Below, in pieces: positions 1 to 38,718 of a DNA stretch of 38,718 nt. The DNA comes from Vulcanimicrobiota bacterium (lineage in GTDB: Bacteria > Vulcanimicrobiota > Vulcanimicrobiia > Vulcanimicrobiales > Vulcanimicrobiaceae). A program made the translations under genes and the position numbers. Every line of letters begins with the position of its first letter. Position 1 is the stretch's first letter. Location of the stretch: positions 13,931-52,648 of the forward strand of contig DAHXOK010000002.1 in NCBI GenBank assembly GCA_027364935.1. The letters are read 5' to 3'. The notes below the pieces were generated by a model that saw nothing but the letters and a program-made list of their open reading frames with translations, was not told where the DNA came from and did no database searches.

Positions 1-303
1 GGCGGCGACTTGCGCGGAGTTGATTGTACCGGAAAGATGCGAGGAAATCGTAATGCAGAGCAGTTCGTCGGCGCGCTGCGCAGCGAAAGCCTCTTCGAAC
101 ATCGCAGCCGTTGGTTGAGACGTGGCCGGAAGCGTCCTCTCCGTGAGCAACATTCTATAGAAATCGGCGCGCGACAAGTCGACGTAGTCGCGGTAACTTC
201 GGTCGCCGAATGTGACGAAGAGCGGAACGACGGTGACGCCGAGGCTACCGGCTCGCGCCGGATCGATGTCCGACGTGCTGTCAGTGACGATGGCGACGGA
301 CAT
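1..303 (-). CDS. DegV family fatty-acid-binding protein (FakB-like), cut by window edge
   Basis: Reading the minus strand from the ATG at 303 gives an open frame to the window edge (101 codons). It begins MSVAIVTDSTSDI and continues with VVPLFVTFGDRSYRD and ATSQPTAAMFEEAF, the N-terminal layout of DegV proteins, including the TDST motif and the SQP segment. The last visible part, ITISSHLSGTINSA, is also typical. DegV proteins bind a fatty acid; where they partner a DAK protein (FakA) they present the acyl chain for phosphorylation, and are then called FakB. The ATG overlaps the TGA of plsX by one base (TGATG), and a FakA-like gene lies one gene upstream, which supports the FakB role. The ligand-binding C-terminal half is outside the window. 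DegV membership is clear from sequence; the FakB function is inferred from context. Confidence 0.85.
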   Translation of the reverse strand, partial: MSVAIVTDSTSDIDPARAGSLGVTVVPLFVTFGDRSYRDYVDLSRADFYRMLLTERTLPATSQPTAAMFEEAFAAQRADELLCITISSHLSGTINSAQVAA

Positions 304-1331
304 CAGCGTGCGCTCGGCGGATTCGCGTTCGGGGCGATGAGGCTGGCGATCGTGCCGACGACGTCATGGCGAACTTCCTGGATCGCCGCCGCTATGGCAT
401 GCCTGATCGCGTTGCGGCTCGCTCGACCGTGCGTCACCAAGCAGTTGCCGCGCAGACCCAAAAGCGGTGCCGCACCGTACGTTTCGTAGTCGAAGCGACG
501 CCGTAACCTGCGCAGCTCAGGCGCGAGCATCATCGTTCCGAGCTTCGTCAACAAACTTCCGCCGAGCAGCGTCTCCCGTAGGAGGTTACCGAGATCGGAC
601 GCGATCCCCTCGCCCGCCTTCAGCACCACGTTGCCGACGAATCCGTCGGTGACGATGACGTCGGCGACGTTGTGAAAGAGATCTTTGCCTTCGATGTTTC
701 CGATGAACTGCACCGGGGCCGTATCGAGTAGCTTTGCCGCTTCGAGCACTTGCTGGTTCCCTTTCGTGCGTTCCTCGCCGATGGAAACGATCGCTACGCG
801 CGGGCGATCTATGCCGAGAACTTCCTTTGCATAGGCAGAGCCCATGATGCCGAACTGCATCAGCCATTCGGGGCGGCAGTCGACGTTCGCACCGGAATCG
901 AGCAAAACCGTCGGACCGTTCAGTCCCGGCCAGACCGTGGCAATCGCGGGTCGCGCCACTCCCTCGATCGTGCGTAGCTTCACGAGCGCGATTGCGAGGA
1001 AGGCTCCACTGTTTCCAGCCGAGATCACGGCGTCGGCCGTCCCTTCCTTGAGCATCGCAACGGCCACGCCGAGCGAGGTCCGATCGGCGGAGCGCAAGGC
1101 CTGGGACGCGTGCTGATCCATCGGAACGGTTTCTGGAGCGTGGCGTACCTGGATGCGCGCTCCCTCCTCGCCGCGCAGGAGCGAGCGCACGCGCACCTCG
1201 TCGCCGGTGAGAATGATCTCCGCATCCGAATCGGCGGCTGCAAGCAGAACGCCGGCAACAATCTCCTCCGGCGCGTGATCGCCTCCCATCGCGTCCACAA
1301 CGATGCGCGGCTTCGACCGCTCTTCAGGCAT
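303..1331 (-). CDS. plsX: Phosphate acyltransferase PlsX
   Basis: PlsX interconverts acyl-ACP and acyl-phosphate at the cytoplasmic membrane; acyl-phosphate then feeds PlsY in phospholipid synthesis. The 342-residue protein has the family's usual length and motifs: IVVDAMGGDHAP near the N-terminus, ISAGNSGAFLA, LLDSGANVD, IGEERTKGN and VTDGFVGNVVLK. The ATG at 1331 lies inside the last codons of the upstream DAK gene (8-base overlap), and the TGA shares one base with the following degV ATG, so the three genes are probably translated as a coupled unit. A FakA homologue before it and a DegV homologue after it suggest that acyl-phosphate from exogenous or recycled fatty acids meets the ACP pool here. 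A 1-acylglycerol-3-phosphate acyltransferase (plsC) sits in another operon at 10.4-11.0 kb. Confidence 0.96.
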   Translation of the reverse strand: MPEERSKPRIVVDAMGGDHAPEEIVAGVLLAAADSDAEIILTGDEVRVRSLLRGEEGARIQVRHAPETVPMDQHASQALRSADRTSLGVAVAMLKEGTADAVISAGNSGAFLAIALVKLRTIEGVARPAIATVWPGLNGPTVLLDSGANVDCRPEWLMQFGIMGSAYAKEVLGIDRPRVAIVSIGEERTKGNQQVLEAAKLLDTAPVQFIGNIEGKDLFHNVADVIVTDGFVGNVVLKAGEGIASDLGNLLRETLLGGSLLTKLGTMMLAPELRRLRRRFDYETYGAAPLLGLRGNCLVTHGRASRNAIRHAIAAAIQEVRHDVVGTIASLIAPNANPPSAR

Positions 1332-2907
1332 CGAATCCCATCCAATACTCAGCGTTCTTCATTCCACCATAGTAGTATTCGACGTCGATTCCCGCGTCCG
1401 TCGCGCGAAGCTCCTCGCTCAATCGCTGTGCGTCCTTCTCGCGTTGGCCGCCGCCATAGTACAAGGTCACGAGCCCGTCTCTGCCCGAGCGCATGACGTC
1501 GATAACGTCGCGAGCGACCTGTGCGAGCGTCTCGCCCGCGAAGAGCCTGCCGCGATAGATCGACGCCGGCGTACCGCGCGCCACCGACGTTTCGCCGAGC
1601 ACGGCGTCCTTGCTCGCGACGAAGAGCCGCGCGCTGCGCGTCTCGGAGACGGCGCGCTCCAACGCCTCGTAGCCCGGGCGTGCGTCGGCGCGCATGGCGA
1701 TGAGCCCGTTGATGCCTTCTACGACGTCTCGCGTCGGGACGACGTGCACGGACTTCGCCGAGAGCGCCGCCGCCGCCGTGGCGGCGGGAACGGCGTTCTC
1801 ATCGTTGGCAAAGAGGTAGACGCGCTCGCTCAAGCACTTGTTGAGTGCGAGCAACAGGTCGCGCACGCTCGGATTCACCATCCCCGCCACCGTGACTTCG
1901 GCGCCGAGCTCTCGCGCGATCTTTTCGAATCCAGGCCCCGGGACGACGGCGACGATCGAACGTTCGACCGGAGGGGGATCGACGAGGAGCATCGTGTGCT
2001 GGTGCTCCATGTCGTCCACCTTGACGCGCGTCGGCGTTCCGTATCGCGCGGCGACCGATCGGACCCGCTCCGGTTCGTCGGTGTGCACGTGGACTTTGAT
2101 CGTGGGCGGAGCGCCGACCACCAGCAGCGACTCGGACCGAGGCTCGAGCGCCCGGCGCAGATCGAGAACCGTACACGTCGCATCCTCGAGAACGAGCTCG
2201 GTACAATAGCGCATCTCTCCGACGTCTTGCTTCGCCGTGAAGACGTGCGCGCGGACCGGGCGGCGCGGGAAAGCGGTTGCGCGCACCCGCACCTCCGGAA
2301 GAAACGCCAGCGCACCTTCCAAGACGTAGACGAATCCGGCACCGCCGGCATCGACCACGCCGGCCTCCTTGAGTGCGGGAAGCTGCTCCGGCGTACGCTC
2401 GAGCGCCTCGTTTGCGGTGCGCAGCACGCCCGAGAGCAAGCGAACGAGATCGCGCTCGTGCAGCGCGAGGTGATAGGCCGCATCCGCAGCGGCATCGGCG
2501 ACGGAGACGATCGTGCCCTCCACCGGTTTGAGTAAGGCTTGCCGTGCCGCGAGCGCAGCTTCGCGCAGAGCCGTGGCCAGGCCGAAGGCATCGATCGTTT
2601 CGCGATGCCGTACGTGATGCGCGAAGCCGCGCAGCATCTGGGAGAGAATGACGCCCGAGTTGCCGCGCGCGCCCATGAGCGCACCCTGCGCCGCGGCGGC
2701 GGCGACGGTAGAAACCGGCCCGTCCCCCGCCGTGTAGGCCTCCAATGCCGCCGAACGTATCGTCAGATACATGTTCGTTCCGGTGTCTCCGTCAGGCACC
2801 GGATAGACGTTGAGATCGTTGAGTACCGAACGATACTTCCTTAAGAAGTAACTCCCGGCCGCGAGGAACCTGGCATATCCGCGGCCATCCAGGGTGGTTA
2901 CGTCCAC
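1324..2907 (-). CDS. fakA: DAK-domain fatty acid kinase subunit FakA (YloV family)
   Basis: The 527-residue product matches the DAK/YloV family in length and order. The N-terminal DhaL-type kinase domain has DGDTGTN at about residues 39-45, [12 protein letters not shown] at about 79-90, KPVEGTI at about 127-133 and VVDAGGAGF near 190. A middle domain and a C-terminal DAK1-like domain ending in YYYGG follow. In characterised systems FakA phosphorylates the fatty acid held by a DegV/FakB protein, producing acyl-phosphate. I chose the GTG at 2907 because family members begin a few residues before the TLDG motif; an in-frame ATG at 2973 is possible but would lie within the -10 element of the divergent rpmB promoter. 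The stop overlaps the plsX start by 8 bases. The locus corresponds to yloV beside rpmB in Bacillus. The kinase function is inferred from family and context. Confidence 0.88.
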
Positions 2908-2944
2908 GGACGCCCGTCTTTGGGGGGAGCTAGGCGAATCCTGG

Positions 2945-2973
2945 TTGCGCGCCCGCGGCGCCCGTGTTATCAT
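2945..2973 (+). promoter_or_regulatory. Probable sigma70-type promoter of rpmB
   Basis: TTGCGC (2945-2950) and TATCAT (2968-2973) are separated by exactly 17 bases, a good match to the housekeeping -35/-10 layout. Transcription would begin near 2980, leaving a leader of roughly 78 nt before the rpmB ATG at 3058. The box lies in the divergent gap between fakA and rpmB. No comparably clear promoter is seen for fakA on the other strand. Confidence 0.55.
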
Positions 2974-2984
2974 CCCGTCGTTGT

Positions 2985-3002
2985 CCGGCTCCGAGGAGCC
3001 GG
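2985..3002 (+). other. Hairpin in the rpmB leader
   Basis: CCGGCTC and GAGCCGG form a perfect 7-bp stem closing a CGAG tetraloop, a few bases after the predicted rpmB start site. No U-run follows, so it is not a standard intrinsic terminator. It may stabilise the messenger or take part in ribosomal-protein leader control; nothing in the sequence decides which. Confidence 0.45.
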
Positions 3003-3057
3003 CCGACGCATTTATGGGGCTGGGCCGGAGCGCAGCGCCTCTCGAGGGAGGAGTCAC

Positions 3058-3249
3058 ATGGCGAAGTTTTGCGAGATCTGCGGCAAGGGCCCGAAAGCGG
3101 GCAACCGCGTCAGCCACGCCATGAACAAGACGAAGCGACGGTGGCTGCCCAACCTTCAGTCGGTAAAGATCGACGACCACGGTACCCATCGAACCGCGCG
3201 TGTCTGCACCGCCTGCTTGCGCTCGAAGCGCGTCACGCGTTCCGTCTAA
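3058..3249 (+). CDS. rpmB: 50S ribosomal protein L28
   Basis: L28 is a small structural protein of the large ribosomal subunit. The 63-residue product begins [12 protein letters not shown] and has CxxC pairs at both ends (CEIC and CTAC), so this is a zinc-binding L28. The middle, [12 protein letters not shown] and PNLQ, is the conserved L28 core. A strong Shine-Dalgarno (GGGAGGAG) lies six to seven bases before the ATG. It is the only plus-strand gene between two long minus-strand operons. Its TAA (3247-3249) overlaps the TAG of convergent thiL by four bases in all (CTAA, 3246-3249). The placement next to thiL/rpe and fakA mirrors rpmB in the Bacillus prkC-yloV region. Confidence 0.97.
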
Positions 3250-4247
3250 CCCTTGAAGTGGTCCCATCCCGTGCGAGGCACGGGCACCTCTCCGCCATCG
3301 CGCGACAGAACGACGCCCCGCTGGGCGCGCAGCGCGCCAATCCCGTGGAGCCTGCGCCCGAAACGCGCCGCGAACCGCGAGGCAAGATGTGAGAAGGCGC
3401 GTCGCTCGATAGCGACGATCAGCTCGTACTCCTCGCCCCCGCAAAGCGCATAGGCAAGCGCATCTTCGTTCAACGCACGCGCCGCCGCTAGGGCGCTCGG
3501 CGCGATCGGCACCGCATCGAGGTGCGCCCCGACCCCGCTCGCCTCGCAGAGCCGCGCGATATCGGTAGAGAGCCCGTCGGAACAGTCCATCATCGCGCGC
3601 ACGCTCGCGCTCGCCGCGAGCCATCGGCCCTCGCGAACTCGCGCGCTCGGACGGCGAAATGCGAGAAGCGCTCCGCGTTCGAGTTCCGCATCGCCGAGCG
3701 AGACGGCGCCGCGCGCCACGTCGAGGCCGGCGCGCGCTGCGCCAAGATCGCCCGTTACCGCGACGACGTTGCCGCTGCGGCCCCCGGAGCGCGTTTTCGC
3801 ATGCGCGGGCCGAACCTCTCCTACCGCCGTCATCGTCAACGAGAGCACCGGCGAACGCGTCACATCGCCCCCCACGATCGCGAGGCACGCGGCGGCCGCA
3901 CACTGCGCGATCCCGCGATAGATCTCGAGCAGCTCCTCGACGCCGGATTGCGGCGACACCCCAAGCGCGATCGTCGCGAGAACGGGACGCGCTCCCATCG
4001 CCGCGAGATCGCTCAGGCTCGCGACCGCCGTGCGCCACCCGATCTCCGCCGGCGCCATGGTCTCGCGCGTGAAATGCACGCCTTCGACGAGCGCATCCGT
4101 CGTGATCGCGCTTCGATGCGAGCGCGACGGTTGCCACATTGCGGCGTCGTCGCCGATCCCAAGGCGCACGCGCGTCGTCCGCGTCGCATCGACGATCGCA
4201 CGGAGCTTCGAAACGAGCTCGTCCTCGGAGATCCGCGCGAGCGTCAC
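3246..4247 (-). CDS. thiL: Thiamine-monophosphate kinase
   Basis: ThiL phosphorylates thiamine monophosphate with ATP to make thiamine diphosphate, the cofactor of the transketolase encoded at 20 kb. The 333-residue protein has the ThiL/PurM-like layout: LGIGDDAA at about residues 29-36, [11 protein letters not shown] at about 49-59, a [10 protein letters not shown] helix, [17 protein letters not shown] and MDCSDGLS, then a C-terminal GGEEYELI. I chose the GTG at 4247 because it overlaps the rpe stop as GTGA and matches the usual start just before ISEDELV. In Bacillus the gene at the equivalent spot is thiN, which makes the same cofactor by a different reaction, so this looks like a non-orthologous replacement at a conserved position. 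The stop overlaps the convergent rpmB stop. Confidence 0.95.
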
Positions 4248-4894
4248 AGCAGCGCGCGCAGGCGTCGCAGCCGCTCGCCAGGCTCCCCGCCGTCGAAAAC
4301 GGCGGATCCCATGACGATCACATCGGCGCCAGCGCCGACGACGTCGCGGATGTTCGCCTCCCCCACGCCACCGTCGACCTCGAGCTCGCAACGTGGGTTA
4401 CGCCGATCGATGAGCGCGCGTGCGGAGCGCAGCTTCTCCATTACGCGCGCGATGAACCGCTGACCGCCCATGCCTGGGTTCACCGACATGACGAGGACGA
4501 GATCGCAATCGTCGATAACGTCATCGAGCATCTCCACCGGCGTCTGCGGACAAATGGCTATGCCGGCTCGCGCTCCCGAAGCGCGAATGTGCGCGAGGAG
4601 GCCTTGCGCGTGCGGCGTCGCTTCCAAATGAAACGTGATGACGTCGGCGCCAGCTTCGCGAAACGCGTCGACGCTGCGTTCGGGCTGCGAAACCATCAAG
4701 TGACAATCGAAGGGCAGACGCGAGAGTCGCCGGAGATCGGCAACGACTTTCGGTCCCCACGTGATGGCCGGGACGAAGTGCCCGTCCATGATATCGAGGT
4801 GGAGATAATCTGCCCCCACTCGCTCGACCTCCAGGATCTGCTCCCCGATGCGCGCAAAATCGGCCGAAAGAATCGACGGCGCCAGCTTCGTCAT
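4244..4894 (-). CDS. rpe: Ribulose-phosphate 3-epimerase
   Basis: Rpe interconverts ribulose-5-phosphate and xylulose-5-phosphate. The 216-residue TIM-barrel protein carries the signatures KLAPSILSADF, DYLHLDIMDGHFVP, a HLMV strand, LVMSVNPGMGGQ, the second metal-binding aspartate in EVDGGV, and GADVIVMGSAVF. It completes the nonoxidative branch whose other enzymes (transketolase, transaldolase) are in the 20-29 kb operon, so epimerase and pathway operon are unlinked here. It overlaps the upstream PASTA gene by ATGA and the downstream thiL by GTGA, which argues for a single translationally coupled transcript. Confidence 0.97.
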   Translation of the reverse strand: MTKLAPSILSADFARIGEQILEVERVGADYLHLDIMDGHFVPAITWGPKVVADLRRLSRLPFDCHLMVSQPERSVDAFREAGADVITFHLEATPHAQGLLAHIRASGARAGIAICPQTPVEMLDDVIDDCDLVLVMSVNPGMGGQRFIARVMEKLRSARALIDRRNPRCELEVDGGVGEANIRDVVGAGADVIVMGSAVFDGGEPGERLRRLRALL

Positions 4895-6000
4895 GGCTTT
4901 GCGCCCGGAGTTGCACGCGCGCCCGCGCCGTAGATGCGCTCGGGCTCGACGCCGAAGCGCGTTTCGCCGACGAGCACGTTGTCCGCATACATATCGACGA
5001 GGGACGTCCCGAGCGCCGTCACGGTAAAGTCGAGCTTCTGCCCAGGCTGCGCGTACGCATCGTAGAGGTCGTACGATCCCGTCGCGTCGCGAACGACGAG
5101 ACGCACGTGAATCTGCTGTCCTGGATGAATCTGATCGGGAACGGGAACGGAGGCGAGCACGTGGACCTGGCGGATGAGATATCCCGACTCCATCGGCCCC
5201 GCACTCACTTGCAGCGAGACGAGGTCGAACGGGGCGATCTGCGATCCTGGGTCGGGCTTCTGCCGCGCAACGACGCCGTGCGCCGGGCCGAAGGTTCCGA
5301 GCGGCGTCCAGACGATCTGCCCGAGCTTGATGCCGCTTCGGCTCGCGAGCGAGCGCGCGTCGTCGATCGTCATCCCCAAGAAGTTCGGCACGCGCAACGT
5401 CGCGGAGCCGCCGCGGCTAACGACGAGGTTCACGACCTCGCCCTCGTCGATGCTCGCGAGCGGATCGGGACTCTGCGAGATGACGTGCCCCTCGGGAACC
5501 ATATCGCTGCGCGCGTAGGTGATCTTGCCGAGCTGTAAATGCGTGCGGGAGAGATCGAGCCCGACCTCACGCATCGACTGATAACGCAGATCCGGCATCG
5601 ATCGCGCAATGATGCCCGAGCTCACGACGAACGAAATCTGCCGCCCCGGACGCACCTGCGTTCCCGCCGCAGGCTGCTGATTGACGATCGTGTCGGCCGC
5701 ATACCGATCGCTCGTCAGATGCTCGACGACCTGCATCGTGAGCCCGAGACGCGCGAGCGCCACGCTCGCGTCCAAGAGCGACGTTCCGACCATCGAAGGG
5801 ACGGTGACCGTGGTTGCCGGCGGAACGAGAAAATCGCGAATCGCGTGACCGAACCACACGACGACACCGACAAAGCACGAGAGCACGATTGCAAAGATCC
5901 AGTCTCGCGGAAGAGACTCACCCAACGCCTCGCGCCACGTACGGCGCTTCTCCTCCGCGAAAGGAAGCGGTGCGAGCGGCTGCAGCTCGTCGTGATCCAC
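4891..6000 (-). CDS. Membrane-anchored PASTA-repeat protein without a kinase domain
   Basis: The 369-residue protein has a short charged cytoplasmic tail (about residues 1-34), one membrane segment (about 35-53, IFAIVLSCFVGVVVW), then three extracytoplasmic PASTA repeats at about 64-129, 130-197 and 198-268. Each has the VPxxxGxxxxxA start and QxPxxG turn, the second more diverged. A C-terminal beta-rich domain (about 269-369) resembles the tail of PrkC-type kinases. PASTA repeats bind peptidoglycan fragments. The usual Ser/Thr kinase domain is missing and cannot be found upstream: yebC ends three bases before the GTG start at 6000. The gene precedes rpe, exactly where prkC sits in Firmicutes. 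It may be a receptor remnant that works with a separate kinase, or a cell-wall scaffold. Domain calls are secure; the role is not known. Confidence 0.88.
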   Translation of the reverse strand: MDHDELQPLAPLPFAEEKRRTWREALGESLPRDWIFAIVLSCFVGVVVWFGHAIRDFLVPPATTVTVPSMVGTSLLDASVALARLGLTMQVVEHLTSDRYAADTIVNQQPAAGTQVRPGRQISFVVSSGIIARSMPDLRYQSMREVGLDLSRTHLQLGKITYARSDMVPEGHVISQSPDPLASIDEGEVVNLVVSRGGSATLRVPNFLGMTIDDARSLASRSGIKLGQIVWTPLGTFGPAHGVVARQKPDPGSQIAPFDLVSLQVSAGPMESGYLIRQVHVLASVPVPDQIHPGQQIHVRLVVRDATGSYDLYDAYAQPGQKLDFTVTALGTSLVDMYADNVLVGETRFGVEPERIYGAGARATPGAKP

Positions 6001-6002
6001 CG

Positions 6003-6752
6003 CTATGCCAGGGCCTCTGCAACGGCGGCGTCGGAGAGGTCGAGGTTGCTGAACATGCGCTGGACGTCTTCGTGGTCGTCGAGCGCCTCCAAAAATGCGA
6101 GCGCCTGCGAAAGCGCCGTGCCGTGCAAGTCGAGTTTCGTGCGCGGGCGCATGCCCAGGAACGCGTCGCTGACGGCGACGCCGCGATCGCGCAGCGCGTC
6201 GCGCGCGGAGGCAAGCGCGGCGGGCCGCGTATAAACCGTCGAGCCGGACGCGTCGAACTCGAGATCCTCAACCCCGTCAACCAGCACGTCTTCGGTCAAC
6301 CCCTCCTCCGAACGCCCCTTCGGGTCGACGTCGAGAATGCCGACCGGATCGAACATCCATCCAACGCTGCCGCTCTCGCCGAGCGATCCGCCGTGCTTCG
6401 AAAACACAAAGCGCAGCTCGGCCGCGGTACGATTGCGATTGTCGGTCGCAGCGTCCACGACGACCGCAAGGCCGTGCGGGCCGTAGCCTTCGTAGCGCAG
6501 TTCTTCGATCTGCGCCGCATCGGCCTGACCGGATGCCCGCGCGATCGCGCGTTTGATGTTCTCCTGCGGCATGTTGCTCTCGCGCGCTTTTTCGACCGCT
6601 ACTTTCAGGCGGTAGTTTGCCTCGGGATCGGGTGAGCCCGAACGCACCGCAACGATGATCTCTTTGCTCAACTTGGTGAACAACGCGCCGCGCTGTGCGT
6701 CCGCTTTTCCCTTGCGCAGCCGGATATTATGGAACTTCGAATGGCCGGACAT
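6003..6752 (-). CDS. yebC: YebC/PmpR family translation or transcription regulator
   Basis: The 249-residue protein starts with the hallmark MSGHSKFHNI and continues with KGKADAQRG, FTKLSKEI, NMPQENIKRAI and YEGYGPHG, the full YebC three-domain layout at normal length. Family members were described as DNA-binding regulators, and some act on ribosomes stalled at proline-rich sequences. The ATG at 6752 is fixed by the conserved N-terminus. A palindromic element ends one base before it, so the 5' leader of yebC, including a possible GGAG Shine-Dalgarno, lies inside that element. The next gene (PASTA) begins three bases after the stop, suggesting one transcript. Confidence 0.96.
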   Translation of the reverse strand: MSGHSKFHNIRLRKGKADAQRGALFTKLSKEIIVAVRSGSPDPEANYRLKVAVEKARESNMPQENIKRAIARASGQADAAQIEELRYEGYGPHGLAVVVDAATDNRNRTAAELRFVFSKHGGSLGESGSVGWMFDPVGILDVDPKGRSEEGLTEDVLVDGVEDLEFDASGSTVYTRPAALASARDALRDRGVAVSDAFLGMRPRTKLDLHGTALSQALAFLEALDDHEDVQRMFSNLDLSDAAVAEALA

Positions 6753-6753
6753 C

Positions 6754-7035
6754 TAGGGAAGCTCCGGAGAAGTTGCTGCACCGAGCGCAACGAGCATTTT
6801 CGCCGCGGATCGAGGAGCGAGGAGGAAGCATAGCCCGGGCGCTCTGTGACCGACGCAGCGACAATGAACTGCGGCGAAAACGCCGTTGCCCTTTGGGTTT
6901 GCGCCCCGAGGGCTCGTCTGCGTCGTCGCCCGCTCGGTCACAGATCGCTGAGGGTATGCTTCCTCGCGGTCTTCTCGCATCCGAATCCTCGGGGCGTCAA
7001 ACGATCGATACATGAACTTCTTCAGAGCTTCCCTA
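6754..7035. mobile_element. Palindromic MITE-like element with TA-flanked terminal inverted repeats
   Basis: The gap between the glycosyltransferase and yebC holds one long imperfect inverted repeat. Collinear matching arms are 6754-6774 with 7015-7035 (18 of 21 bases), 6822-6832 with 6955-6965 (11 of 11), 6843-6853 with 6934-6944 (11 of 11) and 6852-6858 with 6918-6924 (7 of 7). The spacing is preserved to within a few bases around a centre near 6894, where a CGGCG-AAAA-CGCCG hairpin lies (6872-6885). The termini read TA-GGGAAGCTC and GAGCTTCCC-TA, as for a non-autonomous IS630/Tc1-like element with TA target duplication. No transposase is present. It could instead be a large RNA hairpin in the yebC leader. 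An 86-codon minus-strand frame runs through it but does not look coding. Confidence 0.5.
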
Positions 7036-7041
7036 ACTTGG

Positions 7042-7060
7042 CTTCGCCTCAACGGCGAGG
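7042..7060 (-). terminator. Hairpin just after the glycosyltransferase stop, weak terminator candidate
   Basis: On the minus strand CCTCGCC and GGCGAAG pair in six of seven positions around a GTTGA loop, starting one base after the stop codon at 7062. No U-tract follows, so intrinsic termination is doubtful; it may only be a messenger 3' end structure. Confidence 0.25.
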
Positions 7061-7061
7061 T

Positions 7062-10000
7062 TTACCCTGGGCCGATGATCCAGGTGGGAAACCACATGCG
7101 CGCGTGCCACGCATCGTAGGAGAGCGGCCACGCGGAGAGCACCGGTAAGAAGAAAACGAACGCCGCCGCGATAGCGCCGAGAATGCCGAAGACGGCGACG
7201 CGCCCCACGAGCAGCGCCGAGCTTCGCTCCTCCTCCGTGCGCCCGTCGCGAACGTTGGCCCATTGCCAGATCCGCTGCAGCACGATTGCGTTGCAAAGGC
7301 AAATGAGCGGAATGTCTACGTAAAAATGATATTCCCACGCGAGGCGCGGCGATTTCGCCCACGGCAGCCATTGCAACAGATACGTGACGACGAGCAGCGC
7401 GTATCCCTTGTTGCGCTCGCGCCATGCGAAGATTCCCACCAGCGGTACGCAGATCAAGCCGAACCAGAGATTGAGCGGGTTTGGCATTGAGGTGATCTCG
7501 GTGATGCAGCACTGCTTGTTGGGATCGCGTTGCGTGCGGTCGAGGCTCCGATGATCCTCGTAATAGTACGCTACAGGTACGTAATCGAATGGCCATTCGA
7601 ACCATTTGGAAGAGTACGGATGCGTCGCTTTCAGGTGATCGTGATAATCGAACATGGCATACTGGCGCAGAACGACGTCGTTGATAGTGTGGATCTCGTT
7701 CGGATCGGGTGCCTGCCGGATGAGGTCGGGGAGCCAAACCATGCCGTAGACCGTCATCGCCACGAACGCAATCGTGACGAGCGCGCCGTCGATGCGAAAA
7801 CCGTGCGGGTTACCCCAAAGCGCTGGACGCTTCGGACGCAGATACGGCTGCAGCCAGATGAGGATGAGCAGCAGGAAGCTGACACCGAAGCCCATGACGC
7901 CGTACCACTTCGAGCTGACGAGCGCGCCGAGTGCGAGCGTGAAGAGGAGCAGCCAGAGCTTCGCCGTGCGGCCGTCCTCCACGCTGTCGCCGGCGGTAAT
8001 CCGAGCATCGGCGTACGTTGCCGACCCCGCCGCCGTCTTGTACGCGACGGTGTCGCGCCGATAGACGATCTCGACGTCGTCATCGCCATACACGAGCGCA
8101 CCGCCCTTGCTCTGCGTGAGCTGCCCTCGACGCACCGCGCTCCTGCCCACGATTCCGCCGTCGACGGTGTGCATTTCGCTCTCGCCCGCGCGTTGCAACG
8201 CAACCGATCCCTCCGGAAACGTCAATTCGCGCGCACCTGAGGCGAACGTCGCCGGGATAACGACGTTCCGGAAGAGCAGATAGAAGCCGCACGCGAAGTA
8301 CGCCGCGCATACGAATATCGCTCCCGGCCCCGACGTCTGCCCGGAGGTCATCCACGCTACGAACCACGGCCAGCGGAAGATCCAATGCTGGGCGCCGTCG
8401 AGAGCGAACATCGCGGCAAAGCCCAGGCCGACCGACGCGACGGCGGCCGCCGCCAGAATCGGCCAGCTCGCGCCGACGTGCCGCCGCTCTTCCGCCTGCG
8501 ACGCGATCCAGAATCGATAGAACGCGTACACGGCCGCGAGCGCAAAGAAAACGACGAATCCTTCCGGCGTCGCAATGCGCGATTGCACGTAGTGCATGCC
8601 GTCGAGCATGAGGAGCCCCGCCGCGACCGCGGCCCAGAGCGTCGAGCGCGTAATGCGCTTGGCGAAGGCGTAGAGCAGCCTCACGACGAGCGCGCCGAAG
8701 ACGACGTCGAGGAAGCGCCATCCCCACGAGTGGTCCCCGCGCGCCAAGCCGCCGAACATCCACGTCGAAACGGTGATGAGCAGCTTCGTCAGGGGCGGAT
8801 GAGTGTTCTCGTAAATCCGCAGATTTTTCAGGTACTCCTCGGCGGCGCGCGCGAAGTAGACTTCGTCGAAGATTTTCTCCGTCGGCTTCCAGTACCAGGT
8901 CGGGATGGCGAGCGAGAGCACGAACGTCGCCGCGCCCAGGACGCCCATCACGACGTAGTCCAGCGGCTTGCGCAGCGTCGCCAAACCTTCGTACGGGTCG
9001 AACCAGTTTCGAACGCGCCCGAGGAAATCGGCACGCGGCCCCGCCGGCGTCATCCCGCGCTCCTGCGCCGTGCTTCCGAGAAACACGTATCCGAGATAGA
9101 AGAACAGCACGACGGTCGCGAGCGACAAGAACGTCGCAACGGGTCCCCAGAGGTTGTAGGCGCTGACGTTCGATGGCGCATGCGAGCTCAGCAGCGCGAT
9201 GTATTGATACGAGTAGATGAGATTCGCCCAGAAGACAATCGACAATCCGATGCCGCACCAGAGATAGCGCCGCGCGAACGGAAGACACGCGATCGTGAAG
9301 ACGACGCCGTCGAAGACGTAGCGCTCGTGCATGCGCGTCGCGAGCGTAAAGAAACCGAGGAGCGAGATCGCCGCGGCTTCGAGCAACGCCTGCGACGTCT
9401 TCAGTTGAACGTAGCGCCACACGAGGAGCCCGACCGCAGCGACGACGAGAATGATGCCCCACGCCGCCTGAGGGAGAAACAGGATGCGCGCGTTGTCCGG
9501 CTGCCAGAAGACGCCGCCGGCGTTCCAGATGCGCAGAGCCCAAATATTGAACGCGTTGACCGAGTTGAACGGATAGACGTTCGTTCCGAAGCTCAGCCGC
9601 TCGAGCAGCCACGCGATTGCGGCAATCGGATTCGACGGATGGAACGGCTCGACGAGCACCACCGTGAGGAAGACGGCCGCGACGATTCCGTACGCGGTCG
9701 CGCGAAGGCGCAGATCGCGCCGCTCTCGGCTCGTGAAGGCAAACGCGATGAAGAGCGGGAGCAGCACCGCCGCCTGCGGTTTGACGAGCAGCGAATACGC
9801 CAGCGAGAGCCATCCGCAGACGATCCAGAGCGTCGCAGGTCGCGGCATCTCGAAATCGTCGCTGCGCAAGAGCGCGTAGGTGCCGAGCAGCGCGAAGAAG
9901 CACGCGATCGAATCGACCTGTCCCCAGAGGGCCGAGACGAAGACGATCGCAGGATTGAACAGATAGAACGCCGCCGCTGCGAGCGCCACCGTCCGCGAGG

Positions 10001-10379
10001 CGAATCGCCGCACGAGAGCATACAGCAGCGTGCCGAGCGCCAGATCGAACGCGATCGCCGGAAGCTTGACGAGCACGGAGAGCACGCCGTACCCGGCGTC
10101 GTGCGCGCTGAAAAACTGCGCCCAGAACGCTCCGACCATTCCGAGAATGTAGAAATATCCCGGCGGATAGTCCAGGAAGCTCGTCGACCCGTAGAACCTC
10201 CCCGGCCCATGCGCCACGAGCGTCATCGCCCACGCTTCGAAGCTCGCAATGTCGTTGGGAAAGCCTTGCGCGCGAACGTAGACGAGGCGAAGCACGAGGC
10301 CGAGCAACAGCATCGCCGGCAGCGCCCATGGAAGCGCGCGTTCGGAGATGGGCGTTTCGGAGCGCGGCGCGATCTTCAC
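7062..10379 (-). CDS. Fusion of two GT-C membrane glycosyltransferases (GT87-like plus PMT/GT39-like)
   Basis: One 1105-residue multi-membrane-span protein contains two complete GT-C-type halves. The N-terminal half (about residues 1-460) has an acidic first-loop motif (FPNDIASFEAW), YPPGYFYIL, ALWGQVDS, VKPQA and RMHERYVFD, as in polyprenol-sugar-dependent mannosyltransferase-like proteins. The second half (about 475-1105) is a protein-O-mannosyltransferase type: FDEVYFARAAEEYL from about 504, then THPPLTKLL, GWRFLDVVFG and DGMHYVQSRIA. A soluble, beta-rich insert of about 85 residues (roughly 713-798) interrupts the second half between membrane segments. Both halves keep acidic residues in the first external loop, so both may be active, on lipid-linked sugar donors facing outward. 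The start is a GTG forming a GTGA overlap with plsC. Substrates are unknown. No stop or frameshift separates the halves. Confidence 0.87.
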   Translation of the reverse strand: MKIAPRSETPISERALPWALPAMLLLGLVLRLVYVRAQGFPNDIASFEAWAMTLVAHGPGRFYGSTSFLDYPPGYFYILGMVGAFWAQFFSAHDAGYGVLSVLVKLPAIAFDLALGTLLYALVRRFASRTVALAAAAFYLFNPAIVFVSALWGQVDSIACFFALLGTYALLRSDDFEMPRPATLWIVCGWLSLAYSLLVKPQAAVLLPLFIAFAFTSRERRDLRLRATAYGIVAAVFLTVVLVEPFHPSNPIAAIAWLLERLSFGTNVYPFNSVNAFNIWALRIWNAGGVFWQPDNARILFLPQAAWGIILVVAAVGLLVWRYVQLKTSQALLEAAAISLLGFFTLATRMHERYVFDGVVFTIACLPFARRYLWCGIGLSIVFWANLIYSYQYIALLSSHAPSNVSAYNLWGPVATFLSLATVVLFFYLGYVFLGSTAQERGMTPAGPRADFLGRVRNWFDPYEGLATLRKPLDYVVMGVLGAATFVLSLAIPTWYWKPTEKIFDEVYFARAAEEYLKNLRIYENTHPPLTKLLITVSTWMFGGLARGDHSWGWRFLDVVFGALVVRLLYAFAKRITRSTLWAAVAAGLLMLDGMHYVQSRIATPEGFVVFFALAAVYAFYRFWIASQAEERRHVGASWPILAAAAVASVGLGFAAMFALDGAQHWIFRWPWFVAWMTSGQTSGPGAIFVCAAYFACGFYLLFRNVVIPATFASGARELTFPEGSVALQRAGESEMHTVDGGIVGRSAVRRGQLTQSKGGALVYGDDDVEIVYRRDTVAYKTAAGSATYADARITAGDSVEDGRTAKLWLLLFTLALGALVSSKWYGVMGFGVSFLLLILIWLQPYLRPKRPALWGNPHGFRIDGALVTIAFVAMTVYGMVWLPDLIRQAPDPNEIHTINDVVLRQYAMFDYHDHLKATHPYSSKWFEWPFDYVPVAYYYEDHRSLDRTQRDPNKQCCITEITSMPNPLNLWFGLICVPLVGIFAWRERNKGYALLVVTYLLQWLPWAKSPRLAWEYHFYVDIPLICLCNAIVLQRIWQWANVRDGRTEEERSSALLVGRVAVFGILGAIAAAFVFFLPVLSAWPLSYDAWHARMWFPTWIIGPG

Positions 10380-10984
10380 GCGTGCGGCGTCCCCACGCGG
10401 TTGACGCCCTCTGCGAGCGCGCGGATCTCTCCCATGACGGTCGCCGTGAACTTCGCCAGTTCGTCACGCGTTGCTTTCCGGCCGCCGTCGAGCCGCAACG
10501 GGGGTCCAAATACGACTTTCATCGCATGAAGGCGGAGCGCTCGGCTGCTCCCGACGATTGCCGCGGGAATCACGGGCGCTTTCCCCAGCGATGCCAACAG
10601 CGCCACACCCTCTCGCGCGCGAGCCTCGCCGCTCGGATTGCGCCCGCCCTCGGGAAAGATTCCGATCGCTTCGCCGGAGCGCAGTATCTCGATCGAGCGC
10701 TTGACCGCCCCGAGCGCGCTGCCTTCCCGGTCGACGGAGTATGCGCCGACCGCGCGAATCAACGGCCCGAAAAGCGGAATCGTAAAGAGCTCCCGCTTCG
10801 CCATGTACCGGAGCGGACGCGGACAATACGCGCCGAGAATCGGCGGATCGAGCAGCGAGACGTGGTTACACGCGACGATCAACGGACCGACCGCGGGAAC
10901 GTTCTGCGCGCCTTCGACGCGCACGCGCCATACCAAGCGCGAGACCGCGTGGATGGCGACCTTCGCACATCCGTAGAGCGTCAT
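10376..10984 (-). CDS. plsC: 1-acyl-sn-glycerol-3-phosphate acyltransferase
   Basis: PlsC adds the second acyl chain to lysophosphatidic acid, giving phosphatidic acid at the inner membrane. The 202-residue protein has the catalytic HxxxxD motif as NHVSLLDP (His41, Asp46), the substrate-binding FPEGGR at about 110-115, and a hydrophobic N-terminus before the catalytic block. The length is normal for short PlsC proteins. The ATG overlaps the cmk stop as ATGA, and its own TGA overlaps the next GTG. A cmk-plsC pairing is common in bacteria. With plsX and the Fak-type genes at the window start, it covers most acyl-transfer steps of phospholipid synthesis; PlsY is not seen here. Confidence 0.94.
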   Translation of the reverse strand: MTLYGCAKVAIHAVSRLVWRVRVEGAQNVPAVGPLIVACNHVSLLDPPILGAYCPRPLRYMAKRELFTIPLFGPLIRAVGAYSVDREGSALGAVKRSIEILRSGEAIGIFPEGGRNPSGEARAREGVALLASLGKAPVIPAAIVGSSRALRLHAMKVVFGPPLRLDGGRKATRDELAKFTATVMGEIRALAEGVNRVGTPHA

Positions 10985-11676
10985 ACCGCGCGCGCGCGCT
11001 CGACGATCGTAACGATCTCGGCCACGACTTGGTCGGCCGACATCGCGCTCGAATCGATGACGTGCGCCTCTCGAGCCGGCGCGAGCGGCGAGATCGCTCT
11101 CGTGCGATCGAGACGGTCGCGCTCCGCGATCTCGTCTTCGAGCCGGTGCGATCCCGCGTCGATGCCCGCAGACGCAAGCTGGGCGCGACGCCGTGCGACG
11201 CGCGCGTCAACAGACGCCGTCAGAAAGATCTTCACGCGCGCGTCGGGCAGCACAACCGTTCCGATATCGCGACCGGCCATCACGACCGCCCCATGCGCCG
11301 CCACTGCGCGTTGCGCGGCCACCATCGCATCCCGCACCGCGGCGTGGGCGGCGATCGTCGAGACGACGGCGTTGACTTCCTTCGATTGGAGCATCGCGTC
11401 GTTCATCTCCGTCTCCCCTGCGAAGACGCGAAAGCCCATCGGCGCCGTAACGTCGAGCTCGACACGGATGCACCCGGCCTCACAGAGTCGGCGCAGCGCC
11501 GCCGCGTTGTCCGCCTCGGTTTGCGTTCGCAGCGCCAAGTATGCCAAGGCGCGGTACATCGCACCGGTGTCCAAATAGAGGAGATGTAGCCGCTGCGCGA
11601 CGAGCCGTGCGACGGTCGTCTTTCCGCCCGCGGCGGGTCCGTCGATGGCGATATGGAGCGCTTGCGGCTCGGGCAT
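10981..11676 (-). CDS. cmk: Cytidylate kinase
   Basis: Cmk phosphorylates CMP and dCMP with ATP. The 231-residue protein begins with a P-loop IAIDGPAAGGKTT (about residues 9-21), then YLDTGAMYRA, an NMP-binding region with MNDAMLQSKEVNAVVS, and VMAGRDIGTVVLPDA followed by KIFLTASVDARVARR, all standard for Cmk. It is the first gene of a minus-strand run that continues through plsC and the glycosyltransferase with four-base overlaps. The 76-base gap before it is shared with divergent radA. Confidence 0.96.
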   Translation of the reverse strand: MPEPQALHIAIDGPAAGGKTTVARLVAQRLHLLYLDTGAMYRALAYLALRTQTEADNAAALRRLCEAGCIRVELDVTAPMGFRVFAGETEMNDAMLQSKEVNAVVSTIAAHAAVRDAMVAAQRAVAAHGAVVMAGRDIGTVVLPDARVKIFLTASVDARVARRRAQLASAGIDAGSHRLEDEIAERDRLDRTRAISPLAPAREAHVIDSSAMSADQVVAEIVTIVERARAV

Positions 11677-11752
11677 GCGATGCGCGGCATTCGCGCACTC
11701 GAACAGCCGGAACCTCTAGGCGCCGGCAGACGCGGCGGCAAAGGATGCAGCA
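11677..11752. other. Divergent intergenic region between cmk and radA
   Basis: This short GC-rich gap must hold the promoters for both operons. I see the radA Shine-Dalgarno AAGGA (11741-11745, seven bases before the ATG) but no convincing -35/-10 pair on either strand; TTTGCC-N17-CTAGAG on the minus strand is only a weak match. Confidence 0.4.
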
Positions 11753-13063
11753 ATGCCACGAACGCGCTCGATCTACTTCTGCTCGGCCTGCGGTTTCGAA
11801 TCGCCTCGGTGGCTCGGGCGCTGCCCGCAATGCGAAGCGTGGAACTCCTTCGACGAGCGCCCCATTACGGTGGGCGCCGCACAGCCGGCGCGCTCGCTGC
11901 GCCGTGTCGAGGCACCCGTCCCGTTGCGAGCGATCGACGAAAAGAGCGTCGAGCGCATTACAACCGGACTGCAGGAGTTCGATCTCCTGCTCGGGGGCGG
12001 CATCGTTCCGGGAAGTCTGACGCTCATCGGCGGCGCGCCGGGAGCCGGGAAATCGACGCTGGCGCTCCAGATTGCCGCTCGTCTCTGCTCGCGCGGCCCC
12101 GTCGTCTATCTCTGCGGCGAGGAATCGGCCGGACAGGTGAAGCTGCGAGCGCGTCGCCTGAACGTCGATGCCGACGTCCTCGTTGCGAGCGAAACGAATC
12201 TACGCGGCGTCCTCGAGCAGCTCGATCGTACGGCTCCGGTCGCGCTCGTCGTGGATTCCATCCAAACCGTTTGGCTTCCCGAGTCGGAGTCGTATGCCGG
12301 AAGCGTTACCCAAATCCGCGATTGCACGCATGCGTTGATGGAGTTCTCCAAACGCAGTGGTTGCGCGACCCTCGTGGTCGGGCACGTCACCAAAGACGGA
12401 GCGATCGCCGGACCCAGGCTGCTCGAGCATCTCGTCGACACCGTGTTGTACTTCGAAGGCGAAGCAAACGGCGAATACCGAATACTGCGCGCGTACAAGA
12501 ACCGCTTTGGATCGATCGACGAGATCTGCGTCTTCGCAATGGGCGATGCCGGCCTGCGCGAGATCGAAAATCCGTCGGAGCTTTTCGTCGGACACCGCGC
12601 CGAGCGAGCGAGTGGATCCTGCATCGTCGCCTCGATCCTTGGCTCGCGCCCCCTTCTCCTTGAGGTACAGGCACTCGTCGGTGAGACCACCCTCGGCACG
12701 CCTCGCCGACTCGCCAATAACGTCGATCAGCAACGCTTGGCGATGATCATCGCGGTTCTCGAGCGGCGCTCGGGCCTGCAACTCGGCAACCACGACGTGT
12801 ACGTTTCCGTAGCGGGCGGGCTGCGGGTCGTCGAGCCCGCAGCAGACCTCGGCATTGCGCTGGCAATCGCGTCGTCGTTTCGCAACGTCGCACTGAGCGG
12901 GGATGCCGTCGCGTACGGCGAGCTCGGCCTTTCGGGCGAGCTTCGCGCCGTGAGCGCGGCGGCGCGGCGCGAGTCCGAAGCGCGCAAGCTCGGGTATCGC
13001 ACGATCTGGTCGCCGCAGACGCTACGCGACGTCGACGATGCGCTCCGCCGTGCGTTCGCATGA
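11753..13063 (+). CDS. radA: DNA repair protein RadA
   Basis: RadA is a RecA-like ATPase that drives branch migration during recombinational repair. The 436-residue protein shows all domains in order: an N-terminal zinc finger (Cys10, Cys13, Cys24, Cys27), Walker A GAPGAGKST at about 94-102, a Walker B-like VALVVDSIQT, the RadA-specific KNRFGS motif at about 249-254, and the C-terminal Lon-like domain with EVQALVG and ELGLSGELRAV. The length is normal. The ATG at 11753 has AAGGA upstream and starts right before the zinc finger. It leads a plus-strand run with ftcD-like, M16 peptidase and aldehyde dehydrogenase genes, separated by gaps of at most ten bases. Confidence 0.97.
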   Translation: MPRTRSIYFCSACGFESPRWLGRCPQCEAWNSFDERPITVGAAQPARSLRRVEAPVPLRAIDEKSVERITTGLQEFDLLLGGGIVPGSLTLIGGAPGAGKSTLALQIAARLCSRGPVVYLCGEESAGQVKLRARRLNVDADVLVASETNLRGVLEQLDRTAPVALVVDSIQTVWLPESESYAGSVTQIRDCTHALMEFSKRSGCATLVVGHVTKDGAIAGPRLLEHLVDTVLYFEGEANGEYRILRAYKNRFGSIDEICVFAMGDAGLREIENPSELFVGHRAERASGSCIVASILGSRPLLLEVQALVGETTLGTPRRLANNVDQQRLAMIIAVLERRSGLQLGNHDVYVSVAGGLRVVEPAADLGIALAIASSFRNVALSGDAVAYGELGLSGELRAVSAAARRESEARKLGYRTIWSPQTLRDVDDALRRAFA

Positions 13064-13073
13064 GCGGCGCGAG

Positions 13074-13901
13074 ATGAGACGACTCTTCGAGATCGTCCCG
13101 AACCTCTCCGAAGGAAGGGACGCACGCGTCGTCGACAGCGCCGTCGAGGCGATCGAGCGGTGCGGTGCGACCGTTCTCCATCGCACGAGCGATGCCGTGC
13201 ATCATCGCAGCGTCATCACCGCAGCGGGAGACGCACGCAGCGTCCTGGATGCCGGCGTTGCCGTCTCGGGCGTCGCGCTCGAACGCATCGACATACGAAC
13301 GCACAGCGGAGAACACCCGCGCATGGGCGCGCTCGACGTGCTGCCGTTCGTTCCGCTCGGGGAGGCGACCATGGAAGAGGCCGTCGCCATCGCGCACGAA
13401 GCCGGCGAGCGGATCTGGCAACTCCATCGCATTCCGTCTTTCTACTATGAGGAAGCCGCGCGAAAACCCGAACGGCGCTTGCTCGCGAACGTGCGGCCTC
13501 GCCCTACCGGTGCGCCCGATGCCGGCGAGCTCCCGTTTCATCCGACGGCGGGTGCGATCGCGATCGGCGCCCGCAACGTCTTGGTTGCATTCAACATCGA
13601 GCTTGCGACCGGCGACCTCTCCGTCGCGCAGAGCATCGCCAGATCGATACGCGAGCGTGGTGGCGGTCTTCGCACGCTGCGCGCACGCGCATTTCGCCGT
13701 TCGGACGACGTCGTCCAAGTCTCCCTCAACGTCACGAACGAACGAGCGACGCCCCTCTACCGCATCGTTCGTCTCGTCTCCGCGCTCGCAGCGGACCGGG
13801 GCGTCGCAATCCTGGGCAGCGAGCTGATCGGCTGCATTCCGAGAAACGCGGTTGTTTCGGCAGCGCTCTACGCCCTCGGCGTTGAAGACCCGACGCTATG
13901 A
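13074..13901 (+). CDS. ftcD: Glutamate formimidoyltransferase (FtcD N-terminal type)
   Basis: The enzyme moves the formimino group of N-formimino-glutamate to tetrahydrofolate, a late step of histidine degradation. The 275-residue protein starts MRRLFEIVPNLSEGRD and has the conserved block IDIRTHSGEHPRMGALDVLPFVPL (about 72-95; given here as family block, key residues His77, His81, Arg83), YYEEAARKPERR, HPTAGAIAIGAR and an N-terminal-to-C-terminal subdomain junction ending in IPRNAVVSAALYALG. There is no cyclodeaminase domain, as usual for the bacterial single-domain form. I start at 13074 because the conserved N-terminus begins there; an upstream in-frame ATG at 13038 would overlap radA. It lies 20 kb from the hut operon in this window. 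The ATGA overlap with the M16 gene suggests coupling. Confidence 0.9.
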   Translation: MRRLFEIVPNLSEGRDARVVDSAVEAIERCGATVLHRTSDAVHHRSVITAAGDARSVLDAGVAVSGVALERIDIRTHSGEHPRMGALDVLPFVPLGEATMEEAVAIAHEAGERIWQLHRIPSFYYEEAARKPERRLLANVRPRPTGAPDAGELPFHPTAGAIAIGARNVLVAFNIELATGDLSVAQSIARSIRERGGGLRTLRARAFRRSDDVVQVSLNVTNERATPLYRIVRLVSALAADRGVAILGSELIGCIPRNAVVSAALYALGVEDPTL

Positions 13902-16597
13902 AGATCGCTCGTTCCGCGGCGTTCGCCGCTTGTCTAGCTCTTTTCGCATTGCCATTCTCGGGCGCGCGCGCGCAACAGAATACGGGCAGCGGCGATCCGG
14001 GCGTCTACACGACGCACTTGAGAAACGGCTTGCAGGTGATCGTCGTCGAGGACCATGCTGCGCCGGTCGTCGAGTGCGCCATGTGGTATCGCTTCGGGTC
14101 GCTCGACGAAACGCCGGGCAAGACCGGACTCGCACACGCACTCGAGCACATGATGTTTCGTGGTTCGGCGCACATCTCGGCGGGCGGGCTCGACGACATC
14201 ACGGAGCGCCTCGGCGCCCAGATGAACGGACAAACGGACTACGACTACACACAGTTCTACTTCGTCTTACCGGCGGACAAGCTCGACGTGGCGCTCATCA
14301 TCGAGGCGGACCGCATGCGGTACGCCCTCTTGCGGCAATCCGATTGGGACATCGAGCGCGGCGCCGTGCTATCGGAGCTGGACAGCGACGCCGGTTCGCC
14401 TTTCTTCGATCTCCTCTCGCGCGTTCGTGCCGCCGCGTATCCCGGCCAACCGAACGGACGCGTCCCGATTGGAAACCGCAGCGACGTCGTGCACGCAACC
14501 GCTGCCGATATCGCTCGCTACTACCGCGAATGGTACGTTCCGAACAACGCGGCACTGGTCGTCGCGGGTGACGCCGACCACGCAGCCGTGTTTCGCGAAG
14601 CGGAGCGCTACTTCGGGGCAATCCCCGCACGCCGAACTCCGGCACACCACTACATCGATCCCCAGCCCGCGAGAGGCGCCGTTGTCGAAGCGGAGTTTCC
14701 CTTTCCGTTCGAAGTTCTGGACCTCGCCTATGCGGTTCCCGGCGACACAGAGCCCGGCGAACCCGCGATCAGCACGCTCGCTACGCTGATCGCGAACGAG
14801 CGCTCGCCCTTTCATCGAGCGCTGGTCGATTCGAACGTCGCACTGACGATCGACGCCGAAAGCGACACGCAGCTCAAGGGCGGGTTGCTCAACGTCTTCG
14901 TGGTTCTGAACCCGGGCCATACGGGGGAGGAGGCGCAACGAATCTTCCAAGCGACGATGGACCGCGTTCTTGCAACGGGGTTCTCACCGAGTCTCGTCGA
15001 GCAGGCACGCTCGGTGACGATTGCCCAGCGCCTGTTCTCCGAAGACTCGATTGAGGGCTTTGGCGATCTCGCCGGGTACACGTACGGGATCGTCGGCGAG
15101 CGCATTCGAGACGAAGACGCACGCTTGGCCGCGCTCACGCCGCAGTCGCTGCTTGCGGCAGCACGCCGTTACCTCAAAACGCCGACGGTCGTCGGACATT
15201 TGCGTCCGCACGCTTCCCCGCACCGCCAGGTCTCCAACACGTCGAGCACCGCGATCAACGACGATTTCTCTACGCGCGTTCCAAACGGCCCAATCATCGA
15301 ACCGGCGGCGATTCGGCGAGCGCTTCGCACGCCGACGACCGCCCGCAGTCCCTTGTCCCCGACGATGTTCACGCTGCCCAACGGCTTGCGCGTCATCGTT
15401 CAGGAGAAGCGCGATCGACCGACGTTTACGATGATCGGGCGCATCGCGACGTCGCCCGCCTTCGATCCGCCCGGAGAGGAAGGAATGGTCCGACTCGTCT
15501 CCGATCTCGCGGACTACGGCAGCGCCGGCTACCCGTACGACCAGCGGCTTCAGGCAATCGACGACATGGGCGCGCAGATCGATTTCGGGCAGAACTTCGA
15601 CGCCAAAGGGCTGGCGCGCGACTTCGACAACGTCGTCGCGATCGTTGCGGACGGCGAGGAGCATCCCACGTTTCCGGAGCCGTGGTTCTCGCGCGATCGC
15701 GGGCAGATCGCCAACAGCGTCGCTGCGGAACAAGAGATATCCGGGCAGGCGATCGACCGTCTGTACGATCAGAATCTCCTCGCTCCCGACGATCCGGCGC
15801 TGCGCCGCGCGAGCGCTCAGACGATTTCGTCGATCACCCGTGAGGACGCTCTCGCCTTCGTTGCGCGGTATTGGCGGCCGGATTTGACGACCGTCGCCGT
15901 CGTCGGCGACGTTACGCCGGCGCAGGTACGTGCGGCCTTCGAGCGCAGCTTCGCCGGCTGGAAGCGCGACGGGCCGACGCCGAACGTAGGCCAGGAGCCG
16001 CTTCCGGCCGCTCATGCGGCCGACGCGTACATCGGCACCGAAGCGAACGAAGTCTACGTACGGCTCGGCGAGCCGGCCGTCGCGCGCACGTCGCCGGACT
16101 ACGACGCATTCCTCGTCCTCAACCAGATCCTGGGCGCTTCCGGAGCATTCGAGTCGCGCCTTTGGCAGGAGTTGCGCCAAAAGCGCGGCCTCGTCTATGC
16201 TGCGAGCAGCAGATTGCTCGCCGACCGCTACCGTGGAAACTTTCAAGTCGAGCTCGAAGCGGCACCGCAGCACGTCGTGTCAGCGGTAACCTTCGTTCGC
16301 AGCGAGCTGCGCCGCCTTCAGGAGCAGCCTGTTACGGCAACGGAGCTCGCAGACGCGAAGCTACGCCTCGTCGGCGACGCGTTACTCGCCGAGAGCTCGG
16401 CCGACGGACAGGCCCAGCAGCTCCTCGAGATCGCCGAGTACGATCTTCCGCTCTCGTATTATCGCGACCGTAACGAGGAGCTCGCCCATATTACTGCGAC
16501 GGACGTCGAGCGCGTCGCCCGAGCGTACCTGGACCCGGATCGTCTCATTCAAATCTACGCCGGCCCGTCCGGACCGTGGGCGACTGCAGGAAGATAG
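13898..16597 (+). CDS. Secreted M16 zinc peptidase, two fused halves (one catalytic, one inactive)
   Basis: The 899-residue protein has a signal peptide (hydrophobic residues about 6-20, probable cleavage after GARA at 25), then an M16 catalytic domain with the inverted zinc motif HALEH (His80, Glu83, His84) and the third ligand Glu160, 76 residues later, as expected. A partner domain follows. The second half (from about 480, starting FTLPNGLRVIVQEK) repeats the M16 fold but has GMVRLVSDLADYG where the zinc motif should be, so it is non-catalytic. Tandem fused pairs like this form the clam-shell chamber that cuts short peptides in the periplasm or outside the cell. It overlaps ftcD by ATGA; the aldehyde dehydrogenase follows after four bases. 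The substrate is unknown. Confidence 0.93.
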   Translation: MKIARSAAFAACLALFALPFSGARAQQNTGSGDPGVYTTHLRNGLQVIVVEDHAAPVVECAMWYRFGSLDETPGKTGLAHALEHMMFRGSAHISAGGLDDITERLGAQMNGQTDYDYTQFYFVLPADKLDVALIIEADRMRYALLRQSDWDIERGAVLSELDSDAGSPFFDLLSRVRAAAYPGQPNGRVPIGNRSDVVHATAADIARYYREWYVPNNAALVVAGDADHAAVFREAERYFGAIPARRTPAHHYIDPQPARGAVVEAEFPFPFEVLDLAYAVPGDTEPGEPAISTLATLIANERSPFHRALVDSNVALTIDAESDTQLKGGLLNVFVVLNPGHTGEEAQRIFQATMDRVLATGFSPSLVEQARSVTIAQRLFSEDSIEGFGDLAGYTYGIVGERIRDEDARLAALTPQSLLAAARRYLKTPTVVGHLRPHASPHRQVSNTSSTAINDDFSTRVPNGPIIEPAAIRRALRTPTTARSPLSPTMFTLPNGLRVIVQEKRDRPTFTMIGRIATSPAFDPPGEEGMVRLVSDLADYGSAGYPYDQRLQAIDDMGAQIDFGQNFDAKGLARDFDNVVAIVADGEEHPTFPEPWFSRDRGQIANSVAAEQEISGQAIDRLYDQNLLAPDDPALRRASAQTISSITREDALAFVARYWRPDLTTVAVVGDVTPAQVRAAFERSFAGWKRDGPTPNVGQEPLPAAHAADAYIGTEANEVYVRLGEPAVARTSPDYDAFLVLNQILGASGAFESRLWQELRQKRGLVYAASSRLLADRYRGNFQVELEAAPQHVVSAVTFVRSELRRLQEQPVTATELADAKLRLVGDALLAESSADGQAQQLLEIAEYDLPLSYYRDRNEELAHITATDVERVARAYLDPDRLIQIYAGPSGPWATAGR

Positions 16598-16601
16598 CGC
16601 G

Positions 16602-17987
16602 ATGGAGCTTGCGGACGTTATCGAGACCGTCAACCCAACAACGGGGCAGACCATCGAGCGCATACCGTATGCGGACGCGCCCGACGTCGAACGCCGGCTT
16701 GACCGCGCCTGCGCGGTTCAGCGATCGTGGGCCGCCGCACCGCTCGAAGAGCGTGCGGCAACGTTGCGCCGCGTCGCGGGCCGGTTGCGCGAGGGACGCG
16801 ACCGTCTCGCGGAATGCGCCGTGCGCGAGATGGGCAAACCGATCGCGCAAGCGCGCGCGGAGGTCGAGAAGTGCGCGATCGGCTGCGAGTACTTCGCCGA
16901 GCATGCCGCGACGCTGCTCGCCGATCAGCCGGCACCGACGAATGCAACCCGGAGTTACGTCGCCTTTCGAGCGCTCGGCCCGCTCCTCGCGATCATGCCG
17001 TGGAACTTTCCGTACTGGCAAACCTTTCGCGCGGGCGTTCCGGCCCTCGCGGCAGGCAACGTCCTCTTACTCAAGCACGCTGCGCGCACGACGCGTTGCG
17101 CGCTCGAAACCGAAGCGCTCTTCGCAGGCGTCTTCGACGGCGGCCCGTTGCTCCAGGCGCTGCTCGTCTCTGACGACGACGCCGACCGCCTCATCGGAGA
17201 TGCGCGCATCGCCGCGGTGACCTTGACCGGCAGCGAGCGCGCCGGAGTCGCCGTCGCAACCGCCGCCGGGAAAGCCCTCAAGAAGTGCGTGCTGGAGTTG
17301 GGGGGTTCCGACGCGTTCATCGTCCTCGCCGACGCCGACATGGAGAGCGCAGTATCGACCGCAGTAACGGCACGGTTTCAGAACAACGGCCAGAGCTGCA
17401 TCGCCGCGAAGCGCTTCATCGTAGAAGAACGCGTGCACGACGCCTTTCTCGATGCGTTTGCCGCAGCGGCGACGGCACTGCGAATCGGCGACCCGATGAA
17501 CCAGACGACGCAGCTCGGTCCGTGCGCACGCGCGGATTTGCGCGAGACGCTGCACCGGCAAGTGCACGACTCAACCGAACTCGGGGCGCGGCTCGTGTGC
17601 GGTGGCGATCTCATCGAGCGCGCCGGTTTCTTCTACGAGCCGACCGTCGTGGCGGACGTGGCGCCGGGAATGCGGATGTTTGACGAGGAGACCTTCGGAC
17701 CGGCTGCAGCAGTCATTCGCGCGCGTAACGTCGCCGACGCGGTGAACATCGCAAATGACTCACGGTACGGCCTCGGCTGCGACATATGGACGCGCGACGT
17801 CGAACGGGCTCAGCGGTTAGCGGAACGCGTGGAAGCCGGAAACGTCTGGATCAACGGGATGGTGGCGAGCGACCCCCGTCTGCCGTTTGGCGGGGTGAAG
17901 CTCAGCGGCTTCGGCCGCGAGCTCTCCCACTTCGGCATCCACGAGTTCGTCAACGTGCAGAGCGTCTGGATCGGCCCGGCACGCTAG
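16602..17987 (+). CDS. NAD(P)-dependent aldehyde dehydrogenase, succinate-semialdehyde dehydrogenase type
   Basis: The 461-residue protein is an aldehyde dehydrogenase with the catalytic cysteine in [12 protein letters not shown] (Cys266) and the general base in LELGGSDAF (Glu232). It also has the PWNFPYWQ cofactor segment, LTGSERAG, the EETFGPAA motif and a C-terminal [14 protein letters not shown]. The [11 protein letters not shown] form is characteristic of the GabD1/Sad-like group acting on succinate semialdehyde, which would feed succinate to the TCA cycle; no gabT is nearby, so the substrate is tentative. A Shine-Dalgarno AGGAAG precedes the ATG. The stop TAG (17985-17987) overlaps the TAG of the convergent aminotransferase as CTAG. 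Confidence 0.88.
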
Positions 17988-19147
17988 GGCGCGCGAACGC
18001 CGCGCGGTGAATAGCTTGCTGCTTCTGGTCCCTCGCGCATAACGCACCGCGCGCCGATGCGGCGCAATCCTTCGCGCACATCGTTCTCGGGCGCCACCCA
18101 TGAAAGGCGCAGCCACCCTTCCAGAGACGCGCCGAACGCGATGCCGGGAATGGTGACGACGTCGTCCTCGTCGACCAGCGCGAGGGCGGTTTCCAACGAC
18201 TGCGTGCCGGGCAGCTCAACGCAGGCGTAGAAGGCCCCGTCGGGCGCGATGAAACGCAGGCCGCTCTCGCGCAATGCCGCGACGGTCGGCACCACGCGCG
18301 CCGCGTACCACGCCGCATGTTCGCCGGGTGCGTTCGTTTCGAAGACGTGCAGCGCGACGCGCTGAGCGAACACGTCGGCGCAGGAAGCGATCCACGCGTG
18401 AACTTTCACTGCCTGCTCGACGAACGAGGCGGGACCGAGAATCCAGCCCAGCCGTAGGCCCGTGAGCGCGTTGCTCTTCGAGAGCGAGCCGACGACGATC
18501 GTGTTTGCGTAGAGACGCGCGAGATCGACGCGTTCGACAAAACATTGCTCGCGGTAGATCTCGTCGTGGATCAGCGCGATGCTTGCGCCGCGCCGCTCGA
18601 GCTCACGCGCCAGAAGCGCCGCTTGCGCCGGCGAAATCGCCCGTCCTGTTGGGTTGCACGGCGAGCAGAGGACGACGGCGCGCGTGCGTTCTCCGAGCGC
18701 TCGAACGATGCGCTCCGCGTCGAAGGCGAAGTCGTCTCGCTCGGCCATTGCGACGGCGCGCACGGCGATGCCGTTCAACGCCGCCATCTTCACATACGAT
18801 GGAAAGGCCGGCTCGACGACGAGAAGCTCGTCGGACGCGGGATCGAGCAGCGTCGCAATCGTTACGTACATCGCTTCCTGCGACCCGACCGTAACGCACG
18901 CGTTCTCGGCATCGCGCAGGCCCGGATACGCGTAGTACCCGGCAATCGCCGCTCGCAGATCGGGGTCGCCCGCGTTGGGCGTATACCGGGCGCCGCGCGC
19001 GCGCACGAACTCCATTGCGGCCTCGAAGTGCGCGAAATTCGGCGGCAGCGACGGTTCGCCGAGCCCCAGATCGATCGAAGCCGCGCGCTTGCGCGCGGCA
19101 ACGCGGCGGATCATCGAGCCGGAAATCTCGAGGACGCGCGGATTCAC
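17984..19147 (-). CDS. dapC: PLP-dependent class I/II aminotransferase, probable N-succinyldiaminopimelate aminotransferase
   Basis: The 387-residue fold-type I aminotransferase has IDLGLGEPSLP near the N-terminus, SPCNPTGR (Asn166), HDEIYRE (Asp195, Tyr198), the cofactor lysine in SLSKSNALTGLRLGW (Lys224) and Arg232. The closing substrate-binding arginine is in WLRLSWV. I chose the GTG at 19147 because it overlaps the dapD stop as GTGA and gives the usual family N-terminus; longer versions would run into dapD. Being coupled to dapD suggests it performs the next step, transamination of N-succinyl-2-amino-6-oxopimelate with glutamate (DapC). Sequence alone supports only a general aminotransferase; the dapC assignment rests on context. 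Confidence 0.85.
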   Translation of the reverse strand: MNPRVLEISGSMIRRVAARKRAASIDLGLGEPSLPPNFAHFEAAMEFVRARGARYTPNAGDPDLRAAIAGYYAYPGLRDAENACVTVGSQEAMYVTIATLLDPASDELLVVEPAFPSYVKMAALNGIAVRAVAMAERDDFAFDAERIVRALGERTRAVVLCSPCNPTGRAISPAQAALLARELERRGASIALIHDEIYREQCFVERVDLARLYANTIVVGSLSKSNALTGLRLGWILGPASFVEQAVKVHAWIASCADVFAQRVALHVFETNAPGEHAAWYAARVVPTVAALRESGLRFIAPDGAFYACVELPGTQSLETALALVDEDDVVTIPGIAFGASLEGWLRLSWVAPENDVREGLRRIGARCVMREGPEAASYSPRGVRAP

Positions 19148-19968
19148 ACGGCAACCCCATGGTCCCGGAGCGCGTGCTCGAGCGACGTCTTTCGATCCGT
19201 CGCTTCGCTCCGTTCGCCGATGACGAGCGCGCACGGCGTGGCGAACTCGCCCGCTGGAAAGCGCTTGGGTACCGTTCCTGGAATCACGACCGCGCGCTCG
19301 GGAACGACGCCTTTCGTCGTTTGCGCTTGCGATCGGCGCACGTCGATGATTGGCGTCGATGCCGTCAGCACCACGCCCGCGCCGAGCACCGCTTCGCGTC
19401 CGACGCGTACGCCTTCGACGACGATGCACCGGGAACCGATGAACGCGCCGTCTTCAACGATCACCGGAAGGGCTTGCGGCGGCTCGAGGACGCCGCCGAT
19501 GCCGACGCCGCCGGAGAGATGTACGCCCTTTCCGATTTGCGCGCACGATCCGACCGTCGCCCACGTGTCGACCATCGTATCGTCGCCAACGTACGCGCCG
19601 ATATTGACGAAGGCGGGCATGAGCACGACGCCGCGACCGAGATAGCTGCCGTACCGCGCCACGCCCGGTGGAACGACGCGCGCCCCCGTGGCGTCGTAGT
19701 TCGTCTTCAGCGGAAGCTTATCGTAAAAGCAGAGCTCGTCACCCGCGCGTATCCACTGCACGTCGCGGCGGCGAAAGTACAGCAGGATCGCTTGCTTCAC
19801 CCACGAGTTTACGCGCCACGCACCGCCGGCATCGAGCTCGGCCACGCGAATGCGACCTTCGTCGAGGCCCGCAATGACGTCGTCGATGACGCTGCCCTCA
19901 GGGCCGCGCGCGTCCGCGGCGCCAGCGCAGAGCTTCTCGATGGATTCGCGAAGCTGACGATCGTCCAT
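19144..19968 (-). CDS. dapD: 2,3,4,5-tetrahydropyridine-2,6-dicarboxylate N-succinyltransferase
   Basis: DapD uses succinyl-CoA to acylate tetrahydrodipicolinate in the succinylase route to meso-diaminopimelate and lysine. The 274-residue protein equals the E. coli enzyme in length and shares its blocks: [53 protein letters not shown] and [14 protein letters not shown], the last three being left-handed beta-helix repeats around the active site. The ATG at 19968 has AGGA upstream. It is divergent from tkt across a 94-base gap and coupled to the probable dapC downstream. The diaminopimelate product is also needed for cell-wall peptidoglycan. Confidence 0.95.
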
Positions 19969-20062
19969 CGAATCCTGGTACGGCTGCCGGACGGGAGGCC
20001 CCTACGTCAAAAGCGGGTATATATCCCGAGGGGGCATACCAGCATCGAAGAGGAGATCCCCC
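19969..20062. promoter_or_regulatory. Divergent dapD/tkt regulatory region
   Basis: The gap has an AT-rich core TATATAT (20018-20024) in otherwise GC-rich DNA, flanked by CGGG and CCCG, plus GGTAT and ATACC in inverted orientation (20016-20020 and 20036-20040). The core could be a -10 element for either direction, but no good -35 box sits 17 bases away. The tkt ribosome binding site is clear: AGGAG at 20051-20055, seven bases before the GTG start. Confidence 0.35.
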
Positions 20063-22066
20063 GTGCCGAACTCGCCGGCTGACGAGCTATGCATTAACAC
20101 GATTCGCTTTCTCGCGGTCGACGCCGTACAGAAGGCCAACTCCGGGCACCCAGGCATGCCGCTTGGTGCGGCGGCGTTCGCGTACGCCCTCTGGTCGCGC
20201 AGACTGCGCTTCGATCCCGCCGACCCGCATTGGCCCGATCGCGACCGCTTCGTCCTCTCGGCGGGCCACGGCTCGATGCTCCTCTACGCCCTGCTTTACC
20301 TCACGGGCTATCCGATATCGCTCGACGATCTGAAAAACTTTCGCCAGCTCGACAGCAAGACGCCCGGACATCCCGAAGCGACGCACGCGCCGGGAATCGA
20401 AGCGACAACCGGCCCGCTCGGGCAAGGCGTTGGAAACGCCGTCGGCTTCGCGATCGCCGAAGCGCACCTCGCAGCCGTCTACAATCGCCCGGGTCACGAG
20501 ATCGTCGACCATCGCACGTACTGCATCGCGGGCGACGGCGATCTCATGGAAGGCATCAGCCAAGAGGCAATCTCCATTGCGGGGCACCTGCGTCTGGGCA
20601 AGCTCACGGTGCTCTACGACGCCAACCAAACGTCGCTCGCCGGACCTACCGACGTCACGTTTACCGACGATCAGATCGCGCGCTTTGACGCGTGCGGCTG
20701 GCATACGCAGTTCGTCGACGCGGCGCACGGCAACGACGTCGAGGCCGTCGACGAAGCGCTCGCGATCGCACAGAACGCCGCCGATCGCCCGTCCTTTATC
20801 CTGATTCGCACCCACATCGGTTACGGGTCCCCGCGGCAAGACACATTCCAGGCGCACGGAGAGCCGCTCGGCCCCGAGAACGTCAGAAAGACGAAAGAAC
20901 GGCTCGGGTGGCCGACCGAGCCCGATTTTCTCGTACCGGACGACGCGCTCGCGCACTTTGCCGATCTCGCAAAGAAAGGCGGACAGGCGCGAGCAGCGTG
21001 GCAAAGCCGCTACGATGCGTGGAAAGCAGCGTTCCCGGATCTGGCAACGCCGTACGAACGCATCGCTGCTAAGAAGCTGCCCGCGACGATTCCGTGGCCG
21101 GCGTTCGACGCGCAAAGCGGATCGATCGCGACGCGCGACGCCGGCGGCGTGGTGATGAACGCGGTGGCCACGGCTTTGCCGGAGCTTGTCGGCGGCTCTG
21201 CAGATCTCGACCCTTCGACAAAGACCTATCTCAAGGGTTTCGGCGATTTCGAGCCGGGCAACTACGGCGGCCGGAACATCCATTACGGCGTCCGAGAGCA
21301 CGCGATGGCCGCAATATCGAACGGGCTCGCGCTACACGGCGGCGTGATGCCATACTGCTCCACCTTCTTCAACTTTCTCGATTATTTGAAGCCGGCGCTG
21401 CGTCTTTCGGCGTTGACGAACCTTCACGTCATCTACGTCTTCACGCACGATTCGATCTTTCTCGGTGAGGACGGCCCGACGCATCAGCCGATCGAGCACC
21501 TCGCGCACTTGAGAGCTACCCCGAACGTCGTCGTCGTGCGGCCTGCGGACGCGCTCGAAGCCCTGGAAGCGTGGAAGCTGTGCGTCGATCCGGCGACGGG
21601 GCCTTGGGCGCTCGTCTTCTCCCGCCAAAAACTGCCGTTCCTCGGCGCGCGCGAAGCGGCGGTGGCGCGAGGGGCCTACGTTCTTTCAGACGCCGAAGGT
21701 ACGCCGGAGCTTCTCCTCATCGCGACGGGCTCGGAAGTAGCGCTCGCCGTTGAAGCGAAGAAGATCCTCGAGGCCAAAGGGGTGCATACGAGGGTCGTCT
21801 CGATGCCCTCCTGGGAGCTCTTCGAACGCCAGCCGGACGACTACAAGGAACGCGTGTTACCGCGCGACGTGCGAGCGCGCATGTCGATCGAAGCCGGCGC
21901 GACGCTCGGGTGGGAGCGATACGTCGGAGACCGAGGATACGCATTCGGGGTCGATCGGTTCGGAACGTCCGCACCCGCGTCGGCGATCGCGCAAGCGTAC
22001 GGCTTCACCGCTGAGAACGTCGCGCGCATCGCGCTCGAGCACGTGCTGCCGGTACGCCGTTCGTAA
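20063..22066 (+). CDS. tkt: Transketolase
   Basis: Transketolase moves two-carbon units between sugar phosphates using thiamine diphosphate. The 667-residue protein has the full-length family layout: [12 protein letters not shown], the [10 protein letters not shown] histidine segment, [12 protein letters not shown], the cofactor-binding [22 protein letters not shown], then a pyrimidine domain with [11 protein letters not shown] and [13 protein letters not shown], and [16 protein letters not shown]. The start is a GTG at 20063 supported by AGGAG. It is the first gene of the pentose phosphate operon; tal-pgi starts 15 bases after its stop. The cofactor is made by ThiL at 3.2-4.2 kb and the xylulose-5-phosphate substrate by Rpe at 4.2-4.9 kb. 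Confidence 0.97.
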
Positions 22067-22081
22067 AAGAAAGGGAGAGTA

Positions 22082-24904
22082 GTGAAGAATCAGCTCCAGC
22101 AACTCGCCGATGCCGGCCAGAGCGTCTGGATCGATAACCTCCGGCGCAGCATGTTCGCCTCGGGTGAACTCGACCGTTTGATCGGTATGGGTCTGCGAGG
22201 CATGACGAGCAACCCGTCGATCTTCGAAAAGGGGATCGGGACCGGCAGCGACTACGACGAGCAGCTGCGTTCGCTCATCGGCAACGAGCGCGACGCCGAG
22301 GCACTCTTCTGGGATCTCGCCGTGGAGGACATTCGTAACGCGTGCGACGCCTTCGCGCCGGTCTTCATGGCGCAGGGCGGTCACGACGGCTTCGTCAGCC
22401 TCGAGGTTTCCCCGCTGCTGGCACACGACACGTCGGGTACGATCGCAATGGCGAAGGCGCTTTGGGCGCGCGTCGACCGGCCGAACCTCATGGTGAAGAT
22501 TCCCGGAACCGCGCAAGGGATTGCGGCAATCGAAGAGGCGACGTATGCCGGGCTCAACATTAACGTTACGCTGATCTTCTCGACCGAAATGTACGAAAAG
22601 GCGGCCCTCGCGTACATCCGCGGCCTCGAGCGGCGCATCGCGGAGAGGCTGCCGGTCGATCGCATCGCGTCGGTCAACTCGGTCTTCGTCTCGCGCATCG
22701 ATACGGCGGTCGACAGGCTTCTCCAAGAGCGCATCGACAAGGGCGAAAAAAATCTCGAACCGCTGCTCGGAAAGGCCGGTATCGCGGGTCTCAAGACCGC
22801 CTACGAGCGCTTCCACGCGATCTTCGAGGGCGCTCCGTTCGCTCGGTGTCGAGCCGCGGGCGCCGCCGTGCAGAGGCCGCTCTGGGCTTCGACCTCGACG
22901 AAAAATCCGAGCTACAACGACCTCATGTACGTCGAAGAAGTGGTCGCACCGCACACCGTGAACACGATGCCCGAGAACACGCTTGCGGCCCTGCTCGACC
23001 ACGGCACCGTCACGCCGAACACGATCTCTCGAGACGCCCAGGGCGCACGAGCGGCGCTGCGCGCGTTGCACGACGCGCACGTCTCACTCTTCGACGTGAC
23101 GCGGCAACTGCAAAGCGACGGCGTGAAACTCTTCTCCGATGCGTACGGTGCGCTGCTCTGGGCGATCGTCAACAAGCAGAAGCAGCTCGCGTCGGGTGCC
23201 GAGCGCGTCGCGCTCTCGCTCGGCTCGGCACAGCCGCACTACGACAACGCGCTCGCGGAGCTCGCCTCCAAGGACTTTCTCAAGAAGATGTGGGCCAAGG
23301 ACGCAACGCTCTGGAGCGACGATCCGGCAGCTACGGCGATTATCGCGCGCGCTCTCGGATGGCTGGACATTCCGCAGCGGTCGCTCGAGAGCGCCGCGGA
23401 GCTGAAATCCTGCGCTGCGGACGTTCGCACCGCCTTCGACTTCGTCGTCGTATGCGGAATGGGCGGCAGCTCGCTCGCACCGGATGTGTTGTCGCAGACG
23501 TTCGGAAAGACGGATCGCTTTCCGCGACTGTTCGTCCTCGATTCGACCGACCCGCAGCAAATCGAGGATTTGGAATCGTCGATCGATTTGCCGCGAACGC
23601 TCTTCTGCATTTCGAGTAAGAGTGGTACGACGACCGAGCCGAACGCTTTCTACGCCTATTTCCATGCAAAGGTGGTCAAGTGCGTAGGCGCGGCAAACGC
23701 CGGCAAGCACTTCATCGCCATCACCGACCCAGGCACGCCATTGCTCGAAGAGGCGCGCCGCAACGGTTTTCGCACGTGCTTCCCGGGCGACGCGAACATC
23801 GGCGGTCGCTACTCGGCGCTCTCCTCCTTCGGCGTGGTGCCCGCCGCGCTCGCCGGTTACGATGTCAACGTGCTGCTCGACCGCGGCCTTGGCGCGATGC
23901 ATGCCAACGACAAGAACGTCGACGTGCGCAACGTCCCCGGCGCTCGCCTGGGGGCTGCCATCGGCGGCCTCGCGCGCAACGGTCGCGACAAGCTTACGAT
24001 CGTGACGCATCCGGCGGTGCGCGCGTTCGGCGCGTGGGCGGAGCAACTCGTCGCGGAGTCGACCGGTAAGATGGGCAAAGGCGTCGTTCCCATTGAGGGA
24101 GAGCGGCTCGGCTCGCCGCAGGAGTACGGCGACGACCGGCTCTTCGTCTACGTCGGTACGACGCTTGCCGACCCCGATCGCGAGATCGAGAGCCGCCTGA
24201 ACGCACTCGAGGCCGCGGGATATCCGGTCGTCCGCCTCGCGATGAACGACGCGTACGATCTCGGCGAGCAGTTCTACCTGTGGGAGGTTGCGATCGCGGC
24301 AGCCGGCGTGCTGCTGCACATCGACGCCTTCGACCAGCCGAACGTCCAAGAATCGAAGGACAACACGAAGGCGCTTCTCGAGCAGTACGCTCGCACGGGA
24401 GAGATCGACGAGCGCAAGGCGTCCGTATCGCTCGCCGAGATCGAGCTAACGCCGCTCTCCGGGAGTACGGGAGCGACGGGTTTGCGTGACGTGCTCGCGC
24501 AAGTGCGCCCGGGAGACTACGTCGCGATCACGGCGTACGTCGCGCGCAACGAGCGGCACGTACGAATTCTCGATGAGGTGCGCGAGACGATTCGCAAGGC
24601 GCTGCGCGTCGCGACGACCGTCGGCTTCGGGCCTCGCTTTCTCCACTCGACGGGCCAGCTGCACAAGGGTGGTCCGCCCAGCGTCGTGCTCCTACAGATC
24701 GTTGCGGACGAGCCAAACGACCTGGCGATTCCCGGGATGAACGTCGGCTTTCGAACGCTGCTCGCGGCGCAAGCACTCGGCGATCTCGAGTCGCTGGATA
24801 AGCGCGGGCGACGCGGGACGCGCGTGCGCCTCAAGGGCGAGATCGAGCGGGGACTACATTCGTTCAAGGCTGCCGTCGACGACGCACTCACCGTGAGAAC
24901 CTAG
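22082..24904 (+). CDS. Bifunctional transaldolase / glucose-6-phosphate isomerase
   Basis: This 940-residue fusion joins transaldolase (about 1-375) and phosphoglucose isomerase (about 380-940). The transaldolase part has TSNPSIFEKGI, the Schiff-base lysine in NLMVKIPGT (Lys139), NINVTLIFS and SVNSVFVSRID. The isomerase part has the sugar-phosphate motifs VVCGMGGSSLAPDV and SSKSGTTTEPNAF, then GRYSALSSFG and ENTHP-like later regions including QLHKGGPP near the C-terminus. The fusion links fructose-6-phosphate released by transaldolase directly to glucose-6-phosphate, closing the cycle for the oxidative enzymes downstream. The start is a GTG with GGGAGA upstream. Such tal-pgi fusions are known in several phyla. 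No stop or frameshift divides the two parts. Confidence 0.95.
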   Translation: MKNQLQQLADAGQSVWIDNLRRSMFASGELDRLIGMGLRGMTSNPSIFEKGIGTGSDYDEQLRSLIGNERDAEALFWDLAVEDIRNACDAFAPVFMAQGGHDGFVSLEVSPLLAHDTSGTIAMAKALWARVDRPNLMVKIPGTAQGIAAIEEATYAGLNINVTLIFSTEMYEKAALAYIRGLERRIAERLPVDRIASVNSVFVSRIDTAVDRLLQERIDKGEKNLEPLLGKAGIAGLKTAYERFHAIFEGAPFARCRAAGAAVQRPLWASTSTKNPSYNDLMYVEEVVAPHTVNTMPENTLAALLDHGTVTPNTISRDAQGARAALRALHDAHVSLFDVTRQLQSDGVKLFSDAYGALLWAIVNKQKQLASGAERVALSLGSAQPHYDNALAELASKDFLKKMWAKDATLWSDDPAATAIIARALGWLDIPQRSLESAAELKSCAADVRTAFDFVVVCGMGGSSLAPDVLSQTFGKTDRFPRLFVLDSTDPQQIEDLESSIDLPRTLFCISSKSGTTTEPNAFYAYFHAKVVKCVGAANAGKHFIAITDPGTPLLEEARRNGFRTCFPGDANIGGRYSALSSFGVVPAALAGYDVNVLLDRGLGAMHANDKNVDVRNVPGARLGAAIGGLARNGRDKLTIVTHPAVRAFGAWAEQLVAESTGKMGKGVVPIEGERLGSPQEYGDDRLFVYVGTTLADPDREIESRLNALEAAGYPVVRLAMNDAYDLGEQFYLWEVAIAAAGVLLHIDAFDQPNVQESKDNTKALLEQYARTGEIDERKASVSLAEIELTPLSGSTGATGLRDVLAQVRPGDYVAITAYVARNERHVRILDEVRETIRKALRVATTVGFGPRFLHSTGQLHKGGPPSVVLLQIVADEPNDLAIPGMNVGFRTLLAAQALGDLESLDKRGRRGTRVRLKGEIERGLHSFKAAVDDALTVRT

Positions 24905-24913
24905 GGGAAGACG

Positions 24914-25825
24914 ATGCAACTTGGAATGATCGGCCTCGGGCGCATGGGCGGTAATATGGTGACGCGCCTCCTTCGTGGCGGCCACGAGGTAGTTGTTTAC
25001 GCGCGTACCGCGCAGTCCGTACAGCAGGCCGCGGCGGGCGGCGCCATCGCGTCGACCGGGTTGCCCGACCTCGTATCGAAGCTCGCTCCGCCGCGCATCG
25101 TTTGGGTGATGGTACCGGCCGGAAAACCGACCGACGACACGATCGATCAGCTCGCCGCACTTCTCGCCCCGGGCGATATCGTGATCGATGGCGGCAACTC
25201 TAACTACAAGGAAGGCTTGCACGCGTACGAGCGTTGCAGCCGTCACGGCGTCTCGCTCGTCGACGCCGGGACCAGCGGCGGCATCTGGGGATTACAGGAG
25301 GGCTACTGTCTCATGGTCGGCGGCGACGATGCTGCCGTAACGGCGTGCGAGCCGATCTTCAAAACGCTCGCGCCCGCGCAAGGATACGCCCACGTCGGCG
25401 GTCCGGGTGCCGGGCACTTCTCCAAGATGGTGCATAACGGCGTGGAGTACGGAATGCTGCAAGCCTACGGTGAGGGCTTCGAGATTCTTGCGCGATCGTC
25501 GTTCGATTACGACCTTCGCCAAGTAGCGGAGGTGTGGCGGCACGGAAGCGTCGTGCGCTCGTGGTTGCTCGATCTCGCGGTTCGCGCGTTCGACGAGGAC
25601 CCAAAACTCGAAAAGATCGCGGGCTACGTCGACGACACCGGCGAAGGACGCTGGACGGTGCAAGCGGCGATCGACGAGAACGTTCCGTCTCCCGTGATCA
25701 CGCTCGCACTCCTCGCGCGCCTCGCATCGCGTCAGGACGAGTCGTTCAGCGCCAAAGTCATTGCGGCGTTACGCAACCAGTTCGGCGGTCACGCCGTGAA
25801 AGCGGAGGCTCGCCCCGGTGCTTGA
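24914..25825 (+). CDS. gnd: 6-phosphogluconate dehydrogenase, decarboxylating, short (GndA-type) form
   Basis: The enzyme oxidises and decarboxylates 6-phosphogluconate to ribulose-5-phosphate. At 303 residues it is the short type, compared with about 470 for E. coli Gnd. It has the nucleotide fold GLGRMGGNM (Gly7-x-Gly9-xx-Gly12), VMVPAG, IDGGNSNY, the substrate-binding DAGTSGGIWG and catalytic KMVHNGVEYGM with its lysine and asparagine. After the second strand it has Ala30-Arg31-Thr32; the Arg-Thr pair resembles NADP-preferring enzymes, so cofactor choice is open although many short forms use NAD. Its end overlaps the zwf GTG by eight bases. It sits between tal-pgi and zwf in the pentose phosphate operon. 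Confidence 0.94.
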   Translation: MQLGMIGLGRMGGNMVTRLLRGGHEVVVYARTAQSVQQAAAGGAIASTGLPDLVSKLAPPRIVWVMVPAGKPTDDTIDQLAALLAPGDIVIDGGNSNYKEGLHAYERCSRHGVSLVDAGTSGGIWGLQEGYCLMVGGDDAAVTACEPIFKTLAPAQGYAHVGGPGAGHFSKMVHNGVEYGMLQAYGEGFEILARSSFDYDLRQVAEVWRHGSVVRSWLLDLAVRAFDEDPKLEKIAGYVDDTGEGRWTVQAAIDENVPSPVITLALLARLASRQDESFSAKVIAALRNQFGGHAVKAEARPGA

Positions 25826-27377
25826 CGCGTCGCTCGCACCTGCAACCGGCGACGGCGAGCGCGTGAACCCGCTGCGCGCCGGTATCGAGAGCGACCGCAT
25901 CACCGACCCTTGCAGCATCGTGTTCTTCGGCGCGAGCGGCGATCTCTTCAAGCGCATGCTGCTTCCCGCGATCTGGGCGCTCCGGCTGCGGGGCATTCTT
26001 CCCAGCGGATTCGCACTGATCGGATTCGCGCGCACGAAGTACAGCGACCAAGAGTTTCGCGACTACTGCCGCCAACAAATCGACGCCTTCGCGCCGGATG
26101 GATCGAAACCGCAAGGCGAACTCTGGGAGAGCTTCGCACAGTGCTTGAGCTACATTACCGCCGACTTCAAGCAGCTCACGCACTTTCAGGAGCTACGCAA
26201 GCACTTCGAAGAGAACGACAAGCGCTTCGGAACCGGCGGCAACCGCCTCTTCTATCTCGCGACCCCGCCCTCGGTCTTTCCGGGGATCATCGAGATGCTT
26301 CGACGCGCGAATCTGGACCCTCGCAACAACGAGCAGGGCTGGACGCGCGTCGTCATCGAGAAGCCGTTCGGCACCGATCTCGCCTCTGCACGAGCGCTGC
26401 AGAAGATCGTGCAGCGCGTCTTCGGCGAGCACGACGTGTACCGCATCGATCATTACTTGGGCAAAGAGCCGGTGCAGGACATCATGGCGCTGCGCTTTGC
26501 GAATACGATCTTCGAGCCGATTTGGAATCGCAACTACGTACAATCGGTCCAGATCACGTCGGCGGAATCGATCGGCATCGAGGACCGCGGCAGCTACTAC
26601 GAAAACGCGGGCGCGCTGCGCGACATGATCCAGAATCACGTCCTCAACCTGCTCGCTCTCGTCGCTATGGAGCCGCCGGTGAGCTCCGACGCCGACGCCA
26701 TCCGCAACGAGAAGTTCAAGGTGTTCTCGGCGATCGCTCCGCCGCGGCACGAAGACGTGATGAGCATGGCGGCACGCGGGCAGTACGGCCCGGGCATCAT
26801 CGAGGGCGCGAAGGTGCCGGGCTATCGCGGGGAGCCCGACGTTGCGCCGCAGTCGAATACCGAGACGTTCGCCGCGCTACGCATGAGCATCGACAACTGG
26901 CGCTGGGCCGGCGTTCCCTTCTACCTACGCTCGGGAAAGCGGCTGGCGCGAAAGATCTCGGAGATCGTCGTCACGTTCAAGCCGATCCCGCATCGCCTCT
27001 ACGGCGAGTCGACGGACGCCATCGAGCCGAACATGCTCGTCATCAAGATCGAGCCCGACGAAGGCGTCGCGCTGCGCTTCGAGGCAAAGGTTCCCGGTCC
27101 GAAGAGCCACATTCGCAGCGTGTTCATGGATTTCAACTACGGGACGGGCTTCGGATTCCACTCGCCGCCTGCGTACGAGCGCCTTCTTGCCGACGCGATG
27201 CGTGGAGATCAGACGCTGTTCACGCGTTGGGATGCGGTGGAGCTCGCGTGGGAGATCATCACGCCGGTGCTCGACGTGTGGGAGAACACGAAGGACTTCA
27301 CGTTCCCCAACTATGCCGCCGGAAGCCAAGGTCCCGATACGGCGCTCCAGCTCCTTGCGGAGTGGCGGCGGCTATGA
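25818..27377 (+). CDS. zwf: Glucose-6-phosphate 1-dehydrogenase
   Basis: Zwf oxidises glucose-6-phosphate to 6-phosphogluconolactone, reducing NAD(P)+. The 519-residue protein has the cofactor motif GASGDLFKR at about 38-46, the active-site RIDHYLGKEPVQD, NYVQSVQITSAE, YYENAGALRDMIQNH, and the substrate-binding FYLRSGKRL in the C-terminal domain. Length is normal for bacterial Zwf. The start is a GTG at 25818, inside the last codons of gnd (8-base overlap); an in-frame GTG at residue 16 is an alternative. OpcA follows with an ATGA overlap, which fits an assembly partner made in step with the enzyme. Confidence 0.96.
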   Translation: MLDASLAPATGDGERVNPLRAGIESDRITDPCSIVFFGASGDLFKRMLLPAIWALRLRGILPSGFALIGFARTKYSDQEFRDYCRQQIDAFAPDGSKPQGELWESFAQCLSYITADFKQLTHFQELRKHFEENDKRFGTGGNRLFYLATPPSVFPGIIEMLRRANLDPRNNEQGWTRVVIEKPFGTDLASARALQKIVQRVFGEHDVYRIDHYLGKEPVQDIMALRFANTIFEPIWNRNYVQSVQITSAESIGIEDRGSYYENAGALRDMIQNHVLNLLALVAMEPPVSSDADAIRNEKFKVFSAIAPPRHEDVMSMAARGQYGPGIIEGAKVPGYRGEPDVAPQSNTETFAALRMSIDNWRWAGVPFYLRSGKRLARKISEIVVTFKPIPHRLYGESTDAIEPNMLVIKIEPDEGVALRFEAKVPGPKSHIRSVFMDFNYGTGFGFHSPPAYERLLADAMRGDQTLFTRWDAVELAWEIITPVLDVWENTKDFTFPNYAAGSQGPDTALQLLAEWRRL

Positions 27378-28294
27378 GCGTCAACGTCCGCATCGCAACC
27401 ATGACGCTGCTCGTCTTCGTCGAGGATCCGCAGTTGGTTCCGTGGGTCCGCGAGCGAGCGCAACGGCTCGCACGGCGGCACGCGTCGCGCGTCCTCCTAC
27501 TCAACGCCGGCCTCGCGGAGAGCCGTTCGCAGCAGACCGACGACGCCGAATGGACCGAAGTGGGCGTGCGGGGAACGTCGGCGGAGAATATCCACGCACT
27601 CACGTCGCGTCTCTTGCCGCCCGGAGTGCCGTGCATTCTCCTCTGGGTGGCGCCGCGGACAGCAAGCGACGAGCGCTTCGTGCGCCTCGCGCCTGAGATG
27701 CGTACGATTCTTCTCGACAGCTCGCGCGCGCGCGACGACGATGGCGCGCTGCGCGATCTCGTCGCATTCTGCGGCGAAAACGGCGATGTGGAATCGATTC
27801 ACGATCTCGCCTATCTGCGGCTCGCACCGTGGCAAGAGCTCGTTGCCGACTTCTTCGACGAACGTGCCTTCGTGGAGGATCTCTTCGATCTTCGCCGCGT
27901 GACGATTGCGAGCGGCTCCGACGCCGAAGGCTGCTATCTATTGGGATGGCTCGCCAGCCGCCTCTCGTGGACGCCCGACGGAGATCGCAGCTTCCGCCAG
28001 AAGCGCGGCGCGCGCAGGATTACGTACGCAATTCTGCGTGAGGGCCAGCCGCGCCGGGTGAAGCGCATCACGCTCGAGTCGGGTGCAACGCGCTTTCAAG
28101 CGCAGCTCTGCGGTACCGACGCGGTCTCGCTCGAGGTCAGCGGGACAAAGGAGCGCCCGGCGCGCGTCGCGCCGCTCCACGACGTGGATGTCGCCTCGTT
28201 GCTCGAGCGCGCGATCTTGCGCGAGCAACGCGATCCCGTCTTCCGCGAGTCGCTCGACCTCGCGGGGCACCTTCTTGCCGCCGATGGCGGCTGA
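27374..28294 (+). CDS. opcA: Glucose-6-phosphate dehydrogenase assembly protein OpcA
   Basis: OpcA is an allosteric effector or assembly partner of Zwf in cyanobacteria and actinobacteria. The 306-residue product is similar in size to actinobacterial OpcA. It opens with a beta-strand and alpha-helix region (MTLLVFVEDP, ASRVLLLNAG), followed by conserved-looking IHDLAYLRLAPWQELVADFFD and a C-terminal beta-rich part with GCYLLGWLASRLSW. No catalytic motif is visible, consistent with a regulatory role. The start ATG overlaps the zwf TGA, and pgl starts inside its last eleven bases. The assignment combines weak sequence features with the very characteristic zwf-opcA-pgl order. Confidence 0.85.
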   Translation: MSVNVRIATMTLLVFVEDPQLVPWVRERAQRLARRHASRVLLLNAGLAESRSQQTDDAEWTEVGVRGTSAENIHALTSRLLPPGVPCILLWVAPRTASDERFVRLAPEMRTILLDSSRARDDDGALRDLVAFCGENGDVESIHDLAYLRLAPWQELVADFFDERAFVEDLFDLRRVTIASGSDAEGCYLLGWLASRLSWTPDGDRSFRQKRGARRITYAILREGQPRRVKRITLESGATRFQAQLCGTDAVSLEVSGTKERPARVAPLHDVDVASLLERAILREQRDPVFRESLDLAGHLLAADGG

Positions 28295-29012
28295 CGACCT
28301 TCACGTCTTCCGGACGCCCGAGCTGCTCGCGCGAGGGCTTGCGGACGCGTTCGTCACCTCCGCGCGTGAGGCAATTGCGGCGCGGGGCCGCTTCACCGTC
28401 GCATTAGCCGGCGGAACGACTCCGCGCGGCGCCTATGCGCTCTTGGCTCGCGATCCTCGCCGGTCGCAGGTCGCATGGAGCGCGGTCCAGGTGTACTTCG
28501 GAGACGAGCGCTGCGTGCCGCCCGACGACCTGGCCTCGAACTATCGCACGGCAAAGCAGACGCTTCTCGACGCCGTCGCGATTCCGGCGGCGCAGGTTCA
28601 CCGCATGCGCGGCGAGATCGAGCCCCAGCAGGCGGCGCGCGAATACGCGCGCGACCTGAGCGACTCGCTCGGCGAAGCGCCGCAGCTCGACCTCTGCATG
28701 CTCGGTCTCGGCGCCGACGCGCACACGGCGTCGCTCTTTCCGGGCAGCAACCCCTTCGCCGACGACGCCGCGCTCGTGCGCGCCGTCTATGCAGACGCGG
28801 TACGAATGTGGCGCCTCACGTTCACGCCGAAGGTCATTAACAACTCGCGCGAGGTGCTCTTCGCCGTCAGCGGCACCGAGAAGGCCGCGGCGTTGCAGGC
28901 CGTTCGGCAAGAGCCGTACGATCCGCAACGTTACCCCGCGCAGGCCGTAGTGCCGCACGGCGGCCGCGTCCTCTGGTACGTGGACGCAGAGGCCGCCGGC
29001 GCAGCCTGCTAA
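28284..29012 (+). CDS. pgl: 6-phosphogluconolactonase
   Basis: Pgl hydrolyses 6-phosphogluconolactone, the product of Zwf, to 6-phosphogluconate for Gnd. The 242-residue protein is of the NagB/Pgl type: TVALAGGTTPRGAY at about 38-51, VYFGDERCVPPDDLASNYR at about 70-88, LGLGADAHTASLFPG, and LTFTPKVINNSREVLFAV towards the C-terminus. I start at the ATG at 28284, inside the end of opcA; upstream frame is shared with opcA coding and lacks family sequence. Its TAA (29010-29012) overlaps the TAG of convergent tolC as CTAA. It is the last gene of the pentose phosphate operon. Confidence 0.96.
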   Translation: MAADDLHVFRTPELLARGLADAFVTSAREAIAARGRFTVALAGGTTPRGAYALLARDPRRSQVAWSAVQVYFGDERCVPPDDLASNYRTAKQTLLDAVAIPAAQVHRMRGEIEPQQAAREYARDLSDSLGEAPQLDLCMLGLGADAHTASLFPGSNPFADDAALVRAVYADAVRMWRLTFTPKVINNSREVLFAVSGTEKAAALQAVRQEPYDPQRYPAQAVVPHGGRVLWYVDAEAAGAAC

Positions 29013-30751
29013 GGCAAGGCTCGCGAACCCAAGGTTTCCAAGTTCACGCCGTTGGCGCTCAGGATCGCTCCGCTCACGCGCTGCAGTTCGACCACGGCTT
29101 TGTTCAAGTCGGTCTGCGCTTGGAGCTCTATGCCACGATTCTGCGCCAGCTGAACTTGCCGCTGAAGAACGAGGAACGTCGTCGAGGTCCCGTTGCGGAA
29201 CTTCCGCACCTCGCTCGCGTAGACGACTTCGCTCGCATACCGCGCCGCGCGCGCAGCCTGAAGGCGCGATAGCGCGGACTCATACGTTTGCAGCGCGTTA
29301 CGCGCCTCGACGACGACGCGCTCCTCGGTGGCCTGGAGCGCGATCTGCGCGTCGCGCTGCTGCTCGAGCGCTTGCCCGAGCTGCGCGCGTGCCGTGTGGT
29401 TGCCCAGCGGCAACGAATAGATCACGCCTGCGTTCCAATAGGGGTAGCGCTGCTGCAGCAACGTGTCGTACGACTGTCCAGCGCCCCCGAGCAGCGGAGG
29501 CGGCACGGCGAAAGTACACGGCGCCGTCGGACACACGAAGGCGTACAGCGGATTGCTCGGCGTCAGCGGCAGCAGCGATCCAGCGTAACCGTTCGTCGTG
29601 TATCCCAGCTTCAGGTCGACCTGGGGACGGAGCTGGTTGCGCGCATAGGCGACGTTGACGTCGGCCTGAAGCTCCGCATCGAGCGTCTGGCGGATCTCCG
29701 GCCGATTCTGCATCGCCTCCTGGACGAGCCGCGTAAGCGCCGGCGCCGGCGGCACCCGCAACACCGGAGACGTCGGAACGAGATTCGCAGTCCACACCGG
29801 ATCGGACGGTCCAGCCGCGATCTCGCTCTTGAGTTGATTCTGCTCCGTCGCAACGCTCTGCAGGGCCGACGCCACAGCAGCTTCGTCGGCATCGACTTGC
29901 GCGCCCGACTCGACGGCTTCTACGGGAGCGCCAACGCCGTTACGCGCGAGCCGGATCGTGCTGCGCTGTTGGGCAACCGCCTCGCGCAGCGCTTCTTCTT
30001 GAATCGCAACGTTCCGCCACGCGGAGACAAGATCCCAATACGAGTCCTCGACTTGGCCGATCGTGTCGGAGACGGTCGCCAGCGTCTGCTCTTGCGTCTG
30101 ATTCGCATTGATGACGGATAGCTCCACATCGCGCCTGGGCCCGTTCATCCCGGCATTGCGCAAGAGCGGCTGCGTCAGCACGAACGAAAGCGCCGTTACG
30201 TACGTCGGGTTGAGCAGATTGACGATCTCGTTGTTCGTCGTTCTCGTCTGCGAAAGGCTGACGCTGTATGACTGGCCGTTCGGCAGGACGCCGGAGACGC
30301 TACCGGCCACGGACTGGCTTGCGGTGACGACCGGGCCGTAGCGCGGTCCCGCGAAAAATGGGTTCTGCGGCGCCGCGATCGAGCGTTCGAAATCCGGCTC
30401 TAGTTGAAAGCGTACGTCGAACGCGCCTTTTGCCGCCTCGATGCCGTAGAACGCGATGCGGCGACTCCCGGCGGCGATCGCGAGGTTCGGATTCTTCAGC
30501 AGCGCCATTGCGATCGCGTCGCCGAGCGCGATGCCCACGACGGGTTGTGCCGCGATGCCGACGATGCGCGCGGCGCCCGCATGCACGTTCGGCGCCCTGT
30601 ATCCCGGAGCGACGTTCGGTACCGGCGGCAGCGCCGGAGCGGGCGGCGGCGACGGGATCGTGGCTCGGGCAGGAAGGCGTTCGTTCTGTTGCGCTCCGGC
30701 AGCAACGGGAAGAGCCGCGAGGATGGCGGCGACGGCGAGCGTTCGATACAT
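29009..30751 (-). CDS. TolC-family outer-membrane efflux channel
   Basis: The 580-residue protein has a signal peptide (about residues 1-20, cleavage likely after AGA), a proline-rich linker (about 30-50), and two outer-membrane-efflux-protein repeats rich in long alanine/glutamine helices. Typical parts are IALGDAIAMALLKNPNLAIA, LTQPLLRNAG, a second-repeat start near LTRLVQEAMQNRPEI, YWNAGVIYSLPLGN and YASEVRKFRNGTSTTFLVLQRQ near the end. TolC proteins form trimeric tunnels through the outer membrane and are strong evidence that the organism is diderm. A loop between the repeats holds two cysteines (CPTAPC), which could form a disulphide. The gene follows hlyD by eight bases and is last in its operon. 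Confidence 0.92.
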   Translation of the reverse strand: MYRTLAVAAILAALPVAAGAQQNERLPARATIPSPPPAPALPPVPNVAPGYRAPNVHAGAARIVGIAAQPVVGIALGDAIAMALLKNPNLAIAAGSRRIAFYGIEAAKGAFDVRFQLEPDFERSIAAPQNPFFAGPRYGPVVTASQSVAGSVSGVLPNGQSYSVSLSQTRTTNNEIVNLLNPTYVTALSFVLTQPLLRNAGMNGPRRDVELSVINANQTQEQTLATVSDTIGQVEDSYWDLVSAWRNVAIQEEALREAVAQQRSTIRLARNGVGAPVEAVESGAQVDADEAAVASALQSVATEQNQLKSEIAAGPSDPVWTANLVPTSPVLRVPPAPALTRLVQEAMQNRPEIRQTLDAELQADVNVAYARNQLRPQVDLKLGYTTNGYAGSLLPLTPSNPLYAFVCPTAPCTFAVPPPLLGGAGQSYDTLLQQRYPYWNAGVIYSLPLGNHTARAQLGQALEQQRDAQIALQATEERVVVEARNALQTYESALSRLQAARAARYASEVVYASEVRKFRNGTSTTFLVLQRQVQLAQNRGIELQAQTDLNKAVVELQRVSGAILSANGVNLETLGSRALP

Positions 30752-30759
30752 GGACTTCT

Positions 30760-31920
30760 TCAGCGCACCTTCACGTAGGTCTCGACGCTCATTCCGGGAC
30801 GCAACGGCATGTCGGAGCGCGGGTCGTCGATCGAGATGCGTACCGGTATGCGCTGGGTCACCTTGACGAAGTTGCCGGTTGCGTTTTGCGACGGGACGAG
30901 CGCGTAGGTGTTCTCGGATGCCGGGTTGATCGAGACGACGTGCCCGTGAAAGACAACGCCGTGGTAGGCATCCACGTGAATGTCGACGGGCTGGCCGACG
31001 TGCATGTTGCCCATCTGCGTTTCCTTGTAGTTCGCGGTGATGAAGATGTTCTTGCTCGGTACGAGCGTCATCAGGACTTCGCCGGCTGCGATGGTCTGGC
31101 CGATTTCGACGCTCTTCTCACCGACGAACGCGTCGATCGGCGAAGAGATGTGCGTGTAACGCAGGTTGCGAAGTGCCAAGTCGAGCTGCGCTTTAGCGAC
31201 CTGTGCCTGACTCGCGTACGCCGCCTGTGCGAGACGGCCTTGCGCCGCCGTCACGCCGCCGGCCGCGGCGTCCTCCTGCGCGCGCGCCGCCGTCACGGTG
31301 TTCTGCGCAGCCTGCAGCTGGGACGAGGCCGCTGCTGCCTCTGCCCGCGCGGCGTCGAGCTGCTCGCCCGGGATGTCGCCCGTCGCGACGAGCGATGCCG
31401 TGCGCGACAGATCGGCCTGGGCCTTGTCATAGTTCTGCTGCGCTCCGGGAAGCTGCGAAAGCGCGATGTCCACTTGCGCCGCAGCTTGCGCCGCCTGCCC
31501 GCGCGCTTGCGCGACGCCACCGTGACCCTGCTGCACCGTCGTCCGCTGCTCCGCGAGCGCTTGGTCGTACTGGGCTATCGCCTGCTGTAGGCGCGCGAGC
31601 TCGTCACGGTCGTCGAGGACGACCAGGAGCTGGCCGCGCGTCACGTGCTGATTCGTCGTGACGAGGATGCTGTCGATACGCTCTGGGATCTTGCTCGTGA
31701 CCTCTACGACGTCGGCGTCCACGTGTGCGTCGTCCGTGCCCTCGTGCGCGAGCATGTATCTCAGCCACGGCACACCGAAGACGATCGCGACGATAAGGAC
31801 GACGATGCCGAGTCCGATAAATATCCAGCGCTTGCGGAACTGCCTCGCCGGTTCTTCCGTCGCTACCGGCGTGGCGTGACCGTCGTGCTCGCGTCGCTGC
31901 TCCGCCTCTCGCGTCTCCAT
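30760..31920 (-). CDS. HlyD/EmrA-type membrane fusion (periplasmic adaptor) protein
   Basis: The 386-residue protein has one N-terminal membrane segment (about 32-50), then GTDDAHVDADVVEV, the typical opening of EmrA-like adaptors. A biotinyl-lipoyl domain is split around a long alanine/glutamine-rich coiled coil (about 105-250), and the fold closes with THISSPIDAFVGEKSVEIGQ, IFITANYKETQMGNM and PLRPGMSVETYVKV. Such adaptors join an inner-membrane pump to TolC. No pump gene (MFS EmrB, RND or ABC) is found in this operon. It starts two bases after tetR and precedes tolC by eight bases. The cargo cannot be told from sequence. Confidence 0.92.
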   Translation of the reverse strand: METREAEQRREHDGHATPVATEEPARQFRKRWIFIGLGIVVLIVAIVFGVPWLRYMLAHEGTDDAHVDADVVEVTSKIPERIDSILVTTNQHVTRGQLLVVLDDRDELARLQQAIAQYDQALAEQRTTVQQGHGGVAQARGQAAQAAAQVDIALSQLPGAQQNYDKAQADLSRTASLVATGDIPGEQLDAARAEAAAASSQLQAAQNTVTAARAQEDAAAGGVTAAQGRLAQAAYASQAQVAKAQLDLALRNLRYTHISSPIDAFVGEKSVEIGQTIAAGEVLMTLVPSKNIFITANYKETQMGNMHVGQPVDIHVDAYHGVVFHGHVVSINPASENTYALVPSQNATGNFVKVTQRIPVRISIDDPRSDMPLRPGMSVETYVKVR

Positions 31921-31922
31921 GC

Positions 31923-32537
31923 TTACGCTTTTTCGGCGCGGCTAGCCCGTACGCCATTCAAAAAGACGTCGATGTAGAACCGGAGCGCGCGCTCGGCGTC
32001 CTCGTTAAAGTCGGAATCAGGAAACTTCCCTCGAGCGACCACGTGCACGAATATGATCCCCATGAAGAGAGCGGCAAGCTGCTTGGGGTCCCCATAGAGC
32101 TCGCCGCGGCCTACGTATCGCTGCATGAGCTCGACCATGACGTCATGGATGGCGAGCTGCGGGCGCCACGCGGTGGACGAAAAGACGTCCTTATCGTACT
32201 CCGCCTCGACCAAGGACCAACGGATGATGTCCTTTTGGGCCTCCATGCGCTCGAGCATCGTGCGACCGACGGCGAGCAGATCCAGTTCGACCGGGCCACG
32301 CAGCTGCGCGACGACGTCCCTGAGCTCGACCACGCCGCAGACGTGCTGGACAACCGCCACGATGAGCGCGCTCTTGCTCCCGAAGTGCCGGAACAGGGTC
32401 CCTTCGTTGACTCCTGCGACTTCCGCGATCTCCCGCGTCGTCGCACCGCGCTTTCCCTTGCGCGCGATGACCTCGCGGGCGGCAGACAGGATCCGACTGC
32501 GCGTCTCCTCCGGCGATGCCGTCTTCGTGGCTATCAC
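31923..32537 (-). CDS. TetR/AcrR family transcriptional regulator
   Basis: The 204-residue protein has a TetR DNA-binding domain at about residues 10-60 (RSRILSAAREVIARKG, TTREIAEVAGVNEGTLFRHFGSKSAL region, with the YxxF-like LFRHF at the end of the recognition helix) and a helical C-terminal ligand domain. I start at the GTG at 32537, which overlaps the upstream gene's stop as GTGA. Lying in the same operon as hlyD and tolC, it probably represses its own operon; a palindrome overlapping the operon promoter at 33556-33576 is a good candidate operator. The inducer is unknown. Confidence 0.9.
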   Translation of the reverse strand: MIATKTASPEETRSRILSAAREVIARKGKRGATTREIAEVAGVNEGTLFRHFGSKSALIVAVVQHVCGVVELRDVVAQLRGPVELDLLAVGRTMLERMEAQKDIIRWSLVEAEYDKDVFSSTAWRPQLAIHDVMVELMQRYVGRGELYGDPKQLAALFMGIIFVHVVARGKFPDSDFNEDAERALRFYIDVFLNGVRASRAEKA

Positions 32538-33184
32538 GGGTGCTTGCTGAATATCCCGTCGTCGACGACGACGTTGACTTGGTAGCTGTCGTAGACGGCG
32601 TCGCCGATCGCACGTACGTGCGGAATGTCGATCGTCGCATGTTGCTCGAAGGGAACGACGAAACCCGCTTGCAGGCGATACGACTGCGTCATAACGATCG
32701 TTCCGCCGCTGCGATAGTGCCATTCCATGCGCAGGAGCTCGTACGTCCGCGGATCGACGTACGCGTCCGTGTAATCGAGAATGTCGCTGTGAACCTTCTT
32801 CGTCATGCGCAATACCAGGAGCGAGTGGCCACCCACGTTCCGCGTGCCCAAGAGCGCGACGTTTTGATCGCGCTGCCACGCGGCGGCATCTCCCATATCC
32901 GCAAAGAGCCGCGAGAAGCCTTTCATATAGAATGGCACGCTGTCGAAGACGACTTCGTAGTCGCCCGGACGCTTATAGTACGTCGTTCCGTCCAGCACGG
33001 GACTCAGATACGGAAAGTTCAGCATGTGTACGCCGACGTGCACGCGCGCTCGGTAGGAGATCAGTGCGGGGTTGCTCGCAAGCATTGCCTCGATGACGAC
33101 GCGCGCGTCGTTCGGCTGCGGAGCGGAGGCGAAGGCCGGGACGGCGCATGCGAGCAGCGCCGCGACGACGGCAAGGGCTCTCAC
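32534..33184 (-). CDS. Exported LolA-like (outer-membrane lipoprotein-sorting fold) protein of unknown role
   Basis: The 216-residue protein has a signal peptide (about 1-19, ending AFA) followed by a predicted all-beta domain. The strands include YRARVHVGVHML, YYKRPGDYEVVFD, LLVLRMTKK, DAYVDPRTYELLRMEW and VPFEQHATIDIP. The pattern of alternating strands with a K-P-x-x-Y and a late P-x-T-Y-x-L-L resembles the LolA/LppX-type half barrel that carries lipids or lipoproteins across the periplasm. I do not see the exact LolA motifs, so the call is structural. The start is a GTG forming a GTGA overlap with the STAS gene; its own TGA overlaps tetR. Co-transcription with hlyD and tolC suggests an envelope task. 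Confidence 0.6.
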   Translation of the reverse strand: MRALAVVAALLACAVPAFASAPQPNDARVVIEAMLASNPALISYRARVHVGVHMLNFPYLSPVLDGTTYYKRPGDYEVVFDSVPFYMKGFSRLFADMGDAAAWQRDQNVALLGTRNVGGHSLLVLRMTKKVHSDILDYTDAYVDPRTYELLRMEWHYRSGGTIVMTQSYRLQAGFVVPFEQHATIDIPHVRAIGDAVYDSYQVNVVVDDGIFSKHP

Positions 33185-33495
33185 GCTATGGCCTCCGCAC
33201 GGTTGACGTGGAAGAGCCTGTCGAGCGCCGTCACCGCGAGCGTGCGTAGAATCTGCGGATTCGACGTGCGTAGCGCGAGCTCGCCGCCGGCCGCCCGAGC
33301 GCTGCGCAGCAACACGATCAGGCCGCGCACCCCGGCGATATCGAGCGCTTCGAGGTGGTCGAGGGTAAGAACGATTGAGGCTCTTCCGCTTTCGATGGTG
33401 GCCCGGACCTCACGTTGCATGCCTTTTGGATCCTCTGGGCGATAATCGAGCGCAACCTGCGCCGGCTCGTTCTTCCTTCCGAGCCTAGTGCTCAT
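33181..33495 (-). CDS. STAS-domain protein (anti-sigma-antagonist/MlaB-like) lacking the phosphorylated serine
   Basis: The 104-residue product is a single STAS domain: strand-rich N-terminus, ASIVLTLDHLEALDIAGVRGLIVLL and a closing helix region. In SpoIIAA-type antagonists the loop after the aspartate holds a serine that a kinase modifies. Here it reads Asp52-Ile53-Ala54-Gly55, so there is no Ser/Thr to phosphorylate; MlaB-type STAS proteins have related D-T-A-G loops. I start at the ATG at 33495 because GGAAGG lies seven bases before it; an upstream ATG at 33564 would fall within the promoter. It is the first gene of the five-gene operon ending in tolC. No anti-sigma kinase or ABC partner is adjacent. 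Confidence 0.78.
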   Translation of the reverse strand: MSTRLGRKNEPAQVALDYRPEDPKGMQREVRATIESGRASIVLTLDHLEALDIAGVRGLIVLLRSARAAGGELALRTSNPQILRTLAVTALDRLFHVNRAEAIA

Positions 33496-33535
33496 ACGTC
33501 TGCCTTCCATAGCGTCGTGCCTACTCGCACGCGCA

Positions 33536-33564
33536 ACCATAGCATAGGCCAAGCACCAATGCAA
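33536..33564 (-). promoter_or_regulatory. Candidate promoter of the STAS-LolA-TetR-HlyD-TolC operon
   Basis: On the minus strand TTGCAT (33564-33559) and TATGGT (33541-33536) are spaced by 17 bases, giving a start site near 33529 and a leader of about 34 nt. The match to consensus is moderate. The -35 box lies inside the palindrome at 33556-33576. Confidence 0.45.
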
Positions 33565-33576
33565 GTACTTACATGG
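33556..33576. promoter_or_regulatory. Palindromic TetR-type operator candidate
   Basis: The core ATGCAAGTACTTACAT (33559-33574) is a 16-bp imperfect palindrome, 14 of 16 positions symmetric, centred on AAGTACTT. CC and GG extend it on both sides. Size and symmetry fit a TetR-family operator, and it covers the -35 box of the operon that contains the tetR gene, as expected for autorepression. It starts four bases from the hutF stop codon. Confidence 0.5.
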
Positions 33577-33579
33577 ATA

Positions 33580-34875
33580 CTATTCGAGCAGCAGCCGGCG
33601 ACCGATCGCGGCAACCTCGCGCCGCGCCTCGACGGCGAGCGGCGAGACCTCGCCCGTGTAGACGCGGCGCCCAGCCACGAAGCAGGCCTGAACCCACGCG
33701 TCCTCGCCGCGGTAGACCAGCGCGTTGACCGGTGGCGACCACGGGTCGATCGAGGAGGCGTCGAGCACCGTGAAATCGGCCGCGAGCCCAGCCCGGAGGT
33801 CGCCGGCCGCGACGCCTACGGCCCGAGCGCCCTCAGACGTGGCGAGGCGAAACGCCGCGCCGGCGCCGAGCGCGCTGCCGTCCAGCGCTGCGGCCTTCTG
33901 CTCGTACGCCGCGGCGCGCATCTCGTCGATCGCCGAAGGTTTGACGTTTGCGTCGCTTCCAAGGCCAACGCAGATCCCACGAGCGAGTAATCCCACGATG
34001 TCGCCGAGTCCGTCGCCAAGATAGAGATTCGTGGTCGGATTACGCACGACGCGCACGTGGCGCCCGGCGAGCAGCGCTTTCTCGTGCTCCGTTATGTGGA
34101 TCGCGTGGACCGCCACGCTGCGTTCGCTCAGCGCGCCGAACCCATCGAGCGCGACGACCGGCGTGACGCCGTAGCGCTCGCGCGAAAGAGCAACCTCCGC
34201 GGGTGTCTCGGCAACGTGCACGTGCAGGTCGCACGCTTCTTCGCGCGCGAACTCGGCAGCGGCTCGAAGCATCGCCTCCGACGCGCCGTGGAGCGAATGC
34301 GGCGCGACGCAGACGCCGGCATGCGGAAAGGCGGCGCGAAGCTCGCGCGTACGCTCCACCGCTTCCTCAATGCTCTCGCGAAACTCCGGAGGGGCCTGCG
34401 GTGCGTCCATCCACGTACGAGCGAGGATCAGGCGAATGCCGGTTCGCTGCGCCGCACGAATTGCGGCCTCTGCGTGCTGGTTGCCCCGCCCGTTGAGATA
34501 GAAAAACTCCGCTACGGTCGTGATGCCGGCGGCCAGCATCTCCGAGAAGGCCGCAACGAAAACCCAGTAGACGTCCTCCGGCGCGAGCTGCGGTATCACC
34601 CGATAGAGCGCGTCGTCGCGCCAATGCTCGAACGTACGATCGTCGGCCCATCCTCGCAGGAGGATCTGATACGCATGGCTGTGCCCGTTGACGAAGCCCG
34701 GCACGATCAACCGATCGACCGGAAAAGCGCGCACGTACGCGTCCGGATGCCGCGCTCGCACCGACGCGAAGTCGCCGGCATCGGTAATCTCGCCGTCGTC
34801 GACGACGAACCCGAAGTCCTCCCGCAACGCACCGCCTACGACCGCACGCGCGCAGCGAATCAGTTCGCTTCCCAT
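33580..34875 (-). CDS. hutF: Amidohydrolase-family deaminase, probable formimidoylglutamate deiminase (HutF-like)
   Basis: The 431-residue protein is a metal-dependent amidohydrolase with NGHSHAYQ (His65, His67), EMLAAGITTVAEF, APHSLHGAS, HVHVAET, AVHAIHITEHE and the catalytic aspartate in GLGSDANVKPS. These are the deaminase-type ligands. FEHWRDDALYRV and NLYLGDGLGDI resemble segments of Pseudomonas HutF. HutF converts N-formimino-glutamate to N-formylglutamate plus ammonia. The position after hutI supports this; a different deaminase of the guanine/SsnA group remains possible. I prefer the ATG at 34875 (family-like N-terminus), overlapping hutI by 16 bases; an upstream ATG is at 34896. No HutG is seen to follow. 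Confidence 0.75.
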   Translation of the reverse strand: MGSELIRCARAVVGGALREDFGFVVDDGEITDAGDFASVRARHPDAYVRAFPVDRLIVPGFVNGHSHAYQILLRGWADDRTFEHWRDDALYRVIPQLAPEDVYWVFVAAFSEMLAAGITTVAEFFYLNGRGNQHAEAAIRAAQRTGIRLILARTWMDAPQAPPEFRESIEEAVERTRELRAAFPHAGVCVAPHSLHGASEAMLRAAAEFAREEACDLHVHVAETPAEVALSRERYGVTPVVALDGFGALSERSVAVHAIHITEHEKALLAGRHVRVVRNPTTNLYLGDGLGDIVGLLARGICVGLGSDANVKPSAIDEMRAAAYEQKAAALDGSALGAGAAFRLATSEGARAVGVAAGDLRAGLAADFTVLDASSIDPWSPPVNALVYRGEDAWVQACFVAGRRVYTGEVSPLAVEARREVAAIGRRLLLE

Positions 34876-36083
34876 ACGCCGCCCTTGCACACCCATGCCG
34901 CGAGGTTACGGCCGAACTGCCAGCCGAACTCGCGCGCGTCGTCCAAACGCACCGCTACCAAGTCTGCCGGTGCGCCTTCGTAAATGACGCCGGCCTCCTT
35001 TCGGAGCGAGCGAGCGGCGGCACGCGTCACGCCGTAGAGCGCCTGTGCTGCGCTCATGCCGAAGAGGCTGCGGCCAAAATATGCGACCGTTTGGAGATTG
35101 AAACACGGCGACGTTCCGGGATTGAAATCGCTCGCAAGCGCAACGGTACCGGCCTGCTCGAGAATGCGGCGCACCGGCGCGCGCGCCTCGAGCCCGAGAA
35201 ATGCGATGGTTGCGGGGCAGGCTACGACGACCGCGACGCCGGCGATCGCACGCGCCGTGTCGGCTGAGATGACGTTGCAATGATCGGCGGAGTCGACGCC
35301 GAGCGTGGCGGCCATCGCCGCCGCTCCGCCGTCGGCCATCTCGTCGCAGTGAATCCGAGCGCGCAGCCCGCGCTGCATCGCCGCGACGAGATACCGGCGC
35401 GCCGCGTCGGCCGAGAAGAAGCCGGGTTCGCAGAAGACGTCGGCGTACTCCGCGCCGTGCTCTTTGGCGTGCGGAACGCACTCGGCAATGAGGTACTCAA
35501 TGTACTCTTCGGTCGAATCGAACTCGGGAGGGAGCGCGTGCGCGCCGAGAAACGTAGCAACGAGCCGCGGAACGTCGGGGTCGCTACGGTGCGCCGCAAT
35601 GAGATCGAGAAGCGCAAGCTCTCCCGCCTTCGTCAGCGCGTAGCCAGTCTTCGTCTCGAGCGTCGTCGTGCCGTGTGCGAGCATCGCACGCAGACGCGGC
35701 CGAACGCTGTCTTCGTAAAAGGCACGCGGGTCTTCCAGCGCAGCGCGCGTCCTGCGCACGGTGGAGAGCATGCCTTGGGGCGGCCTTTCACCTCGTAGCC
35801 GCGCCGAGAAATCGGCTTCGCGATCTCCCGCGAAGAGCGGGTGCGCGTGCGCATCCACGAAACCCGGAACGACGACGCAATCGCGGGCGTCGATCTCCAC
35901 GGCGTCGCGCGGCGCGAGCTCGGCGACGTCGGAGTCGCGCCCGACCGCCGCTATCGCCGCGTCCTTGACGAGAATCGCCGCATCGGCAATGAGACCGAGG
36001 TCGTCGAAGGTGACGCAGCCTTGCTGCGCAGTTGTGTCGCACGTGACGATTTCGCGCGCGCGGACCAATAGCGCGCGGCTCAA
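34860..36083 (-). CDS. hutI: Imidazolonepropionase
   Basis: HutI hydrolyses imidazolone-propionate to N-formimino-glutamate, the third step of histidine breakdown. The 407-residue amidohydrolase has [16 protein letters not shown] (His79, His81) followed by [48 protein letters not shown] and the aspartate in [12 protein letters not shown], all diagnostic of HutI. The likely start is a TTG at 36083, forming a TTGA overlap with the hutU stop; no better start is present close by. The N-terminal region up to about residue 70 is the usual beta-sandwich domain. Confidence 0.94.
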
Positions 36084-37738
36084 AGGCGCCAGTCGATCCC
36101 TTTTTCATCGGCCGTCTGCGCGGCGAGGTCGTAGCCGGCATCGGCATGACGAACGACGCCCAAGCCGGGATCGGTCGCGAGCACGCACTCGAGACGTTGG
36201 CGCGCGTCTTCGGAGCCGTCCGCCACCACAACCATCCCCGCGTGCAAGCTATAGCCGATGCAGACGCCCCCGCCGTGATGGAAACTCACCCAATGCGCTC
36301 CGGCGGCGGTGTTCAGCAACGCGTTGAGAATCGGCCAGTCTGCAATCGCGTCGCTTCCGTCCTTCATGCCTTCGGTCTCTCGGAACGGTGAGGCAACGCT
36401 GCCGGTGTCGAGGTGGTCGCGTCCGATGACGATCGGCGCCGTGACCGCTCCGGAGCGGACGAGCTCGTTGAACGCGACGCCCGCTTTCGCGCGGTCCCCG
36501 TATCCGAGCCAGCAGATACGCGCCGGCAAACCTTGGAAGGCGATGCGCTCGCGCGCGAGGGCGATCCATCGCTGCAGCGATGCGTCCGCGGGGAAGAGCC
36601 GCACGAGCTCCTCGTCGAGCCGCCCGATGTCTGCCGGATCGCCGGAGAGCGCCGCAAAACGGAACGGTCCCGAGCCGCGGCAGAAGAGCGGGCGGATGAA
36701 GGCCGGCACGAAGCCGGGGAACGCGAACGCGCGCGCGTATCCGCCGCGCTCGGCTTGCGCGCGGATGTTGTTGCCGTAGTCGAAGACGACGGCACCCGCG
36801 TCTTGGAATTTGACCATCGCCTCGACGTGCCGGGCGACGCTCTCGAGGCCGCGGCGCTCGTACTCGCCCGGAGAGCGTTTGCGCAGTTCGGCAGCCTCCT
36901 CCAACGTTACGCCGACGGGAACGTATCCGTCGAGCATGTCGTGCGCCGACGTTTGATCGGTAACCGCGTCGGGCCGAAAACCGAGCTCGTAGAGCGCCGG
37001 AAACTCCGCGGCGGCATTGCCTTCATATCCAACCGAGAGCGCCACGCCGTCGCGCTTGGCGCGCTCGACTTCGCGCAACGCCTCGTCTCGCGATACCGCA
37101 ACGCGATCGAGATACCGCAAATCGCAGCGGCGCCGTAAGCGTGCCGGATCCACGTCGACGAGCAGCGCAACGCCCTCGTTCATCGTGATAGCGAGCGGCT
37201 GCGCGCCGCCCATTCCGCCGACGCCGGCGCTCAAAGAGACGCGGCCGCGCAGGGTCCCGCCGAAGTGTTGTCGCGCGAGCTCCGCAAACGTCTCGTACGT
37301 CCCCTGCACGATGCCCTGGGTACCGATATAGATCCACGATCCGGCCGTCATCTGGCCGAACATCGTCAAGCCGCTCGCTTCGAGCTTACGAAACGTGGCG
37401 TAGTCGGCCCACTTCGGTACGAGGTTCGCGTTCGCGATCAAGACGCGCGGCGCGCGGGTGTGCGTCCGAAAGACGCCGACGGGCTTGCCGCTCTGGACGA
37501 CAAGCGTCTCGTCGTTCTTGAGCCGCCGCAGCGTGCGCACGATGGCGTCGAACGCATCCCACGATCGCGCGGCGCGCCCGTTGCCACCGTACACGACGAG
37601 ATCCTGGGGACGCTCGGCAACCTCGGGATCGAGGTTGTTCATGAGCATGCGCATCGCCGCTTCCTGCGGCCAGCCCGAACACGAGAGCTCCGATCCGCGC
37701 GGTGCGCGAACGGTGCGCGCAGCAGCCAAGAGGCTCAT
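36080..37738 (-). CDS. hutU: Urocanate hydratase
   Basis: HutU adds water to urocanate to give imidazolone-propionate, using tightly bound NAD+ as an electrophile. The 552-residue protein has the normal length and conserved regions: [47 protein letters not shown], the NAD-binding [27 protein letters not shown], the cysteine in [21 protein letters not shown], and a C-terminal [11 protein letters not shown]. The ATG at 37738 overlaps the hutH stop as ATGA; the frame is open further upstream but that sequence lies inside hutH and is not HutU-like. Confidence 0.97.
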
Positions 37739-38718
37739 CGTTCCTCTTCTCGGAGGGCGTCCTGCGCCGCCTTCACGAGCGCATTGCTCGCGATGAGTTG
37801 CCGTCCCCGCTCGATGTCGGGCGCCAGAACGCGATCGTCGCCCCACGGCGCGATTCGCTCTCGCGCGGCGTCGTACGCAGCCTGCGTTCCCACGCCGGAG
37901 TGCAGCGGGCGGCGAAAATCCGTCGCGGCGAGTGCACCGAGCAACTCGCACGCGAGCGCGCCCTCGACGTTGTCGAGTACGCGCGGTAGCGCGTTGGCCG
38001 AGGTCATCCCCATGCTCACGTGATCCTCCTGCCCGGCTGACGTTGGGATCGAGTCGACGCTCGAGGGCCACGCCAAGCCTTTGTTCTCGTTGACGAGCGC
38101 GGCGGCGGTATATTGCACGATCATCAGCCCGGATTGAATGCCGGAGCGGCCGGTCAAGAAGAGCGGGAGGTCCCGTTCCTCCCCGTTGAGCAGCAAGTAG
38201 AGCCGCCGCTCGGATATCGACGCAAGCTCCGAGATCGCAAACTTCAAAAAATCGAGCGCGAGCGCCACGGGCTCGCCGTGAAAATTGCCTCCTGAGAGAA
38301 ACTCTTCGTCGTCGGCGAAGACGAGCGGATTGTCGGTGACGGAGTTCGCCTCGGTCTCGACGACGCCGCGGGCGTATGCGATCGCATCGCGCACCGCGCC
38401 GTGAACGACCGGGATGCAGCGGAACGAATACGGATCTTGCACGCGCCCGCATTCGCGGTGCGATTCCACGATTTGCGAGTGCTCGAGCAATGCGCGCAAG
38501 TTGTCCGCCACGCGCATCTGGCCCGCGTGGGGCCGCAACGCGTTGATGCGACGGTCGAAGACGCGGTCGGTACCGAGGAACGCTTCCAGCGACATCGCGC
38601 CGATGACGTCGGCCGCCGCCGCGAGGCGCTCCGCGCGCAGAACGCCGAGCGCTGCGACCGCGGTCATTACCTGCGTGCCGTTGACCAGAGCGAGACCTTC
38701 CTTGGCACCCAGACGGAT
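37735..38718 (-). CDS. hutH: Histidine ammonia-lyase, 5' end outside the window
   Basis: HutH removes ammonia from L-histidine to give urocanate. The visible 327 residues are the C-terminal two thirds, reading in from the window edge as [15 protein letters not shown], then [52 protein letters not shown], and [17 protein letters not shown] followed by a [15 protein letters not shown] segment, all family signatures. The Ala-Ser-Gly that forms the MIO cofactor lies upstream, outside the window. It is first in the visible hutH-hutU-hutI-hutF order; the operon promoter is not in view. Confidence 0.95.

Follow-up and report, generated by a model that had tools for sequence, protein, structure and literature searches.

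An insertion next to yebC with IS5-type ends carries a covarying, strand-biased hairpin module that recurs in many phyla

The window, by which we mean the whole stretch of 38,718 nucleotides analysed here, contains a short element lodged between two genes of the same strand, yebC and, upstream of it, a PMT-type mannosyltransferase gene. The locus is composed as follows.

6003-6752, minus strand: yebC (YebC/TACO1), adjoining the left end of the element
6754-7035, no strand assigned: whole element including the flanking TA dinucleotides, 282 bp, with copies in relatives and empty sites
6754-6755, no strand assigned: left TA, a probable target duplication; in relative G004 the yebC site runs through CTAG with no interruption
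6756-6774, no strand assigned: left, yebC-proximal terminal inverted repeat, GGGAAGCTCCGGAGAAGTT
6787-6889, plus strand: hairpin h1 (RNAalifold; columns 34-139 of alignment A1), 14 of 21 scored pairs changed on both sides
6822-6854, plus strand: conserved h1 motif, GAGGAAGC-ATA...T-GTGACCGA-C
6889-6897, plus strand: central mini-hairpin CCCTTTGGG; CCCnnnGGG is invariant in alignment A1
6897-7002, minus strand: hairpin h2, with its motif on the minus strand (RNAalifold; columns 147-253 of A1)
6933-6965, minus strand: conserved h2 motif, GAGGAAGC...GTGACCGA-G
7015-7033, no strand assigned: right terminal inverted repeat, AACTTCTTCAGAGCTTCCC, which together with its TA matches the 14-nt end of an insertion sequence (IS) on contig 83 of the same genome (G000:C83)
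7034-7035, no strand assigned: right TA, probable target duplication
7062-10379, minus strand: PMT-type mannosyltransferase gene

Re-reading of the sequence agreed with a sequence-only reading of this DNA in that a 282-bp element with inverted termini and TA on both sides lies one base from the yebC start codon. The perfect 11-nt ends TAGGGAAGCTC and GAGCTTCCCTA occupy positions 6754-6764 and 7025-7035, and the single base 6753 separates the element from the ATG, which appears as CAT at 6750-6752. With its short length, 19-bp terminal inverted repeats and no transposase gene, the element has the make-up of a MITE. The two ends differ at two positions, which turn TTCAGAG into TCCGGAG in yebC sense (6756-6774) and thereby create a GGAG inside the element end, 9 nt before the yebC ATG. 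This GGAG is possibly a new ribosome-binding site, and it is plausible that the element supplies the start context of yebC.

Comparison with related genomes revealed that the element at yebC is an insertion in this genome. The gene itself was present in all 41 genomes compared, own included, while the motif occurred within 400 nt upstream of it in only 1 of 28 regions, namely the window's own (30 loci were compared, two of which could not be placed). The mannosyltransferase-yebC gene pair is retained in relatives with a short gap in between. In the closest relative, G004, whose YebC is 93% identical, the interval from the mannosyltransferase stop to the yebC ATG reads GGGTAA-34 nt-ATG and has CTAG at the place of the element, where the window reads TTAG, element, CTAG in yebC sense; the gap is likewise short in G001, G002, G006 and G007. 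The empty site that the sequence-only reading had proposed to look for was found, and so were further copies, these lying in relatives; the own genome holds only one full copy. Of the 198 genomes searched, 28 contain similar DNA, counting the window's own, and this is a minimum because three candidates were scored per genome and copy counts are therefore lower bounds; many matches are partial, and several of the 28 genomes hold near-full copies of about 70-90% identity. Genome G036 alone has 28 motif sites, and copies were found at genes other than yebC. Among 29 copies inspected, TA stands directly outside both ends in 8, and the GGGAACC lineage mostly has it on one side. Copies of genus g36 (L029, L054, L055, L031, L057 and L059) show TA on one side only, so that the target duplication there is not of the simple kind.

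Analysis of the terminal repeats linked the element to a transposase family. The sequence TAGGGAAGCTC occurs ten times in the own genome, compared with four occurrences of the reversed pattern, and two of these sites bound the 1.25-kb IS on contig 83, which has perfect 14-nt ends TAGGGAAGCTCTGA that agree with the window element at 14 of 14 nt on the right and 12 of 14 on the left. Its 281-aa transposase scored 313.5 bits against NF033581 (IS5 family, cut-off 140) and carries the Pfam domains DDE_Tnp_1 and DUF772. In the Bacteroidota genome G203, an 899-bp element encodes another IS5-family transposase (NF033580, 172.9 bits, cut-off 110); the left end of this IS (C52) is identical at 25 of 26 nt to the end of the motif-bearing element L273 of the same genome and at 26 of 26 nt to the motif-bearing elements L248 and L180 of genome G200, and at its right end the outer 17 nt agree. 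In both Eremiobacterota and Bacteroidota, the ends of hairpin elements match a resident IS5-family element. The proposal of a non-autonomous transposon (MITE) is supported by copies in relatives, by empty yebC sites and by an autonomous element whose ends are almost the same, and the search for a transposase with matching ends succeeded; its assignment to the IS630/Tc1 type is not supported, because the end-matched transposases of the two phyla belong to the IS5 family. An IS5_4 transposase above cut-off was absent from 8 of 9 genomes searched, including the copy-rich G036, G198 and G200, and for the Elusimicrobia and Verrucomicrobia copies no autonomous element with matching ends turned up among the loci retrieved, which cover part of the sites.

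In Porphyromonadaceae (G200 and G203), L256, L257, L262, L263 and L269 are elements or ends with the terminal repeat of hairpin elements and no motif inside, so these ends do not imply the core. Locus L105, considered as a motif-carrying transposase, was rejected, being a decayed IS5 copy beside a separate element. The own genome also has a 1.3-kb IS5 element interrupted by an internal stop (L110 1049-2347, G000:C112), which is matched by a separate 176-bp element (L276 783-959, G000:C96; ends AGGGCAACTCTGA), apparently its ordinary derivative.

Apparent footprints were also encountered. At three sites in G036 (L293, L294 and L299), only the two ends are left, joined at a 3-base direct repeat as TAGGGAAGCTCTGA-AGAGCTTCC, and L287 in the same genome is a similar near-precise deletion remnant; at the verrucomicrobial loci L363 and L371, the partner end lies 46-47 nt from the first. 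The two-end footprints have the appearance of deletions caused by slippage at a hairpin in the DNA.

Both strands of the window element fold far better than shuffled sequences (z = -7.6 and -8.8, with 0 of 200 as low). The sequence-only reading had described four collinear inverted-repeat blocks around one centre near 6894, which holds for the 34-nt block (centre 6894.5) and the 41-nt block (6893.5), whereas the other two blocks form local hairpins with centres at 6838.5 and 6949.0. Ungapped pairing on the common axis amounts to 18 of 20 in the outermost 20 nt, reaches 16 of 20 at most in the 20-nt blocks lying 60-100 nt in, and stays at or below 9 of 20 in all other blocks. The RNAalifold consensus of 23 copies (alignment A1, i.e. 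23 of 25 aligned copies, with L033 and L041 dropped for insertions) comprises an outer stem of terminal repeats, h1, the CCCnnnGGG mini-hairpin and h2. This structure pairs 95.4% of the alignment cells as against 39-42% when slid, and its 220 double-changed cells compare with 64.5 in shuffles (0 of 500). Double-sided changes in h2 affect 14 of 18 pairs plus 2 of 4 pairs. Covariation of the arms, another check proposed earlier, is thus present in the local hairpins h1 and h2. The global palindrome has conserved arms with little covariation (double changes in 1 of 11 and in 1 of 9 pairs); these arms correspond to the apices of the two hairpins, each being the reverse complement of the other. The element is therefore not one simple palindrome, its terminal repeats enclosing two covarying hairpins and a mini-hairpin. 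For the window copy, the single-sequence minimum is an end-to-end rod instead of the branched form, which when enforced lies 16.1 (plus strand) and 10.6 kcal/mol (minus strand) above the free minimum. The energy model is not known to reward such tandem G-A pairs in particular, and one core G.A in the h1 motif of this copy is replaced by A.A.

Tandem G-A pairs make up the helix at the apex of the hairpin (GAGGRAGC/GUGACCGA), where GAGGGAGC and GUGACCGA allow the pairing G.A A.G G-C G-C G.A A.G G-U C-G. The Watson-Crick pairs of this core change jointly, as in GACGGAGC/GTGACGGA, GACCGAGC/GTGAGGGA, GAGCGAGC/GCGAGCGA and GAGGGAGT/ATGACCGA. Among 93 core candidates, all four pairs are kept in 83, three in 7 and two in 3; since the candidates were chosen by the G-A frame and its flanks, this shows that the intervening pairs change together, not that the G-A pairs are invariant. 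The 69 hairpins of alignment A2 and the 87 used for strand bias were picked by the exact core pattern, so that core conservation is there by construction and only the arms provide a free test. In the arms of the 87 non-redundant hairpins, scored for Watson-Crick pairs only, mismatches read on the motif strand comprise 61 G.T versus 27 A.C and 149 G.A versus 8 T.C, the G.A count stemming partly from conserved arm positions that are not independent. The G.T excess persisted when the 12 core-adjacent nucleotides were omitted (51 versus 11), and also when, with these nucleotides again omitted, redundancy was limited to 65%, which left 54 hairpins (31 versus 7). Such an excess of G.T and G.A is predicted neither by a double-stranded binding site nor by correction between arms. 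From these strand-biased mismatches, the motif strand seems to be selected as folded RNA or single-stranded DNA. The orientation of neighbouring genes relative to the motif strand showed no clear bias (20 same, 11 opposite, p = 0.15; 55 of 85 loci usable), which lends no support to a role in mRNA.

The same core recurs far beyond the host family. The apex pattern GAGGRAGCATA-n9-15-TGTGACCGAS matched at least 117 stretches in GTDB genomes, about three being expected from base counting, and the matches listed come, as judged by accession prefix, from 58 genomes whose titles name about 16 phyla, these names being taken from record titles of carriers that are mostly MAGs, in which binning errors are possible. 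A single MAG, RA.bin91, accounts for 24 of the 117 stretches among the matches listed, and two named strains are represented there, Gilvimarinus agarilyticus JEA5 and Simiduia aestuariiviva CECT 8571. Within the host phylum, 16 of 149 genomes (own included) carry the motif, against none for the reversed control. A scan of viral contigs for the pattern found none, and BLAST of a 57-nt motif composite against plasmids, phages and E. coli genomes found nothing.

An automatic search among the matches listed recognised one of two regular architectures in 23 of 80 loci: 12 are one-hairpin elements of about 158-178 bp with a single central motif; 8 two-hairpin elements of about 258-284 bp and three Bacteroidales elements of 331-345 bp have the motif 63-71 nt from one end. 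Of 82 motif hits, 20 had no terminal repeat, several of them at contig ends, and the rest had other or ambiguous spans; some hits stand in tandem. Thirteen larger elements from other lineages were read out, and a CCC-loop-GGG stands mid-element in 8 of them, the other five being the three from Bacteroidales, L183 with a longer loop, and L174, whose far end was not found and whose middle is off. Outside the host family and Bacteroidales, the core of the second hairpin is mostly degenerate. Terminal repeats vary between genomes and lineages while the core persists, and within the host family the tree of the core calls for several switches of repeat type, each affecting both ends at once. In Gilvimarinus (L202 349-379) and Simiduia (L224 5140-5393), the hairpin lies less than about 100 nt upstream of a tRNA-Met gene, Simiduia having two copies 222 bp apart; L225 (2288-2513) is a tandem array with a 103-bp period, 2.2 copies and two motif copies.

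Insertion, matching ends, covariation, recurrence across phyla and strand bias are all observed, and the reading that we consider probable is that of a MITE mobilised by an IS5-family transposase and built around a conserved folding module, which belongs to a multi-phylum family with exchangeable or co-evolving ends. The MITE would have entered the TA of a C/T-TA-A/G target in the gap that separates yebC from the mannosyltransferase gene, mobilised by an IS5-family transposase which recognises the terminal repeats and presumably works by cut-and-paste. This enzyme probably came from the 1.25-kb element on contig 83, whose ends are almost the same and which may have mobilised the window copy. 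The interior would not be a decayed transposase gene but a conserved folding module of two long, opposite-facing hairpins with tandem G-A apices around a mini-hairpin; its family would be spread over many phyla, with terminal repeats exchanged, or co-evolving, to match the resident IS5-like transposase. Counted against this reading are the 8 of 9 genomes without an IS5_4 match, the TA on both sides in only 8 of 29 inspected copies, the motif-free elements with the same ends in G200 and G203, the mostly degenerate second core outside the host family, the lack of support from gene orientation, the rod-shaped minimum of the window copy and the fact that most carriers are MAGs. As to the hairpin, it would act in cis for the element, as RNA by slight preference over single-stranded DNA during replication or transposition. 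A broader proposition, which we hold tentatively and with less conviction than the first, is that a hitherto undescribed class of structured nucleic acid, most probably RNA and composed of stacked tandem G-A helices, would spread through at least a dozen phyla by borrowing the ends of the resident IS5-like transposon, which would make it a selfish folded module independent of any one transposase.

Of the alternatives, the one that survives best, although unlikely, is an ordinary internal-deletion derivative of an IS5 element whose palindrome is kept by arm-to-arm correction (template switching) around a functionless core. According to PMC10969869, MITEs are thought to arise mainly from decaying insertion sequences, the 176-bp element of the own genome indeed has the ends of the C112 IS, and the footprints suggest that such palindromes slip in replication. 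However, the IS on contig 83 is matched in its end region only, with no counterpart of the core seen; the same core occurs in other phyla with different ends; and arm correction predicts neither a G.T excess on one strand nor the imbalance between G.A and T.C.

Less probable still is a single-stranded DNA hairpin read by an HUH (Y1) transposase in the manner of REP/RAYT, with the DDE-type ends as a secondary feature. The strand-specificity of the hairpin and the copies in tandem or without detected terminal repeats fit this idea, and a Y1_Tnp match was found in 9 of 14 motif carriers versus 1 of 7 non-carriers, all of which belong to the host family. Within that family, however, the figures are 1 of 6 carriers (G007, with broken fragments) and 1 of 7 non-carriers; no Y1_Tnp match was obtained in G000, G004, G036, G089 or G093, and the GTAG tag of REP elements (PMC3733652) is absent from the motif. 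The REP/RAYT model is thus weakened in the host family and may hold elsewhere.

A MITE of the IS630/Tc1-mariner type is very improbable, since the TA at both ends that speaks for it is outweighed by IS5-family transposases with matching ends in two phyla. Equally improbable is an ancestral regulatory RNA leader of yebC, one version of the long RNA hairpin considered before: the fold is strong and covarying and the element abuts the start codon, but yebC is ubiquitous in the genomes compared, among the 28 upstream regions examined the motif precedes it in the window only, and copies lie at other genes. What stands of the RNA-hairpin alternative is a structured, covarying and strand-biased core, and a recent role of the window copy at yebC is possible.

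The element, read as an IS5-mobilised MITE with a folding module, resembles IS5-family MITEs in being short, non-coding and multicopy, with a TA-type target and ends in common with a resident IS5-family element, and differs from them in that its interior is a covarying fold that crosses phyla independently of the IS, and in that lineages differ in their ends but keep the core. With REP/BIME elements and their RAYT (Y1) transposases it shares strand-specific hairpins, a conserved tag and head-to-head pairs; it differs in its DDE-type terminal repeats, often with TA flanks, and in that five host-family carriers gave no Y1 match. The parvovirus ITR, an outer palindrome around two inner hairpins, is alike in shape alone; genomes and enzymes differ, and no kinship is claimed. 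QMITE2 of Coxiella and BOX, RUP and SPRITE of pneumococcus are likewise small repeats, some of them palindromic, with stable predicted transcripts, and the consulted portion of PMC10969869 does not describe for them one core under varied ends in many phyla. At gathering score, Rfam gave no match in the window and only RNase P and tRNA in 19 other loci, the weak hits at 6700-7100 lying far below that score; among the papers listed by topic searches none reports this element, and those listed as containing the motif letters are all, by title, on unrelated subjects. MITEs themselves are known; what is new, within the scope of these searches, is a folded core that is conserved in many phyla beneath exchangeable ends. 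If correct, this would mean a recurrent strand-specific fold with no Rfam match and a testable case of end-swapping around a selfish core, for which Gilvimarinus agarilyticus JEA5 and Simiduia aestuariiviva CECT 8571 would be the strains in which to ask what the fold binds. The usual view of MITEs is that of transposons emptied by deletion; in the present case, it is the interior that appears to be selected and the ends that appear to be exchangeable.
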